DNA from: Echinicola marina
GTDB taxonomy: Bacteria; Bacteroidota; Bacteroidia; Cytophagales; Cyclobacteriaceae
Reading direction: 5' to 3'
NCBI RefSeq assembly: GCF_020463795.1
Contig: NZ_CP080025.1
Location: forward strand, 4,585,501-4,649,500
Length of the DNA stretch: 64,000 nt
Shown here: piece after piece, positions 1-64,000 of the stretch
How the letters are laid out: each line of letters begins with the position of its first letter
Position numbering within the stretch: position 1 is the stretch's first letter
Translations under genes and position numbers: made by a program
Notes under the pieces: generated by a model
Database searches by the model: none
What the model was told of the DNA's origin: nothing
What the model saw: the letters and a program-made list of their open reading frames with translations, nothing else

Positions 1-630
1 CGGCAACTGGGGCTTAGCCGATATGAGACCACTTTCCGTCTGATGCACAGGATACGGTCAGCCATGGGACAACGAGATGAGCTTTATATCCTCAGTGACA
101 TGATTGAATATGACGAGTGTTATATGGAAACCGTACAGGAGAACCAGATCTTGGGTCAGCTTAAACGTGGAAAAGGCAGCCAGAAACAGACCGCAGTAGC
201 GGTGGCGGCCGAATCGGTACCCTTGGAAGACCTGGATTCCGGGCAGAAAACAAAGCGCTGTGGCTATTTCAAAATGAGGGTCATGGACAAAGTGGACTGC
301 GAGAGTGTCAATGCCTTTATCCGGGCCAATACCGTAGGGGATGTGGTACTGTTTACAGACAAGAACACGGCCTACTCGAAAATAGAGGAAGTGGTGGCCA
401 CCCATTTGGCCGTTCCATCGGGAAAGGAGTCCGTAAACGACACCTTAAAATGGGTACACAAAGCAATCAGTAATCTTAAAAGAACCCTGTTGGGGGTATA
501 TCACATGATAACTTATAAATATTTACAGAACTATTTAAATGAGTTTGTTTACAGATTGAACCGAAGATATTTTGGCAAAGGACTCTTTGAAAGGCTCGTT
601 ATTGCGGGCACTTACCCATACGTGCAGTAA
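1..630 (+). CDS. IS1595-type transposase, 5' end cut by the window
   Basis: The frame is open from the first base, so the visible 209 residues are the C-terminal two thirds of a DDE transposase that would move an insertion sequence by cut and paste. The ISXO2-like catalytic core is visible: an acidic D in EYDECYM (about base 112), a second D in LFTDKNTAY (about base 358), and the C-terminal block around WVHKAISNLKR and YLQNYLNEF typical of the IS1595 family. Family members are about 300 residues, so the zinc-ribbon N-terminus is outside. Base composition is richer in G and C than the lipoprotein genes that follow. I could not identify the right inverted repeat after base 630, so the element end is undetermined. 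Whether the element is intact cannot be judged. Confidence 0.85.
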   Translation, partial: RQLGLSRYETTFRLMHRIRSAMGQRDELYILSDMIEYDECYMETVQENQILGQLKRGKGSQKQTAVAVAAESVPLEDLDSGQKTKRCGYFKMRVMDKVDCESVNAFIRANTVGDVVLFTDKNTAYSKIEEVVATHLAVPSGKESVNDTLKWVHKAISNLKRTLLGVYHMITYKYLQNYLNEFVYRLNRRYFGKGLFERLVIAGTYPYVQ

Positions 631-682
631 AACGGATACACATATTAGATTTATTTCTAACCAATTTTCAAAGTATAAGATC

Positions 683-1225
683 ATGAATATCCAAAGCTTC
701 ACATTCCTCTTATTTTTGATTTATTTATTAAGTAGTTGCTCCTCAGGAAAGATTATCAGCACTACATCTGTAGAAAACTTTAACATCAACAACTACCAAA
801 GCTTTGATTTTTATCAAACAGAACTGAATATCGACGAGATGCCCGAATTTGAAAAACGTGTGGACTGGATCAAAGAAGCCATAGAAGAAAAATTCAAAGA
901 ATATGGTTTGGAAAAGGATTCCTCATCTCCCGAGCTACTTGTCAACATAGGAATTGTCCTTGAAGAAAAAATACAAACTAGGGAAACAGACTTAAGAAGT
1001 GATCCCCCTACCTATATTGGACAAAGAAGGTATCACTGGGAAGTAGAAGAAGTAGAAGTAGGACGCTATAACGAGGGAGCCTTTACTTTAGATTTAGTTA
1101 ATGCAAAGTCACAAAAACTGCTCTGGCAGGGAGTAGCTGAAGGCATAGTTTCTACCAATGACAAGCAGGCATATAAAAACCTTAAAGAGGGAACCCAAAA
1201 ATTACTATCTGACCTAGACCAATAA
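683..1225 (+). CDS. DUF4136-like lipoprotein
   Basis: This is a predicted outer-envelope lipoprotein of 180 residues. The start at 683 is chosen over an in-frame ATG at 572 because it gives a clean type II signal peptide (MNIQSFTFLL... with lipobox LSSC at residues 16-19), while the longer form would overlap the transposase end. The body (FDFYQTELNIDEMPEFE, then a C-terminal LDLVNAKSQKLLWQGVAEG block) matches the general shape of DUF4136 proteins, which have no firm function. It lies 28 bases ahead of a second lipoprotein gene on the same strand, so the two were probably one operon. Function is unknown. Confidence 0.75.
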   Translation: MNIQSFTFLLFLIYLLSSCSSGKIISTTSVENFNINNYQSFDFYQTELNIDEMPEFEKRVDWIKEAIEEKFKEYGLEKDSSSPELLVNIGIVLEEKIQTRETDLRSDPPTYIGQRRYHWEVEEVEVGRYNEGAFTLDLVNAKSQKLLWQGVAEGIVSTNDKQAYKNLKEGTQKLLSDLDQ

Positions 1226-1253
1226 ATTACTTTAAAAACTAACCTTAATACTT

Positions 1254-1844
1254 ATGAAAAACTTATTCATTTTGGCTTTGCTACTTATGATGGCATGTTC
1301 AAGCAGCACATCAATAGTAAGTTCATGGAAAGAACCTGGAGCGAATACAGCAAACACAAATTTCACAAAAATAATGGCTGTAGTATTGGCCAATACAGAA
1401 TCGGCAAGAAGACAAGCGGAAGATGAACTTGTTAGGGAAAACCCAATTTTTGTCCCTTCATATCAAGTTCTGAATAGCCAAGAAGTATCGATGGACAAAG
1501 ACAAAAGTGGAGATATCTTAAGAGATCAAAATATTGATGGCGTATTGGTTTTAAAACTAGTAGACAAAGAGAAGACCCAAAACTATGTACCAGGTTCCTA
1601 TACCGGAGGCTATTATGGACGATATAGCTACTATTGGGGCGGATATTATGATCCAGGATAATACCAAGAAAACACCAATTATCTTATCGAAGTCAGTTTA
1701 TACTCTTTAGAAAAAAATGAATTAATATGGTCTGCGATCAGTTCCACAGTAAATCCAAATTCCATTGAAAAGACAGTTAAAAACATTCTCAATGAATCTT
1801 ATAAACAAATGAGGGAAGATGGATTTTTACCTCCTGTGAATTAA
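1254..1844 (+). pseudogene. Lipoprotein gene interrupted by an in-frame TAA
   Basis: The first 135 codons (1254-1661) encode a lipoprotein with signal peptide and lipobox MMAC (residues 12-15) and a Tyr/Gly-rich stretch ending YYWGGYYDPG. A TAA at 1659-1661 ends it. The same frame then stays open for 60 more codons to a TAA at 1842-1844, and the translated tail (NYLIEVSLYSLEKNELIWS, then a SSTVNPNSIEKTV block) is the kind of C-terminal half expected of this lipoprotein family: it resembles the LDLVNAKSQKLLWQ block of the gene upstream. A single base change of a Tyr codon (TAT or TAC to TAA) would explain it. Either the gene is dead, a shortened lipoprotein is still made, or the base is a sequencing error. 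Confidence 0.75.
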
Positions 1845-1898
1845 TCGTATATCTCATCATCCCCATCCATTTTTCTTCTAACTAATAATGACGTTTTT

Positions 1899-1937
1899 AA
1901 ATAAATGAGGCGTTTCATAGCATCGACTCATTTATTT
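1899..1937 (+). terminator. Perfect 11-bp inverted repeat after the lipoprotein pair
   Basis: AAATAAATGAG (1899-1909) and CTCATTTATTT (1927-1937) are exact reverse complements separated by 17 bases. The AT-rich stem sits 55 bases after the lipoprotein frame ends and could be a weak transcription terminator. It lacks a long T tract, so the role is inferred from position. Confidence 0.4.
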
Positions 1938-1997
1938 ATACCCCATAGAAATCAAACCTGACAACTATCTATCGATTTTGAATACAAATTGACATAA

Positions 1998-2027
1998 CAA
2001 AAAAAGGACAGTGAAATCACTGTCCTT
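1998..2027 (-). terminator. Rho-independent terminator of the tRNA-Thr pair
   Basis: AAGGACAGTGA (2004-2014) pairs with TCACTGTCCTT (2017-2027). Read on the minus strand the hairpin is followed by a run of T, the expected form just downstream of the two minus-strand tRNA-Thr genes. Confidence 0.8.
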
Positions 2028-2030
2028 CTG

Positions 2031-2103
<73 letters not shown>

Positions 2104-2233
2104 TTTTTGCTCTATCATCCCAACAAAACTATTAGAATCAAGATTTTTTTCTTCCAACTCCAATATTACTAAGATACTTAGAGTTTCTGTTTTAAAAGAA
2201 TGACAAAACCACTTTTCCAGATTTTGAAAGTTG

Positions 2234-2306
<73 letters not shown>

Positions 2307-2319
2307 TTTTTACTCTAAC

Positions 2320-2339
2320 ATCCCGATTGCTATCGGGAT
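2320..2339. repeat. Palindrome ATCCCGAT-TGCT-ATCGGGAT
   Basis: A perfect 8-bp inverted repeat with a 4-base loop lies just upstream of the tRNA-Thr pair. Palindromes built on ATCCCGAT/ATCGGGAT are familiar between genes in this group (recalled, not searched). It has no T tract on either strand, so a REP-like dispersed repeat fits better than a terminator. Confidence 0.5.
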
Positions 2340-2509
2340 AAGGAAGCTTTTTGTTTTACTTTTTCAATAAATCTTGAAAAGATCTTGTCTTTCTTTTGCT
2401 TGGGCTTTTCCCTTATTGCGAGTGCAAATATATGGGCATTATCATATCATCCCAAACGATTTTGAAAAAAAATTAGGGAGATATATTTATCTCCCTAACT
2501 ATTAGAAAC

Positions 2510-4369
2510 TTAAAATTCCCTTAAAATGGAAAGTTTTTTCTTGAGCTTCTCAATCTCCTCTTCGGCTTTCTCAATTTTCTGATCAAACTGATCTTTCAGC
2601 TTATCTGCAGTTTTCGATGAAGCAAAAAATTCGAGGTTATTTTTCCACAATGTAATATTATTCTCAAGATCACTGATTTGTTTTCTGATGCCATGTTCCT
2701 TTTTATTGAACACCCTATCAGAATTGGGATCAGATTGAATCTTGTTCAAATTCAAACGGAACAAGAATTCTTCTCTGTTCTCTCCATCAGTGTCCATTAC
2801 ATCCACACAAGATTCGACGGCTTCATTGAACTTAGCTGCGATACCCTTTATATTTTTCCTTGGAACGAACCCTATGCTATTATACTCTTCCACTAACTTC
2901 TCTAGATACTCAATAGTAAGCTCCTCAGAACCAGGTAAGGCACTTATTTTTTCACATATAGCTTCCTTTAATTCTAAGTTCTTTTCAAACTCCTGATTGG
3001 TTTCCTTATTGGCCTGTCTCCTATTATCAAAAAAAGTATCACAAGCCGATTTAAATTTTCTGTAAAGTTCATCTCTGACCTTTTCTGGTGTAGGCCCTAG
3101 CTTTTTCCATTCCTGCTGAAGCTTTATTAAGGCATTTGAGGTATTTTGCCAATCAGTACTCTCTTTTAGTTCTTCTGCTTTCTCAATCAGCCCCTCAGCC
3201 TTTTCTTTATTTACTCTACGGATCTCATCAAGCTCCTTAAAAAACAAATTCTTATTATGGAAAAACTGTTTGAAACAACCCCAGAAATTTCTATTAATAT
3301 CTCTACCACACTCCCTAGGCACAGGACCTATCGCCTCCCACTCCTTCTGAATAGCCAGAATTTCCTTGGTTTTAGTATTCCATTCTTTTATCCGATTGGC
3401 TTTGAATTCTTTAAATTCATCCAGCTGCTTGATCAAGGCTTCCTTCTTAACCTGATTTTCCTTGAAAACTTCCTTTTGGCTCTCATAATAAGCCTTGCGT
3501 TTTGCGTAAATAGCATCTGAGGCTCCCTTAAACCTTTGCCACACATTTTCCTGCTCTTCTCTTGGAACTGGACCAATATGCTTAAATTCCTCATGAAGGT
3601 CATTAAGCGCTTTTATTGCTGTTCTTAAATCCTCTTCCTCATTAAGGGCTTCCACCTTCTCACAAAGCTCTATTTTCCCTTCAAGATTTTTCTTACGATC
3701 AAGTTCTTTCAGCTCAAAATAGATACTTCTATTATCATAAAACCGATCCATAAGTGCATTATATGAAGCCCATAGGCTTTTGTTTTGCGCACCGGGTACA
3801 GGACCGATCTCTTTCCACTCTTGTTGTATATCTTTGATGGTGGAAATACTGTGGGTAGTCTCCTCTCCATCCACCAACTCTCTTAATTTCTCTAGTATTT
3901 GATTCTTGGCATAAAGGTTCTTCTCCTTTTCCTTCTCCAAGCTTTTTATTTGTTCCGTCCTACGGTTCTTAAAATCACCAAATAAGGCAAAAAATATTTT
4001 ATCCTCTTCTGATTGTCTGTACTGAAAATCATCTTCAACACCACCATCATTCAAAAAGTCTTTCAAAGCCTCTTCTCTCTCCTTTTTATAATGATCTTCT
4101 TCAAAATGACTCTTGATATCATTAACAATATGATCGGCTTTTATAAAGTTACCTTTTTCTATAATTTCCTTCAGTGCTCCCACCAGTTGTTTCTTCGAAT
4201 AATTACCATAATCCACATCATGGTGTTCTTCTTCATGATGGTCTTCCTCGTGGTGATCATCTTCATGGTGAACTGCTTTTTCCGATTCTTGTTGATTACC
4301 CATTTCAGTAGATTCAACTGATTCTTGGGTCACCTTGTTTTCTTCTGACATTTCCTTATCGTTCTTCAT
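2510..4369 (-). CDS. DUF349 repeat protein
   Basis: This 619-residue, highly charged, probably all-helical protein contains several DUF349 repeats, each marked by a W..IGPVP or W..LGPTP motif (IGPVPGAQNKSLW, IGPVPREEQENVW, IGPVPRECGRDIN, LGPTPEKVRDELY and IGFVPRKNIKG). DUF349 proteins are cytoplasmic and of unclear role. The N-terminus is odd: residues 34-50 are almost only His, Asp and Glu, a possible metal-binding or disordered tail. A long coiled coil ends the protein (from about residue 560). It is a single-gene unit upstream of the tRNA-Thr genes. No signal peptide is present. Confidence 0.85.
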   Translation of the reverse strand: MKNDKEMSEENKVTQESVESTEMGNQQESEKAVHHEDDHHEEDHHEEEHHDVDYGNYSKKQLVGALKEIIEKGNFIKADHIVNDIKSHFEEDHYKKEREEALKDFLNDGGVEDDFQYRQSEEDKIFFALFGDFKNRRTEQIKSLEKEKEKNLYAKNQILEKLRELVDGEETTHSISTIKDIQQEWKEIGPVPGAQNKSLWASYNALMDRFYDNRSIYFELKELDRKKNLEGKIELCEKVEALNEEEDLRTAIKALNDLHEEFKHIGPVPREEQENVWQRFKGASDAIYAKRKAYYESQKEVFKENQVKKEALIKQLDEFKEFKANRIKEWNTKTKEILAIQKEWEAIGPVPRECGRDINRNFWGCFKQFFHNKNLFFKELDEIRRVNKEKAEGLIEKAEELKESTDWQNTSNALIKLQQEWKKLGPTPEKVRDELYRKFKSACDTFFDNRRQANKETNQEFEKNLELKEAICEKISALPGSEELTIEYLEKLVEEYNSIGFVPRKNIKGIAAKFNEAVESCVDVMDTDGENREEFLFRLNLNKIQSDPNSDRVFNKKEHGIRKQISDLENNITLWKNNLEFFASSKTADKLKDQFDQKIEKAEEEIEKLKKKLSILREF

Positions 4370-4423
4370 AATATCTATGAGTACATCTTACCAAATATGC
4401 TATAAGCAAAAGTAATAAATAAT

Positions 4424-4996
4424 TTAATTTAATCTTGGGTCGATGGGATAATTTGCCAAAACCTGAAAATCTCCCCCCATATTCCGCAATGCAACCCTCC
4501 AAAGCTCATCTGGGGACGAATCAAAAATTGTCTTAGCATCGGCATGATCACATAAAATCCATGTCTTTTCATTCAATTCATCCTCCAACTGCCCTTCCGA
4601 CCAGCCTGAATAGCCAATAAAAAACCTAAATCCTTCTAAATCCACCTCCCCTGCTTTGTACTTACTGACCAACTCTTCAAAATTTCCTCCCCAATACAAT
4701 TCTTCCCCTAGTTTAATACTCCCCTCTAATAGCGCCCGTCCTTTATAAATGAAGTGCAAAGTATTCTGCTCAACCGGCCCCCCCACATAAACTTCCATAT
4801 CCAGGAATTCGAGTTCATCCAATAAATCCTTTATCTTTAATATAGACAACTTATTCAACACAAGACCAAACGAACCGTTCTCATTGCTCTCACATAACAG
4901 CACAACCGACCGTACAAAATTTTCATCCTGTAAAAAAGGCTCTGATATCAGTAATTGTCCAGATTTGGGTGTGATTTTATCGTTTTTATCCATCAA
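4424..4996 (-). CDS. YqgE/AlgH family protein
   Basis: The 190-residue product matches the YqgE/AlgH family along its full usual length. Visible family marks are GQLLISEPFL near the N-terminus, FGLVLNK (about residues 43-49), VYVGGPV (about 70-76), FFIGYSGW and the closing LWRVALRNMGG. The family is conserved in many Gram-negative bacteria; AlgH was linked to alginate control in Pseudomonas, but a general biochemical role is not settled. Two adjacent Met codons begin the frame, so the start could be 3 bases shorter. It is divergent from pdxH, with about 95 bases between them for both promoters. Confidence 0.88.
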   Translation of the reverse strand: MMDKNDKITPKSGQLLISEPFLQDENFVRSVVLLCESNENGSFGLVLNKLSILKIKDLLDELEFLDMEVYVGGPVEQNTLHFIYKGRALLEGSIKLGEELYWGGNFEELVSKYKAGEVDLEGFRFFIGYSGWSEGQLEDELNEKTWILCDHADAKTIFDSSPDELWRVALRNMGGDFQVLANYPIDPRLN

Positions 4997-5090
4997 ATTG
5001 TCTTTGATTATTGATCTTTAATATAGGTCAAAATTTCATAAATGCAATTAACAATGGTATTTTTATGCCGATAAAAATCACCGATCAAAA

Positions 5091-5726
5091 ATGGATATCG
5101 CAGCACTTAGAACAGAATATACACTCAAATCCATGGATGTTTCCTCCATGGATAATTCCCCATTAAAACAGTTTAGCATTTGGTTAGAGGAAGCTATCAC
5201 AGCCAAAGTCAATGAACCAAACGCCATGAACTTGTCTACCACAGGTGAAATGCATAAACCAAAATCGAGAATTGTCCTTTTGAAGGACATTGACAATGGT
5301 TTTATTTTTTATACCAATTATCAAAGCAATAAAGGCAAACAACTATTAGAATTTCCCTATGCAGCACTTACCTTTTTCTGGCCAGAACTTCAAAGACAAG
5401 TGAGAATAGAAGGTAAAATCGAAAAGGTCAGTCCTGAAATTTCAGATAGCTACTTCAAAACCAGACCAAAATCCAGTCAAATTGGGGCTTGGGCTTCCCC
5501 ACAAAGCCAAGAGATCCCAAACAGGGAGTTTATTGAAAGCAAAGAGGCTGAGATGATTGAAAAATTTAGGCATGAACCCATTGTAAGACCTGAACATTGG
5601 GGTGGCTATAGACTAATTCCTGAGTCGGTGGAATTCTGGCAAGGCAGGGCCAGCCGATTACACGACAGGATTTTATATACAAATACCAGATCAGGAAAAT
5701 GGACCAAAGCCAGGTTAGCGCCATAA
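5091..5726 (+). CDS. pdxH: Pyridoxamine 5'-phosphate oxidase
   Basis: This FMN enzyme oxidises pyridoxine or pyridoxamine 5'-phosphate to pyridoxal 5'-phosphate, the last step of B6 cofactor synthesis and salvage, in the cytoplasm. The 211 residues cover the whole family length. Seen are the FMN-binding split-barrel core (SRIVLLKDIDNGFIFYTNY, then SNKGKQLLEFP and FFWPELQRQVRIEG) and the conserved C-terminal substrate and FMN motif FWQGRASRLHDR. The gene stands alone on the plus strand between minus-strand genes and ends at a shared terminator with bshB1. Confidence 0.95.
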   Translation: MDIAALRTEYTLKSMDVSSMDNSPLKQFSIWLEEAITAKVNEPNAMNLSTTGEMHKPKSRIVLLKDIDNGFIFYTNYQSNKGKQLLEFPYAALTFFWPELQRQVRIEGKIEKVSPEISDSYFKTRPKSSQIGAWASPQSQEIPNREFIESKEAEMIEKFRHEPIVRPEHWGGYRLIPESVEFWQGRASRLHDRILYTNTRSGKWTKARLAP

Positions 5727-5753
5727 AAAAGAGGTAGAAACTCACCTCTTTTT
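5725..5753. terminator. Bidirectional terminator between pdxH and bshB1
   Basis: AAAAGAGGT (5727-5735) pairs with ACCTCTTTT (5744-5752). A and T tracts flank the stem on both sides, so it can end pdxH on the plus strand and bshB1 on the minus strand. Confidence 0.8.
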
Positions 5754-5771
5754 AATCCTTTTAAACAGCCT

Positions 5772-6488
5772 TTATTGAAGATCAAAAAGATCTTTCACAC
5801 CAATCATCTTTTCAACAGTAAAGCCTTCTCCATATTTTACATTGATGCTTTGACCAAACTCCTTGGCCCTGGCTTCAATAAAAGTAAAAAACTCAGGACT
5901 GCTTATATAACTTTCAGGTTCTGTATTATTGGGATCATAAAACTGGGACTTGAAGGCTTTAATACTCTCCAGCTTAGTCTCCCAATAACCTGATATATCA
6001 AACACAAAATCAGGTTTAATATAATTTGTCTGAATATAATGGTAAACATATTTTGGCCTCCAAGCCTCTTGGTTTTCCCCTTCAAAACTGGTTTCTACTT
6101 TTCTAAGCCCACTGATAAAACATGCATTGCTAGCCAGGCTACTTCCCTTTCCATGATCCGGATGCCTATCAGTTACAGCATTGGCCAAAACAATCTCAGG
6201 TTGGTATTTCCGGATCACTTTAACTACTTCAAGGTGATGCTGTTCATCATCTCTAAAAAAAACATCTTTAAAACCAAGATTCTCCCGAGCAGACAGTTGC
6301 AGAATTTCAGCAGATTTGTTCGACTCCTCTAATCTCAAGCTAGGAGTACCCCTAGTTCCCATTTCTCCTTGGGTCAGATCCAAAATACCAACCTTATATC
6401 CTTTTGCAATATGTGCTGCTATGGTACCCGAGCAAGATAACTCTGCATCATCAGGATGAGCAGCAATCACTAATATATCTAACTTCAT
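5772..6488 (-). CDS. bshB1: Bacillithiol biosynthesis deacetylase BshB1
   Basis: The product is a LmbE/PIG-L type zinc-dependent N-deacetylase that removes the acetyl group from GlcNAc-malate in bacillithiol synthesis, the low-molecular-weight thiol used by many Bacteroidota. The 238 residues show the family zinc motif AHPDD (His11, Asp13, Asp14) and the second motif RHPDH (residues 108-112). The LDLTQGEMGTRG segment (37-48) is characteristic of BshB1 rather than other LmbE proteins. BshA and BshC are not in this window. The gene follows the M23 peptidase on the same strand with a gap of about 65 bases. Confidence 0.92.
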   Translation of the reverse strand: MKLDILVIAAHPDDAELSCSGTIAAHIAKGYKVGILDLTQGEMGTRGTPSLRLEESNKSAEILQLSARENLGFKDVFFRDDEQHHLEVVKVIRKYQPEIVLANAVTDRHPDHGKGSSLASNACFISGLRKVETSFEGENQEAWRPKYVYHYIQTNYIKPDFVFDISGYWETKLESIKAFKSQFYDPNNTEPESYISSPEFFTFIEARAKEFGQSINVKYGEGFTVEKMIGVKDLFDLQ

Positions 6489-6552
6489 CAGAAATTTATC
6501 TTTATGAAAATTTGTTCAAACTCCCATTTAACAAGCATACAGCATTAATAGT

Positions 6553-7581
6553 TTACCTTATCCTTAATCTTTGCCCTACTCTCAAAATCGATCTAGTAGA
6601 AATATTATTTCTTCTGGTTATCTGACGTACAGTTGTCCCGTACCTCCTTGCTATCACACTAAGATTTTCTCCACTTCTTACCCTGTGATATACCGCTTTT
6701 TGCATTTCTATCACATGGTCAAAACTATTGGCTGTAATCGTATAAACGCTATTTTTTAGTCTTCCTACAGAAAAATCAAATAACTCAGTGGGATTAATGG
6801 ACAAGCCCTGATAGCGCACTTCAAAATGCAAATGCGGCCCTGTACTTCTACCTGTACTTCCTCCTTTTGCAATCATCTCACCTGCCTTAACCTCTTGTCC
6901 CACATTTACATTAAATTTGGACAAATGGCCATAAAGGGTTTCTAGCCCGTTTCTATGCCGTATCACCAAATAATAACCATAACCATACCTGTCGTAAGAA
7001 CGCATCCTTACAATCCCATCAAAGACAGCATAAACGGGATCCCCCGTATTCAAGTCCAAATCAGTACCATGATGCCAGCGATACCTCCTAAAACCAAATT
7101 CAGAATTGATCTTGGTCTGATCAAGCGGCTTGCTCCAATTACTTCCATAAAATGAATCATAGAGTTTTATGGGGATAGTATCCTTAAAGTCTTTAGGGTT
7201 AAAATCATAGCTATTGATCCGCTGACTGTCCCAAGAGGAATAGTACTCAAACGCCGTGACCCAGATACTATCTATTTGAATTTTTTCAGCTACTTGCGCC
7301 AACTGATGGGTGGGCACCCATACCAAGGAAAGTGTATCTTCACTTACTGCACTCAAGCGACGTCTCAGATCCACCCTGTCCTTATATATCAAAGAATCAG
7401 TATCACGGTGCAAATCTTCTAGATACTGTTTTACATCAAAAGTATTGATACTTCGAACATCTGGCAGCTTTACTGCCGGTTCGGTATTCTTCTTAATTTT
7501 TGGAAAAACCTGTGCATGAGCTCCATTCAAGCCCATGCACAGTATTAATATTATGACTAAACGGAAAGCATTATTACTCAT
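6553..7581 (-). CDS. Secreted M23 peptidase with C-terminal LysM
   Basis: This is a periplasmic or surface peptidoglycan hydrolase of the LytM/M23 class. A cleavable signal peptide is visible (residues 1-24, ending AHA). The metallopeptidase domain lies around residues 155-265 with zinc ligands in WHHGTDLDL and HLHFEV, and the canonical GHLSKFNVNVGQEV segment between. The LysM domain that binds peptidoglycan is at the end (about 297-342, YHRVRSGENLSVIARRYGT). The gene starts 6 bases downstream of the trxB stop, so the two are probably cotranscribed. All zinc ligands look present, so it is likely active. Confidence 0.9.
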   Translation of the reverse strand: MSNNAFRLVIILILCMGLNGAHAQVFPKIKKNTEPAVKLPDVRSINTFDVKQYLEDLHRDTDSLIYKDRVDLRRRLSAVSEDTLSLVWVPTHQLAQVAEKIQIDSIWVTAFEYYSSWDSQRINSYDFNPKDFKDTIPIKLYDSFYGSNWSKPLDQTKINSEFGFRRYRWHHGTDLDLNTGDPVYAVFDGIVRMRSYDRYGYGYYLVIRHRNGLETLYGHLSKFNVNVGQEVKAGEMIAKGGSTGRSTGPHLHFEVRYQGLSINPTELFDFSVGRLKNSVYTITANSFDHVIEMQKAVYHRVRSGENLSVIARRYGTTVRQITRRNNISTRSILRVGQRLRIR

Positions 7582-7587
7582 GGAATT

Positions 7588-8532
7588 TTAAGCCATCTCT
7601 TTTTCTGCAAGAAATCGCTCTGCGTCCAGAGCTGACATACATCCGGTTCCCGCAGCAGTTACTGCTTGTCTGTAAATATGGTCTTGAGCATCACCACAGG
7701 CAAACACTCCTTCGATATTTGTTCTCGTACTTCCAGCTTCGGTGATGATATATCCAGCTTCATTCATATCCAATACACCTTCAAAAATCTGTGTATTGGG
7801 CTGGTGACCAATGGCTACGAAAAATCCAGTTACATCAAGTTCAAATACTTCTCCTGTTTGATTGTTCTTAAGCCTAGCACCACTTACTTCATCCTCTCCT
7901 AGTATTTCTTCCGTTTCAGTATTCCAAAGGATTTCAATCTTAGGATTGTTCTTGACTCTTTCCTGCATGATTACAGAAGCACGAAGTTCATCCTTTCTCA
8001 CCAGCATATATACTTTTTCACAGATATTTGCAAGGTAAGAAGCTTCCTCACATGCTGTATCTCCACCACCTACAATGGCTACTTTCTGGTTCCGGAAAAA
8101 GAATCCATCACAAACAGCACAGGCGGAAACACCTTTTCCATTTAATTTATTTTCACTTTCCAGTCCAAGCCATTTGGCCGATGCTCCTGTGGAAATAATT
8201 ACTGTATCAGCAAGAACTTCCGTCTGTTCATCTACGATCACTTTATGGGGTCTTGAGCTAAAATCAACACCTGTGACCAAACCATAGCGCACATCCGTAC
8301 CAAATCTTTCTGCTTGCTTTTTGAAGTCTTCCATCATTTGTGGCCCCATCACACCTTCAGGGTATCCAGGATAGTTTTCCACATCATTGGTGATAGTAAG
8401 CTGACCACCGGGTTGTCCTCCTGTGTATAGTACAGGATTTAGACCGGCTCTTGATGCATAAATGGCCGCTGTATATCCTGCAGGCCCAGAACCGATGATT
8501 AAAACTTTAACTTTTTCTGCTTCTTTATTCAT
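7588..8532 (-). CDS. trxB: Thioredoxin-disulfide reductase
   Basis: This FAD flavoenzyme passes electrons from NADPH to thioredoxin in the cytoplasm. The product shows the FAD-binding GSGPAGYTAAIYASRAGL near the start, the redox-active CAVC in SACAVCDGFF, the NADPH-binding GGGDTACEEASYLA and the closing FAD motif GVFACGDAQD. I place the start at 8532 (MNKEAEKVKVLIIG), giving 314 residues, the usual length; an in-frame ATG at 8556 would add eight residues with no family counterpart. It heads a small operon with the M23 peptidase. Confidence 0.95.
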   Translation of the reverse strand: MNKEAEKVKVLIIGSGPAGYTAAIYASRAGLNPVLYTGGQPGGQLTITNDVENYPGYPEGVMGPQMMEDFKKQAERFGTDVRYGLVTGVDFSSRPHKVIVDEQTEVLADTVIISTGASAKWLGLESENKLNGKGVSACAVCDGFFFRNQKVAIVGGGDTACEEASYLANICEKVYMLVRKDELRASVIMQERVKNNPKIEILWNTETEEILGEDEVSGARLKNNQTGEVFELDVTGFFVAIGHQPNTQIFEGVLDMNEAGYIITEAGSTRTNIEGVFACGDAQDHIYRQAVTAAGTGCMSALDAERFLAEKEMA

Positions 8533-8664
8533 TGACCAAGAATTTTTGGTTGGCAAATTTTAGAATTTTAATCTTGTTAACAAAGAATCCTCATGTTAAA
8601 ATTCCCTAAATATTCAATTAAAATATTTCTGGGAACATAATGGGAATTCAAAAATAATAGTGAA

Positions 8665-8691
8665 ACAAAAAAAGGGGCTAGAGCCCCTTTT
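8665..8691 (-). terminator. Terminator of rpoD
   Basis: AAAAGGGGCT (8670-8679) pairs with AGCCCCTTTT (8682-8691) across a two-base turn. On the minus strand the GC-rich stem is followed by T residues, 20 bases after the rpoD stop. Confidence 0.8.
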
Positions 8692-8710
8692 CTGTCTGAT
8701 GACTTATTTT

Positions 8711-9574
8711 TTATCCTAAATAAGGTTTTAGCGTCTTACTTCTTGAAGTATGTCTCAACCTTCTGATGGCTTTTTCCTTGATCTGCCTTACACGCTCACG
8801 AGTCAGGTTAAACTTTTCACCTATCTCTTCAAGCGTCATGGCGTGCTCTCCATTAAGACCAAAATACAAAGTTATCACATCAGCTTCTCTTTGAGTAAGT
8901 GTGGAAAGAGCTCTCTGTACTTCTTTTCTTAAAGAATCGTTCATCAAGCCATCATCAGGCTTTTCTTCTCCGTCATTCTCCAATACATCCAATAGGCTAT
9001 TTTCCTCACCTTGGACAAAAGGTGCATCCATAGATACGTGACGGCCAGAGATTTTCATGGTGTCCACCACCTCACCAGCAGTTACTTCCAAGACCTCTGC
9101 CAATTCTTCTGGAGATGGCTCCCTTTCGAAACGCTGCTCAAGCTCGCTGAAAGTTTTACTGATTTTATTTAAGGATCCTACACGGTTCAAAGGAAGACGT
9201 ACAATCCTGGATTGCTCGGCCAAAGCCTGCAAAATAGACTGTCTGATCCACCATACCGCATATGAAATGAATTTAAACCCCCTAGTTTCATCAAAACGCT
9301 GTGCTGCTTTGATAAGCCCAAGGTTTCCCTCGTTGATAAGATCCCCCAAAGACAAACCTTGGTTTTGGTACTGTTTTGCCACTGATACCACAAACCTCAA
9401 ATTCGCTTTAGTCAATTTCTCAAGAGCTAGCTGATCACCTTCCCGGATTCTTTTGGCAAGCACCACCTCTTCATCTGCTGTCAAAAGGTCTACTTTACCG
9501 ATTTCTTGTAAATACTTGTCGAGAGACTGACTCTCCCGGTTAGTGATCTGTTTGCTAATTTTAAGCTGCCTCAT
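8711..9574 (-). CDS. rpoD: Primary sigma factor (RpoD/SigA class)
   Basis: This is the housekeeping sigma factor that directs RNA polymerase to promoters. At 287 residues it is the short Bacteroidota form without the acidic region 1.1. Region 1.2 and 2 are clear ([19 protein letters not shown], then [32 protein letters not shown] and [13 protein letters not shown]). Region 3 follows, and region 4 carries the helix-turn-helix ([20 protein letters not shown]). Bacteroidota sigma recognises the atypical TAnnTTTG -7 box, which fits the desaturase promoter seen in this window. It is a single-gene unit with its own terminator. Confidence 0.95.
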
Positions 9575-9657
9575 TCAGGAATTTCATTTTTAGTTAGGAC
9601 TTACTTATAACAGATTTACATCTTAAATAAGTTCAAATTACTAATTTACTGGATAAT

Positions 9658-11799
9658 TTAATCTTTTTTCCCAGATTTCTCAGGCTTTGGCAAAAGAACC
9701 TTTCTAGAAAGCTTGAATTTTCCAGTCTTTTTATCTATATCAATTAGTTTAACAACTATTTCTTCTCCAGGTTCCAATACTCCATCCATATTTTCAAGTC
9801 TTTCCCACTTGATTTCTGAAATGTGCAATAGACCATCTTTACCTGGCATGAACTCTACAAACGCTCCAAACGGCATAATATTTTTCACAATGCCAGTATA
9901 AGTTTCCCCTATCTCAGGCTGAGCTACAATATTTTTGATACGTTGGATAGCAGAATCCATTGATTCTTGGTTGTTTGAGAAGATATTGATCTTACCAAGG
10001 TTATCTACTTCCTCAATGACAATAGTTGCTCCGGTATCTTTTTGAATTTCTTGGATTACTTTTCCTCCAGGGCCAATCACCGCACCGATCAACTCCTTAG
10101 GAATTGTCATATTATATGACCTTGGAGTATGTGGCTTAAGCTCAGATTTAGGCGCTGCAAGTGTCTTAGAAATCTCATCTAAAATATGAAGTCTTCCGTC
10201 TTTTGCTTGGTACAATGCTTCTTTCAATACACTATAGTCCAAACCTTCTACTTTAAGATCCATCTGGCAAGCAGTGATCCCTTTAGAAGTACCGGTAACT
10301 TTAAAATCCATATCTCCCAAGTGATCTTCATCACCCAAAATATCCGATAGGATAGAGTAGTTTCCTGTTTCAGCATCAGAAATCATGCCCATTGCAATCC
10401 CTGTAACAGGAGATTTGATTTGGATACCCGCATCCATCATGGCCAATGAACCAGCACATACTGTAGCCATAGAAGAAGAACCATTGGATTCCAAGATATC
10501 AGAAACGACGCGGATGGTGTATGGGTTTTCGTCCACACTAGGAAGCACTTTCTTAAGCGCTCTCATAGCCAAATTACCATGACCTACTTCCCTACGTCCA
10601 GGACCTCTGTTTGGCCTTACTTCACCAGTAGAGAATCCAGGGAAATTATAATGTAGGAAGAACTTATTATATCCGGAGATCACAGCTCCGTCCACCATTT
10701 GTTCGTCCAATTTTGTACCTAGGGTACAAGTAGTTACAGATTGGGTTTCACCACGGGTAAATACTGCAGAACCATGAGCAGATGGTAAATAATCCACCAC
10801 AGACCATATAGGTCTTACCTCATTAAGTTTACGACCATCCAAACGCTTCTTCTCGTTCAAGGTCAAGTTTCTAGCAGCTTCCTTATGGATTTTTTTGAAG
10901 TATGGACCGATCAAATCTGCCTCATATTCATGCTCTTCACCTAAGCTTTCTACAAATCCTTCCTTGATTGCACTGATCAAATCAGATCTTTCAGTCTTAT
11001 TAGCGATTTGCTTGCTTACAACTTCATAACATTTGTCATAAAGTTCAGCCTTCATTTTTTCATAAAGCGCCAAATCCTCTTTCTCATGAGAGTACGCTCT
11101 CTTTACTTCCTTGCCAACCAATTTGGTAAGTTCCATCTGAACTTGGCAATGCTTTTTAATTTCTTCGTGAGCAAACTGAATTGCTTCCACCATCTCATCC
11201 TCAGAGATTTCATCTGCTTCACCTTCCACCATTAAGATAAAATCCAATGATCCGGCCACGATGAATTCTAGTGTAGCCTCTTCCAATTTGCTAGGTGTTG
11301 GGTTGATCACCAATTCACCATCAATCTTAGCTACCCTTACTTCCGAAATAGGTCCATTAAAAGGTATATCAGATACTGCAAGCGCTGCAGAAGCTGCCAA
11401 ACCAGCCAAACAATCAGGCAACACTTCGGCATCCGAAGACATTAGGGTGATCATGATCTGGGTATCAGCATGATAGTCTTCTGGAAAAATCGGACGGATA
11501 GCCCTATCCACAATTCGGCTGATCAAGATTTCATAATCTGAAAGTCTACCTTCTCTTTTTAAGAAGCCCCCCGGAATCTTGCCTGATGCGGCAAATTTTT
11601 CTTGATAATCAACTGACATCGGAAGGAAGTCAACACCCTCTCCCGCTTCTTTTTTTGAAACAACGGTTGCTAAGAGCATAGCATTGCCCATTTTAACCAC
11701 TACAGCACCATCCGCCTGCTTGGCCAATGCACCGGTTTCAATAATGATTTCCCTACCATCCTCAAGAACGATAGATTTTGAAATTACATTTGGTAACAT
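9658..11799 (-). CDS. pnp: Polyribonucleotide nucleotidyltransferase (PNPase)
   Basis: PNPase degrades RNA 3' to 5' using phosphate and takes part in mRNA turnover. The 713-residue product has the standard order: first RNase PH domain, an all-helical linker, second RNase PH domain ([14 protein letters not shown]-like opening and FTRGETQSV), KH domain with [10 protein letters not shown] (about residues 577-586), then an S1 domain ([28 protein letters not shown]) near the end. It follows rpsO on the same strand, the usual rpsO-pnp order, although a strong terminator lies between them. Confidence 0.96.
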
Positions 11800-11865
11800 A
11801 CGATTTCTTTAAGAATAAATCTTCTGACTAGTTTTAAAAGTAAGGTTTAAATATATGGGGAAAAA

Positions 11866-11901
11866 GAAAAAAAGTAAGGTTCCCGCAGTCGGGAACCTTA
11901 C
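11866..11901 (-). terminator. Terminator between rpsO and pnp
   Basis: GTAAGGTTCCCG (11874-11885) pairs perfectly with CGGGAACCTTAC (11890-11901) around a CAGT loop. On the minus strand it is followed by a T-rich run, directly after rpsO. It could let rpsO be transcribed more than pnp. Confidence 0.85.
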
Positions 11902-11908
11902 ATGCTAA

Positions 11909-12184
11909 TTATTTACGTAGTCCTAAGTCTGCTAATACAGCTCTGTATCTTGAAATATCATTTTTGTAAAGATAGTTCAAAAGAGCTCTTCGCTTACCTA
12001 CCAATTTCAAAAGACCCAATCTTGATGAGTGATCTTTTTTGTTTGTCTTCAAGTGGTCAGTTAAGTGCTTGATTCTGTATGTGAACAAAGCGATCTGAGA
12101 CTCAGGAGATCCTGTATCTTTGTCAGACTTTAACCTACCATGATTTTGAAACAACTCTGATTTTTTCTCTGATGTTAAATACAT
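11909..12184 (-). CDS. rpsO: 30S ribosomal protein S15
   Basis: S15 binds 16S rRNA early in small-subunit assembly. The 91 residues are full length and carry the family pattern: [33 protein letters not shown] and the closing [16 protein letters not shown]. It precedes pnp on the same strand, the common bacterial order, with a hairpin terminator just after the gene. Confidence 0.97.
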
Positions 12185-12261
12185 GCTTAGTTAAAATTAA
12201 TTATTACGTTTATTTAAAGCAGGTACAAAGATATGACTATTATTTCTAATAGTAAAATACC

Positions 12262-14100
12262 TTAGAGTTTTTTACGCCTATTTAGCTTAAAGCGCTCTTT
12301 GATTTTCTGAAAAGCAGCATAATAGGCATCCGCTTCAAACAACCTGGCGTCTTTCCTCGCTTGCCTTAAGAAGAAAATACCTGCAGGAATCAAGGCGATA
12401 TTGGCAAACCAACTTCCGAACAAAGGATCAGCCATCCCCTCTTTTGCCCACTTCTCTCCTGTCAAATTCAACATATAAAAGAGGATAAAGAAAATAATGG
12501 ACAAGAGTACCGGCATACCCAAGCCTCCTTTTTTGATTATTGCCCCTAAGGGAGCACCTATCATAAACATCACCATACAGGCAAAGGCCTGTGTATATTT
12601 TTGATACCACGCTATCTCAAATCGCCTCTTCTCTCGGGCAAGCCCATCCACATTGGCCATATTACTACTAAAATTATTCCTAATTGTCCTGGCACTTTGC
12701 AAACTCATCGTGGCCGCCCGTGATTTATAATGTCCGTTTTCCAAAACTGAATCTATCTTGGCCACTTGCCTTTCGGAAAAATTCAAATAAGCCGTTTTTG
12801 CATCCTCTTCATCTTTCTTCTTATCAGCCATAAGTTTCCTGGCCCTATTAAATGCAACTGTATCCGCCTCCGCTTCTTGCTGCTCGGTCAATTTATTGGT
12901 GTTTGTCGTATTCGCTAAACCATTGACAGATCCTTTGGACAAGCTATCCTTGGTAACTGAAATTGGCTTTTCTATCTCATTTGAAGCAATAGTCACATTT
13001 TTGCCACTATCTATCTTCGCTTGGGATTCAATATCTTTAACAGCCTCATTATTCTCTTCCTCTTCCACATATCTCGTAACATTATTCATTCCTGCCAGCT
13101 CCTCTTCCCTAGCCATCTTTCTTTTGAATTCAATATCCTTAAGCGAGTCTATTTTTGCTTTTTTTCTCTTAAGATCCTCTGGAATCTGAATATCCCTTTG
13201 CTTACTAAAAAAAGAATAAGCAGACTTTAACTGTGCATAATTATAATATTGGTAATTCACGAGTTGATTGGACATAGAATCTACATCCATTTTTATCTCA
13301 CGTATGTTCTTTATGGACCTATTGGAAGACCATAAGTTTTCCGGGGTCCTGTCCATTTCAAATGCATCCAAACTGAAGACTATTTCATTTTTGTCAAATT
13401 TAGTCCTCGTAAAAGGAACCGGCTTTCCCCTAATACCCCTTTGAGATTTATCTTCATTATAGCTGTTTCCCTGAAACAGCGTCAGCTTCATGTAGCGGTC
13501 ATTGAAATAAGGTTCCATCCTACCAGAATCAGCCATAATCACACTCAAATTACCTTGCCCACTAGAATGATCATAGATAATAACATCCTGCAAACGGATA
13601 TCATCCAATTTTTTATTGACCTTGATGCTATAATTGGGAATTCCATTATAAAAGACACCTTCTTTGATATCTAGTGCTGGCGATTTCATCCTAATGTCGT
13701 ATAGCAGACTAAAAGTTTTAAGATTCACCTTGGGGACCAAATAGTTGTTAGAGAAAAACGCAGCGATGGTCAGAAAAAAAACAAAAACACCGATAGGCAT
13801 CAAAGCCCTCACCAAAGATATGCCACTGCTTTTGATGGCTGTCAATTCAAAATGTTCCCCTAAATTACCAAAAGTCATCAACGATGAAAGCAATACAGCC
13901 AATGGTAATGCCATGGGAGAAATCGACACTACAAAATACGCAATCAACTCCATATAGACACCAAACCCTAAACCCTTACCAAATATCTCATCGAAATATT
14001 TGAGCATGTTTACAGTCAGTAGAATAAAGTCTACAACAATGAAAGTCAATAAAAATGGCCCAATAAAGGACCCTAGAATTAATTTATCTAATTTTTTCAT
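12262..14100 (-). CDS. LptF/LptG family permease with long central insertion
   Basis: This is an inner-membrane YjgP/YjgQ family protein, the permease component of the LPS export ABC transporter (partner of LptB). The start at 14100 (MKKLDKLILGSFIGPFL) matches the family opening; an in-frame Met lies six codons upstream. Three membrane helices are seen in the first 120 residues and three near the C-terminus (from about residue 505), as in the family. Between them is the periplasmic part, here greatly enlarged by a charged Lys/Glu-rich segment of about 150-200 residues containing KRKKAKIDSLKD and KKDEEDAKTAYLN. At about 612 residues it is much longer than the roughly 360 of LptF or LptG in E. 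coli. Which of the two it is cannot be told from the sequence. Confidence 0.87.
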   Translation of the reverse strand: MKKLDKLILGSFIGPFLLTFIVVDFILLTVNMLKYFDEIFGKGLGFGVYMELIAYFVVSISPMALPLAVLLSSLMTFGNLGEHFELTAIKSSGISLVRALMPIGVFVFFLTIAAFFSNNYLVPKVNLKTFSLLYDIRMKSPALDIKEGVFYNGIPNYSIKVNKKLDDIRLQDVIIYDHSSGQGNLSVIMADSGRMEPYFNDRYMKLTLFQGNSYNEDKSQRGIRGKPVPFTRTKFDKNEIVFSLDAFEMDRTPENLWSSNRSIKNIREIKMDVDSMSNQLVNYQYYNYAQLKSAYSFFSKQRDIQIPEDLKRKKAKIDSLKDIEFKRKMAREEELAGMNNVTRYVEEEENNEAVKDIESQAKIDSGKNVTIASNEIEKPISVTKDSLSKGSVNGLANTTNTNKLTEQQEAEADTVAFNRARKLMADKKKDEEDAKTAYLNFSERQVAKIDSVLENGHYKSRAATMSLQSARTIRNNFSSNMANVDGLAREKRRFEIAWYQKYTQAFACMVMFMIGAPLGAIIKKGGLGMPVLLSIIFFILFYMLNLTGEKWAKEGMADPLFGSWFANIALIPAGIFFLRQARKDARLFEADAYYAAFQKIKERFKLNRRKKL

Positions 14101-14183
14101 GAGGCGTTCAACCACCAATATCCACGTAATATGAGCGCACTAAGTTCATCATATTAAATGAAAAATTATAATGATAGAATTAT

Positions 14184-14579
14184 TTATCCACCAATTATTT
14201 CCTTTAAAGTAGAAACTAAGCCCTCCCAAATTTCCTCTTGTTCACTATCATCATAAGAATCACTATAGTCTATTACCTTCAAAAACAAGGTCTGGGTAAG
14301 TTCATTCTCATCCAACCTGAACTCAACATAGGAATGGTCCTCTTCATCAGGCATTGCAGGATCGAAAAACTCGAACTTCACACCATGGTTTGAACGAATA
14401 GCAGCTATCCTCGCATAATGATCTAAGCCATCATAAACAAAATTAAAATTCTTATCTGCATCAATGGTCACGTCATCTGCAAACCACTCGGAAAGTCCAC
14501 TAGCAGTACTTAAATAGGGGAAAATAATCTTTTTGGAAGTATTCACCTGATAGTCAGCAACAAACTTATTCTTAACCAT
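14184..14579 (-). CDS. START-like/SRPBCC domain protein
   Basis: The 131-residue soluble protein looks like an AHSA1/START-like fold used in Bacteroidota: an opening KNKFVADYQVNTSKKIIFPYL, then GLSEWFADDV, a central set of beta strands, and a closing helix (EEIWEGLVSTLKEIIGG). Such domains bind hydrophobic ligands or proteins in other families, but the function of this small stand-alone type is not known. It lies downstream of nothing on its strand and just before the LptF/LptG gene, about 84 bases away. Confidence 0.75.
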   Translation of the reverse strand: MVKNKFVADYQVNTSKKIIFPYLSTASGLSEWFADDVTIDADKNFNFVYDGLDHYARIAAIRSNHGVKFEFFDPAMPDEEDHSYVEFRLDENELTQTLFLKVIDYSDSYDDSEQEEIWEGLVSTLKEIIGG

Positions 14580-14751
14580 AACTTTAAAATTTTATTCGAT
14601 AAAAAGTTAACATTTTTCACCTCTAGGGCTTGCATTTAATCAGATAACCCTACATATTTGCATTCCCATTCAGCAAGGAGTTGGCAGTTAACCAAAGCCA
14701 AATATAATACTCTAGTTGATCTGGAGGCTCAAAAGAGAGTCTATTTTATCT

Positions 14752-14825
14752 GGCGAGGTAGCTCAGTTGGTTAGAGCGCAGGATTCATAACCCTGAGGTC
14801 ACGGGTTCAACTCCCGTCCTCGCTA
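14752..14825 (+). tRNA. tRNA-Met (anticodon CAT), elongator type
   Basis: A full cloverleaf is seen: acceptor GGCGAGG with CCTCGCT, D arm GCTCAGTTGGTTAGAGC, anticodon loop TTCATAA giving anticodon CAT, and T arm ACGGGTTCAACTCCCGT. The first pair of the acceptor is a G-U wobble and not the unpaired first base of initiator tRNA, so the elongator form is likely. A CAT anticodon could also be the tRNA-Ile that is modified at C34; sequence alone leaves a small doubt. Confidence 0.9.
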
Positions 14826-14830
14826 CTCTT

Positions 14831-14858
14831 AGGCTTCCATTTTTGGGAGCCTTTTTTG
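14831..14858 (+). terminator. Terminator of tRNA-Met
   Basis: GGCTTCC (14832-14838) pairs with GGGAGCC (14845-14851) with one G-U pair and is followed by seven T residues. The segment CTTCCATTTTTGGGAGCC is repeated at 15222 downstream of the GIY-YIG gene. Confidence 0.85.
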
Positions 14859-14875
14859 TTTTTAATCTTTTTATC

Positions 14876-15139
14876 ATGGATGAACTTTTCACTGTTTATG
14901 TTTTATTCACTAAATCTTCTGGTAAAACTTATACTGGAATGACCTCAAACCTTACCTATAGGTTCCATTCACATAACACCTTTGCCAAAAAAGGTTTCAC
15001 TACTAGATACAGACCTTGGACAGTTATTCATACTGAAATCTTTTTCTCTAAACCAAAAGCCCTCCAAAGAGAAAAGGAACTTAAAACTGGTAATGGAAGA
15101 ATTTGGATCAAAACAAATATCCTACCCAAATATCTATAA
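14876..15139 (+). CDS. Small GIY-YIG nuclease-domain protein
   Basis: The 87-residue product is a single GIY-YIG domain of the UvrC/intron-endonuclease superfamily, with YVLFTK and KTYTGMTSNL in place of the two name motifs, an Arg in YRFHSHN and a Glu in REKELKTG at the catalytic positions. Start 14876 (MDELFTVYVLF) is preferred to an in-frame ATG at 14843, which lies inside the tRNA terminator. In Bacteroidota such small proteins are often called UvrC-like, but their function is unknown. It sits 18 bases past the terminator of tRNA-Met and inside a duplicated tRNA tail. Confidence 0.82.
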   Translation: MDELFTVYVLFTKSSGKTYTGMTSNLTYRFHSHNTFAKKGFTTRYRPWTVIHTEIFFSKPKALQREKELKTGNGRIWIKTNILPKYL

Positions 15140-15247
15140 ACTAAATCTTGCAATGGATTCTTATCCGCCTTAGCGGACCAGGGTTCAACTCCTTCCGATA
15201 ACTGTCGGAACTACAGATAACCTTCCATTTTAGGGAGCCTTTTTTAT

Positions 15248-15490
15248 ATATTTCACTTATTCAATCATGGAATAATTTTTTACCCTACAGTTTATTCGAC
15301 ACAGATCTTAACCTATTACTCAACCTCTATGAATAAATTAGAAGTACCAAGACAAATACTCTTAATATCTACACCTAAATTTGAAAGGAAGCCCCTCCCC
15401 CAATTTTTAATAAATATTTGTTCCGTGCTTTTTGTAATATAGTGAAATTTAAGAAATTGACCTGCCAGTAAACAAAAAATATTAACAAAC
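15248..15490. other. Intergenic, nothing recognised
   Basis: This AT-rich stretch separates the GIY-YIG cassette from the rplT terminator. A 62-codon minus-strand frame crosses it but starts within the terminator and has no family features. I see no RNA gene or repeat here. Confidence 0.5.
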
Positions 15491-15517
15491 AAAAAGCCCC
15501 TCAAATGAGGGGCTTTT
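15491..15517 (-). terminator. Terminator of the thrS-infC-rpmI-rplT operon
   Basis: AAAAAGCCCCTC (15491-15502) pairs with GAGGGGCTTTT (15507-15517) around AAAT. On the minus strand the stem ends in T residues just downstream of rplT. Confidence 0.85.
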
Positions 15518-15540
15518 ATAATAGAGTAAGTTAGTGCTCC

Positions 15541-15885
15541 TTACTTTACTTTTTCAACAACAGCTTTGAATGCCTCTGGATGATTCATGGCAAGGTCAGC
15601 CAAAACTTTTCTGTTTAGCTCAACTTCTGCTTTCTTGAGCAGACCCATGAATTGTGAATAAGAAATGCCATGTTCTCTGGCACCGGCATTGATACGCTGG
15701 ATCCAAAGCTTTCTGAATTCTCTCTTCTTAGCTTTTCTATCCCTGTACGCGTACTGTAAACCTTTTTCGTACTTGTTTTTTGCTACAGTCCATACATTGC
15801 TACCTCTTCCGAAGTAACCTCTTGTAGCTTTTAATACTTTTTTTCTTCTTGCTCTTGACGCTACCGCGTTTACTGATCTAGGCAT
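15541..15885 (-). CDS. rplT: 50S ribosomal protein L20
   Basis: L20 binds 23S rRNA and is needed early in large-subunit assembly. The 114 residues are full length and begin with the basic N-terminal tail ([20 protein letters not shown]) followed by [35 protein letters not shown] and [16 protein letters not shown]. It is the last gene of the conserved infC-rpmI-rplT cluster; in other bacteria L20 or IF-3 feeds back on this operon, but I see no leader fold that proves it here. Confidence 0.97.
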
Positions 15886-15991
15886 AATTAATTAATTTTT
15901 TGACTCTTGGTGCCTGAAGACTTTCACCCTCAGAACTTGACAAACCAAGCATCTGGTGAATAAATAACCTTTAAATTGATTTTGTCGAAAA

Positions 15992-16186
15992 TCAGATTCT
16001 CAACATGTCTTTTACTCTGTTCACATCAGACTCATGAACTTCACCCATTTTAGTAAGATTTCTCTTTCTTTTGGTTTCCTTCTTAGTCAGGATGTGGCTT
16101 TTGTAAGCATGTTTCCTTCTAATCTTTCCAGATCCAGTTAATTTGAATCTCTTTTTTGCACTTGATTTAGTTTTTACTTTAGGCAT
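15992..16186 (-). CDS. rpmI: 50S ribosomal protein L35
   Basis: This 64-residue basic ribosomal protein has the family pattern [21 protein letters not shown] at the start and [12 protein letters not shown] further on. It lies between infC and rplT, as in most bacteria, with 22 bases to infC. Confidence 0.97.
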
Positions 16187-16208
16187 AACACTGTATTATT
16201 TGTTGAAA

Positions 16209-16760
16209 TTATTTCTTACTGGTTTTGGGAGCAACAAACATATTCATTCTTTTACCTTCCATTTTAGGAAGTTGCTCCACATGACCGTATTCTTCCAATG
16301 CCTGCGCGAATTTCAATAACAACATCTCTCCTCTTTCCTTAAAGACAATCGATCTACCAACAAAGTGCACATAGGCCTTTACTTTGGCTCCATCCTTAAG
16401 GAAGTTGATGGCATGCTTTAGTTTAAAAGCAAAATCATGATCGTCCGTATTAGGTCCGAACCGGATTTCTTTAAGAACAGTTTTGGCAGCATTGGCTTTG
16501 ATTTCCTTCTGCTTCTTTTTCTGTTCATATTTGAACTTCGCATAATCAATCACCTTACATACAGGTGGATTAGCATTAGGAGAAATTTCTACGAGATCAA
16601 GGTCCTGCTCCTTGGCGATCTTGATAGCTTCATCCGTAGGAAGGACGGCATTTCCTCCTTCTACAAAGTCACCAACTACCCTTACTTCACGCGCTCGGAT
16701 TTTTGAATTTACTTTATAAGGCTCTTCTTGTCTCGGTCTAAACGGTTTTCTTCCTCTCAA
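16209..16760 (-). CDS. infC: Translation initiation factor IF-3, non-AUG start
   Basis: IF-3 keeps ribosomal subunits apart and checks initiator tRNA and start codon. The 183 residues contain the N-domain ([23 protein letters not shown]), the linker and the C-domain ([21 protein letters not shown], closing [15 protein letters not shown]). No ATG is in position: the best start is TTG at 16760-16758, and the codon just before it is ATT (16763-16761), the start used by E. coli infC. Rare start codons make infC translation sensitive to IF-3 itself, so self-regulation is likely here too. The N-terminal [15 protein letters not shown] is basic and variable in the family. Confidence 0.94.
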
Positions 16761-16848
16761 AATAGTTATATTGATTAAATGAATTTGACTGCAAATATCG
16801 GATATTTTTTTAATTATTAAAATACCGAATCTTTTTTAGCTTTTATTT

Positions 16849-18798
16849 TTATTTACTTAGGGATTCCGAAATAATATTTTTGAAGTACTTCACAAACTCC
16901 TCCGGAGTAAAACTACCCAAGTCACCTTCACCATGCTTACGCACAGACACTTTGCCTTCTGCTTCTTCTTTTTCCCCTACAATTAGCATAAAAGGCACTT
17001 TTTTAACTTCTGAGTCCCGTATCTTTCTGCCAATTTTCTCATCGCGATTATCAATAGAACCAGCAATATCATTCTCATCAAGCAATTGATGGATAGTATT
17101 GGCGTAATCAATAAATTTCTCAGAAATTGGCAAAATATTAATCTGCTCTGGTGACAACCACAGTGGAAAATTACCAGCACAGTGCTCAATAAGCACCGCT
17201 ACAAATCTTTCCAAGGAACCAAAAGGAGCCCTGTGAATCATCACTGGACGGTGCTTTTGGTTATCTGAACCTACATACTCCAATTGGAATCTATCTGGCA
17301 ATTGATAATCTACTTGAATAGTACCCAACTGCCAGCTTCTTCCTAAGGCATCTTTTACCATAAAGTCCAGCTTTGGACCATAGAAAGCGGCTTCGCCTAA
17401 TTCTGTAACTGTATCAAGGCCCTTTTCAGCAGCTGCTTCCACAATGGCAGCCTCAGCTTTGTTCCAAGCCTCGTCTCCACCGATATACTTATCTTTGTTA
17501 TCAGGATCTCTTAAGGAAATCTGAGCAGTATAATCATCAAATCCCAAAGCCTTAAATACATAAAGTACCAAATCAATCACCTTGATAAACTCTTCTTTTA
17601 CCTGATCTGGACGACAGAAAATATGGGCATCATCCTGAGTGAAGCCTCTTACCCTGGTCAAACCATGTAATTCCCCACTTTGCTCATACCTATACACTGT
17701 ACCAAACTCAGCATATCGAATGGGTAGGTCCTTATAAGATCTAGGCTTATGCTTATATATCTCACAATGGTGAGGACAGTTCATTGGTTTCAGTAAGAAT
17801 TCCTCTCCCTCATGAGGAGTAGCAATCGGCTGGAAGGAATCCTTACCATATTTCTCATAATGACCAGAAGTTTCATATAGAACCTTATGACCAATATGTG
17901 GAGTAATTACTTGCTGATATCCTGATTTATCCTGGGCTTTCTTCAAAAAGCTCACCAAACGTTCTCTTAACAGCGTGCCTTTTGGCAACCATAAAGGTAA
18001 GCCCATGCCCACCTTTTCAGAGAAGGTAAACAGTTCCAGTTCCCTGCCCAATTTTCTATGATCACGCTTTTTAGCTTCCTCAAGCATCTTAAGGTACTCA
18101 GTAAGTTCTTTAGCTTTCGGAAAAGAAACGCCATAGATTCTGGTAAGCATTTTATTATTCTCATCCCCTTTCCAATAAGCTCCAGCCACATTAAGTAACT
18201 TTACAGCCTTAATAAAACCAGTATTAGGTACATGTGGGCCACGACAAAGGTCTACAAAATTACCTTGCTCATAAAATGTAATGGTACCATCTTCTAATCT
18301 ATCGATCAGGTCCAGTTTATATTCATCGCCCTTTTCTTTAAAATAGGCAATGGCATCACTTTTTGAAATATCCTTCCTGATATATTCATTTTTTTGGCGG
18401 GCAAGCTCAACCATTTTTTTCTCAATGGTTTCCAACTCTGCACCATCAATCTGCTTATCACCAAAATCTACATCGTAGTAAAAGCCCGTCTCAATGGATG
18501 GCCCGATTCCAAATTTCACTCCAGGGTACAAAGCCTCTAAAGCCTCAGCCAAAAGGTGGGCAGAAGAATGCCAAAAAGTAGATTTACCATCTTTGTCATT
18601 CCAGGTCAGTAATGCCACCTCAGCATCATTGTTGATTGGCCTGGTAGCATCCCAAACCTCTCCATTTACTTTAGCGGCAAGGACGTTCCTAGCTAATCCC
18701 TCACTGATACTAAGCGCGATTTGTAAGCCGGTAGTTCCTTTTTCGTACTCTTTCACTGCCCCATCAGGCAGCGTAATGTTAATTAAGTTATTAGACAT
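16849..18798 (-). CDS. thrS: Threonyl-tRNA synthetase
   Basis: The enzyme charges tRNA-Thr with threonine and edits mischarged serine. The 649 residues show the full architecture: TGS domain (1-60), second additional editing domain with [11 protein letters not shown] (about 77-87) and the zinc-type motif [11 protein letters not shown], class II core with [43 protein letters not shown] and [11 protein letters not shown], then the anticodon-binding domain. It leads the thrS-infC-rpmI-rplT unit, with an 88-base gap to infC. Two tRNA-Thr genes occur elsewhere in the window but are not linked to it. Confidence 0.97.
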
Positions 18799-18976
18799 TT
18801 AACTCTTCTAAAATTGAATTGAACATAGCACCTTTACAAACAGGTGCTTTAAGTATGCAAATATGCAAATTCAGTATGGGATTGAAAAATTTTAAACTTA
18901 AAGAATAGGATATTTGGTTACAATACAAATAATAGCCACTATCTCCCACTTAGTCAATCAAAAACACACTACCTTT

Positions 18977-19675
18977 TCACCTCTTTTCGTCGGATTGATA
19001 AAATTGTTTTATATGAATATCGGAATTCTTCACCACGCTTTTATACCACTCCAACCTCAAAACTTCTTTTTCAGCTTCATCAAGATAAAAATCGTCAGGA
19101 CGCTTATTAGCTATCTTTTGGTGCAAATCATAAAGACAGACAGAAGCACTTACTGAAATATTAAAGCTTTCCGTAAAACCAGTCATGGGAATATGGACCA
19201 AACCGTCACTTTTCTCAATAACTTCATCACTCACCCCGGCATGCTCATTCCCAAAAACCAAAGCTATCTTTTCATCCGTTTTCACTTCACTTAAAGGCAT
19301 GCTTTTACCATGTGGAGAGGTAGCCAATATTTTATAGCCTTTTTCCCTCAATGCTGAAAAACAACTATCCACGGCAGATACAGTAGGGCTTTCTACATAT
19401 CGATGAATATCCACCCATTGAGCAGCTCCTCTCACTACATAAGGATTGATATGATAGGTGGTCGATTTTTCTATGATATGTATATCCTGCACTCCAAAAC
19501 AATCGCAGGTCCTGATTACAGCGCTGGCATTGTGAGGTTTGTAAATATCCTCCAATACAACGGTGAAAAATCTCGACCTTAGGGCCAAGACTTCTTCCAT
19601 CTTGGTCTTTTTATGGTCAGTGATATATTGCTCCAAATAGGCCATCAATGCCTTATCAGGATTTTCTTTCCCCAT
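18977..19675 (-). CDS. trmH: TrmH-type tRNA 2'-O-methyltransferase
   Basis: This is a SPOUT-fold (SpoU) enzyme that uses S-adenosylmethionine to methylate a ribose 2'-OH, probably G18 of tRNAs. The three SpoU motifs are visible: HNASAVIRTCDCFGVQDIHI (about residues 47-66), LVFGNEHAGVSDEV and IPMTGFTESFNISVSASVCLY, the last forming the knot. The extra N-terminal helix and C-terminal tail fit TrmH (232 residues) better than rRNA-type relatives. It starts one base after the parC stop codon, so the two are in one operon. Confidence 0.88.
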   Translation of the reverse strand: MGKENPDKALMAYLEQYITDHKKTKMEEVLALRSRFFTVVLEDIYKPHNASAVIRTCDCFGVQDIHIIEKSTTYHINPYVVRGAAQWVDIHRYVESPTVSAVDSCFSALREKGYKILATSPHGKSMPLSEVKTDEKIALVFGNEHAGVSDEVIEKSDGLVHIPMTGFTESFNISVSASVCLYDLHQKIANKRPDDFYLDEAEKEVLRLEWYKSVVKNSDIHIKQFYQSDEKR

Positions 19676-19676
19676 A

Positions 19677-22286
19677 TCAGAATAAGCCTAATTGCTCCTT
19701 ATCATCATTCTCCTCATCTCCCTTTACATTTAAATCTATAGTGGAGCCCACTTCTATATCTTCTTCTTTTTCGGCTTTGTCTTCAGCCTTCTTTACAGGC
19801 TCCAATAATTTAATATCTTTGATCGGATAGGAAGATAGTTTATTCCCCACTGATTTCCATCCTTTCACATCGATCAGCATATCCAAATCATATTCTACTT
19901 CTTCAACTTCATTCCCTTTCTTAAGGCTCACCTTAACCTGAGGCTGTTTATCCATGGAAACCACCTTCAGATAGGACTTTTTATGATCTGATATAAAACC
20001 AAACTTTTTATTAACCGTACTGGTCTCAACTAAGAACCGCTTTACATAGTAATTCTTACTTGCTCCATCATAATAAATGGCAGATACCACTTTTGCTGGA
20101 TCAAACTTCTCAATTGACAATAGTGTGTTGGTATCGTACCTATTGGTCAACTCATAAGAAGTCACTTCATAACTACCATCATTATAGAAAGCAATGATTT
20201 TATCATCACTTATAAAATTACCAATCAACTTGCCTCGCTCATCAGTATTCAACCGACCGACAGCATCATCAAAATAAACATCAAGTCCTCCTAAGGTCGA
20301 CACCCCCTCCATCTTTAGTTGGATCTTTCTAATTGGATACTTGGTAAGAATATTACCACCTGCTCCACGACCTTTGATATCTATTTCTTTAAAATCAAAA
20401 TCAAACACCTTCACCCTGGCCTTGCTACCTTGGGTCAAATAAGCTGTGATGATCTCTGCCTCTCCATTGCTGTTGGCAGTGAAATAAAGTACTTTTGAGC
20501 CTTTTGAACCTTTTGTAAGCACATACTCCCTGTCTCTGGTCACACTCAATATCTGAAAGCGCTTCACCATTGCTCTTCCTGAAACTCCGTCGAGATATAT
20601 CATGTTGTAGACCATTCTTTCATCCCCCTTACGGAAAACCCCTACATGGATAATGTCTTTTCCTACAAAAACCTTATCCTGTATCTTAGTAACCACACAG
20701 GTACCATCTTTTTTAAATGCGATGATATCATCAAGGTCGGAACAATCACATACAAATTCATCCTTCTTAAGACCATGTCCAATAAATCCATCCTGCCTAT
20801 TGACATACAGCTTGGCATTATTGGCGGCCACTACGGTAGCTTCAATGGTATCAAAGGTGCGAATTTCGGTTTTCCGCTCTCTTCCTTTACCATACTTCTT
20901 TAATAAGTTTTTATAATATCCAATGGCAAATTCTGTCAGGTTTTCCAAGTTATAGTTCACCTCTTTGAGCTCCTCTTCCAGCTTGCGCATCAGCTCGTCA
21001 GCCTTAAATGTATCGAATTTGGAAATTCGCTTGATCTTAATCTCGGTAAGCCTGGTGATATCTTCTTGGGTGATTTCCCTATAGAAATCAGGTTTATATG
21101 GGTCCAGTCCCCTATCAATGGTTTCCAACACAGCCTCCCAAGTCTCACACTCTTCGATATCCCGGTATATCCTATTCTCAATAAATATTTTTTCAAGTGA
21201 CGAGAAAAGCAGTTTTTCCATCAATTCTCCCCTTCGGATCTCCAGTTCTTGTTTCAGTAAATCCTTGGTTTGGATGGTATTCCTTTTCAGGATATCGTTT
21301 ACGGTCAGGAATACAGGCTTGTCATCAATGATCACACAGGCATTAGGAGAAATGGACACCTCACAATCGGTAAATGCATATAAGGCATCTATGGTCATAT
21401 CAGGAGACTGGCCTGAAGCCAAAAAGACCTGTATCTCCACATCCTTGGCCGTATTGTCCACTACTTTTTTGATCTTGATCTTCCCCTTATCATTGGCTTT
21501 GATAATAGAATCAATAATTGAGTTAGTGGTTGTTCCAAATGGAATATCCTTAATTAAAAGACTTTTATTATCTCCTTCCTCAATTTTTGCCCTGACCTTG
21601 ACCTTTCCGCCCCTGATTCCTTCATTATATTCCGAAAAATCTGCCAGACCTCCTGTTGGGAAGTCTGGCAGAACATTGGTTTTTTTCCCCTTCAAAACAT
21701 CAATGGAAGCTTGGATAAGCTCACAGAAGTTATGGGGTAAAATTTTGGTAGAAAGCCCCACTGCAATCCCTTCAACCCCCTGAGCAAGGAGCAAAGGGAA
21801 TTTAACAGGCAAGGTCAATGGCTCCCTTTTCCTACCATCATAAGAAAGTTGCCATTCCGTAGTCTGAGGATTAAAGACGACATCCAATGCAAATTTAGAA
21901 AGCCTTGCCTCTATGTACCTGGCTGCAGCTGCACCATCACCCGTACGGATATCTCCCCAGTTACCCTGAGTCTCTATCAAAAGATCCTTTTGGCCCAGGT
22001 TCACAATGGCATCACTGATGGATGCATCCCCATGTGGGTGGTACTGCATGGTTTGTCCGATGATATTGGCCACCTTATTGAAGCGACCATCATCCATTTC
22101 TTTCATCGCATGCAGGATCCTTCTCTGTACGGGTTTAAAGCCATCTTCAATGGCTGGTACTGCACGCTCCAAAATCACATAAGAAGCATAATCGAGAAAC
22201 CATTCTTTGTACATTCCAGTTACTGGAACCGAATTGTGAAGGGCTTCTCCATTTTCTTCCTGACCATTATTTTCTATATCACTCAT
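19677..22286 (-). CDS. parC: DNA topoisomerase IV subunit A (ParC-like)
   Basis: This is the DNA-breaking subunit of a type IIA topoisomerase, working with ParE encoded 58 bases upstream. In 869 residues are seen the opening YKEWFLDYASYVILERAVP, QRRILHAM (54-61), the quinolone region HPHGDASISDAIV (83-95) and the catalytic Tyr124 in AARYIEARL. The C-terminal half is a beta-pinwheel of repeats such as GRAMVKRF and GRLNTDERGKLIG, followed by an acidic tail ending QLGLF. I see no canonical gyrase box (QRRGGKG), which argues for topoisomerase IV over gyrase. The order is parE-parC-trmH. Confidence 0.9.
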   Translation of the reverse strand: MSDIENNGQEENGEALHNSVPVTGMYKEWFLDYASYVILERAVPAIEDGFKPVQRRILHAMKEMDDGRFNKVANIIGQTMQYHPHGDASISDAIVNLGQKDLLIETQGNWGDIRTGDGAAAARYIEARLSKFALDVVFNPQTTEWQLSYDGRKREPLTLPVKFPLLLAQGVEGIAVGLSTKILPHNFCELIQASIDVLKGKKTNVLPDFPTGGLADFSEYNEGIRGGKVKVRAKIEEGDNKSLLIKDIPFGTTTNSIIDSIIKANDKGKIKIKKVVDNTAKDVEIQVFLASGQSPDMTIDALYAFTDCEVSISPNACVIIDDKPVFLTVNDILKRNTIQTKDLLKQELEIRRGELMEKLLFSSLEKIFIENRIYRDIEECETWEAVLETIDRGLDPYKPDFYREITQEDITRLTEIKIKRISKFDTFKADELMRKLEEELKEVNYNLENLTEFAIGYYKNLLKKYGKGRERKTEIRTFDTIEATVVAANNAKLYVNRQDGFIGHGLKKDEFVCDCSDLDDIIAFKKDGTCVVTKIQDKVFVGKDIIHVGVFRKGDERMVYNMIYLDGVSGRAMVKRFQILSVTRDREYVLTKGSKGSKVLYFTANSNGEAEIITAYLTQGSKARVKVFDFDFKEIDIKGRGAGGNILTKYPIRKIQLKMEGVSTLGGLDVYFDDAVGRLNTDERGKLIGNFISDDKIIAFYNDGSYEVTSYELTNRYDTNTLLSIEKFDPAKVVSAIYYDGASKNYYVKRFLVETSTVNKKFGFISDHKKSYLKVVSMDKQPQVKVSLKKGNEVEEVEYDLDMLIDVKGWKSVGNKLSSYPIKDIKLLEPVKKAEDKAEKEEDIEVGSTIDLNVKGDEENDDKEQLGLF

Positions 22287-22344
22287 ATTCTATTATAGCA
22301 ATTTAATAAAAGGGTGTTTAACAGATTTAGTTGAAAAATGCCAA

Positions 22345-24249
22345 TCAGGCCGCTTCAATCTCCTTTTCATCAACAGGCTTATGACTGTCTTTTTCATCAA
22401 CCACATCCTTTTCCACCTTCAGGTTATCTATGATGAATGTCTGTCTTTTCGGGGTGTTTTTGCCCATAAAGAAGGATAACAAATCTGCTATTTTAGTTTC
22501 TTTCCTAAGGATAATAGGTTCTAAACGAATATCCTCTCCTATAAATCCACCAAATTCTTCTGGGGAAATCTCTCCTAATCCCTTAAATCGGGTGATTTCC
22601 GGTTTATTGCCCAGCTTGGCTATGGCATTCCTACGCTCTTCATCTGAATAACAATAAATAGTTTCTTTTTTATTCCTGACCCTAAAGAGCGGTGTGTCCA
22701 AAATGTACAGATGACCATTTTTCACCAAGTCAGGAAAGAACTGTAGGAAGTAGGTCATGATCAGTAACCTAATGTGCATTCCATCCACATCGGCATCCGT
22801 GGCAATCACAATTTTCCTGTAGCGAAGCCCTTCTATACTATCTTCAATATTAAGGGCGTGTTGAAGCAAGTTGAATTCCTCGTTTTCATAGACCACCTTC
22901 TTAGTCATCCCATAGCAGTTCAAAGGTTTACCACGAAGGGAAAACACCGCTTGAGTCTGTACATCCCTGGATTTGGTTATCGAACCTGAAGCTGAATCAC
23001 CCTCCGTTATGAAAAGCATCGTGTCATTTTTGGCTTCCTCATCCGCCTTTTTATCATCATAATGCACACGGCAGTCTCTCAATTTTTTATTATGAAGATT
23101 AGCCTTTTTTGCCCGCTCATTGGCCAATTTCTTAATACCTGAAATTTCTTTTCTTTCCCTTTCAGACTGTAAGATTCTTTTGAGCAAAGCATTGGCAGTA
23201 TCAGGATTTTTGTGCAGATAATTGTCCAGCTCCACCTTGATAAAGTCATTTACAAAAGTTCTTAAGGTCGGCCCATCAGGCCCAACACTTTGCGAGCCCA
23301 GCTTGGTCTTGGTTTGTGATTCAAAAACTGGCTCTTGAACCCTTACAGCAATTGCTCCCACAATACTCTGCCTAATATCAGAGGCATCATAATCCTTTTT
23401 GAAAAACTCTCGAATTGCTTTTACAAGGGCTTCCCTAAAAGCGGCCAAGTGCGTACCTCCCTGTGTAGTAAACTGCCCGTTGACAAAAGAATAATATTCT
23501 TCACCATATTGATTGGAATGGGTCAGCGCCATCTCTATATCATTGCCTTTAAGGTGAATGATAGGATACCTGCTGCTATCTTCATCAATTTTCCTGTCCA
23601 ATAGATCATGAAGTCCCTTGTCAGAAAAATATTTCTTTCCGTTATAATTGATATTTAGCCCTGCATTAAGGAAGGCGTAGTTCCAAATCTGATTTTCTAG
23701 GTATTCAGGGATAAAATGGTAGTTTTTAAAAACAGTGGGATCGGGAGAAAAAACGATCTTTGTCCCATTCCGCTCAGAAGTCTTTACCACTTCCCTATCT
23801 TCTACCAATTCCCCCTTATTGAACTCAGCCACCTTGGTCTGACCATCCCTATACGATTGCACCTTAAAATATTCAGACAGGGCGTTTACTGCTTTGGTAC
23901 CCACACCATTTAGTCCAACAGATTTCTGGAAAGCCCCAGAGTCATATTTTCCCCCCGTATTGATTTTAGAAACGCAATCAATCACCTTGCCCAGAGGAAT
24001 TCCCCGTCCATAATCTCTCACCTCAACCCTATGCTCACTGATCTTGATGTCAATGGTCCTTCCATGTCCCATCATATGTTCATCAATACTGTTATCAAGG
24101 ATTTCTTTTACCAAAACGTAAATCCCATCATCCTGAGCACTACCATCTCCTAACTTACCAATATACATCCCGGGACGGAGCCTGATATGCTCTTTCCAAT
24201 CCAGGGACTTGATACTATCTTCGGTGTATTGTACGTTTTTTTCTGCCAT
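22345..24249 (-). CDS. parE: DNA topoisomerase IV subunit B (ParE-like)
   Basis: This is the ATPase subunit of the type IIA topoisomerase. The 634 residues contain the GHKL ATPase domain ([49 protein letters not shown]), the transducer with QTKTKLGS, and the TOPRIM domain ([41 protein letters not shown]), then [13 protein letters not shown]. The length and lack of the extra gyrase B insertion fit ParE. It is immediately upstream of parC on the same strand. Confidence 0.92.
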
Positions 24250-24276
24250 TGATATTTTAAATTTCTAGGGTACTTT

Positions 24277-24771
24277 TTATGCTTCTGACTTAAGACTGCT
24301 CATCTTTTTTGATACAATCACAAAGAGCCATATAATCCATATTACAAAAAATACTGGAATTAAATACAAGCCGTATCCAGAACTATTTCCTATTGCCTCT
24401 GTCATCCCATTGATTCCATGTACATAAAAGGCGATGATGACAATGCCTATGTTCATTACTGCTGCAAAGGAATAAGACCAGGTCAACATATTATCCTTAA
24501 AAGGATCACCGTTTCTGAACAATTTCTTGATATTCAAAGTGGACTTGTTTTCTATCATCTTAGCTGGCGTTATAAAAACCAGGTTCAAAAAGATAAACAA
24601 ACCTATTCCTGCATAAAAAAAGGTGTCTTTGTCGATAATCTTCAAGGTCTGTCCACTCTCTCCCACCTCATAATTGACCTGCTGAGGTAAGGCTGAATAG
24701 ATATACAAGAAAATGACGATGAATAGGAATACGGAAAGCAAATGGAATGCTTTGGCAAATCGATACTTCAT
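24277..24771 (-). CDS. Four-helix membrane protein, unknown function
   Basis: I do not recognise this protein. From the start at 24771 (MKYRFAKAFHLLSVFLF) it has 164 residues and four hydrophobic segments: about 10-30, 55-75, 100-122 and 133-153, with a charged cytoplasmic tail ending KKMSSLKSEA. An in-frame ATG at 24855 would add 28 mostly soluble residues before the first helix and is less likely. It lies 27 bases upstream of parE on the same strand, so it may share the promoter, but no functional link is evident. Confidence 0.6.
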   Translation of the reverse strand: MKYRFAKAFHLLSVFLFIVIFLYIYSALPQQVNYEVGESGQTLKIIDKDTFFYAGIGLFIFLNLVFITPAKMIENKSTLNIKKLFRNGDPFKDNMLTWSYSFAAVMNIGIVIIAFYVHGINGMTEAIGNSSGYGLYLIPVFFVIWIIWLFVIVSKKMSSLKSEA

Positions 24772-25076
24772 AAATTCGTAATTTAAACTGCTAATATAAG
24801 GTTTAAGATCAAAGAATACCCTGATGAAAGCGGTAGTTTTTTCGGCTTGGGTCAAAGAGACTTTTGCCCCTTAGCTTTAATTTCCTGACAATAAGTGGCA
24901 TTTATGCTCCTATACTCTATTTATAATCGTTTGAAATTATACCAATACTGGCCTAAGTACCTTTGCTGATTAAACGTAACGGCTCAAAACACCAATATTC
25001 CATTTCTCTTGTTTTACTTTATCCCATCTTATTGTACCTTCGTTCCTCATTTCAATCGCCTTTGGTAATAGTTTTT

Positions 25077-25469
25077 ATGAACAAGTTCCTGCTTTCAATC
25101 CTAACCTTATGCTTCATCCTTCTTTTCAGCGCATGTTCAAGCAAGCTTGACGCTGGCAAGATCAATTTGGAAAACTGGAAAAATGACCGGTATGGCTGCA
25201 AGGGGCTTAGAATACAAGACTTGGAAGAGCTTCAAAAAATCAAAAACACATTTTTGGAAGCTAATAACCAAGAACTTATTCTTACTTTTGGTAGGCCCGA
25301 CAGGGTAGAGTTATTGGACAAAAGCCAGAGTTTCTTCTTCTATTTTTTAGAGCCATCAGATGACTGTGGTGAGGGCCATAAAACAGAAAAAGAACCCCTA
25401 AAGGTTCTCTTTCGCTTAAATGCTATCAATAAAGTGAGTGAGGTGACCATCACCACTTTGAATCCTTAA
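25077..25469 (+). CDS. Small lipoprotein, unknown function
   Basis: The start at 25077 (MNKFLLSILTLCFIL) gives a 130-residue lipoprotein with lipobox FSAC at residues 17-20; a longer frame from 24963 would place 38 residues before the signal peptide and is rejected. The mature part contains WKNDRYGCKGLR and FGRPDRVELLDKSQSFFFYF, a compact domain with a conserved-looking Cys pair (CKG and DDCGEG). I cannot name a family. It converges with the ROK gene, with seven bases between the stops and no terminator hairpin that I can see. Confidence 0.65.
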   Translation: MNKFLLSILTLCFILLFSACSSKLDAGKINLENWKNDRYGCKGLRIQDLEELQKIKNTFLEANNQELILTFGRPDRVELLDKSQSFFFYFLEPSDDCGEGHKTEKEPLKVLFRLNAINKVSEVTITTLNP

Positions 25470-25476
25470 TCTGGAA

Positions 25477-26394
25477 TCAAAAACAAAGGGCCGCGGCTCC
25501 GAGTGTTCCTGCATTATTTCCTAAGGTGGCTTTAGAAAGCTTTAACTCATTGACATAATACGGTGTAAGATACTGTCTCACCGTCTTATCCAAAGCTGGC
25601 ATCATAAACTCCAAGCCTGCAGATATTCCACCTCCAAAGTAAATCTCTGTTACATCAAGTATTCTTACTGTAGAAACAATAGCTTCTCCCAAAATATTAC
25701 CTACTTCTTCAAAAGTCATCAATGACACTTCATTGCCTGCAAGGGCTGTGTCCACCAATAAATGTGTTCCCAATTCCTTGTCACGAAGCACTCCTGCCTT
25801 TTCAGGATAGGCATGGATCATTCTTTCCAAAATGGTCAAAATGCCATTTCTTCCGATTAAAGTCTCTAGTCGGGCATTACCACGAGACATCATATGCCCC
25901 ATTTCCATGGCATTTCCTCTAGCTCCCTTAAAGATCTTTCCATCAATCACTGCAGCACTACCAATACCTGTTCCCATCGTGATGAAGAGGAAGTTAGGAG
26001 ATGGTTTGGAAGATGCAAATTTAAATTCACCCACCGCAGCAGCACTCGCATCATTTTCTAGGAAAAAGGACTTATCTGGATATTTATCCAAAAGAGATTG
26101 CTTTAAGTTAAATCCATCCAAATTTGGAATGGCTGGAATTTCAAGCGTGGTGGTTCTCTCCTTATTGATCAGGCCTGGTAGTCCTATACCCACTTTATGG
26201 ACATCTGGATATTTGGAAAGATACTTTCCAATTACATCTACGAAACAAGCATTGAACCCTTTTGGGTCATTTTTATATGGACTGGTATCTTCTTTATCAA
26301 AGGAAACAATTTCTCCTTGCAAGTTTACCTTGCCAATTTTAAGGTGTGTTCCACCCACATCTACACCTAGAAAGTGTTCTTGTTGATTATTCAT
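25477..26394 (-). CDS. ROK family sugar kinase-like protein
   Basis: ROK proteins are ATP-dependent kinases of glucose, N-acetylglucosamine and similar sugars, or repressors. This 305-residue copy has no DNA-binding N-terminus, so a kinase is expected. Seen are the ATP phosphate motif FLGVDVGGTHLKIGKV at the start, the catalytic region FLENDASAAAVGEF and the TMGTGIGSAAVIDG loop. The zinc-binding CxCGxxGC motif usual in ROK kinases is absent: the corresponding stretch reads GHMMSRGNARLETLIG. Bacteroidota glucokinase-like proteins often look like this. The substrate cannot be told. Confidence 0.82.
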   Translation of the reverse strand: MNNQQEHFLGVDVGGTHLKIGKVNLQGEIVSFDKEDTSPYKNDPKGFNACFVDVIGKYLSKYPDVHKVGIGLPGLINKERTTTLEIPAIPNLDGFNLKQSLLDKYPDKSFFLENDASAAAVGEFKFASSKPSPNFLFITMGTGIGSAAVIDGKIFKGARGNAMEMGHMMSRGNARLETLIGRNGILTILERMIHAYPEKAGVLRDKELGTHLLVDTALAGNEVSLMTFEEVGNILGEAIVSTVRILDVTEIYFGGGISAGLEFMMPALDKTVRQYLTPYYVNELKLSKATLGNNAGTLGAAALCF

Positions 26395-26443
26395 GGTTTA
26401 TGGATTAATAGGTTTTGGCTCCTAAATTAGTAAAGAGTTCAAC

Positions 26444-26932
26444 TTACTTCCTAAAATCTTTTAAAAAGACTTGAAAGATTCCATGAACGGCAGGGCAAAT
26501 CATCGTATTTTTCAATGTCAGGTTCAGTATCCCATGTATATTTTTTCTATTGGTATGAGGATATTCCCTACAGGCCTTTGGCCTAGATTCATATACAAAA
26601 CATTTATTGTCTTCTCCCAAAAACGGACAGGGAGAACTGTTCAGCACAAAATCCCCCTCCTCATCCCGATGCAGGTAAGTATCTATGAATTCGGATGACT
26701 TCATCCTGAAGACCTTGGCTAACCTATCAATATCAGTCTGTATGAAAATAGGACTCGTAGTCTTGCAGCAGTTCGCACATTCCAAACAATCAATTTGCTC
26801 AAATTGCTCATCATGGGCATCAGAAAATTTTTGATCAAGGGTCTTGGGTTTTATTTTTCTTAATCTTCCCTTGAGTTTTTTGTGATTAGCATATTCACTC
26901 CGGGCCTTATTTTTAAAATTTTCTAAATCCAT
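26444..26932 (-). CDS. YkgJ family cysteine-cluster protein
   Basis: The 162-residue protein has the YkgJ/CxxCxxCC pattern: CLECANCC (about residues 49-56), a central CPFL and KCFVYESRPKACREYPHT. Eight or so Cys and a conserved RP.ACR suggest an Fe-S or zinc site; the family is widespread and not assigned a firm function. It is preceded by a basic N-terminal region (LKGRLRKIKPKTLDQKF). The gene is upstream of the ROK gene with about 50 bases between and may be cotranscribed. Confidence 0.82.
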   Translation of the reverse strand: MDLENFKNKARSEYANHKKLKGRLRKIKPKTLDQKFSDAHDEQFEQIDCLECANCCKTTSPIFIQTDIDRLAKVFRMKSSEFIDTYLHRDEEGDFVLNSSPCPFLGEDNKCFVYESRPKACREYPHTNRKNIHGILNLTLKNTMICPAVHGIFQVFLKDFRK

Positions 26933-27040
26933 AAATTTAAATTACAAATTTATACACCTGTTTGAATTAAATTTATCAGTAATATATTTGGAATTCTAGC
27001 CTTTTTTCGTATTTTTAGAGGTACTTCAAACCAAACTGAC

Positions 27041-27400
27041 ATGAAAATGCACCCTAGCGAATTATTCTTCTATTTCATCCCTTCTCACCCTATTGACAAA
27101 CAGGCCAGGGCCTATGCCCGTTCTGTCTCCAGATACGTCAATGAAATCGATATTGAAAAAGAACGTATCACCACTACGGGCTGGAGAACCATTTTGGAAA
27201 AATTGAAACTTCGCCCTAAAGACTTACTCAACCGAGCTCACCCTGACTACCAAAGCCTCATCGCTGGCAAAACTTGGGATGATGAAAGCTGGTTAAATAT
27301 TTTGGTTAAATACCCTTATTTGATCAAAGCTCCAATTGCCATTAAAAGGGAAAAGGCCGTGTTGTGCACCAAACCGATGGAAATTCTTAAATTGAGTTAA
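27041..27400 (+). CDS. ArsC/Spx-like thioredoxin-fold protein without the active Cys
   Basis: The 119-residue product resembles the ArsC/YffB/Spx family: the C-terminal block LKLRPKDLLNRAHPDYQ, then SWLNILVKYPYLIKAPIAI matches the pattern of two helices followed by the conserved P-I strand of arsenate reductase-like proteins. The CxxC or CxxS expected near residue 10-15 is missing; only one Cys exists (in AVLCTKP near the end). It is therefore probably not an arsenate reductase. The stop overlaps that of the convergent S1-domain gene. Confidence 0.65.
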   Translation: MKMHPSELFFYFIPSHPIDKQARAYARSVSRYVNEIDIEKERITTTGWRTILEKLKLRPKDLLNRAHPDYQSLIAGKTWDDESWLNILVKYPYLIKAPIAIKREKAVLCTKPMEILKLS

Positions 27401-28236
27401 TCAACAATTTCGATACCGTTATCTAAGATCCTGATTTTCTTACTCTTGTATAATTGCCCTATAGATTGCTTAAAGTGCTTCTTGCTCATCCCCAAACTTG
27501 ACTTGATGTCTTCAGGGGATGATTTATCATGCAGCGGCAGGAATCTTTTATCAGCCAAAACTGCCATGATTTTTTCTGCACCCTCTTCATACTTTTGCCG
27601 GCCAATTGGCGTCAGCTGAAGATCCAACTTCCCATCATCTCTTTTCTTCTTTATATACGCAGTGATTTCTTCGCCCATCTTAATCGGCTTGAAAACTTCA
27701 TTGCCATAGACCAATCCTTCATAATGCTGGTCTATCAAAATCTTATAACCAAGGTCTGTATGATCAAACACCAAGCCTTTGATTTCTTGGCCCTCTTCAA
27801 ACACACCGGTGTCGGATAACATAAAGTCCTGGTACTTAGAAACCCCGATCAAACGGTTGGTTTTGTAATCCACACAAACCATTACCAGGTATTTTTGCCC
27901 TTCAGTAATAGGCTTGCCCATTTCTGATTTAGGCACAAAAAGGTCCTTTGGCAACCCCCAATCCATAAATGCCCCAAACTGCGTCACTTCTTTCACCTCC
28001 ATTACTGCAAATTCATCTACCAATGCCACAGGTCGGTCAGTTATGGCCACAGGTCTATCTTCACTATCCGTGTAGACAAAAACCTCTTTTTCATCCCCTT
28101 CCTTTTCATCCCCATTGAGGTATCCTTGAGGTAATAATACTTCGTCGCCATCGGATAATTGCAGGTATGCACCATTACTTGTAAATCGGTTGATGGTTAA
28201 TGTGGAGATCTTGCCCAATTCTTTCATATTCTTCAT
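27397..28236 (-). CDS. S1 RNA-binding protein of the CvfB/YitL type
   Basis: The protein of about 279 residues follows the CvfB layout: an N-terminal OB-like S1 domain (LTINRFTSNGAYLQLSDGDEVLLP), a second S1 domain (VKEVTQFGAFMDWGLPKDLFVPKSEM), a third one, and a C-terminal winged-helix segment (SPEDIKSSLGMSKKHFKQSIGQLYKSKKIRI). CvfB proteins bind RNA and influence gene expression in Gram-positive bacteria. The start is uncertain: in-frame Met codons lie at 28245, 28236 and 28227, and homology begins at about MKELGKI. It is convergent with the ArsC-like gene and shares its last bases. Confidence 0.82.
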   Translation of the reverse strand: MKNMKELGKISTLTINRFTSNGAYLQLSDGDEVLLPQGYLNGDEKEGDEKEVFVYTDSEDRPVAITDRPVALVDEFAVMEVKEVTQFGAFMDWGLPKDLFVPKSEMGKPITEGQKYLVMVCVDYKTNRLIGVSKYQDFMLSDTGVFEEGQEIKGLVFDHTDLGYKILIDQHYEGLVYGNEVFKPIKMGEEITAYIKKKRDDGKLDLQLTPIGRQKYEEGAEKIMAVLADKRFLPLHDKSSPEDIKSSLGMSKKHFKQSIGQLYKSKKIRILDNGIEIVD

Positions 28237-28407
28237 TTGTCCCAAAGTTACGGAAATATGATCAAAACTGATTTTTGACCAGAAAAAACTATTTTATTTC
28301 CTTGGACCAATTGGAATAACAAGCTTTAAAATTTAGATTTAACTAAAGAATAGTAAACGCAAAATATGACCTTCCCTCCTGACTTTGGGAAAATAAATTA
28401 AGTTTTT

Positions 28408-29298
28408 ATGGTAAAAGTTTCTGTAGTTGGTGCTGGCACAATGGGTAACGGTATAGCGCATGTTTTCGCCCAATTTGGACATAAAGTAGCCCTTATAGAC
28501 AGCAGTGAAAAAGCGCTTGAAATGGCCATGGGCACCATTGCCCAAAACCTAGATAGGCAAATTGCCAAAGAAAAAATTGACCCTCAGGAAAAGGAAGAAA
28601 TTCTTTCAAGAATCCGCACTTATTCTGATTTGGAATTAGGGATAAGTAAATCAGATTTAGTGGTGGAAGCGGCCACTGAAAATCTATCTGTAAAACTGGA
28701 GCTTTTTAAAAAACTGGACCAATATTGTCCTAAAGAAACCATCCTGGCTTCCAATACTTCTTCCATCTCCATTACCCAAATCGCCTCAGCTACAGCCAGG
28801 CCAAATAAGGTAATAGGAATGCATTTCATGAATCCTGTTCCGGTGATGCCATTGGTAGAGGTCATCAGGGGCTACAGCACTTCCCATGAAACCACCCACC
28901 AAATCATGTCCCTCTCTAAAAGCCTTGAAAAAACACCCGTCGAAGTCAATGATTATCCGGGCTTTGTATCCAATAGAATATTAATGCCCATGATCAATGA
29001 GGCCATTTATTCACTATATGAAGGCGTCGCAGGAGTACAGGAAATTGACACGGTTTTAAAAATGGGCATGGCTCATCCCATGGGACCTTTGCAGCTGGCT
29101 GATTTTATAGGTTTGGATGTGTGCCTCTCTATACTAAAGGTACTCTATGAAGGCTTGGGCAACCCCAAATATGCCCCTTGTCCATTACTGGTCAATATGG
29201 TCGCAGCTGGCCACAAGGGAGTAAAAAGCGGTGTGGGTTTTTATAAACATGAACTGGGCTCCAAGGAGATACAGGTTGCAGAACGCTTTCAAAACTAA
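28408..29298 (+). CDS. 3-hydroxyacyl-CoA dehydrogenase (hydroxybutyryl-CoA type)
   Basis: The enzyme interconverts 3-hydroxyacyl-CoA (probably 3-hydroxybutyryl-CoA) and 3-ketoacyl-CoA with NAD(P). The 296 residues are the short form without hydratase domain. Seen are the Rossmann motif VVGAGTMGNGIAHVFAQFG (residues 6-24), the catalytic His in GMHFMNPVPVMPLVEVI, and the C-terminal domain opening PGFVSNRILMPMINEA and MGPLQLADFIGLD. It precedes a deoxynucleoside kinase gene by 23 bases on the same strand. Confidence 0.93.
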   Translation: MVKVSVVGAGTMGNGIAHVFAQFGHKVALIDSSEKALEMAMGTIAQNLDRQIAKEKIDPQEKEEILSRIRTYSDLELGISKSDLVVEAATENLSVKLELFKKLDQYCPKETILASNTSSISITQIASATARPNKVIGMHFMNPVPVMPLVEVIRGYSTSHETTHQIMSLSKSLEKTPVEVNDYPGFVSNRILMPMINEAIYSLYEGVAGVQEIDTVLKMGMAHPMGPLQLADFIGLDVCLSILKVLYEGLGNPKYAPCPLLVNMVAAGHKGVKSGVGFYKHELGSKEIQVAERFQN

Positions 29299-29321
29299 CT
29301 CAATATAAAAAAGCCTACTTT

Positions 29322-29939
29322 ATGCATATTGCTGTCTCTGGAAATATAGGTAGTGGCAAATCCAGCCTGGCAAGTATGCTGGGCAAGCATTTCAACTGGC
29401 ATGTCAACCATGAAGACGTAGATGATAATCCCTATCTACTGGACTTCTACGAGGACATGCACAAATGGGCATTTCATCTTCAGGTTTATTTCCTCAATAG
29501 TCGATTTAATCAGATCAAAGAGATTCTAGCCAGCAAAAAGACCACCATACAGGACCGCACCATTTATGAAGATGCCTATATTTTTGCGGCCAACCTCAAT
29601 CAATCTGGTTACCTGAATAACCGAGATTACCATAACTACCTACAGCTCTTCCATTCAATGATGCACTATATCCAAGCTCCAGATTTATTGATTTACCTCA
29701 AAGCAGATATCCCCAAACTGGTCAGTCAAATACAGAAAAGAGGCCGATCCTATGAAGCAAATATCAGCATCAAATACCTCAAAAACCTCAACAACCATTA
29801 TGAAAACTGGATTAAAACCTATGACAAGGGGAAAATACTGATTATTGATGTCAATGATTTGGATTTTGTATCAAAAAAAGAAGATTTCAGTCAGGTGCTT
29901 AATTTGGTGGACCGCGAAATCAATGGTTTATTTGCCTAA
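29322..29939 (+). CDS. Deoxynucleoside kinase
   Basis: The 205-residue protein belongs to the dNK/dGK-dAK family that phosphorylates deoxynucleosides for salvage. The P-loop GNIGSGKSS (residues 7-15), an EDVDDNPYLLDFYED segment after the first strand, the DRTIYEDAYIFAANL motif (DR[ST]xxED) and the lid Arg-rich stretch KRGRSYE are all visible. It follows the hydroxyacyl-CoA dehydrogenase closely and converges with the next gene (six bases between stops). Substrate preference cannot be read from the sequence. Confidence 0.9.
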   Translation: MHIAVSGNIGSGKSSLASMLGKHFNWHVNHEDVDDNPYLLDFYEDMHKWAFHLQVYFLNSRFNQIKEILASKKTTIQDRTIYEDAYIFAANLNQSGYLNNRDYHNYLQLFHSMMHYIQAPDLLIYLKADIPKLVSQIQKRGRSYEANISIKYLKNLNNHYENWIKTYDKGKILIIDVNDLDFVSKKEDFSQVLNLVDREINGLFA

Positions 29940-29944
29940 ATTCA

Positions 29945-30589
29945 TCAAATCATTTTTCGCATGAACCAAGAATAAATCGCCTTGGAATACTCTTCTTTGG
30001 GATTGACCAATAGCTGGTCAAGTTTTTTGAGGCTTCCGCCCATCATGATATTTTCATACATGGGTAAGCGGATGATTTTATATCCATGCAGCCTGCTCAG
30101 CAAATCATACTGGGCGTCGTTATAAGCGTTCAATTTCCAACCTGCAGAACCATTTCCACTTAGATCGCCCGCCTCTTCAGAATACCCAAAACACTTTCCT
30201 GCGATTGGCGGACCATACCATATTCTTTCCTGCAAACCAGTCTTGAGACACTCCCTTTCAAATGTCCTGCAGAGGCGTTTATAAGCATCTACCCAAGCAA
30301 AGGTAAAAACATCATAAATATTTGATTTAAAAGAATTTAACCTATACCTATTAAAGTGAACTGCATCATCGTAAAGAAATAGAAAACGATCAATCTTAAA
30401 GTCAAATTTTAAATTCTCCAAACAGATAAAATCACCATTTCCCCCAATTCGCTCGTAGAGCTCTTGAAGCATGGATTGGGCCTTTTCATCCAGTAAATTT
30501 GGGTTGGTTTCCAATAAAAAGTGTTCTTCCAATTTGAGGTCCTGATCAAGCAGAACCTTAATAAGATTATTTACTTTAAGTTGATGCAA
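29945..30589 (-). CDS. Hypothetical soluble protein, 214 residues
   Basis: I do not recognise this protein. It is soluble, without signal peptide or membrane segment, and rich in aromatic residues (WYGPPIAGKCFGYSE, GWKLNAYNDAQYDLL, YSKAIYSWFMRKMI). The N-terminus suggests helices (MHQLKVNNLIKVLLDQDLKLE). Codon use looks like its neighbours. It is 24 bases downstream of the 53-residue membrane protein gene on the same strand, so the two may form one unit. Confidence 0.6.
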   Translation of the reverse strand: MHQLKVNNLIKVLLDQDLKLEEHFLLETNPNLLDEKAQSMLQELYERIGGNGDFICLENLKFDFKIDRFLFLYDDAVHFNRYRLNSFKSNIYDVFTFAWVDAYKRLCRTFERECLKTGLQERIWYGPPIAGKCFGYSEEAGDLSGNGSAGWKLNAYNDAQYDLLSRLHGYKIIRLPMYENIMMGGSLKKLDQLLVNPKEEYSKAIYSWFMRKMI

Positions 30590-30612
30590 AATACAATATC
30601 GTTTGGCTAGAA

Positions 30613-30774
30613 TTATTCATTCACAGTGCTGGAATTTGATTCTTTAATCCGTTCCTTTAAGTTCCCTTTTGAACCTGGAAAGGTCGTTTTTGAGGAAATA
30701 TCAATTCCTATCAAAACCATTAAAAGCAAAAAGATGATGCTTAGAATAAGAAATATTATTTTCTTTGTTTTCAT
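30613..30774 (-). CDS. 53-residue single-pass membrane protein
   Basis: On the minus strand, from ATG at 30774 to TAA at 30613, runs a 53-codon frame whose product starts MKTKK, has one strong hydrophobic helix (about residues 6-24, IFLILSIIFLLLMVLIGID-like), then SSKTTFPGSKGNLKERIKE and a polar end. The order basic N-tip, helix, polar tail is what a real small membrane protein looks like. The plus-strand frame over the same bases has no such features. It lies 24 bases ahead of the 214-residue gene. The function is unknown. Confidence 0.6.
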   Translation of the reverse strand: MKTKKIIFLILSIIFLLLMVLIGIDISSKTTFPGSKGNLKERIKESNSSTVNE

Positions 30775-30913
30775 ATTTGAATCTTTTCCTCAATTTTACA
30801 GAAAGGATGGTTCGGCAAAAGTAAGGCAATCTTTCCGCTTATGAAAACCTTATGGTAAAAGCCTTTTAATGTAAAAAGAACTTTATTTTACTTCAGTGAC
30901 CACACTTAATTCG

Positions 30914-31279
30914 ATGAATACACTGTTTACTCATACCACCATGTACAAGCTGATCAACAAGGATGTAATTTTTCAATTTTTAGGAGATAATCCTGAACTC
31001 ATCAAGCCCATGATGGAAATGGTGCTCAACAATAATATTTTAGATCTCAAAAACCTAGATCAATTTTATGATCAAAAGAACTATGAAGAGGTTAAACTGA
31101 AGTGTCATAAAGCTAAGTCCGCCATGGGCTATGTAGGTTCTTCTCAAACCAAAAAGCTGCTGCAATCCATTGAATTAGATGTAAGGGAAAATTTCCCTAA
31201 GCATAAAGCAGAGTTAAAAGAGCACATCGCCATTTTGGAAACGGAACTAAAAAAACTCCTCGGAGAATTAGATGATTAA
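30914..31279 (+). CDS. Hpt-domain phosphotransfer protein
   Basis: The 121-residue protein is a stand-alone histidine phosphotransfer domain, which relays phosphate between a hybrid histidine kinase and a response regulator. The phospho-acceptor is His65 in the motif CHKAKSAMGYVG, which has the family spacing HxxKxxxxxxG. Four-helix content and the closing HKAELKEHIAILETELKKLL fit the fold. The start may be 30914 or the ATG at 30941 (MYKLINKDVIF); the ATG at 30896 seems too early. No kinase or regulator lies nearby, so the partner is encoded elsewhere. Confidence 0.82.
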   Translation: MNTLFTHTTMYKLINKDVIFQFLGDNPELIKPMMEMVLNNNILDLKNLDQFYDQKNYEEVKLKCHKAKSAMGYVGSSQTKKLLQSIELDVRENFPKHKAELKEHIAILETELKKLLGELDD

Positions 31280-31356
31280 GTTTTCAATTTGCCATTCACC
31301 ACTTTTTATTTGTATTAAACAATTTGCCTGCTCATATTCGAACAAAATTTTCGAAT

Positions 31357-33720
31357 ATGAAAAAAGCCTACTTACTATTTCTTTTATTTAACCTCAGCTT
31401 TGGTTTTGCACAAGCACAAAACAGCCTCCTATCTGTTGAAAAAATCATGCAGGACCCCAAGTGGATGGGGACATTTCCATCCAATATTCAATGGGCTGAA
31501 AACAGTGCTGCGATTTATTTTAAATATAATCCAGAACAAAACCCCTCTGATTCACTTTATAAAATCCCTGTATCAGATTTAAACAATATCAGCAAAGTAA
31601 ATTGGAAAACTTCCAATAAGCTTATCCCTGCATATGGCCAATTCAATACAGACAAAAGTCAAAAGGTATATACTAGGGATGCCAAGCTATTTTTGTACAA
31701 TGCCAAAGAAGAACAAGAGATCAAACTTTTGGAGCTAAGCAGTAGAATCTCCAATCCAATTTTTTTGAAAGATGAAAATATTATCGCTTTTGAAATGGAG
31801 AATAATATCTTCACCTATGAACTGTCAGAAGGCAGCATCCAACAGCTGACCCATATTAAAAACGGTAATGAACCAACAAATAACAATAACGAACTGTCAA
31901 AAAAAGATGATTGGTTGATAAAAGAGAACACCGAACTACTTCAGGTCATCAAAGAAAGGGAAAGCAAAAAAGAGCTAAGCAAAGCCTATCATGAAGCAAC
32001 CAAAAATGATGAACCATATACTTTCTACTCAGGCAATGACCGAGTAACGAATCTTCAGATTTCCCCCAATGGAAAGTACGTTGTATTTAATCTGATCAGC
32101 CCCGCTGAAAAAAGAAAAAATACCTTTGTCCCTGATTTTACCGATGTGTCAGGATATACTACTGAGCTTAACACCAGGCCTAAAGTAGGTAACGAGCCGA
32201 CTGAAGCTAAAATGGTCATTTACAATATTGAAAAAGATACTGCTTATACTGTTAACACAGGTCACCTTCCAGGGATCACTGATTTACCGGACTATACCAG
32301 AGATTATCCTGAGCGAGAATGGAAGAAAGAAATTAGAGCCGTTATTCCGGCTAACCCTATATTTTCAGAAGAAAGTCAAGCCGTGATCAATATCAGATCT
32401 GCTGACAATAAAGATCGCTGGATTGCCCTGCTAGATCTTGATTCCGGGGAATTGAAATGTCTGGATAGACAAAGAGATGAAGCTTGGATTGCTGGTCCAG
32501 GCATTGGTTATAGCTTTGGAGGTGGCACATTTGGCTGGTTACCTGATAATACCCATATTTATTTTCAGTCTGAAGAAAGTGGCTACTCACACCTTTACCT
32601 TCTGAATACTCAAACAGGAAAAAAGAAAGCACTGACCAAGGGTCAATTCGAAGTATTTTCTCCAAAACTTTCCAATGACAAACAATATTGGTACCTCACC
32701 ACGTCTGAGGTTCATCCAGGGGAAAGGCATTTTTATAAAATGCCGGTAATGGGCGGAAAAATGACCCAATTAACCTCAATGACAGGTAACAACCAAGTCA
32801 GCCTCTCCCCTGACGAAAAGCATTTGGCCATATTATACAGCAATAGTAATCAACCTTGGGAACTATACTATAAAGCCAACAATCCAAAGGACAACGCCAT
32901 CAAACTGACCAATGGTCAATCCGAGCAATTCCAAAGCTATTCATGGAAAAGCCCTGAGTTGATACAGTTTGAGGCCAAGGATGGTGCCACTGTCCATGCA
33001 AGGCTATACAAACCAAAACAACAAAACAATAATAAAGCAGCCGTCATCTTTGTACATGGAGCTGGTTATCTTCAAAACGCCCACAAATGGTGGTCAAGCT
33101 ATTTCCGTGAATATATGTTTCATAACTTATTATCTGATTTAGGATACACCGTTTTGGACATAGATTATAGGGGTAGTGCTGGTTACGGCAGGGATTGGAG
33201 GACAGGAATATACAGACACATGGGCGGAAAAGACCTTTCAGATCAAGTAGATGGAGCTAAATACCTGATAGAAAATGAACATATAAACCCTGAAAAAATT
33301 GGTATCTATGGAGGAAGCTATGGTGGTTTTATCACACTTATGGCCTTATTCAATGAACCGGATATTTTCAAATCAGGTGCTGCCTTAAGGTCTGTAACTG
33401 ACTGGGCCCATTATAACCATGGCTATACCTCAAACATTCTCAATGAGCCATACAATGACCCCATTGCCTATAAAAGATCTTCCCCTATTTACTTTGCAGA
33501 GGGATTGAAAGGCCACTTACTCATGGCGCATGGTATGATCGATACCAATGTACATTTTCAGGATGTGGTCAGGTTATCCCAAAGACTCATAGAACTCAAA
33601 AAAGACAACTGGGAAATGGCCATTTTTCCTGTAGAAGACCATGGTTTCATAGAACCCAGCAGCTGGACAGATGAATACAAAAGAATCTTAAAACTATTTA
33701 ACGAAACCCTATTGGACTGA
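31357..33720 (+). CDS. Secreted S9 family peptidase (DPP IV / prolyl oligopeptidase type)
   Basis: This is a periplasmic or exported serine peptidase that trims small peptides. From 31357 the product has 787 residues: a signal peptide (MKKAYLLFLLFNLSFGFAQA, cut after AQA), an N-terminal beta-propeller (about 30-520), then the alpha/beta-hydrolase domain. The catalytic triad is visible: Ser654 in YGGSYGGF, Asp729 in MIDTNVH and His762 in EDHGF. An in-frame ATG at 31324 would bury the signal peptide and is rejected. A good terminator follows. Confidence 0.92.
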   Translation: MKKAYLLFLLFNLSFGFAQAQNSLLSVEKIMQDPKWMGTFPSNIQWAENSAAIYFKYNPEQNPSDSLYKIPVSDLNNISKVNWKTSNKLIPAYGQFNTDKSQKVYTRDAKLFLYNAKEEQEIKLLELSSRISNPIFLKDENIIAFEMENNIFTYELSEGSIQQLTHIKNGNEPTNNNNELSKKDDWLIKENTELLQVIKERESKKELSKAYHEATKNDEPYTFYSGNDRVTNLQISPNGKYVVFNLISPAEKRKNTFVPDFTDVSGYTTELNTRPKVGNEPTEAKMVIYNIEKDTAYTVNTGHLPGITDLPDYTRDYPEREWKKEIRAVIPANPIFSEESQAVINIRSADNKDRWIALLDLDSGELKCLDRQRDEAWIAGPGIGYSFGGGTFGWLPDNTHIYFQSEESGYSHLYLLNTQTGKKKALTKGQFEVFSPKLSNDKQYWYLTTSEVHPGERHFYKMPVMGGKMTQLTSMTGNNQVSLSPDEKHLAILYSNSNQPWELYYKANNPKDNAIKLTNGQSEQFQSYSWKSPELIQFEAKDGATVHARLYKPKQQNNNKAAVIFVHGAGYLQNAHKWWSSYFREYMFHNLLSDLGYTVLDIDYRGSAGYGRDWRTGIYRHMGGKDLSDQVDGAKYLIENEHINPEKIGIYGGSYGGFITLMALFNEPDIFKSGAALRSVTDWAHYNHGYTSNILNEPYNDPIAYKRSSPIYFAEGLKGHLLMAHGMIDTNVHFQDVVRLSQRLIELKKDNWEMAIFPVEDHGFIEPSSWTDEYKRILKLFNETLLD

Positions 33721-33744
33721 TACAAGTCATCTGATTATAAACAT

Positions 33745-33783
33745 AGCCCTTTGAATTTTCAATGAGTTCAGAGGGCTTTTTTG
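33745..33783 (+). terminator. Terminator of the S9 peptidase gene
   Basis: AGCCCTTTGAA (33745-33755) pairs with TTCAGAGGGCT (33767-33777) with one wobble and runs into TTTTTT. Confidence 0.8.
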
Positions 33784-33917
33784 TAGAATTAAATCAATAG
33801 ATACTTTGAAACAACCAAATATTCAATTAATTTATAACAAAAAAACAAATACAATTGTTACGTTAAATAGTAGTTTGCGCCCTGTCAATAACCATAAACA
33901 ACCTTAACCACCCAAAT

Positions 33918-34457
33918 ATGAAAATACTCAAAGGCATACTATTCGGCATATTAGGCATTATTGCCATCGCTTTAATCGCTGGTCTTTTTATTAAAAAAGA
34001 GTTTTCAGTAGAAAAATCTGTCACGATAGAACAACCTGTTGAGGAAGTTTTCAGCTATGTTAAAATGCTAAAAAACCAGAACAAGTTTTCTGTATGGATG
34101 CAAATGGACCCTAATATGAAGAAAACCTATATGGGCATGGATGGAACGGTTGGGGCTGTCACCGCATGGGACAGTCAAAATTCAGATGTTGGCAAGGGGG
34201 AACAGGAAATTATTGGCATTGAAGAGAACAAGCGAATCGATTATGAATTACGCTTTTATAAGCCCTTTGAGGCTACTGACAAGGCCTATATGCTTACCGA
34301 GAGAATTTCACCCAACAAAACCAAGGTCATCTGGGGCTTTAACAGTATTGCAGATTATCCCATGAATTTGGTCATGAAGTTAATGGGAATGGAAGAAATG
34401 CTGGGCAATCAACTTCAAGAAGGACTCAACACCTTAAAAGACCAAATGGAAGATTAA
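33918..34457 (+). CDS. SRPBCC family protein with N-terminal membrane anchor
   Basis: The 179-residue protein begins with one hydrophobic segment (ILFGILGIIAIALIAGLFI, about residues 6-24), followed by a polyketide-cyclase/START-like domain (VEKSVTIEQPVEEVFSYV, NKFSVWMQMDPNM, then TKVIWGFNSIADYPMNLVMKL). Such proteins are thought to bind hydrophobic ligands; this version would be tethered to the membrane. It stands alone between the S9 peptidase and a convergent OmpA gene and ends at a bidirectional terminator. Confidence 0.8.
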   Translation: MKILKGILFGILGIIAIALIAGLFIKKEFSVEKSVTIEQPVEEVFSYVKMLKNQNKFSVWMQMDPNMKKTYMGMDGTVGAVTAWDSQNSDVGKGEQEIIGIEENKRIDYELRFYKPFEATDKAYMLTERISPNKTKVIWGFNSIADYPMNLVMKLMGMEEMLGNQLQEGLNTLKDQMED

Positions 34458-34494
34458 AAAAAATGGGTCTGTTTTCCAGACCCATTTTTCTTTT
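34458..34494. terminator. Bidirectional terminator
   Basis: AAATGGGTCTG (34461-34471) pairs with CAGACCCATTT (34476-34486) and is flanked by A and T runs. It serves the SRPBCC gene on the plus strand and the OmpA/PD40 gene on the minus strand. Confidence 0.85.
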
Positions 34495-34508
34495 CTTGAA
34501 TTGATCTC

Positions 34509-36320
34509 TTAATCAATAATGACCATTTCCACCCTGCGGTTTTGTTCTCTTCCACTAGGGCTGTCATTATCGGCAATAGGCTTAGCACCACCATATCCCC
34601 TGAGCCTTATTCTCTCAAAATCCACGCCTTTATCTACCATGACATCACGAATAGTGGCCGCCCTGTCCATAGATAATTCCTTATTTAAACGAACATTTCC
34701 GACATTGTCCGTATGTCCTTCTAATCTTACCTTTAGGCCAGGGTTTTCATTGAGAAAATCTACTAATTGATCAATATACTTCAGGGAATTTTCATCTGCC
34801 AATTCGGAAGTTCCTTTTTGGAAAAGCACCTCCTCCAATACCAAACTCACTCCTTTCACTGCTGAAGTCAACCAAACAGTTTCTTCACCATCTTCCAAGA
34901 CTTGCAAGTCCAGGGAGGCTGGCAAATAATTCGGTGATGAAATGGTCAATTTGACGGTTCCTTTCCTTAATGCAAATTTATCCACTGCGGTCAAACTGTT
35001 TTCAACACCAAGTGGATTTCCATTTTCATCTTTGAAAACCACTTTATATGGAATGGTTTCCTTGGATTTTTTGTCCAATACCTTAAGCACATACTCCTCA
35101 TTTGAAATGATGGCAGCAGGAGTCTCCATCTTATCTTCCTGAGGTTCTGATGCCGCATACGCTATTGTTTTTTCTTGTTCAAGTGCTTTTTCTTGCTCTG
35201 TTTTTTCTGAAACCACTTCTTGCTGTACTGGAATAGCTATAGTTTCGGGTTTATGATCAACATCAGCTGGCGTATTGATCAATTCTTCCCGGATCATTAC
35301 TTCATTTGCCTTATTCTCCTCTGGCACTTGAGCTGCATTGTCAACAGCTGAAGAATTTCGTACAAAGTTGGCTGCCAAATAAGGTTTAGGATTAATTTCC
35401 TCTGGACTTAGCTCTTCTAGGACGATTTCCTCTTTTCTTTGCATTAATATATCACCATATCCCTCACTGTTTTGTGTTGTCGTCACAAAGGCTGTGTATG
35501 GACTATTGGGGTCAATAAAGTAGGAAAGTTCTACTCCCCTGCTGTTAATGTCATCTTTGAGTCTTTTGGGCTTCGTCCATTTTTCCCAAGAATCATCCAA
35601 CCTTTGGGCATAATAAATATCTCTGCCTTCCGTGGTACCATGACCATTTGTGGAAAAATAGATCACCTGTTTGTCATCGGAGATAAATGGGGTCATTTCC
35701 TGCTCAAAGGTATTCACATCTGCGCCAATATTTTTTGGAACGGACCAGCTGCCATTGGACTGCTTGAAGCTGACATAAATATCCTCATTCCCATAAGTCC
35801 CATAGGAATTCATGGACATCAGCAGAATGTCTCCCGACGGATGCAGTCTGGCGCTGAAACTTTTCCCATTATTCCTAAAGCTCCCAAAATCCAATTGCTT
35901 TTCATACTGCCAATCAGTTTCGCCTGTTCTCCTATATTGATGAATACCATGAGGTTTATTTTTTCCATCATGATATACCAATGCCCTTTCCCCATCTGGA
36001 AAACCTATCAAAAGGTCATAGCCCGCAGTACTCAGACTTCGTACAGCACGGGGAGCTTCCCACTGATTAAAGTCGTTTTTCTTGCTGTACCATACATCTC
36101 CAAAATCCTTGCTTCCGCCGGTATTTTCTGGATGAAAAGCAACACTCAAAAAAAGCTCTTCTTTAGAGGATATAACAGGCTGTTGCTCATCATAAGGGGT
36201 GTTAACCTGTTTCAAAGCATAAATCCCCTGTGCCATTGCGGGGGTAAAAGCACAAAAAGCAAGCACAGGAATAGTGCTTGCTTTAAGAATTGTTGATTTT
36301 AATTTTTCTGTAACTTTCAT
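34509..36320 (-). CDS. OmpA family protein with WD40-like (PD40) repeats
   Basis: This 603-residue outer-membrane-associated protein has a signal peptide (ending AMAQ at about residue 31), a propeller of PD40-like repeats (DVWYSKKNDFNQWEAP, EDIYVSFKQSNGSWSVP, RDIYYAQRLDDSWEKW), a Glu/Pro-rich linker (about 290-400), a short Ig-like part, and a C-terminal OmpA domain that binds peptidoglycan (LEGHTDNVGNVRLN, then SMDRAATIRDVMV and GREQNRRVEMVI). In Bacteroidota the layout is common and connects the envelope to the cell wall; the role of the propeller is unknown. It starts a base or two after the deoxyhypusine synthase-like gene ends. Confidence 0.88.
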   Translation of the reverse strand: MKVTEKLKSTILKASTIPVLAFCAFTPAMAQGIYALKQVNTPYDEQQPVISSKEELFLSVAFHPENTGGSKDFGDVWYSKKNDFNQWEAPRAVRSLSTAGYDLLIGFPDGERALVYHDGKNKPHGIHQYRRTGETDWQYEKQLDFGSFRNNGKSFSARLHPSGDILLMSMNSYGTYGNEDIYVSFKQSNGSWSVPKNIGADVNTFEQEMTPFISDDKQVIYFSTNGHGTTEGRDIYYAQRLDDSWEKWTKPKRLKDDINSRGVELSYFIDPNSPYTAFVTTTQNSEGYGDILMQRKEEIVLEELSPEEINPKPYLAANFVRNSSAVDNAAQVPEENKANEVMIREELINTPADVDHKPETIAIPVQQEVVSEKTEQEKALEQEKTIAYAASEPQEDKMETPAAIISNEEYVLKVLDKKSKETIPYKVVFKDENGNPLGVENSLTAVDKFALRKGTVKLTISSPNYLPASLDLQVLEDGEETVWLTSAVKGVSLVLEEVLFQKGTSELADENSLKYIDQLVDFLNENPGLKVRLEGHTDNVGNVRLNKELSMDRAATIRDVMVDKGVDFERIRLRGYGGAKPIADNDSPSGREQNRRVEMVIID

Positions 36321-36321
36321 G

Positions 36322-37293
36322 TCATTGATCTAATACAATCGCAAATACTAATGGAGCCACAATGGTCGCATCAGATTCTATGATGTATTTTGGTGTATCA
36401 ATGCCCAATTTTCCCCAAGTGATCTTTTCATTAGGCACTGCCCCAGAATAAGACCCATAAGAAGTAGTCGAGTCAGAAATCTGGCAGAAATACCCCCATA
36501 AAGGTACTCCATCTCTTTGCAGATCCTGATGCAACATCGGTACTACACAAATAGGGAAGTCACCGGCAATACCCCCACCAATCTGGAAGAATCCTACGGT
36601 ACTGTCTGCTTTTGCATTTTCTGTGTACCAGTCTGCCAAATACATCATGTACTGAATACCGCTTTTAACGGTATGGACATTTTTCACATCTTCAGTGATG
36701 CAATGCCCTGCGAACATGTTTCCCAATGTCGAATCTTCCCAACCCGGAACGATTATAGGAAGATTTTTCTTAGCCGCTTCCAAGAGCCAGCTATTTTTGG
36801 GATCAATCTGATAATACTGTTCCAGTTTGCCAGAAAGTAAAATCTTATAGAAAAATTCATGTGGGAAGTAGCTTTCACCGGCTCTGTCGGCTTTAACCCA
36901 TTCCTCAAGAATCACATCCTCGATCCTTCTCATGGCTTCCATTTCTGGAATACAGGTATCAGTTACCCTGTTCATATGTCTATCTAGCAAATCCTGTTCC
37001 TCTTCTGGCGAAAGCTGTCGATAATGTGGAACTCTTTCATAATAATCGTGTGCAACCAGGTTAAAAACATCCTCTTCCAAGTTAGCACCGGTACAGGTAA
37101 TGATCTGAACTTTGTCCTGGCGGATCATTTCGGCCAACGAAATCCCCAACTCAGCAGTGGACATCGCTCCTGCCAAAGTCACCATCATTTTACCATTATT
37201 GTCCAAATGGGCCTTATAGCCTTCAGCAGCATCGATCAATGCGGCTGCATTAAAATGCCGATAATTATGCTTAAGAAATTCTGTGATTTTCAT
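36322..37293 (-). CDS. Deoxyhypusine synthase-like protein
   Basis: The 323-residue protein belongs to the deoxyhypusine synthase (DHS) superfamily of NAD-dependent aminobutyl transferases that act on spermidine or putrescine. Visible are SGAMSTAELG-like AGAMSTAELGISLAEMI, CTGANLEEDVFNLVAH, the central PGWEDSTLGNMF and GGGIAGDFPI, and the closing TWGKLGIDTPKYIIESDA. The Lys of TWGK (Lys295) matches, from memory, the active-site lysine of the eukaryotic enzyme; the KHH that follows GGG in eukaryotes is here GDF. Bacteria lack eIF5A, so this copy probably makes a polyamine such as homospermidine or spermidine, but that is inference. Confidence 0.85.
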   Translation of the reverse strand: MKITEFLKHNYRHFNAAALIDAAEGYKAHLDNNGKMMVTLAGAMSTAELGISLAEMIRQDKVQIITCTGANLEEDVFNLVAHDYYERVPHYRQLSPEEEQDLLDRHMNRVTDTCIPEMEAMRRIEDVILEEWVKADRAGESYFPHEFFYKILLSGKLEQYYQIDPKNSWLLEAAKKNLPIIVPGWEDSTLGNMFAGHCITEDVKNVHTVKSGIQYMMYLADWYTENAKADSTVGFFQIGGGIAGDFPICVVPMLHQDLQRDGVPLWGYFCQISDSTTSYGSYSGAVPNEKITWGKLGIDTPKYIIESDATIVAPLVFAIVLDQ

Positions 37294-37341
37294 CTGCTAT
37301 AGCGTTTAAATAATTGCTAAAATTACTGATATATTTGACAC

Positions 37342-37370
37342 AAAAAAAGCCCGGCTCAAACCGGGCTTTC
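37342..37370 (-). terminator. Terminator of the Skp/OmpH-like gene
   Basis: AAAGCCCGG (37346-37354) pairs with CCGGGCTTT (37361-37369). On the minus strand the stem runs into a T tract, shortly after the stop codon of the Skp-like gene. Confidence 0.85.
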
Positions 37371-37396
37371 TCATTTTATCTTCTGACAGCGGTCTG

Positions 37397-38038
37397 TTAC
37401 TTACCTTCTTCTTTGGTAGAATCAGTAGCGGTCGTCGCTGGTTTTGTTGCTTCAGGATTGTAAGCATCGTTCAATCCTTTTGTAACAGAAGTAGTTACAT
37501 CAAGGGCATCATGCGCATACCAAACACCACCACCTCTTGTATATGAAAGGATCATTTCAAGGTTGTTCTCTTCAGCATAACCCTTTAAAAACACCTGGAT
37601 TTTATCATAAACCTCATTATATAGATTGGCTTCGTCTGCAGAAAGTTCTTGCATCAAGTTATCTCTGTAGGTCACCAAATTTCTCTCCTTCTTCATCAAA
37701 TCTTCTTGCTTGGCCCTAGATTGATTAGGCGTCATATTCTGTGCCGTCTGCTGGAAATTAGCCACTTCCTGTTCAAAACCCTTTGCCCTATTAGAAAGCT
37801 CACTCTCATACCGCTTACCTTTCTCTGAAATTTCAGCTGATTTGTCCTTAAAATACTGGTAATTATTGATCACACTGTCTGTGTTGATATAAGCAATATT
37901 CAAATCGCTCAAGTCCACAGTACTCTCTGATGATGCCCCTGCACCAGTTGCAGCTGTTTCATTTCCCTTATTATTGCAAGCCGACAAAAGTGCTCCTGCA
38001 ATACCTAAAATTCCTAGTGCTTTACTAAATTTTCTCAC
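37397..38038 (-). CDS. OmpH/Skp family lipoprotein
   Basis: The 213-residue protein has a lipoprotein signal (MRKFSKALGILGIAGALLSAC, lipobox LSAC at 18-21) and a Skp/OmpH domain: IAYINTDSVINNYQYFKD, a long coiled coil with EQEVANFQQTAQNMTPN, and NLEMILSYTRGGGVWYA near the end. Skp is a periplasmic chaperone for outer-membrane proteins; here it is probably tethered to a membrane by lipid. A Thr/Ala-rich tail (about 195-213) is low complexity. A terminator follows the gene. Confidence 0.85.
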   Translation of the reverse strand: MRKFSKALGILGIAGALLSACNNKGNETAATGAGASSESTVDLSDLNIAYINTDSVINNYQYFKDKSAEISEKGKRYESELSNRAKGFEQEVANFQQTAQNMTPNQSRAKQEDLMKKERNLVTYRDNLMQELSADEANLYNEVYDKIQVFLKGYAEENNLEMILSYTRGGGVWYAHDALDVTTSVTKGLNDAYNPEATKPATTATDSTKEEGK

Positions 38039-38164
38039 GTTAATGGTTTATTAATTCAACTTGTCGCAAATATAAACAAAGTTCTCATTCTACAAATCGA
38101 AATCTAAATTGTTCCTGTTTTTTTAACGTTCATCCCCAAGGGTATATTCTCTATTGGCTTTTAC

Positions 38165-39067
38165 TCAAAAAAAGATCTCCTGAGCCAGCCTAAAGGTATT
38201 GGCATGGGCCTCCACGATTTGGGTGATTTTTTCAGAATATCCGCCCCCCATACAACACATTATGGGAACTTGATGCCGGTATGCTGCATTCAAAACCAAT
38301 TGATCCCGCTCCTTACAACCTGCTAAGCTTAAGCCCAGCCTTCCCAGCTTGTCTGTCGCCAAAACATCCACACCACTTTGGTAAATGATAAAATCGGGTT
38401 GCACTTTGTCTATCAGTGAATCCATATGCTCCTTTAAAACCTTAATGTAGAAATCATCCCCCACTTTGTCGGGCAATGCCACATCCAAATCTGATTTTTC
38501 TTTATGCATAGGATAATTGGATGCTCCGTGCATGCTAAATGTAAATACTTCTGGTACCTGCTGAAATATCTCAGCGGTGCCATTTCCCTGATGTACATCC
38601 AAGTCCACCACCAGTACTTTGCTGACCAAGTTACTATCCAACAAATAATTGGCCGAAATTGCGATATCATTTAGCAAACAAAATCCTTCTCCTCTATCAG
38701 AAAAGGCATGGTGGGTCCCTCCAGCTATGTTCATAGCAATTCCATACTCCAAAGCATACAAACAAGCTTGCACAGAACCATGCATGATATTGATTTCCCT
38801 GTCCACCAGTGACTTCGTCAATGGGAAGCCTGTCTTACGGATCTCTTGCTTACTAAGGCTTAGGTTTTCCAGTTTATGGACATAAGTGGCATCATGGGTG
38901 TTGAGAATCCACTGACTTGCTAAGCTTTTCGGGCTGAAAAGATTGTCTTCTGTGATTGTCCCCTCGTATAGCAGTTGTTCAGGCAATAGTTCATATTTTT
39001 CCATGGGAAACCTATGCCCTGGAGGAAGACTATGTGCGTAAAGGGATGACCAAGCTATCTTTAACAT
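38165..39067 (-). CDS. Histone-deacetylase family protein
   Basis: This is a zinc-dependent deacetylase of the class II HDAC/acetoin-utilisation/polyamine deacetylase superfamily. From 39067 (MLKIAWSSLYAHSLPPGHRFPMEKY) it has 300 residues; two upstream in-frame Met codons would only add a hydrophobic tip. Zinc-site and catalytic motifs are present: GGTHHAFSDRGEGFCLLND, VVDLDVHQGNGTAEIF, YQSGVDVLATDKLGRL and GGGYS. Such enzymes deacetylate small amines or proteins in bacteria; the substrate is not evident. Confidence 0.88.
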   Translation of the reverse strand: MLKIAWSSLYAHSLPPGHRFPMEKYELLPEQLLYEGTITEDNLFSPKSLASQWILNTHDATYVHKLENLSLSKQEIRKTGFPLTKSLVDREINIMHGSVQACLYALEYGIAMNIAGGTHHAFSDRGEGFCLLNDIAISANYLLDSNLVSKVLVVDLDVHQGNGTAEIFQQVPEVFTFSMHGASNYPMHKEKSDLDVALPDKVGDDFYIKVLKEHMDSLIDKVQPDFIIYQSGVDVLATDKLGRLGLSLAGCKERDQLVLNAAYRHQVPIMCCMGGGYSEKITQIVEAHANTFRLAQEIFF

Positions 39068-39138
39068 AAAAACAAAATAAAACCGTTTGCTGAACATCAG
39101 CAAACGGCCTTGATATATGTTTCCTATTTTTTTAGAAA

Positions 39139-39702
39139 TTATTCCTCTACATCTTCATCCTCAGATTGAAAGGCATACATGGTATCATCCAATACGATAT
39201 TGTCATCATTGAATTCCTTGATGAACTTGGTGATCACTTTCTCATCAATATGTTCGACATTGAGCGCTACATCCAGTCCAATACCATAATCATGATTGGT
39301 ATCCTCATCGATAAACTCCTGCACCTTTACAGATTCATCTTCCTCTATTTCCATGATAATTTCGGTGATAAACCAACCGATTTCTTCCTCATCACTATTC
39401 AAGGGCTTCAAATTCCCATTCTCATCCTCTTCATAGTGGATTCCCTTGAAGTTGGGGAACTTTTTTGCAGCCTTGTGCTCTGCCAACTCATAAACCTCAC
39501 TGGAATGGTGAAGTCTTAAGGTATACATCGCTGCATCATAAATCACTTCCTTTCCCTCATACATCCCAATAAAATAGAAATTCACAAATTCATCGCTATT
39601 ATCAGGAGAAGGGACAATTTTAAAGTTTTTTCCGGAGGCTTTCAACTCAGCCTTTAGCGCATTTATTATCTCGGGTCTAAAACCATCATTCTTGTATTGC
39701 AT
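39139..39702 (-). CDS. Acidic hypothetical protein, 187 residues
   Basis: I do not recognise this protein. It is soluble and acidic (Asp and Glu clustered, for example KFPNFKGIHYEEDENGNL and EIIMEIEEDESVKVQEF, ending SEDEDVEE). It opens MQYKNDGFRPEIINALKAELK. No signal peptide, helix-turn-helix or metal motif is seen. It is 72 bases upstream of the HDAC-family gene on the same strand and could be cotranscribed. Confidence 0.6.
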   Translation of the reverse strand: MQYKNDGFRPEIINALKAELKASGKNFKIVPSPDNSDEFVNFYFIGMYEGKEVIYDAAMYTLRLHHSSEVYELAEHKAAKKFPNFKGIHYEEDENGNLKPLNSDEEEIGWFITEIIMEIEEDESVKVQEFIDEDTNHDYGIGLDVALNVEHIDEKVITKFIKEFNDDNIVLDDTMYAFQSEDEDVEE

Positions 39703-39897
39703 AATTCTTAGTCGAAAAGGGTGTTATAAGTCGATACTGTGACTAGCATATATAATGCAGGTAAAAATATAAAACAGTTACTGCCTCTTAGTAACTACCT
39801 TTTATCAAAATCAAATTACAATTATTTGACAAAAATAAAAATCATTACTTGCAAAAACTGACCTCATATTCTTATTTATTAAGGCTAGATTTTTTGG

Positions 39898-40260
39898 TTA
39901 ATTATTCTCAAATAAAGAAACGCCAAAAATGGTGTTTATTATTGACAATATGAAACTAAATAATAAAGCCCACCAAAAGCCATCTACATGAAAACCCGGT
40001 ACTATATTGGCTGCCAGCAGAATAATCAAAGCATTTATGACCAATAAAAATAATCCCAAGGTAACTATGGTAATGGGGATGGTCAAAATAATCAATAAGG
40101 GCTTGATCGTATAGTTCAATAAACTCAAAACGGCCGCAATAATTATCGCTACCCAAAAATCCTCTACACTTACTCCAGGAAGCAGGTAACTAGCTATAAT
40201 CACCGCAAGCCCCGCTATTACCAATTGAACCAAAACATTTCCACATCCTTGATCTCCCAT
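39898..40260 (-). CDS. PF04020-type membrane protein (phage holin 4_2 family)
   Basis: The 120-residue product is made of four hydrophobic segments (about 8-26, 33-52, 58-82 and 92-114) with the family marks VQLVIAGLAVIIASYLLPG near the start and FHVDGFWWALLFSFILSIIN toward the end. The Pfam name comes from a distant likeness to phage holins, but chromosomal copies such as this have no proven lytic role. No phage gene lies nearby. The function is unknown. Confidence 0.8.
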   Translation of the reverse strand: MGDQGCGNVLVQLVIAGLAVIIASYLLPGVSVEDFWVAIIIAAVLSLLNYTIKPLLIILTIPITIVTLGLFLLVINALIILLAANIVPGFHVDGFWWALLFSFILSIINTIFGVSLFENN

Positions 40261-40608
40261 AAAAAACGAAGTTTAAGTTTTACCTTGATCCCTCAATAAG
40301 AAAGTTTATGATCTCCTACATTTTGCATCAGTAGGCTCCTTTTCTTAGAATATTTGAATAATTAATTGCCCTTTCATAAAATGTTTGAAGCATCCCAAAC
40401 CATCAAAAAGGGAAACAAGTTAATCTTAATTTTTCCAAGCTAATTTCATTAATCATATCAGCTGAATATTTCAGCGGTCAATTTGTAAACATTTATAATT
40501 TTTATCCTAATTCCTAGTAGTTTGGGCTGCTAAAACCAAGAATCCCAAAAATCATCCCCCTGAAACATGAGTTTAATCATAATATATTAAAAATATCAAG
40601 AACACATT
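40261..40608. other. Intergenic, no gene recognised
   Basis: This AT-rich region lies between the two divergent genes (PF04020 protein and desaturase). I see no tRNA, hairpin with a T tract or repeat in it; the only clear signal is the desaturase promoter at its right end. Confidence 0.5.
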
Positions 40609-40638
40609 TATATTTTCACTGATAAGAGATTATCTTTG
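40609..40638 (+). promoter_or_regulatory. Candidate Bacteroidota-type promoter of the desaturase
   Basis: TATCTTTG at 40631-40638 fits the Bacteroidota -7 consensus TAnnTTTG exactly. Upstream bases at the -33 position are only TTT-rich. The predicted start site would be about 40645, giving a leader of 20 bases before the GTG at 40664. Called from the motif and position alone. Confidence 0.5.
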
Positions 40639-40663
40639 TGATCTTAAATCAATTCTAAATTAC

Positions 40664-41413
40664 GTGATTCTTATAGTATTCTTCTTATTGCATTGGTATT
40701 TCTCGCTGTTTTGCCAAAGTTTCTTCCTGCACCGTTATGCAGCACATCAAATGTTCGTCATGAACAAGTTTTGGGAGAAGTTCTTTTATGTGTTTACTTG
40801 GGCATGTCAGGGAAGTTCTTACCTTTCTCCCCGTGCCTACGCTATTCTTCATAGGATGCACCATGCATACAGTGACACACCAAAAGACCCGCATAGTCCA
40901 CACCATACAGAAAATCTGTTCACCATGATGTGGAAAACAAAAAATATTTACAATGAATATTTTTCTTTCAGACTAAAGCCTGAAGAAAGATTTTCAAAGG
41001 ATGTTCCTGACTGGAACAAGTTTGACCGAATGGCTGACAATATGATGGTCAGAGTAGCTTGGGGCATACTATATGTGGCCATTTACGTACTTAGCATAAG
41101 TGTATTTGAACTTCCTGGCACCCACTGGTGGATGTATTTCCTACTTCCTATCCATTTTTTGATGGGACCTGTCCATGGAGCTATCGTAAACTGGAGTGGT
41201 CATAAATATGGCTATGCTAATTTTGACAATAATGACCAATCCAAAAACAGTCTCTTACTGGATGTGCTGATGCTAGGTGAATTATTCCAAAACAATCACC
41301 ATAAATTGCCCAACAGACCCAATTTTGCCGTAAAATGGTATGAATTTGACCCTACCTATCCTGTTGTAAAGCTGTTACACTTTACCAGAATCATCAAGTT
41401 GAGAACCCAATAA
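40664..41413 (+). CDS. Membrane fatty acyl-CoA desaturase
   Basis: This is an integral di-iron desaturase that introduces a double bond into fatty acyl chains and so adjusts membrane fluidity. The 249 residues carry three His boxes: HRYAAH (23-28), HRMHH (63-67) and NNHH (210-213). Three to four hydrophobic helices surround them. The frame begins with GTG at 40664 (no ATG is close before the first helix). It is shorter at the N-terminus than yeast or animal enzymes but typical for this bacterial family. It ends with a clear terminator. Confidence 0.88.
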   Translation: MILIVFFLLHWYFSLFCQSFFLHRYAAHQMFVMNKFWEKFFYVFTWACQGSSYLSPRAYAILHRMHHAYSDTPKDPHSPHHTENLFTMMWKTKNIYNEYFSFRLKPEERFSKDVPDWNKFDRMADNMMVRVAWGILYVAIYVLSISVFELPGTHWWMYFLLPIHFLMGPVHGAIVNWSGHKYGYANFDNNDQSKNSLLLDVLMLGELFQNNHHKLPNRPNFAVKWYEFDPTYPVVKLLHFTRIIKLRTQ

Positions 41414-41424
41414 TATATTATAAG

Positions 41425-41456
41425 ATAAGCCGCTGAAATAAGCGGCTTATTTTTTT
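41425..41456 (+). terminator. Terminator of the desaturase gene
   Basis: ATAAGCCGCT (41425-41434) pairs with AGCGGCTTAT (41441-41450) and is followed by a run of T. Confidence 0.88.
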
Positions 41457-41483
41457 AGCACAACCAACTAATTCCTTAATTTA

Positions 41484-41572
41484 AACTATCTAAATAGTTG
41501 CGAAACTAATATATTCTAACTAATTTGGTTCAGCCAATAAGAAGATCAGTCACTTGTTTGTTATTTACAAAC
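41484..41572 (+). promoter_or_regulatory. Two palindromes upstream of the BlaI/M56 pair (candidate operators)
   Basis: AACTAT-CTAA-ATAGTT (41484-41499) and GTTTGT-TATTT-ACAAAC (41556-41572) are perfect 6-bp inverted repeats. BlaI-type dimeric repressors bind palindromic sites near their own promoter, and the second lies 38 bases before the blaI start. No experimental link is available, and neither matches a remembered consensus. Confidence 0.4.
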
Positions 41573-41610
41573 TAAATGATTAAGTTGAAGCAAATAAACA
41601 ATTATATAAG

Positions 41611-41973
41611 ATGAGAGAATTAACAAGAGCCGAAGAACAAGTCATGCAGATTCTATGGGATATCGAGAAAGGTTTCGTCAAAGATATCCTGGCAAAAATG
41701 TCAGCGCCAAAACCAGCCTATAATACGGTATCGACCATCATCCGTATCTTAGAGAGAAAAGGCTTTGTCAAACACAAAGCTTATGGCAAGTCTCATGAGT
41801 ATTACCCGATAGTCACCAAAGATCAATACAGGAGTTTTTCTATCAAAAACCTACTTTCTGGGTATTTCGGAGGTTCATTTTCCAAGTTGGCTTCATTCTT
41901 TGCAAAGGACGAAAACATGGACATCAATGAACTTGAAAAGTTAATGAATGAGGTAAAAGATGACGTAAAATAA
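41611..41973 (+). CDS. BlaI/MecI family transcriptional repressor
   Basis: The 120-residue winged-helix protein is a BlaI/MecI/CopY relative: MRELTRAEEQVMQILWDIEKGFVKDIL at the start, then the recognition helix region PKPAYNTVSTIIRILERKGFV (about residues 32-52) and the wing KHKAYGKSHEYYP. It binds DNA as a dimer and is inactivated by cleavage triggered by its M56 partner. The M56 gene follows five bases later. The target genes are unknown; no beta-lactamase gene is in this window. Confidence 0.9.
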   Translation: MRELTRAEEQVMQILWDIEKGFVKDILAKMSAPKPAYNTVSTIIRILERKGFVKHKAYGKSHEYYPIVTKDQYRSFSIKNLLSGYFGGSFSKLASFFAKDENMDINELEKLMNEVKDDVK

Positions 41974-41978
41974 GTCAC

Positions 41979-44426
41979 ATGGCACATTTGGTGAACTATA
42001 TCTGGCAGAGTACCTTCTGCCTCTTATTTTTTTTCGGGATCTATTGGTGTTTCCTCAGAGGGGAGAAAGTGTTCAGCCTCACCAGAATTTTCCTTTTGGT
42101 CTCCCCTGTTTTGGCACTTTTGTTTCCACTGATAGAAATCCCCGTTCAATTTTCAAAGCCCTCTATTTCATTGGAGGAAACAGACTTCCTGCAATCCCTT
42201 ACCGCCAATGCATCCCAGGAGGACATCGTCGGGACATTTGGCCTTCCTGAAGTAACGGTCAGCAGCACCAAGCTTCCCATCCTGTTGGAATGGAAGGATT
42301 ATTTATTTATTGGTTACCTTTTGATAGCTACTCTGCTTGCTTGCCGTCTTCTTTGGCAATTGCTGCAGCTTCGTATGCTCAAAGAAAAAGGCTGGTACCA
42401 AACAGTTTACAGACTAAAGGGAAATTATTTTTTCATCCCTACTTTTGGTCTTGCCCCCGTCTTCTCCTTTTTCGACAAATTATTTTGGGATGATTCCCAA
42501 AACCTTCGACCTGAAGAAAAAGAACAGATCATTAAACATGAGATAGAACATATCAAACAGGGCCACTCCTGGGACATGATCTATTATCAAATATTAAGTA
42601 TTTTATTTTGGTTCAACCCAGGCATCCACTTGATGCGAACAGCTCTCATCGATACACATGAATATTCAGCTGATGCCAATGTGGTAAAACAAACAGCCAA
42701 CAAAGACTCTTATACTAATCTAATCGTCAAAATAGCATTCAAGGGACTTGATCTTCCTATTGGCAACCATTTTATAAGATCAACCACTTTAAAGCGAATT
42801 ATGATGATGAAAAAAGCAGAAAAGACCAATTGGTTCAAATTGCTAATGGTAATCCCCTTGACAGCCATCCTATTGGGATTGGTTTCCATGAAAACCACTA
42901 ACTCAGATGGCCTTTTATCGGAATTCACCAGTTTAAGTATCAATTCCATCCGAGAGCAAATAGTATCGGCACAAGATTCGATTAATGTTAACACCCGTGT
43001 CGTTAAGATCAAATCTCCGAAACATTATGAATATGTATCATCTTTAAAAGAGGGCAAAATCACTGCACAATTTGGTGATTTACAATATGAAATCAGCAAT
43101 ATCTCAGATAATGATGAATACAGCAAAGTATTGGAAATGCTCAGTATTTTCAAGCAAAACTCTTCTTTTACCAAAGATTACGGAATAGAAAATCTCAAGC
43201 AAACAGCAGACTCCATGCCTGCTCCCCAAGGTGGAATGGAAACTTGGAACAAGTATTTGTCCAAAAACCTAAAATTTCCAAAAGAAGCCAGGCAGCTTGG
43301 TGCGAAAGGAACTGTTTATATAGAGTTTGTGGTAGATAAAGAAGGACATATCCTCTCACCCAGCATCAAAAAATCTATGGGAATGGGACTGGATGATGAG
43401 GTATTGAGAATGTTCAGTCTTGAGAGCATGCCCAAGTGGAACCCTGGAATGGACAATGGACAAGCGATCAATACCTTAATGGTATTGCCAGTAAAATTCA
43501 AAGTAGCGGGAGGTGAAACAGCACAAAAAAGCCCCTTCTTCAATAAACCTAACCAGAAGAGCAGCAATGAAGTCTTCGATGTGGTGGAAGACATGCCTGC
43601 TCCTTATGGTGGTATGAATAATTGGAATGATTACTTGGCCAGTAGCCTCAGATATCCAGAACAAGCCAAGGAAAAGGGTATTGAAGGCACAGTCTATGTG
43701 ACATTTGTCGTGGACAAAACCGGTGAACTCAAGAATCCTCAAATCCTTAGGGGTATTGGTAGCGGCGCTGATGAAGAAGCCTTAAGGGTTATTAAAAATG
43801 CAGACAAATGGAAACCTGGCAAACAAAACGGCACTGCCGTCAACGTTAGAATGCGAGTGCCTATCATATTTGCTCTTAATGATCAAACCAAGAAGAAATC
43901 AAACCGTTTGAATGAAGTTGTAGTCATAGGCTATGGTGCCCAAGCAAAAAGTTCTCCTACTGATGGGGCTTCTGTAAATAAACAAGAAACAAAAAACCTC
44001 AATCAAGCCAAATATTTTATCAATGGAAAGGAGTATGATAAAGAAATCATCAGCCAGATTTCTCCAGTTGACATCGAGAGCATCAATGTACTTAAGGGAG
44101 ATAAAGCCGTTGATAAATATAATGAAAAAGGTAAAAATGGCGTGGTAGAAATCACCTTAAAAGAAGGTGCTCCATTACCTGATCAATCCTTAAAGGGCTC
44201 CTCAAGCGTGGAAGAGGAAGCTCCAAAAATAGAAATCACTGAAAAACTGGCTGCTGATAAAAAACCACTTTATGTGGTAGATGGAATTATTTATACCGAT
44301 AAGGAAATGAAGAAAATGGACCCCAAGAACATTGCTTCAATTTCAGTTCTTAAAAACGGAGATGCTGTCAATTTGTACGGTTCAAAGGCCCAGGATGGTG
44401 TGATATTGATTACTACTAAAGAATAA
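41979..44426 (+). CDS. BlaR1-like M56 metalloprotease with two TonB-C and two plug-like domains
   Basis: This 815-residue membrane protein is the sensor partner of the BlaI-type repressor. Membrane helices fill the first 135 residues and another lies near 287-305. The M56 zinc motif HEIEH is at 187-191, in the cytoplasmic loop. Outside the membrane come two TonB C-terminal domains (about 414-508, opening PQGGMETW, and 541-633, opening PYGGMNNW). Then follow two segments like receptor plugs: one with VVVIGYGAQAK (about 648) and INVLKGDKAVDKYNEKGKNG, the other with YVVDGIIY and ISVLKNGDAVNLYGSKAQDG. In Bacteroidota such plug-like tails are known in outer-membrane TonB-dependent receptors. The tail may report on them, but that is inference. 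Confidence 0.88.
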   Translation: MAHLVNYIWQSTFCLLFFFGIYWCFLRGEKVFSLTRIFLLVSPVLALLFPLIEIPVQFSKPSISLEETDFLQSLTANASQEDIVGTFGLPEVTVSSTKLPILLEWKDYLFIGYLLIATLLACRLLWQLLQLRMLKEKGWYQTVYRLKGNYFFIPTFGLAPVFSFFDKLFWDDSQNLRPEEKEQIIKHEIEHIKQGHSWDMIYYQILSILFWFNPGIHLMRTALIDTHEYSADANVVKQTANKDSYTNLIVKIAFKGLDLPIGNHFIRSTTLKRIMMMKKAEKTNWFKLLMVIPLTAILLGLVSMKTTNSDGLLSEFTSLSINSIREQIVSAQDSINVNTRVVKIKSPKHYEYVSSLKEGKITAQFGDLQYEISNISDNDEYSKVLEMLSIFKQNSSFTKDYGIENLKQTADSMPAPQGGMETWNKYLSKNLKFPKEARQLGAKGTVYIEFVVDKEGHILSPSIKKSMGMGLDDEVLRMFSLESMPKWNPGMDNGQAINTLMVLPVKFKVAGGETAQKSPFFNKPNQKSSNEVFDVVEDMPAPYGGMNNWNDYLASSLRYPEQAKEKGIEGTVYVTFVVDKTGELKNPQILRGIGSGADEEALRVIKNADKWKPGKQNGTAVNVRMRVPIIFALNDQTKKKSNRLNEVVVIGYGAQAKSSPTDGASVNKQETKNLNQAKYFINGKEYDKEIISQISPVDIESINVLKGDKAVDKYNEKGKNGVVEITLKEGAPLPDQSLKGSSSVEEEAPKIEITEKLAADKKPLYVVDGIIYTDKEMKKMDPKNIASISVLKNGDAVNLYGSKAQDGVILITTKE

Positions 44427-44530
44427 GCCTACTTTTGGAAATCTGCCATTCTCTTTGGTCTTCCAGTACCTGTTCCTTAATTTAGGGTTTAGGCATTAAT
44501 AAATTCTTAAACCAAAAATCTTAAAAAACT

Positions 44531-44650
44531 ATGGGAAAAGGAGATATGAAAACCAAAAGAGGAAAAATCAACAGAGGAACCTTTGGAGCGAGCAGACCTC
44601 ACAAAAATCAGAATATCAAAACCAGAAAAGAAAAACTGGGAAACAAATAA
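44531..44650 (+). CDS. 30S ribosomal protein THX
   Basis: The 39-residue basic peptide (MGKGDMKTKRGKINRGTFG, then SRPHKN and a Lys-rich end) matches the Bacteroidota THX family, a small-subunit protein that packs against 16S rRNA. It is too short for many gene callers. A convincing terminator follows 22 bases later. Confidence 0.85.
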   Translation: MGKGDMKTKRGKINRGTFGASRPHKNQNIKTRKEKLGNK

Positions 44651-44672
44651 ACCACGATCACCAACTATACAA

Positions 44673-44709
44673 ACAAAAGCCTGAAATTCTAACTCAGGCT
44701 TTTGTTTTT
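44673..44709 (+). terminator. Terminator of the THX gene
   Basis: ACAAAAGCCTGA (44673-44684) pairs with TCAGGCTTTTGT (44694-44705) and is followed by TTTT. Confidence 0.85.
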
Positions 44710-45098
44710 CCTGCACACAAATCTCTTGCTGTACCGATCAAATCCAGGGTCAAGCAATATTTCTGGGGGTGAATAATTTCAAACTTAAATTTTGTCTACC
44801 CTTGTCAGATTAAGCGTAGTTTAAGTCACAGACCTGCCTAGACAGTCAATTGGGTAAAGGATGAGCACAGATGTATTATAAATAAATATCCGTGTTATCT
44901 TTATCCATCTGTGGTTAATAAATAGCGCATATCAAAGCTAAAACAGATTGTTTTCCCCCAGCTTTTCGGCTTTCGGCTTGATCCCAAATCTATCCTAATT
45001 TTACTTAGCCAATCGCATTTACATTTAATTCACTTTTTTCTTAATCCAAAACAGCTGCATAGTGCGTAAATAGCTGAAATGATCAACTAATTACTACT
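44710..45098. other. Intergenic region with an inverted repeat
   Basis: No gene is seen. CACAGATG (44866-44873) and CATCTGTG (44906-44913) form an 8-bp inverted repeat around ATCCGTGTTATC, of the kind that recurs between bacterial genes (recalled, not searched). The region presumably carries the promoter of the lipoprotein gene at 45099. Confidence 0.5.
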
Positions 45099-46124
45099 AT
45101 GAAAACACAAACAAACAAATTTCTAGCTATTGGTCTACTGGCAACCACTGCCCTTTTTAACATCTCCTGCGACAATGATGACGATATGGGCATGCCTGAA
45201 AATAATGTAGCCTCTCTTTTTGTTTCTTCCAATACCAGCGGGGAAGTCTCCATTATCGATTTTTCTGATGAAAATAATATTACCACTACCATTACAAGTT
45301 CAGCTGGTACAGATGCAGATGGTATTTATTATGATGCTGAATCAGATGAGATCATCCAACTTGTACGTTCGGATAACTCCCTGAATGTTTACGGTAATAT
45401 CATGTCATCGATGGTGAGCACTGGGATTTCCATCTCCTTGGGAATAAACACTACAGGTGGATTCGTAAGTGGCAGGGAAATAGCCGTTAGTAATGATATG
45501 GTGGTAGTGGCCGATTCACCCGTCGCGGCCAATGGCAACCAAAGCAGCCTATACGTTTACCAAAAGACCTCTTCAGGTTTTACTTTACAAAAGACATTTG
45601 CCGTGGACTTTGCCCTTTGGGGAATTCACATAGAGGGAAATACGCTATATGCCATTGTAGATAAAGACAGTGATCTGGCGGTATTTACCAACTTCTTTTC
45701 CAATTCAAGCGGCATGATCAATCCTAGTAAAAGAGTGACCATTGAGGGAATAATAAGAACCCATGGACTTACTTATTCTAAGGAAGATGACCTGATGGCA
45801 TTGACAGATATAGGCGATGCGGGATCTGATAATGATGGAGCGGTTACGATCATTACTGATTTTAGTAATAAGTTAAACGCTACCGCCAATGGAGGCACTA
45901 TTACGATGGCCCAACAAGCAAGGATTGAAGGCAGCAACACCTTCCTTGGTAATCCGGTAGATGTCGCATACAGTGCAAAATCTCAAATGATATTTGTAGC
46001 AGAAAGGGCCAATGGGGGCGGAAAGGTACTGGCTTATAACTATTTCAGCAGTAACGGTAACCCCAGCCCTGCCTTTAATCAGCAGGTAGCGGGTGCCTCT
46101 GCAGTTTATTTCCACGAAGAATAA
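45099..46124 (+). CDS. Lipoprotein with beta-propeller-like repeats, unknown function
   Basis: The 341-residue protein is a predicted lipoprotein (MKTQTNKFLAIGLLATTALF, lipobox NISC at about 22-25), followed by an Asp-rich stretch CDNDDDMG that suits outer-membrane export in Bacteroidota. The rest alternates short beta-strand repeats (LFVSSNTSGEVSIIDFSDEN, GIYYDAESDEIIQLVRSDNS, LTYSKEDDLMALTDIGDAGSDN), as in a secreted beta-propeller. I do not know its family or ligand. It stands as a single gene. Confidence 0.65.
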   Translation: MKTQTNKFLAIGLLATTALFNISCDNDDDMGMPENNVASLFVSSNTSGEVSIIDFSDENNITTTITSSAGTDADGIYYDAESDEIIQLVRSDNSLNVYGNIMSSMVSTGISISLGINTTGGFVSGREIAVSNDMVVVADSPVAANGNQSSLYVYQKTSSGFTLQKTFAVDFALWGIHIEGNTLYAIVDKDSDLAVFTNFFSNSSGMINPSKRVTIEGIIRTHGLTYSKEDDLMALTDIGDAGSDNDGAVTIITDFSNKLNATANGGTITMAQQARIEGSNTFLGNPVDVAYSAKSQMIFVAERANGGGKVLAYNYFSSNGNPSPAFNQQVAGASAVYFHEE

Positions 46125-46155
46125 TCCACGCCACTCCTAATTAATAAGCAGACAA

Positions 46156-46241
46156 GAGGCTGTCTCAAAATTCATGATTGGGACCTTGTCCAGGTCCCAG
46201 AAGATCAAAATGACCCGGGAATTGAACAAATGAGACAGCCT
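46156..46241. repeat. Imperfect inverted repeat GGCTGTCTCA ... TGAGACAGCC
   Basis: AGGCTGTCTCA (46157-46167) and TGAGACAGCCT (46231-46241) are exact reverse complements; the 63 bases between contain another stem, GGGACC/GGTCCC (46180-46199). It lies after the lipoprotein stop and ends in TTCATTTATTTTT, so it may act as a terminator or be the remains of a small dispersed repeat. Confidence 0.55.
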
Positions 46242-46567
46242 TCATTTATTTTTTACTAAGTTTCCCTGTCTCTCCCAGTCAAATCCATTTGATTCATGAA
46301 AAATAATTTCACCCTCAATATTGATTATAAAACAATTTAATCCTTTTTAGAGAGAAAGTACTGCTCCTATTCAGAACTGAAATAGACACATCGTCAAAAA
46401 CTTTCAAATACTTTCGGACGCAAAAAACTGATTTAATGGACCATTGACTCCTTTGCCCTCCCCTCTCTCTTAAAAACCGTTTTCCCTATTGGTTTAATAG
46501 GTTATATAAAGGTGAAAAAATTAATTAAAAGTATTTTTCGAAAGCTTGCAAATTCAAAATTTGAATA
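46242..46567. other. Intergenic, no gene recognised
   Basis: This AT-rich stretch before the methionine riboswitch shows no open frame with family features and no RNA. Its right end probably holds the promoter of the met operon; TTACTTTG at 46569-46576 differs from TAnnTTTG by one base. Confidence 0.45.
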
Positions 46568-46599
46568 GTTACTTTGTGCTATCCTTTACTTTTTAAAAG

Positions 46600-46718
46600 T
46601 TCAGGATTTATACAGAAGAGGTGAGAGACAGGCTCATAGACCCTCTGGCAACCTGGAAAATCCAAGGTGCCAATTCCTGCCAAACGTGAATATCCTCGTT
46701 TGGAAATATAAATTCTTA
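46600..46718 (+). promoter_or_regulatory. SAM-I (S-box) riboswitch
   Basis: The RNA leader has the S-box core: AGAGGTGAGAGAC (46617-46629), CCTCTGGCAACCTGG and CCAAGGTGCCAATTCCTGCC (46663-46682). P1 is GGATTTATA (46604-46612) with TATAAATTC (46707-46715). P2 pairs GAGG with CCTC, P3 is TGG-AAAAT-CCA, and P4 is CAAACG (46681-46686) with CGTTTG (46697-46702). It senses S-adenosylmethionine and shuts off the met genes when it is plentiful. No hairpin plus T tract follows within the 190 bases before the ATG, so the switch mechanism is not clear. Confidence 0.9.
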
Positions 46719-46900
46719 AGATATGAATTTTACAATAAGGATTACAGCAAAGACAAAGCAACAAGCAGCATTTTCAGATTTCAACTTTTATAGGTGCATC
46801 AAATCAATGCACAATCTTAAATATATGCCCTTAATTTTCTAATCCGGGCACATTATTATTTAATACCACTTCTTTAAAAATTTCTTTGTCAATTAACTAA

Positions 46901-48220
<1,320 letters not shown>

Positions 48221-48224
48221 TAAA

Positions 48225-49280
48225 ATGAACTTACAATCACCGTATCTGATTACCGATATGAGCCAAGAAGTTTTCCATTGTAAGGAAGAATTGAAGTTGG
48301 ATTCAGGAGAGAGCCTTCCAGGCTTCCAACTGAGCTATACTACCCAAGGACACCTTACCCCTAAAAAAGACAATGTTATTTGGGTACTGCACGCCCTTAC
48401 TGGAGATGCCAATGTCCATGAGTGGTGGAGTGGACTAGTGGGAGAAGACAAGTTTTTCGACCCTACCAAATACTTCATTGTCTGTGCCAACTTGCTAGGA
48501 TCTTGTTACGGTTCCACTCAGCCATTAAGTGAAAACCCTAACACAGGGAAGTCATATTATTATGACTTTCCTAACCTTTCTACCAGGGATATGGCCAATG
48601 CCTTTGACAGGCTTCGAGAGCACCTTGGCATTCAGCAAATAGATACGGTGATTGGCGGTTCCCTTGGAGGACAAGTAGCCTTGGAATGGTCATATAAACT
48701 TTCCGAAAGCGTTAAAAACACCATTATTGTCGCTTCCAATGCCAAGACCTCCCCTTGGACCATAGGCTTCAATGAAGCGCAAAGAATGTCCATAGAGTCT
48801 GACAGTACCTGGGGACAAAACCATCCTGATGCAGGCAAAAAAGGACTGGAAGCAGCCAGGGCCATAGGCATGTTGAGCTATAGGCACCAAGATATCTTTC
48901 AGGCCAGCCAAGGCGAAACTGAAGAGAAAACCGACCATTTTAAAGTCAGTTCCTATCTTAGGTACCAAGGACAGAAATTGGCCAATAGGTTCAATGCCCT
49001 CTCTTATTGGGTGCTGACCAAAGCCATGGACAGCCATGACTTGGGAAGAGGCAGAGGAGGCACAGCAGCTGCACTTTCACAGATCAAGTCCAAGGTCCTA
49101 TCCATCGGCATCAATACAGACCTCCTGTTTACCAAAGAGGAATCCCAATTTATCAGTAAAAATGTGCCAAATGGCACTTATAGAGAAATCAGTTCCATAT
49201 ATGGACATGATGCCTTCTTGGTTGAAAATGAGCAGTTAAATTATATTTTAAAATCTTTTTATCTGGAAAATAATGGCTAA
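48225..49280 (+). CDS. metX: Homoserine O-acetyltransferase
   Basis: This alpha/beta-hydrolase-fold enzyme acetylates homoserine with acetyl-CoA, the entry step to methionine. The 351 residues carry the nucleophile Ser146 in GGSLGGQ, Asp299 in NTDLLF and His328 in YGHDAFL, the three triad residues. The N-terminus has LHALTGDANVHEWWSGLVG, typical of MetX. It overlaps the homoserine dehydrogenase gene by eight bases and follows metY by four, so the three form one SAM-controlled operon. Confidence 0.94.
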   Translation: MNLQSPYLITDMSQEVFHCKEELKLDSGESLPGFQLSYTTQGHLTPKKDNVIWVLHALTGDANVHEWWSGLVGEDKFFDPTKYFIVCANLLGSCYGSTQPLSENPNTGKSYYYDFPNLSTRDMANAFDRLREHLGIQQIDTVIGGSLGGQVALEWSYKLSESVKNTIIVASNAKTSPWTIGFNEAQRMSIESDSTWGQNHPDAGKKGLEAARAIGMLSYRHQDIFQASQGETEEKTDHFKVSSYLRYQGQKLANRFNALSYWVLTKAMDSHDLGRGRGGTAAALSQIKSKVLSIGINTDLLFTKEESQFISKNVPNGTYREISSIYGHDAFLVENEQLNYILKSFYLENNG

Positions 49281-50499
49281 ACAGATTGGCTTATTTGGCT
49301 TTGGCGTTGTGGGTCAAGGGTATTATGAGATTGCCCAAAAGCACCAACAAGGCCTGGCCCCCAACACCATTGTAGTACAAAACCCCAATAAAAAAAGAAA
49401 CAGTGAAATTTCCTTTTCTTTTGAGCCAAAAGATATTTTGGAAAATGACATCGAAACAGGTATAGAGTTGATTTCCGATGCTGACAAAGCCTATGATTAT
49501 GTGAGCACCCTGCTCAAAAAAGGTAAAAAGGTCATCTCTGCCAATAAGAAAATGTTGGCCAATCACCTTCCTGAGCTTATCCAATTGGAAAAAGACTTTG
49601 GAGGCAGCTTATTGTATGAAGCCTCAGCTGCTGCAGGCATCCCTGTGATCACCACCTTGGACACCCAGTTTGCCGGTGACCAAATCACCTCATTGGAAGG
49701 CATACTCAATGGTTCGTCCAATTATATCCTCACCCGCCTTTTTGAAGACGGATTAAGCATTGCTGAGGCCATTAGCTTGGCTCAGGAAAATGGTTTTGCT
49801 GAAGCAGATCCCAGTCTTGACCTCAATGGAAGTGATGTAAAGAGCAAGCTTTCCATATTGGCACTGCATGCCTTTGGGCAGTATATTGAAGAAAAAAACA
49901 TTGCTACACTGGGTATTCAACACATTAGCCTGGAAGAAGTCAATCTAGCGAAGGAATTTGGTTTAAAGATCAAATTGGTCGCTAAGGCCTACAGAAGCGA
50001 AGATGGAATAGCAGCCTATATTCTTCCTTCATTGGTCAAGCCCAAGGACTCACTATTTATGGTGGAAAATGAATACAATGCCATCAAGGTGGATTCCATC
50101 AATCTAGGCGAACAATTTTATTTGGGCAAAGGTGCTGGAAGCTATCCTACTGGAGCTTCTGTATATGCCGACCTATGTAAATTGGAAAGTGGATATGCTT
50201 ATGGTTACGATAAACTGAATGGAAAAAGTCCAGTTACCATTATTCCTAAAGCAGTCCATGAGAAAGTACTTTTAAGAGCTAAACAGCGTACAACCTTAGA
50301 AAATTTTACAAATGCTGAATCAATCATTTTCAGAAATGATCAGTACTGGGCCATCACTCCACTAAGTACTGCTAGTATATTGCTAAATGAGTTGAGCATC
50401 ATTAGGGAAGAATTATCCATATTGGCAATTAATGATAGCCTTGCCTTGGATTTGCTTGAAGACTTCCTCAAATCAAGTGTAGCCACTTCTATAAGTTGA
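49273..50499 (+). CDS. hom: Homoserine dehydrogenase
   Basis: The enzyme reduces aspartate semialdehyde to homoserine, giving the substrate of MetX. The 408 residues include the NAD(P) motif GLFGFGVVGQGYYE near the start, VISANKKMLA, the catalytic signature YEASAAAGIPVITTL (about residues 116-130) and LNGSSNYILTRLFEDG. It is monofunctional, without an aspartokinase domain, and I see no separate ACT domain at the end. Placing it inside the SAM-riboswitch operon suggests a copy dedicated to methionine. Confidence 0.92.
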   Translation: MAKQIGLFGFGVVGQGYYEIAQKHQQGLAPNTIVVQNPNKKRNSEISFSFEPKDILENDIETGIELISDADKAYDYVSTLLKKGKKVISANKKMLANHLPELIQLEKDFGGSLLYEASAAAGIPVITTLDTQFAGDQITSLEGILNGSSNYILTRLFEDGLSIAEAISLAQENGFAEADPSLDLNGSDVKSKLSILALHAFGQYIEEKNIATLGIQHISLEEVNLAKEFGLKIKLVAKAYRSEDGIAAYILPSLVKPKDSLFMVENEYNAIKVDSINLGEQFYLGKGAGSYPTGASVYADLCKLESGYAYGYDKLNGKSPVTIIPKAVHEKVLLRAKQRTTLENFTNAESIIFRNDQYWAITPLSTASILLNELSIIREELSILAINDSLALDLLEDFLKSSVATSIS

Positions 50500-50543
50500 A
50501 AAAGATCAATGTGAATTTCCCGATAGATTGATTAAATTAAATC

Positions 50544-50933
50544 ATGGAATTCATACAGATCAAAGAAACATGCCTTTATATCAATGACCTGGATAAGGCA
50601 GAAAAATTTTACCACAATAACCTAGGTATGCCGATTATTTCCAAGGAAATCAATCGGCATATATTTTTTAGGTGTGGCAGTTCGGTACTGCTCTGTTTTA
50701 TCCCTGAAACCACCCAAAAAGAAAGCTCCCTACCTGCTCATTTTGCAAAGGGTAAGCAACATATTGCCTTTGAAGTAACCGCAAAGGAATACGAAAACAG
50801 GAAAAATGAACTAATCAACTTAGGGATAGAAATCACCCATGAACAGGAATGGAAAGATGGGCTGAAAAGCTGTTATTTTGAAGATCCCTTCGGGCATGTC
50901 CTTGAAATCGTGCCCAAAGGGATCTGGGAATAG
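50544..50933 (+). CDS. VOC/glyoxalase family protein
   Basis: The 129-residue protein has two beta-alpha-beta modules of the vicinal oxygen chelate fold: KETCLYINDLDKAEKFYHN at the start, AFEVTAKEYENRKNEL and CYFEDPFGHVLEIVPKG at the end, the last carrying the metal-binding Glu. Members open or add to metal-bound substrates such as glyoxal or antibiotics. The specific reaction is unknown. It is 44 bases after the homoserine dehydrogenase gene and could be read from the same transcript. Confidence 0.82.
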   Translation: MEFIQIKETCLYINDLDKAEKFYHNNLGMPIISKEINRHIFFRCGSSVLLCFIPETTQKESSLPAHFAKGKQHIAFEVTAKEYENRKNELINLGIEITHEQEWKDGLKSCYFEDPFGHVLEIVPKGIWE

Positions 50934-50935
50934 TC

Positions 50936-52366
50936 TTATTTATTGTTTTCCCAAAATTCAGCATTCTCGATACCAACTTCCTTGGAATTGAAAACAGGTT
51001 CTTTTCCTTCTTTCAATTGCTTGGTGTAATCCCTGAATACTTTCAAGGCCGGCTTTCTCAATAGTAAAATGGCAATAACGTTTAACCAAGCCATGATACC
51101 TACTCCAATATCCCCCATGGTCCAAGCCAACTGGGCAGTACGAATAGCCCCATAAAAAGTAGTGATAAGGAACAATAAGCGAAGCCCCCATACTGACCAG
51201 GCCCTATGCCTATCTCTATTAAGATAACTCAGGTTGGTCTCCGCAATATAGTAATAGGCCATAATGGTAGTAAAGGCAAAAAACAATAATGAAACCGCAA
51301 CAAATCCGCTTCCCAAATCAGGAAAATGCGTCGCCACTGCATACTGGGTATATTCAGGACCTATTTCCACACCAGGTAAATTCTCAACGAGAAAGCCTCC
51401 CTCAGGATTAATCACATTATATTGACCTGTAAACAAAATCATCAGGGCTGTGGCAGTACAAACAAATAATGTATCCACATACACAGAAAAGGCCTGGACC
51501 AAGCCCTGCTTAGCTGGATGACTGACTTCCGCAGCAGCTGCAGCATGAGGTGCTGAGCCCTGCCCAGCTTCATTGGAATAAATGCCTCTTTTTACACCCC
51601 AAGCTATGGCCATACCGAAAACGCCACTGAAAGCCGATTCCAGATTAAATGCAGCACCAATGATCATGCTTAAAACACCCGGCACCTCCTCGATATTCAT
51701 AAAGATGATCACAACTGCCATCAATATATAGGCAGCGGCCATAAATGGGATAACCACTTCAGCCACCTTACTGATACGCTTCACCCCGCCTATAATGATC
51801 AAGCCCAATAATATGGTCACTCCTATTCCGGTGATTTCAGCAGGAATCTCAAATGCATTTTTCATGCTGAGGGCTATACTGTTACTCTGCACTCCAGGCA
51901 TAAATACCGCCATACTCAAAATGGTCGCAAAAGCGAACAATAAACCGTACCATTTGACGCCTAGCCCTTTTTCTATATAATAAGCTGGACCACCACGGTA
52001 TTCTCCATCATTGACTTCCTTATAGAGCTGGCCCAAAGTAGATTCAATAAATGCAGAGGCAGAACCTAAAAAGGCGATTACCCACATCCAAAAAATGGCA
52101 CCGGGACCTCCCATGGCGATGGCAGTCGCCACACCAGCAATATTTCCTGTACCTACCCTACCTGAGATGGCCAAGGCAAAGGCCTGAAATGAAGAAACTC
52201 CTTTTTCCGAAGGCTTGCCCTTAAACAAAAGCCGAAGCATTTCCTTGATATACCTTACTTGGAGAAACTTGGTCATTACAGAAAAATAAACTCCTGCTAC
52301 CAAACACAAAACGATCAAGGCATTACTCCAAACTATATTATTTACAGCTTCTACTATTTCCTTCAT
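50936..52366 (-). CDS. Sodium:alanine symporter (AGCS family)
   Basis: This inner-membrane carrier moves alanine or glycine with sodium. The 476 residues form about ten to eleven helices with the family signature GRVGTGNIAGVATAIAMGGPGAIFWMW (around 69-95) and the conserved YSNEAGQGSAPHAAAAAEVSHP (about 264-285). It converges with the VOC gene with only two bases between the stops. Upstream lies a 400-base intergenic region before ftsX, read the other way. Confidence 0.93.
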   Translation of the reverse strand: MKEIVEAVNNIVWSNALIVLCLVAGVYFSVMTKFLQVRYIKEMLRLLFKGKPSEKGVSSFQAFALAISGRVGTGNIAGVATAIAMGGPGAIFWMWVIAFLGSASAFIESTLGQLYKEVNDGEYRGGPAYYIEKGLGVKWYGLLFAFATILSMAVFMPGVQSNSIALSMKNAFEIPAEITGIGVTILLGLIIIGGVKRISKVAEVVIPFMAAAYILMAVVIIFMNIEEVPGVLSMIIGAAFNLESAFSGVFGMAIAWGVKRGIYSNEAGQGSAPHAAAAAEVSHPAKQGLVQAFSVYVDTLFVCTATALMILFTGQYNVINPEGGFLVENLPGVEIGPEYTQYAVATHFPDLGSGFVAVSLLFFAFTTIMAYYYIAETNLSYLNRDRHRAWSVWGLRLLFLITTFYGAIRTAQLAWTMGDIGVGIMAWLNVIAILLLRKPALKVFRDYTKQLKEGKEPVFNSKEVGIENAEFWENNK

Positions 52367-52781
52367 TACAGTTGATTACGATTCCTAATATCAAACTAAA
52401 CTTTCATCACCGGTCAAATCAGCAAAGAAAACCCAAATAAAAGAAAAATATTCAACATTATTCAAAACAATATTCTAAAACACATTCAAATTTGATGATC
52501 TAAAACATTGCACCTAAGTCTTTTATTTGGTGATTACAGACCAAACAGCCATCCCCCTCCATCTTAGGTTCTGAGAACCTCTCTCCTACCAAAGATTTCC
52601 AAAAAATACTATATCAAGAGACAATACCGTTTAAAATCTAATTAAGTTAAACAATCATGATCGAAGTGAAAACAGCACTGAATTTGGATAAGTGCAAATT
52701 TCCGAAGAGTAAGATGATATAATTAAGATAAGATTGGTTTAATACAGATAGCTGATTAATTTTGGAGGAATTCATAGCAAC
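52367..52781. other. Divergent intergenic region between AGCS and ftsX
   Basis: I see no gene, tRNA or clear terminator. The region is AT-rich and must carry both divergent promoters. Just before ftsX there is GGAGG at 52762-52766, 15 bases ahead of the ATG, which is not a usual feature of Bacteroidota starts and may be chance. Confidence 0.45.
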
Positions 52782-53675
52782 ATGAGCAAATCTCTAAGGA
52801 AAAAGACAAGACTAGGAAGTTTTAAGTTTATGAGTGTGCTGTTCAGCACCACCCTATCACTTTTTATTGCAGGGCTCTTTGGGGTAATTGTCATCCAAGC
52901 AAAGACGCTGACCTCCATCATCAGGGAAAATATAGAAATACAGGTTTTCCTCAACAAGAATATCTCCGAAGCCGACAATGCCAAAATCGGCAAGCTTTTG
53001 GCCTCCAAACCCTATGTACTGATCAAAGAAGGGGAAGGCGCCCAGATCAATTATATTTCTGCCGATGAAGCTGCAGCATCGTTCTTAAAAGACACAGGAG
53101 AGGATTTTGGCAAATTTCTGGATGATAACCCACTACGGCACAGTTATGTCATCTCCGTTAGAGAGGACTTCCAGACTTCAGAACAGATGGAAAAGATCGT
53201 GGCAGAAATCCAGGAGTTGAATGGGGTTTTTGAGGTGACTTATATGACCGATTTGGTGGAATCCATCAATAAAAACTTGGTCAAGGTCAGCATGGTTTTG
53301 GGAGCTTTTATACTTATCCTCATCTTTACGGTCATCATCCTGATCAATAATACCATTCGGCTTGCCCTATTTTCACAGCGTTTCCTTATCCGAAGCATGC
53401 AGCTGGTCGGAGCAACCAAAGGTTTTATCAGAAAACCCTTCCTGAACAGGTCCTTCCTATATGGAGCTTTGGCAGGAATTTTGGCTTCAGTTATCCTGTA
53501 TGCCCTGATAGAATATACCAAAGCCAATATTGATGGTTTTGCTCTTTTACAAAACGAAGAAATGCTTTTGATGCTCTTTGGTAGTCTGGTATTACTGGGT
53601 GCCATACTTTCCTTTTTCAGCACCTTGAGAGCAGTGAATAAATATTTAAATATGACATTGGACGAACTATATTAA
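52782..53675 (+). CDS. ftsX: Cell division protein FtsX
   Basis: FtsX is the membrane part of the FtsEX ABC complex, which drives peptidoglycan hydrolases at the division site. The 297 residues have one helix near residues 22-42, a large extracytoplasmic domain, then three helices from about 170 on, including the signature RNSIRLALFSQR-like NNTIRLALFSQRFLIRSMQLVGAT. FtsE is not adjacent. It begins the ftsX-DUF3098-uppP-truB-ribF run on the plus strand. Confidence 0.9.
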   Translation: MSKSLRKKTRLGSFKFMSVLFSTTLSLFIAGLFGVIVIQAKTLTSIIRENIEIQVFLNKNISEADNAKIGKLLASKPYVLIKEGEGAQINYISADEAAASFLKDTGEDFGKFLDDNPLRHSYVISVREDFQTSEQMEKIVAEIQELNGVFEVTYMTDLVESINKNLVKVSMVLGAFILILIFTVIILINNTIRLALFSQRFLIRSMQLVGATKGFIRKPFLNRSFLYGALAGILASVILYALIEYTKANIDGFALLQNEEMLLMLFGSLVLLGAILSFFSTLRAVNKYLNMTLDELY

Positions 53676-53676
53676 A

Positions 53677-53883
53677 ATGGATCAAAACAACTTACCTTTT
53701 TCTAAAAAGAATTATACCCTCATGTTGATAGGCATCGCCATTATCGTGGTGGGTTTTGTCATCATGGGACTGGACAGTGAACCGCATGGATTCGGATTCT
53801 TAGGCCTTACCCTTGGCCCCCTAGTGACCCTTTTTGGATTTATTTTCGAATTTTACGCAATTTTTCATAAGTCTGACAATTAA
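53677..53883 (+). CDS. DUF3098 small membrane protein
   Basis: The 68-residue protein has two hydrophobic helices (about 15-32 and 42-62) joined by MGLDSEPHGFGFLGLTLGP. It starts one base after the ftsX stop and ends seven before uppP, the order commonly kept in Bacteroidota. Function unknown; a link to envelope biogenesis is suggested only by neighbours. Confidence 0.85.
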   Translation: MDQNNLPFSKKNYTLMLIGIAIIVVGFVIMGLDSEPHGFGFLGLTLGPLVTLFGFIFEFYAIFHKSDN

Positions 53884-53890
53884 GTAATCA

Positions 53891-54688
53891 ATGAGTATTA
53901 TTGAAGCCATTATCCTGGGCATCATCCAGGGGCTAACAGAGTTTTTGCCTGTTTCCAGTAGTGGGCATATTGAATTGGGGTCATTCCTTTTGGGCGTTGA
54001 AGCCGCCGACAATCTTTTATTCACTGTAGTGGTTCATGCCGCTACCGCCTTAAGTACCATCATCGTCTTTCGTAAGGATATTATCAATATCATCCGGGAT
54101 TTATTGAAATTCCAGTGGAACGGTGGGACCAAATTTGCTGCCAAAATCTTCCTTTCCATGATTCCTATTGGGATAGTGGGGGTGTTTTTTGAAGAGCAGA
54201 TCGAAGCCCTGTTTGGTGGAAAAATCCTTTTGGTAGGCGCCATGTTGATATTGACGGCCATACTATTGGCCTTCTCTCACTTTGCAGCCAAAAGGGACGG
54301 TATGGTTACTTTCCCTAAAGCCATCGTAATTGGCATTGCCCAGACCATAGCCATTATGCCCGGCATCAGCCGATCAGGCTCGACCATTGCAACCGCCTTA
54401 TTGATAGGTGTGGAAAAGGAAAAAGCTACCAGATTTTCCTTCCTGATGGTACTGATTCCGATTTTGGGCGCTTCCGCTATCAAGCTTTTGAAGTTTTTCA
54501 AAGACCCAAGCATCGCAGAGGGCATTTCCACCATCAGCCTGACAGCTGGATTCATAGCCGCATTTATTGCGGGATTGGCCGCTTGTATCTGGATGATTAA
54601 TATTGTAAAACGGGGAAAGCTTATTTACTTTGCCATTTATTGCGCCATCGTAGGTACTATTGCCGTAATGGGTGGCTTATTAATGTAG
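53891..54688 (+). CDS. uppP: Undecaprenyl-diphosphatase
   Basis: This integral membrane enzyme (BacA) removes a phosphate from undecaprenyl diphosphate to recycle the lipid carrier of peptidoglycan and other polymers; overproduction gives bacitracin resistance. The 265 residues have seven or eight helices and both family motifs: LTEFLPVSSSGHIE (about 15-28) and PGISRSGSTIATAL. It lies between DUF3098 and truB in a tight run. Confidence 0.95.
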   Translation: MSIIEAIILGIIQGLTEFLPVSSSGHIELGSFLLGVEAADNLLFTVVVHAATALSTIIVFRKDIINIIRDLLKFQWNGGTKFAAKIFLSMIPIGIVGVFFEEQIEALFGGKILLVGAMLILTAILLAFSHFAAKRDGMVTFPKAIVIGIAQTIAIMPGISRSGSTIATALLIGVEKEKATRFSFLMVLIPILGASAIKLLKFFKDPSIAEGISTISLTAGFIAAFIAGLAACIWMINIVKRGKLIYFAIYCAIVGTIAVMGGLLM

Positions 54689-54689
54689 C

Positions 54690-55373
54690 ATGGACGAGAA
54701 ACCTTACGGAGAAGTATTTCTGATCAACAAACCTTATCAATGGACCTCTTTTGATGTGGTGAAAAAGGTGAGAAATGCCTTAAAAATAAAAAAAGTAGGT
54801 CACGCAGGGACCTTGGATCCACTGGCCACTGGATTGCTCATCATTTGTGCCGGGAAAAAGACCAAGAGCATCAATGACTTTATGGGCCAAGAAAAAGAAT
54901 ATACCGGCACCTTTGTACTGGGCAAGACCACTGAATCCTTTGACTTGGAGCAAGAAGTAAAAGAGGTGGCTGATCCCTCCCACTTGAGTCTTGAGGACAT
55001 CCAAACAGCCTGTAAAAAATTCACCGGGGACATCATGCAGGTCCCCCCTACCCATTCGGCCATCAAAAAGGACGGAAAAAGGGTGTATGAGTCTGCCAGA
55101 AAGGGCATTGATGTAAAATTGGACCCAAGGCCTGTACAGGTTTCTACCTTCGAAATCACCCGCTGTGAACTGCCTGAAATAGACTTCCGGATCGTATGTT
55201 CCAAAGGCACCTATATCAGAAGTTTGGCCAGGGACCTGGGCGAGGAATTGAAAGTGGGCGCTTATATGTCTGCCCTCACCCGAACCCGAATAGGAGATTT
55301 TTACCTAAAAGATGCTGTAGAAGTATTGGAACTAGTTGACAAGATCAAAGCTGAAAAAGAAGCCAAGGGATGA
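54690..55373 (+). CDS. truB: tRNA pseudouridine(55) synthase
   Basis: TruB makes pseudouridine 55 in the T loop of tRNAs. The 227 residues contain the catalytic Asp43 in HAGTLDPLATGLLI, the KxxxY-type YTGTFVLGKTTES segment and the later SKGTYIRSLARDLG motif. It begins one base after uppP ends and its stop overlaps the start of ribF by four bases (ATGA), a sign of translational coupling. Confidence 0.95.
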   Translation: MDEKPYGEVFLINKPYQWTSFDVVKKVRNALKIKKVGHAGTLDPLATGLLIICAGKKTKSINDFMGQEKEYTGTFVLGKTTESFDLEQEVKEVADPSHLSLEDIQTACKKFTGDIMQVPPTHSAIKKDGKRVYESARKGIDVKLDPRPVQVSTFEITRCELPEIDFRIVCSKGTYIRSLARDLGEELKVGAYMSALTRTRIGDFYLKDAVEVLELVDKIKAEKEAKG

Positions 55374-56302
55374 AAATTTACGAAGGACTTGATCATTTCC
55401 AAGCGGTAAAAAATGCAGTGGTGACCAGCGGTACCTTTGATGGGGTACATTTGGGCCATCAAAAGATATTGGCCCGCATCAGAAATATTGCCGACCAAAT
55501 GGAAGGCGAAACTGTTTTGATTACCTTTTGGCCGCATCCAAGGTTGGTTTTACACCCTGAGGAGCACAATTTGCGCCTATTGACCACCTTTGAGGAAAAA
55601 GCAAAGCTCCTTGAAAAAGCAGGAATAGATCATTTGATCACTATTCCTTTTACCAAGGAATTTTCCCAATTGACCGGAGAAGAATTCATCCAAAAAGTCC
55701 TCATTGATAAAATCCATACCAAGAAACTGGTCATTGGCTATGACCACCGGTTTGGCAAAAACCGGGAAGGCAGCTTTGACCACCTCAAGGCCAATATAGA
55801 CCGATATGGATTTGAGCTCGAGGAAATATCCAGGGAAGATGTCGATCATGTAGGCATCTCCAGCACTAAAATTAGAAAAGCACTCCTGGCCGGTCATATT
55901 AATGAAGCCACAGAATTTTTGGGCAGGCCCTATGAGCTGAACGGCATTGTGATCAAAGGTCAACAAATCGGCCGTTCCATAGATTTTCCTACTGCCAATA
56001 TCCACGTACCCAGCAACTATAAGCTCATCCCTGGAGATGGTGCCTATGTGGTGGAAGTGGCGGTGGGACAGGAAACTTACCAGGCCATGCTCAATATCGG
56101 TAACCGACCAACAGTGGATGGCATAGAAAAAACGGTAGAAGCCCATCTTTTTGATTATAATGACAATTTATACGACAAACAAATCACAGTTTATTTCAAA
56201 GATTTTTTGAGAGCGGAAAGAAAATTTGCAAATTTAGAAGAGCTTAAAAATCAACTAAAAAGGGACAAGGAAAAAGCCCGGCAAATTTTTAATGAATCCT
56301 AG
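55370..56302 (+). CDS. ribF: Bifunctional riboflavin kinase / FAD synthetase
   Basis: The enzyme phosphorylates riboflavin to FMN and adenylates FMN to FAD. The 310 residues show the nucleotidyltransferase N-half (TSGTFDGVHLGHQKIL, FWPHPR, VIGYDHRFGKNREGSFD, ISSTKIRKAL) and the C-terminal kinase (GRSIDFPTANI, GDGAYVVEV, NIGNRPTV). It is coupled to truB by an ATGA overlap and ends the ftsX-to-ribF run before the CoA-transferase genes. Confidence 0.95.
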   Translation: MKIYEGLDHFQAVKNAVVTSGTFDGVHLGHQKILARIRNIADQMEGETVLITFWPHPRLVLHPEEHNLRLLTTFEEKAKLLEKAGIDHLITIPFTKEFSQLTGEEFIQKVLIDKIHTKKLVIGYDHRFGKNREGSFDHLKANIDRYGFELEEISREDVDHVGISSTKIRKALLAGHINEATEFLGRPYELNGIVIKGQQIGRSIDFPTANIHVPSNYKLIPGDGAYVVEVAVGQETYQAMLNIGNRPTVDGIEKTVEAHLFDYNDNLYDKQITVYFKDFLRAERKFANLEELKNQLKRDKEKARQIFNES

Positions 56303-56314
56303 CTGCTAAAACTC

Positions 56315-57010
56315 ATGATCAATAAAACTGTAAAAGATGCAGAGGAAGCCACCGCAGATATCAAGAGCAATGCTGTATTGATGTTGGGTGGCTTTGGTCT
56401 TTGTGGGATCCCCGAAAACAGCATCAAAGCCCTGCTCAAAAGGAATATTTCTGGTCTCACCTGTATCTCCAATAATGCCGGTGTAGATGATTTTGGCATT
56501 GGGCTCATGCTGCAAAAGAAGATGGTCAAGAAGATGATCTCCTCATATGTGGGCGAAAATGCAGAATTTGAGCGGCAATTGCTCAGCGGGGAACTGGAAG
56601 TAGAACTGATCCCCCAGGGGACCTTGGCAGAAAGGACCCGGGCCGGTGGTGCAGGTATTCCAGCCTTTTTTACCCCTGCAGGTGTGGGCACTGAAGTGGC
56701 CGAAGGCAAGGAAATGAGGGAATTTGATGGCAAACTCTATATTCTGGAAAGTTGGCTGAAGGCTGATTTTTCCTTGGTAAAAGCCTGGAAGGGAGATACC
56801 GCTGGCAACCTGATCTATAAGGGAACAGCCAGGAATTTCAATCCCATGATGGCTGCTGCGGGTGCCATCACCATCGCCGAGGTGGAAGAGCTGGTCCCCG
56901 CAGGTGAATTGGATCCCAATCAAATCCATACCCCAGGCATCTATGTACAGCGCATATTCCAAGGTAAGGATTATGAAAAGCGGATAGAAAAAAGAACCGT
57001 AAGAGAATAG
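56315..57010 (+). CDS. scoA: 3-oxoacid CoA-transferase subunit A
   Basis: This is the alpha subunit of an acetoacetate:succinyl-CoA type CoA-transferase, used to activate acetoacetate or other oxo acids. The 231 residues include [22 protein letters not shown] near the start, the [11 protein letters not shown] loop, and [23 protein letters not shown], all standard for the A subunit. It is 12 bases after ribF and 30 before the B subunit. Confidence 0.92.
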
Positions 57011-57040
57011 TTCATTTCCCAGGCTTTAAACCCAAACAGC

Positions 57041-57697
57041 ATGCTCAGCAAAATTCAAATCGCACAACGCATTGCCAAAGAAATCAAAGACGGCCAATAT
57101 ATCAATCTAGGGATTGGCATTCCTACCTTGGTGGCCAATTATATCCCCGATGATCTCGATGTGGTCCTACAATCAGAAAATGGCCTGTTGGGGATTGGCC
57201 CCTTCCCTACCGAAGATAATGTGGATGCCGACCTGATCAATGCCGGTAAGCAGACCATCAGCATGGTGGATGGCTCTGTACTTTTTAGCTCAGCGGAATC
57301 TTTTGGCATGATCCGTGGCGGTCATGTGCACCTGACCATCCTTGGAGCCATGGAAGTTTCCGAAAATGGGGATATTGCCAACTGGAAAATTCCCGGCAAA
57401 ATGGTCAAAGGCATGGGCGGTGCCATGGACTTGGTGGCCTCTGCAGAAAATATCATCGTGGCCATGCAACATTGCAGCAAAGATGGCAAATCCAAACTAT
57501 TGAAAAACTGCAGCCTGCCCATTACAGGCATCAATTGTGTCAAGAAGATCGTCACCGACCTGGCCTACTTGAAGGTACTACCTGAGGGAGGTTTCAAACT
57601 GATGGAGAGGGCTCCCGGAGTGAGCGTAGAAGAAATTCAATCCAAAACAGAGGGTAGATTGGTGGTAGAAGGAGATATTCCCGAGATGGATTTTTGA
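57041..57697 (+). CDS. scoB: 3-oxoacid CoA-transferase subunit B
   Basis: The beta subunit carries the catalytic glutamate that forms the enzyme-CoA thioester: Glu46 in LQSENGLLGIGP. The 218 residues further show NLGIGIPTLVANYIP and MVKGMGGAMDLVASAENII, typical of subunit B. It pairs with the A subunit just upstream and is the last gene of the run before a 500-base gap and mobile DNA. Confidence 0.93.
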   Translation: MLSKIQIAQRIAKEIKDGQYINLGIGIPTLVANYIPDDLDVVLQSENGLLGIGPFPTEDNVDADLINAGKQTISMVDGSVLFSSAESFGMIRGGHVHLTILGAMEVSENGDIANWKIPGKMVKGMGGAMDLVASAENIIVAMQHCSKDGKSKLLKNCSLPITGINCVKKIVTDLAYLKVLPEGGFKLMERAPGVSVEEIQSKTEGRLVVEGDIPEMDF

Positions 57698-58217
57698 AGA
57701 GCTTAGTATAAACAAATAAGACTATCATACCCGCTCAGTCCTATTTGTGAATTTTAATTCTAAGCCCATGTGCCAAATAGTTAAAGTCATTCAACTTGAA
57801 ATATCATTTTTGCGGGCAGGTCGACAAAGCTGCGGGCCAGCGTAGGCCTTGAGGGAAGAAGCTTTAGCTTTGTCTTGATTTTTCTTTGCTTCGTTTCTTT
57901 TCATCTAAGGAAAAGAAATGAAGAGTAAAGTCCTGAAAATAAACTAAATTCCTACAAAAAACACTTTCAATTGTAAATTTTAAAATATCATTTATTTACA
58001 AAATGTTAAACTTTTACAAAGCTTACAACTAGCACAACTAGTTAAATCCTAATACATATATAACTGTGAGGTCATTTAGTTTTCAACTCTGTACAGGCTG
58101 ACACAGCAAGCCATTTTTAGAAGAGGACATTCACTAAGTGATTGATTTTTTTCTGGTTAGCATTGTTAATATTTTATTTTTTAGGATTATGAAAAAATTA
58201 TTTTATCAAACAGCTTT
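57698..58217. other. Long intergenic region before the mobile genes
   Basis: No gene is recognised. The first part holds GCGGGCAGGTCGACAAAGC and a pyrimidine-rich segment, and TTTCTTTTC (57896-57904) pairs with GAAAAGAAA (57911-57919) in a hairpin. From about 57960 on the sequence is very AT-rich. The region includes the likely left boundary of the mobile segment, but I cannot fix an end or target duplication. Confidence 0.4.
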
Positions 58218-59294
58218 TTGAGAAAGAAGCCAATGGTCAAACTGGAATTCCCTTACGATTTTGAACTGAAGGAACTGGTAAAAACCTTTCCCAATTGTGA
58301 ATGGAACAGGCATGAAAAGGCCTGGTGCGTCCCCTACACTGATGATATTCTGGATCGCTTGATCCTATTTTTCAAAGGAAAGGTGTGGTTGGATTATTCC
58401 ACATTTAGAAAAGCCAATTTGCCCAAAACTTTCCCTGAACTCCCTCCATTAGCGCTTGAGATTTTTAAAGAAATAGAAGCATTTCAGGATTGGATGAAAA
58501 ATAAGCGGTACAGTGAAAGTACCGTAAAGACCTACAGGGGTAGTTTGGAAATATTTTTCAGGTTTTTGGAGAACAAGCCTTTAAGCGAGATAAAGAATGA
58601 AGATCTAGAAAAATTCACCAAAGACTACATTATTGACAGACAATACTCGGTATCTTATCAAAGTCAAGTAATCAATGCGATTAAACTATTTTTCAATATT
58701 AAGCAAAACAGAAAACTTGATCCAGAAGTGGTTTCAAGGCCCCGGAAGCCTTCCAAATTACCCAATGTACTGAGTAAAGAAGAAGTTAAAAGGATATTGG
58801 AAGCGCATAAAAACATCAAGCACAGAACCATGCTTTCAATTATATATGCTTGTGGACTTAGAAGAAGTGAAGTGTTGCACTTAAAAATAAGCGATGTAGA
58901 TTCCAAAAGAGGCTTATTGATTGTACGCCAATCTAAAGGAAAGAAAGATAGAGTGGTGCCTTTATCTGACAAGACAATAGCCTTGCTGAGGGAATATTAT
59001 AAATATGAGCGTCCCCAATATTTCTTGTTTGAAGGTAAAAAGCTAAATTCTAAGTACAGTTCAGGTAGCTTGCAGAAAATACTTAAGTCAGCCTTGGGAA
59101 AATCAGGTATAAAAAAGCCAGTCACTTTACATTGGCTTAGACACTCTTTTGCTACCCATCTTTTGGAAAATGGCACCGACTTGCGCTATATTCAGGAAAT
59201 ATTAGGTCACAATAGCAGTAGGACGACAGAAATCTATACACACGTCACTGATAATAGTATCAGGAAGATTAAATCTCCCTTTGATGACCTTTAA
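58218..59294 (+). CDS. Tyrosine recombinase (phage-type integrase) with extra N-terminal domain
   Basis: The 358-residue protein has the catalytic set of tyrosine recombinases: Arg215 in CGLRRSEVL, a Lys in SKGKKDR (about 242), His305 and Arg308 in HWLRHSFATH, His331 in LGHNSS and Tyr340 in IYTHVT. The core-binding SAM-like domain is about residues 85-165. The first 60 residues (FPNCEWNRHEKAWCVPY) form an additional small domain. It could begin instead at the ATG for MVKLEFPY (58233). It is a probable integrase of a genomic island or shufflon-like element; its target is unknown. It is 187 bases before the IS91-type unit. Confidence 0.88.
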   Translation: MRKKPMVKLEFPYDFELKELVKTFPNCEWNRHEKAWCVPYTDDILDRLILFFKGKVWLDYSTFRKANLPKTFPELPPLALEIFKEIEAFQDWMKNKRYSESTVKTYRGSLEIFFRFLENKPLSEIKNEDLEKFTKDYIIDRQYSVSYQSQVINAIKLFFNIKQNRKLDPEVVSRPRKPSKLPNVLSKEEVKRILEAHKNIKHRTMLSIIYACGLRRSEVLHLKISDVDSKRGLLIVRQSKGKKDRVVPLSDKTIALLREYYKYERPQYFLFEGKKLNSKYSSGSLQKILKSALGKSGIKKPVTLHWLRHSFATHLLENGTDLRYIQEILGHNSSRTTEIYTHVTDNSIRKIKSPFDDL

Positions 59295-59481
59295 TAAAAA
59301 TAACCAATGGTATAACAATCCAACAAATAACGGGGGCTTGTTAAACCTTTGGTTTACAGATATACAAGTTGAACAAAACCTCCTACGTCGGTAGTTATTT
59401 AACTTTTAATATTTTAACTGATTTTATATCAGTTGTTTACACTAAATTCATTCCATGTTTTACCATTAAATAAATAGCATC
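59295..59481. other. Spacer between the two recombinase genes
   Basis: The 187 bases contain no gene. The left end of the IS91-type unit probably lies here, since the composition changes from AT-rich to GC-richer by 59510. IS91 elements lack inverted repeats, so the end cannot be read directly. Confidence 0.4.
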
Positions 59482-59507
59482 ATGGAAAAAAAAGCCTTCG
59501 TCAACGG

Positions 59508-60317
59508 ATGTATGAGGAAATGCGGGTCAGGAACTATTCTCCCAGGAGCATCAAGACCTACATCAGCCTGGTATCGACAGTCTCCAAACATTTTGGAAAA
59601 AGTCCCGAACGCATCAGTATAGCTGAGCTAAAAGAATACCTTTTCCAAAAGGTAGAGGTAAACAAAATGTCCCCTTCTGGTGTAAACCAAACCATCAGTG
59701 CGTTCAAAATACTTTTCAAAGATGTCCTGGGCAGAATCTGGGATCCGGTTAGAATCAAGCGGCCCAGGCGACCCAAACTCCTCCCTTCTGTTTTTTCGAA
59801 AGAGGAGATATCCCTTATACTGAACTCCATAAGGAACAGAAAACATTATTGCCTGTTGGCCCTCACCTACGCCTCAGGGCTGAGGCTGAACGAGGTCATC
59901 AACCTGAAGCCCTGTGATATTGACAGTGACAGGATGCAGCTGAAAGTTAGGGGAGGAAAGGGATATAAGGACAGGTATACCCTGTTGCCCAAAAGGCTGT
60001 TGGAAAAGCTCCGGGAATATTACAGGTACTACCGGCCCAAAACCTATCTTTTCGAAGGTCAGACACCGGGCAAACCCTATAGTGAAAAGAGTGCACAGCG
60101 CGTTTTAAAAAAAGCCATGGAACGCGCAGGGATAACAAAGCATGCTTCTTTCCATACCCTTCGCCACTCCTTTGCCACACACCTTCTTGAGCAGGGAACA
60201 AATGTCAGGTTAATCCAGGAGCTGTTGGGCCACAAATCCCTCAGAACCACTACGGTTTACCTACCTGTGACCAACTTGAATCCGGCACTGATCAAAAGTC
60301 CCCTGGACGAGCTGTGA
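59508..60317 (+). CDS. IS91-linked tyrosine recombinase
   Basis: The 269-residue protein has the integrase set Arg126 (SGLRLNEV), a Lys in GGKGYKDR (151-154), His216 and Arg219 (HTLRHSFATH), His242 (LGHKS) and Tyr251 (TVYLPVT). It lacks the extra N-terminal domain of the recombinase upstream, which shares about the same core. The start is in doubt: an ATG at 59482 is followed by eight A and is one frame away. With nine A it would read M-E-K-K-S-L-R-Q-R directly into this protein. Its TGA overlaps the ATG of the transposase. Confidence 0.87.
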   Translation: MYEEMRVRNYSPRSIKTYISLVSTVSKHFGKSPERISIAELKEYLFQKVEVNKMSPSGVNQTISAFKILFKDVLGRIWDPVRIKRPRRPKLLPSVFSKEEISLILNSIRNRKHYCLLALTYASGLRLNEVINLKPCDIDSDRMQLKVRGGKGYKDRYTLLPKRLLEKLREYYRYYRPKTYLFEGQTPGKPYSEKSAQRVLKKAMERAGITKHASFHTLRHSFATHLLEQGTNVRLIQELLGHKSLRTTTVYLPVTNLNPALIKSPLDEL

Positions 60318-61489
60318 TGGACATCCTCAACAAGAGGAATAGTGGGGTAGAACTTTCCGATATCCTGCTGGGGGAGAAAGAATCCTTTCTTTCAGTAAAC
60401 AGCCTGTGTACCTCCCAGTATAAGGCCTATCTGGACATCATTTCCTGCAGGACATCGAAAATGGGTTCCCATACCCTGGCATGTGATAGCTGCGGACATA
60501 CCAAAACGAGCTATAACAGCTGCCGCAACCGTCATTGTCCCAAGTGCCAGTATATCAAACAGCAGGTATGGGTAGAAAAGCTCAGGTGCAGGTTGCTGCC
60601 GGTGAGATACTTTCACGTGGTGTTCACCGTCCCCGACTTTCTCAGGCCGCTTTTTTATGCCAACCAGCGGTATGGTTATAATCTCCTGTTTGAAGCCTCT
60701 TCGGCCGCAGTGAAAAAGGCAGCCCTGAACCCCGCTTTTCTGGGAGCTGAAAGTGGCTGTCTGGCAGTGCTGCATACATGGGGACAGTCCCTGTCCTACC
60801 ATCCACATATCCATATGCTTGTACCCGCAGGAGGACTGGACGTCGATGGGCAGGAGTGGATCGCCGCACATAAAAAGTTCTTTGTTCCGGTGAAAGCACT
60901 GTCAGCTATTTACAGGGGCGTGTTTATGGAAAAACTTATCAGGGCGCTGGAAGAAAACCTTCTCAGGATACCGGAAAAACAGGCAAAACTGTTTTCCGAC
61001 CCAAGGTATCTCAAGCAGGAAGCCTATGTAAAGTTGTGGCATGTCTATATCAAAAAGACGTTCAGGGGGGCAAACCAGGTCGTCAGCTATCTGGGAAGAT
61101 ACACCCACCGGGTGGCCATCAGCAACAGCAGGATCCAATGGACCGACGGGAAAGCGGTCAACTTCAGGTGGAAGGACTACAGGGACAACAGGAACAAGAC
61201 CATGAGCCTCAGCTGCCATGAGTTTGTAAGGAGGTTTATGCAGCACATCCTCCCCACAGGCTTTTACAAGATCAGGTACTACGGGATCATGGCCTCGGCA
61301 AACAGCAGGACCAAAATGGAAACCTGCTTCAGATCGCTGAAAAAGACAAAGTACATCTCCTTCTACCACGGACTGAGCACTTACGAGATACTGGAAGAGG
61401 TTTTGGGCCCGGACCTCTTTCTTTGCCCTTGCTGTAAAAGAGGCAAAATGGTGTTCGGAATCCATTCGGAAAAAGAAAAGGGCCCCTGA
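60317..61489 (+). CDS. IS91 family transposase (Y2, HUH)
   Basis: This 390-residue Rep-like enzyme cuts single-stranded DNA and moves the element by rolling circle. Visible are the zinc-finger-like Cys cluster (Cys56, Cys59, Cys69, Cys74, Cys77 in LACDSC and SCRNRHCPKC), the HUH metal motif HIH (164-166 in YHPHIHML) and the two catalytic tyrosines four apart, YLGRY (258 and 262). ATG at 60317 is used; a GTG at 60314 is also in frame. The frame is complete and looks functional. Confidence 0.93.
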   Translation: MDILNKRNSGVELSDILLGEKESFLSVNSLCTSQYKAYLDIISCRTSKMGSHTLACDSCGHTKTSYNSCRNRHCPKCQYIKQQVWVEKLRCRLLPVRYFHVVFTVPDFLRPLFYANQRYGYNLLFEASSAAVKKAALNPAFLGAESGCLAVLHTWGQSLSYHPHIHMLVPAGGLDVDGQEWIAAHKKFFVPVKALSAIYRGVFMEKLIRALEENLLRIPEKQAKLFSDPRYLKQEAYVKLWHVYIKKTFRGANQVVSYLGRYTHRVAISNSRIQWTDGKAVNFRWKDYRDNRNKTMSLSCHEFVRRFMQHILPTGFYKIRYYGIMASANSRTKMETCFRSLKKTKYISFYHGLSTYEILEEVLGPDLFLCPCCKRGKMVFGIHSEKEKGP

Positions 61490-61914
61490 ACCTTTATAAA
61501 TGGGACGTTCATTGACATCATGAAAAACAGATTGGAGGAAAAGGGTTCCTAGGGAAAAATATGCCCTTTTGCGGGCAAAACTGTCAATCCAACCAGAAGC
61601 TTAAAACTGCAAAGCCCAAGAACCACCTAAAAATTCCCGTCATGAAAAGCCCCATGAAAGACAAATGCCCATAGCACCCCACCGGTTCCGTCCAACTATG
61701 TTTTAACCGCAATCTTGTTAGTCTTAAGAAAATAGTTTATTTTTTTGCCTAGATTACGTTTAAAACACTTTACGTTGTAGGTAATGTTGTCAAGACTCCT
61801 CAATCAATGCCATCGCTACATTAATATCTTCTCAAATTGATTCTTCACCTTTATTTTTTTGTAACAAATTTTGACTCCCCATACTTACTCGGTGTAATCA
61901 TAAAAATTTAAAAA
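61490..61914. other. Intergenic region after the transposase
   Basis: No gene is seen. TGCCC-TTTTGC-GGGCA (61563-61578) can form a short hairpin and may belong to the right end of the IS91-type element. From about 61740 the sequence becomes AT-rich and leads into the TraB/GumN gene. Confidence 0.4.
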
Positions 61915-62775
61915 ATGAAGAATTTAAAACACTTTATCACCGCTTGTATTGTATGCATTGTTACGGTCTCTTTTGGACAAGAAAGCAGTAAATTAGAAAA
62001 TTCCGTTCTTTGGAAGATAGAACACCCAAATTTAGAAAAACCATCATATCTGTTTGGTACTTTACATTTAATGTGCGAAGATGATTTTTTAATGCCCGAA
62101 AAGGTGTTGAAAAGTTTGGAAAGTATTGATGATTTGGTACTGGAAGTAAATCTTTCTGACCCCAAAGAAATGCAGGATCTTCAAAAAGAAATGACCAGTG
62201 CAAGTAAGATTTCGGAAGATTTGACCAAAGAACAATTTGCTAAACTTGACACCTTTATTCAAAAGATTATGGGCGTCCCGTTACAAAATTTTGATGCTTA
62301 TGGTATTTCAACACTTTACAGTATGATGGCGAGCAAGATGTTGCCTTGTACCAAAATCAAAGCTATGGAAACAGAATTAGTTAAGATAGCCACGCAAAAC
62401 AACACTAATATTGTTGCTCTCGAAAAAGTGTCAGAACAATTTAGCTATATTAAAAAAGCGTACTCTCCGTTGGAAAGTTACCGACTTATATTTTTGTTTG
62501 AAGAATATAAAAAGGATTTCAATAACGCTATTGAATCTTATAAAAAGGAAAATATTACAGAAGCAGTCCGTTTAATTGCCCAAGAAAAATATATGAACTC
62601 TAATTCAAAACAATATATGCTAAGCCTTCGGAATGCTAACTGGGTAAATAAAATGCCTGAAATGATGAAAGAAAAAAGCAACCTGTTTGCTGTGGGAACT
62701 GCACATCTAACAGGTAAAAAAGGGCTTATTCAATTATTAAGACAAAAAGGGTATACCGTAACTCCTGTACTGTAA
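61915..62775 (+). CDS. TraB/GumN family protein
   Basis: The 286-residue protein has a signal peptide (MKNLKHFITACIVCIVTVSFG) and the TraB/GumN fold: YLFGTLHLMCEDDFLMPEKV near the start with the conserved GTLH, and at the end FAVGTAHLTGKKGLIQLLRQ. The family contains the pheromone-shutdown protein TraB and xanthan-cluster GumN; a metallopeptidase-like activity has been proposed. The bases are much richer in A and T than in the core genes. It precedes the sigma factor by about ten bases. Confidence 0.85.
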   Translation: MKNLKHFITACIVCIVTVSFGQESSKLENSVLWKIEHPNLEKPSYLFGTLHLMCEDDFLMPEKVLKSLESIDDLVLEVNLSDPKEMQDLQKEMTSASKISEDLTKEQFAKLDTFIQKIMGVPLQNFDAYGISTLYSMMASKMLPCTKIKAMETELVKIATQNNTNIVALEKVSEQFSYIKKAYSPLESYRLIFLFEEYKKDFNNAIESYKKENITEAVRLIAQEKYMNSNSKQYMLSLRNANWVNKMPEMMKEKSNLFAVGTAHLTGKKGLIQLLRQKGYTVTPVL

Positions 62776-62785
62776 AAAAATTATT

Positions 62786-63289
62786 GTGAAGATAACCGAA
62801 AAGGAATTTTTAGATAAAATAAACGCACACAAGGGCATTATATACAAGGTTTCAAGAATGTATTTTGATGAACCTGAAGACCGTGAAGATTTATTTCAGG
62901 AAATAATCTTGCAACTCTGGAAGTCCGTAGATTCCTTTAAAGGCAATAGTCAATTTTCATCTTGGATGTACCGTGTGGCATTAAATACAGCCATTGTGTA
63001 TTATAAAAAGGAGAGAAAAAGAAAAGGCACAACGGCCGATTTAAAAACAGAACCCATAGCACCAAAAGGTTATGATGGTATTAAAGATAAACAACTCGAA
63101 TATTTTTATAAAGCCGTAAAACAATTGGGCAAAATAGACAAAGCATTAATCTTGCTGTATATAGAAGGATATCCCGGAAAAGCAATTGCCGAGACTTTAG
63201 GGCTTTCCGAAGCTAACACAAGAGTTAAAACCAATAGGGTAAAAAAACAATTAAAAGAAATTATTAAAACAGAAGGATATGAATTTTGA
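62786..63289 (+). CDS. ECF-type RNA polymerase sigma factor
   Basis: The 167-residue protein begins with GTG at 62786 (ITEKEFLDKINAHKG) and has sigma region 2 (VSRMYFDEPEDREDLFQEIILQLW, then SSWMYRVALNTAI) and region 4 (ALILLYIEGYPGKAIAETLGLSEANTRVKTNRV). It recruits polymerase to a few promoters, usually in response to an envelope signal. Its stop overlaps the next gene by 11 bases, whose product is a membrane protein in the position of an anti-sigma. Confidence 0.9.
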   Translation: MKITEKEFLDKINAHKGIIYKVSRMYFDEPEDREDLFQEIILQLWKSVDSFKGNSQFSSWMYRVALNTAIVYYKKERKRKGTTADLKTEPIAPKGYDGIKDKQLEYFYKAVKQLGKIDKALILLYIEGYPGKAIAETLGLSEANTRVKTNRVKKQLKEIIKTEGYEF

Positions 63290-63902
63290 AGATATAAAAC
63301 AACAAATGGATAACCAAAATATGGATGACCAAGTAATTCCAAACCACATAAACGAACTAAAGAAAACGCAACTTCCTATTCAAAAAATAAGAAGAAATAT
63401 AAAAACCGAACTCTTAACTCAAATAGTAATTATTCTACTTTTATTTACAATACCTCGTTTTATTGAAATGAATCCAGTTGCAAAAGGAATGTATTTTATC
63501 CTCATCTTTATTACTTCGCTTATTACGATTACCTATTTAATTAAAATGAATGGTTTTATTAAGGAAACCTCAAATTTATCCTTTACTATAAAAGATGTTT
63601 TGGCAACAACTTTATCTGAATTAAAATTGACAATAGAAGTGTACAAAACCGCTGTTATATCAGGAAGTTTATTGCTTCCAGTAGTTGCCTTCATATTGAT
63701 TAAAGGAAGAAATAGCATTGATGAATCTGCCTTTTTAGACATCATAACCTTCAATATTCCTTTTGAAAAAATTATTTTGTACATCATCGGTTATTTAGTG
63801 ATGGCAATAACTATACACATTATAACCAATTGGTGGACAAACATTTTGTACGGAAAATATATAAATGACCTTGAAAATACTTTAGAAAAAATTGAACATT
63901 GA
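63279..63902 (+). CDS. Membrane protein, possible anti-sigma partner
   Basis: The 207-residue protein has a soluble N-terminus (MNFEDIKQQMDNQNMDDQV, about 45 residues) and four hydrophobic segments (about 46-64, 70-90, 123-142 and 162-185). It overlaps the ECF sigma gene by 11 bases, the place where anti-sigma factors are encoded. No zinc anti-sigma HxxxCxxC motif is seen, so the role is inferred from position alone. I do not recognise a named family. Confidence 0.6.
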   Translation: MNFEDIKQQMDNQNMDDQVIPNHINELKKTQLPIQKIRRNIKTELLTQIVIILLLFTIPRFIEMNPVAKGMYFILIFITSLITITYLIKMNGFIKETSNLSFTIKDVLATTLSELKLTIEVYKTAVISGSLLLPVVAFILIKGRNSIDESAFLDIITFNIPFEKIILYIIGYLVMAITIHIITNWWTNILYGKYINDLENTLEKIEH

Positions 63903-64000
63903 GAAAAAACACTACCTACAACAGCGGCTATAAAAAATAGCTACTAAAGGCTTAACCCAAAGTTTTTTGTATTTTTAAAACCAATAAGGCTACCCGGAAA
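63903..64000. other. End of window: hairpin-containing tail
   Basis: GCTAT-AAAAA-ATAGC (63929-63943) is a perfect small hairpin, in a stretch beginning CTACCTACAACAGCGGC. Similar phrases are often found behind accessory genes in this phylum (a recalled impression, not checked). The end of the window cuts the region. Confidence 0.35.

Follow-up and report, generated by a model that had tools for sequence, protein, structure and literature searches.

The window analyzed here is a stretch of 64,000 nt from Echinicola marina (NZ_CP080025.1, positions 4,585,501 to 4,649,500, forward strand). On its plus strand, the tRNA call placed an intact elongator tRNA-Met gene (anticodon CAT) at 14752–14826, followed by its terminator, read from the sequence, at 14832–14857 (terminator 1). 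In all six Echinicola genomes that were searched for it, a single intact elongator tRNA-Met gene was found per genome. The T run of terminator 1 lies 18 nt before the start of an ORF (14876–15139, plus strand) encoding a single-domain GIY-YIG nuclease of 87 aa with a pI of ~10.2 (PF01541, 54.7 bits versus a cutoff of 22.6).

Downstream of the ORF, and on the same strand, lies a second, broken tRNA-Met copy. Its left arm (15155–15163) is the anticodon strand GGATTCTTA, recognized by comparison with relatives as decayed from GGATTCATA, so the copy begins within the anticodon arm and not at the tRNA end. Palindrome 1, TCCGCCTTAGCGGA (15164–15177), begins at the point where nt 38 would come next, as expected from the rule observed in relatives, and replaces about 10 nt of the tRNA. 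The right arm, CCAGGGTTCAACTCC (15178–15192), corresponds to the 5′ strand of the T stem and the T loop, and palindrome 2, TTCCGATAACTGTCGGAA (15193–15210), judged from the sequence and from relatives, replaces the 3′ side of the T arm. Positions 15211–15245 hold what is left of the tRNA 3′ end (CTAC), together with terminator 2; this 35-nt block is 83% identical to 14823–14857, and its 24-nt core reaches 95.8% (E = 2.4e-7). Likewise, GGGTTCAACTCC is present at 14803–14814 and again at 15181–15192, a spacing of 378 bases, and the CTTCCATTTT..GGGAGCCTTTTTT block recurs at a spacing of 388 bases. The original prediction for this DNA had claimed that a T-arm 12-mer and a block reaching to the terminator were duplicated around the GIY-YIG gene and that two small hairpins lay at the downstream copy, and both claims were confirmed. 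It had further read the locus as an insertion into a tRNA end that left a partial duplicate; the duplicate stands, whereas the plain tRNA 3′ end does not, the copy being broken at a fixed base by a palindrome.

The encoded protein is the 87-residue single-domain GIY-YIG protein that had been predicted. Residues Y8, Y19, G21, R29, and E66 (window-protein numbering), which we take to be catalytic, were invariant in 10 of 10 alignment rows. The predicted fold (mean pLDDT of 88.1) was that of a bare GIY-YIG domain, with UPF0213 (1zg2, E = 2.8e-4) and Slx1 structures as the best matches and I-TevI as a weak one (E = 0.74). No domain beyond the nuclease was found in the 87 aa, and thus no separate DNA-binding domain. 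Homing endonucleases usually have such a domain for their long recognition site, a feature that is not strictly defining. A search for a phage origin gave no match among 50,697 phage records at an E value of 1e-3. Two relatives, with 43 and 39% identity, were present in viral contigs, and no tRNA was found in either fetched locus. Membership in the SegB family was not supported, as neither a sequence relation nor phage residence emerged from the phage-record search, in which SegB itself lay outside the comparison.

The five neighbors of the window locus are host genes (START-like, LptF/LptG, L20, L35, and IF3), and among them no integrase was found, in line with what had been claimed. A small island of the integrase type at a tRNA attachment site, its integrase since lost, would account for the duplicated tRNA tail. 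This explanation is highly improbable, because the integrase scan, which covered the window locus, met only ordinary host genes at these five places, and because the tRNA is broken within its body and not at an exact end repeat, with a palindrome at the break and in both polarities. A group I intron was also considered and rejected. In the Rfam search of window positions 14600–15400, the intact tRNA was the sole match above the family threshold and no group I intron was found, and the inserts in relatives are short palindromes, mostly of 14–16 nt.

GIY-YIG genes and their adjoining tRNAs

The window protein was searched against 59 genomes, its own included, and matches were obtained in 36. The 118 matches gave a first set of 116 GIY-YIG genes, with L005 dropped as a repeat of L003 and L077 giving no match; 92 loci were read, and about 21 of the lowest-ranked match places were left out. 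Also left out of the counts was L002 (G000:C1:414795-415016), where the GIY-YIG match lies inside a 922-codon open frame in a locus without a tRNA. A tRNA was present within 700 nt of 83 of the 116 genes, on the same strand in 83 of 83 cases, upstream of the gene in 63 and downstream in 20; for the other 33 family-level genes, no tRNA was found nearby. The nearest tRNA call was itself an interrupted copy for eight of the 83. Direct repeats across the gene (E < 1e-4) were detected for 85 of 114 GIY-YIG genes from the window genome and its relatives, whereas of 300 places picked at random in the window only one had such a repeat. The tRNA types beside family genes were Met, Val, Leu, Arg, Thr, Asp, Pro, Ser, Asn, Glu, and Ala.

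In a tree of 103 GIY-YIG proteins, the tRNA label changed 31 times, compared with a mean of 74.1 after shuffling, and none of 200 shuffles gave a value as low. Val, Leu, and Glu each formed a single group, three changes were counted for Met, and four for Arg and Pro. For this tree, 13 shortened or broken proteins were excluded, and L024 (SeC according to ARAGORN) and L069 were labeled by hand as Met and Val, respectively; many forks were unresolved both here (96 columns) and in the Met tree (85 columns). By this measure, the protein tree sorts by tRNA identity. Neighbor genes were common to many loci of a class, so part of the tRNA association is vertical, and this holds for much of it among the Met-class loci. 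Four loci of this class (L023, L025, L026, and L028) had no neighbor in common with the window locus, and L023, L025, and L028 lie at initiator tRNA genes.

The Met branch was also collected by protein alone. A profile of ten Met-branch proteins was run against genome contigs and found 489 relatives, from which 79 loci were kept, 77 of them distinct. Intragenomic spread in Niabella ginsengisoli (L200–L202) was ruled out, as the three share 99% identity over 3.5 to 4.2 kb and look like one locus assembled three times; two were dropped. The results showed that 68 of the 77 loci had a Met/fMet tRNA within 700 nt, on the same strand in all 68 and upstream of the gene in 67, with loci in Bacteroidota, Balneolota, Ignavibacteriota, and Chlorobiota. 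When the five loci from genomes already in the first set were subtracted, 63 of 72 remained beside a Met/fMet tRNA. The adjoining tRNAs comprised 28 initiators and 40 elongators, and a CAT-bearing Ile2-type tRNA was found at none of the 68 loci. CATAACC was present in 67 of the 68, the remaining one being a palindrome-bearing Met copy. As for the nine misses, seven start 40–338 nt from a contig end, and L172 and L218 have room but no tRNA; a TCCGCC joint was found near the gene in all nine. Parsimony on the Met tree counted seven switches between elongator and initiator hosts, of which the well-supported branches force one or two. Subfamilies of these GIY-YIG proteins adjoin particular tRNA isoacceptors on the same strand, and the Met/fMet subfamily does so across several phyla.

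A second GIY-YIG branch, mostly of 95–105 aa, accounts for 24 rows of the 103-protein tree, one of them near a tRNA. In 12 of the 24 rows (L036, L040, L041, L059, L062, L063, L067, L072, L082, L088, L092, and L096), a GTCATT/GAAGCAAT-type motif was present on both sides under a loose rule applied without a control, and long flanking repeats were seen around second-branch genes. This branch may mobilize the dispersed GTCATT/GAAGCAAT-type palindromic repeat.

Read by eye, the GIY-YIG frame of L070 seems to enter a tRNA-like tail, giving the C terminus VVEGSNPSGRT, and the frame of L101 overlaps a tRNA call; some annotated GIY-YIG C termini may thus be translated tRNA sequence.

The palindromic joint within tRNA copies

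The joint was called by a strict rule: the left arm had to span 7 nt or more, a hairpin with arms of 5 bp or more had to begin no farther than 2 nt away, and the right arm had to score 7 or more. Under this rule, a tRNA copy broken by a palindrome was found in 56 of the 67 testable Met-branch loci (54 in Bacteroidota, one in Balneolota, and one in Chlorobiota). Among 92 broken copies, the palindrome directly followed nt 37 in 91, exactly 10 nt were missing in 74, and the arms were TCCGCC/GGCGGA in 86. At random positions of the same loci, any such hairpin was met in 91 of 3450 tries and the TCCGC type in three. The loops of the palindromes vary and their arms are kept, and two single copies carry arm changes matched on both sides (TTCGCC/GGCGAA and TCCGTC/GACGGA). 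For the 11 loci that failed the strict rule, a looser listing gave a TCCGCC palindrome in L149, L157, L170, L185, and L208, a CCTGCC palindrome in L150, and a TACGCC palindrome in L159; no palindrome appeared in that listing for L164, L166, L169, and L212 (Ignavibacteriota).

In copies located 3′ of the gene, the median arm lengths are 10 nt (left) and 29 nt (right). Upstream copies in L158, L182, and L198 keep the promoter side and the tRNA start; the median length of the right arm is 14 nt in upstream copies. Broken copies are stacked five deep in L158 and six deep in L182. In Lunatimonas salinarum (G028; L024/L198), the elongator tRNA-Met copies of the array are palindrome interrupted, and no intact elongator tRNA-Met was found in the assembly with up to two mismatches allowed; the array contains an N gap and may be misassembled. 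A true absence of an intact copy from this species would require removal of the palindrome at the RNA level.

We also searched 395 genomes of the phylum by DNA alone with the joint pattern TCATATCCGCC N0-5 GGCGGA, a pattern from which the window's own copy has decayed too far to be detected. The pattern occurred at 29 sites in 16 of the 395 genomes, and the reversed pattern at none. Inspection by eye identified 28 of the 29 sites as tRNA-Met/fMet copies, L243 being the exception. A relative of the Met-branch protein was present in the fetched flank in 12 of the 16 genomes, and in the fetched flanks of the other four (G065, G107, G230, and G288), where the joint is present, no such relative was found.

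Joints were likewise found at other tRNAs. Counts per class are small, and a few rows of this listing (L048, L069, and L101) are false: ARAGORN had taken an interrupted copy for a tRNA, and the regular anticodon arm was scored as a palindrome. The joint follows nt 26 in Arg(CCT), with CCTGCC..GGCAGG and nothing missing (four genomes), and nt 9 in Thr, with 7 nt missing (three loci). It lies around nt 28–30 in Val and after nt 27 in Pro and Ala, with 17 missing (three loci), and in Pro also after nt 11–12. Some classes precede the intact tRNA and carry a duplicate of its 5′ portion instead. Overall, copies of ten tRNA types, some of them seen once, are interrupted by a small number of palindrome families (mostly TCCGCC, TCCCGA, and CCTGCC). 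The window itself holds a Thr-type remnant on the minus strand (2233–2338), in which the tRNA call gives an intact tRNA-Thr at 2233–2306 and the sequence gives an upstream 5′-end piece with palindrome ATCCCGATTGCTATCGGGAT at 2319–2338. No GIY-YIG gene was found at this remnant; similar Thr joints with a GIY-YIG gene are present in L089, L093, and L099.

In the wider stretch 2030–2345 of the window (minus strand), two tRNA-Thr genes were seen, one with a 5′-end piece and palindrome TCCCGATAGCAATCGGGA and the other with a more decayed trace upstream.

The possibility that these palindromes are an abundant repeat of the genome was tried and rejected. In the window's own genome, YCCCGA..TCGGGR occurred at 18 sites versus 12 for the reversed form, and TCCGC..GCGGA at 18 versus one. 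Among the 30 palindrome loci read (L117–L146), a tRNA lay within 350 nt of the site in L119, L120, and the window's own L145, and several of the own-genome sites look like terminator tips. In L133, L135, L137, L140, and L141, TCCGC..GCGGA forms the tips of terminator-like hairpins, and no tRNA was found there.

These counts bear on an alternative in which the palindrome, and not the tRNA, is the substrate. A structure-selective nuclease of the Slx1/UPF0213 kind would act on extruded hairpins, and the copies would arise through duplication with hairpin replacement, in a system resembling REP/RAYT with a nuclease in place of the transposase. The closest folds are indeed UPF0213 and Slx1, a few palindrome families interrupt copies of ten tRNA types (some in single cases), the rare arm changes, one copy each, are matched on both sides, and a different palindromic repeat often lies on either side of second-branch genes. 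We nevertheless regard this alternative as rather unlikely, because the TCCCGA-type and TCCGC-type palindromes are few in the genome of the window and a purely structural substrate leaves unexplained why protein branches track tRNA isoacceptors.

Another explanation places the system at the RNA level, with a tRNA anticodon nuclease whose RNA decoys or antitoxins would be the broken copies, much as in a type III toxin–antitoxin locus with its RNA repeats, terminator, and nuclease ORF. Isoacceptor specificity, the break at the anticodon, the tandem arrays of broken copies, and a terminator directly 5′ of the ORF would fit such a system. ARAGORN, moreover, calls the interrupted copies of L024, L048, L051, and L069 tRNAs, so that a tRNA-like fold is kept there; a whole tRNA fold is kept by some Val copies. 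A 2006 superfamily paper (PMC1564403) suggests, from a methyltransferase fusion, that a prokaryotic relative of Slx1 may have a role linked to RNA. In the Met set, however, a common RNA fold is not kept, because the upstream copies of L158 and L182 are without the 3′ acceptor strand and the downstream copies keep about 10 nt (median) of the 5′ half. In addition, the GIY-YIG enzymes known to us act on DNA, and one Echinicola genome, G005, has neither the gene nor the copies. An RNA-level system is, on balance, distinctly unlikely.

Cassette states among Echinicola genomes

The same site was read in 11 Echinicola genomes (G000–G010). G005 has the tRNA-Met and one terminator, without the GIY-YIG gene and without a second tail. 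The gene is intact in six genomes (G000, G001, G004, G006, G007, and G008), frameshifted in G009, and reduced to cassette remnants in G002, G003, and G010, so that it is absent or broken in five of the 11. Two tandem units of ~445 bp each were found in G004 and G006, with the second G004 gene broken. Because empty, intact, frameshifted, tandem, and remnant states were all found, the cassette comes and goes in this genus; within Echinicola, it can be absent, single, tandem, or decayed. The intact tRNA-Met of the carriers is identical to that of the empty-site G005, which counts against a homing reading as regards self-protection.

The original prediction had looked to relatives without the gene for a single tail and terminator, and the congener G005 has exactly that, so the prediction survives the refutation it had set for itself. 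It had also looked for relatives to adjoin a tRNA followed by that tRNA's 3′ end and had proposed a minimal element homing to tRNA 3′ ends. The tRNA link across phyla and the minimal, tRNA-tied GIY-YIG element held up; the 3′ end, whether as a constant companion or as the target, did not. Since the break lies inside the tRNA and some classes sit upstream and duplicate the 5′ part, the target is better called the tRNA gene body.

The inner hairpin of a GTCATTGCGA..GAAGCAATC repeat varies in 10 of the 11 Echinicola genomes, G005 not among them. The variants (TCCCGG..CCGGGA, TCCGCC..GGCGGA, and TTCCGAT..ATCGGAA) are like the palindromes that interrupt tRNA copies, and the repeat looks as if its hairpin tips had been swapped.

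Sequence divergence was compared between carriers. Between G004 and G006, the GIY-YIG gene differs by one synonymous change (dS 0.018), whereas dS reaches 1.26 in the START-like gene next to the tRNA and 0.74 in LptF/LptG, indicating that the gene spread horizontally between these two species in recent time. The unit is 98.5% identical over 334 nt versus 90.8% for the upstream flank, and G003, slightly farther from both genomes, has an older remnant only. The comparison covered 12 Echinicola pairs with the unit aligned over at least 300 nt; in the other 11, the identity of the unit differed from that of the upstream flank by −3.5 to +1.4 points, so horizontal spread is a single clear case. The dN/dS ratio (NG86) was 0.07–0.26 in 16 of 28 pairs, zero in one, and saturated or undefined in 11. 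In common with genes of free-standing homing endonucleases, this gene sits in neither an intron nor an intein, is present in some genomes and absent from others at a site that is otherwise conserved, and in one pair (G004/G006) has moved relative to its flanks.

These data also weigh on two further explanations. In one, the tRNA locus would simply have been duplicated in tandem, the gene being a neutral passenger and the palindromes later junk; this would fit the tandem units and the decay in Echinicola, where most pairs look vertical. It is improbable all the same, as the break base and the palindrome arms are identical across phyla, the search by joint only recovers the gene, and a neutral passenger sits poorly with the G004/G006 dS anomaly and the low dN/dS. 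The same low dN/dS, together with the constant strand and the short distance to the tRNA, with a median of 51 nt, would suit a domesticated host gene for the upkeep of tRNA genes or DNA repair, kept near tRNAs for coexpression. Its absence or breakage in five of 11 Echinicola genomes and its recent horizontal spread stand against that role, to which we give little probability.

Proposed mechanism and comparison with known systems

The cassette is made up of the tRNA's 3′ part with its terminator, the nuclease ORF, and another copy of the tRNA that a palindrome interrupts at a fixed base, and a whole tRNA is thereby retained. We consider that it is probably an intronless, free-standing cassette of the homing type, dedicated to one tRNA gene or isoacceptor. 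Several points speak against this reading: the protein is confined to the nuclease domain and has structure-selective enzymes among its best fold matches, much of the Met pattern is vertical, 11 of 67 loci fall outside the strict joint rule, and 33 of 116 family-level genes lie away from any tRNA. The nuclease would cut the uninterrupted tRNA gene near the break base, which for Met/fMet is the anticodon loop. Repair from a cassette-bearing locus, in another cell or in a tandem copy, would then copy the cassette in and rebuild the tRNA. Expression of the ORF would stay low, because it can be reached only by read-through of the tRNA terminator. The palindrome-bearing copy would most likely be the marked end of the cassette, a variant of the target that the nuclease would cut in another way or leave uncut.

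A broader proposal is more tentative and falls somewhat short of what we would call probable. These genes may represent very small mobile elements of Bacteroidota and sister phyla, each single-domain GIY-YIG family being devoted to one isoacceptor and moving by way of the palindrome-marked, fixed-base joint. The palindrome would then be a working part, either a recognition site or a hairpin intermediate, and the gene-less stacks would be nonautonomous derivatives.

If this holds, the cassettes would be among the smallest self-spreading ones known in bacterial chromosomes, with units of ~350–450 bp and one protein of 80–90 aa. They would exploit some of the most conserved DNA of the cell, with the damage kept small because a whole tRNA is left, and they would explain many of the small GIY-YIG genes and fragments resembling tRNAs that are found next to tRNAs in Bacteroidota. 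The related nucleases at different tRNAs form a natural series, in which specificity without a DNA-binding domain is open to comparison, and a nuclease family is linked to short palindromes.

In the literature searched, which covered few subscription papers, no description of a GIY-YIG/tRNA cassette in bacterial chromosomes was found, and we know of no counterpart to the palindromic tRNA joint or to the sorting by isoacceptor. Several known systems share single features with it. UPF0213- and Slx1-type proteins are alike in fold, and UPF0213 also in size; Slx1 is a structure-selective repair nuclease that acts with a partner, and to our knowledge nothing ties UPF0213 to tRNA genes. The E. coli tyrT distal repeats are tandem units behind a tRNA that repeat its 3′ end and encode a small protein. 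They resemble the present units in repeating a tRNA tail but have no nuclease, and we know of no palindromic joint in them. REP sequences with RAYT transposases link short palindromes to one small gene family, whereas here the nuclease is of another family and the palindrome lies inside tRNA copies. Free-standing homing nucleases have a like mode of life; the usual DNA-binding domain is missing here. A group I intron with a homing nuclease is a self-splicing intron in a tRNA, in contrast to the whole tRNA without an intron and the broken copy with a palindrome, mostly of 14–16 bp, found here. An intron-type tRNA system cited in PMC3984707 has the same kind of target.

The closest known system is phage SegB. 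The SegB protein is larger than the window protein. As described in two papers (PMC13096335 and PMC2988022), SegB of phages T4 and T6 is a free-standing GIY-YIG gene beside tRNA genes, as here, and forms tandem units of tRNA and nuclease by cleavage and recombination; the passages concerned mention no palindromic tRNA joint. One of the two, a review (PMC2988022), proposes that homing-nuclease genes of T4-like phages are held in check by terminators and RNA hairpins. SegB belongs to a phage genome, whereas the genes described here reside in bacterial chromosomes and their protein branches follow the tRNA isoacceptors.
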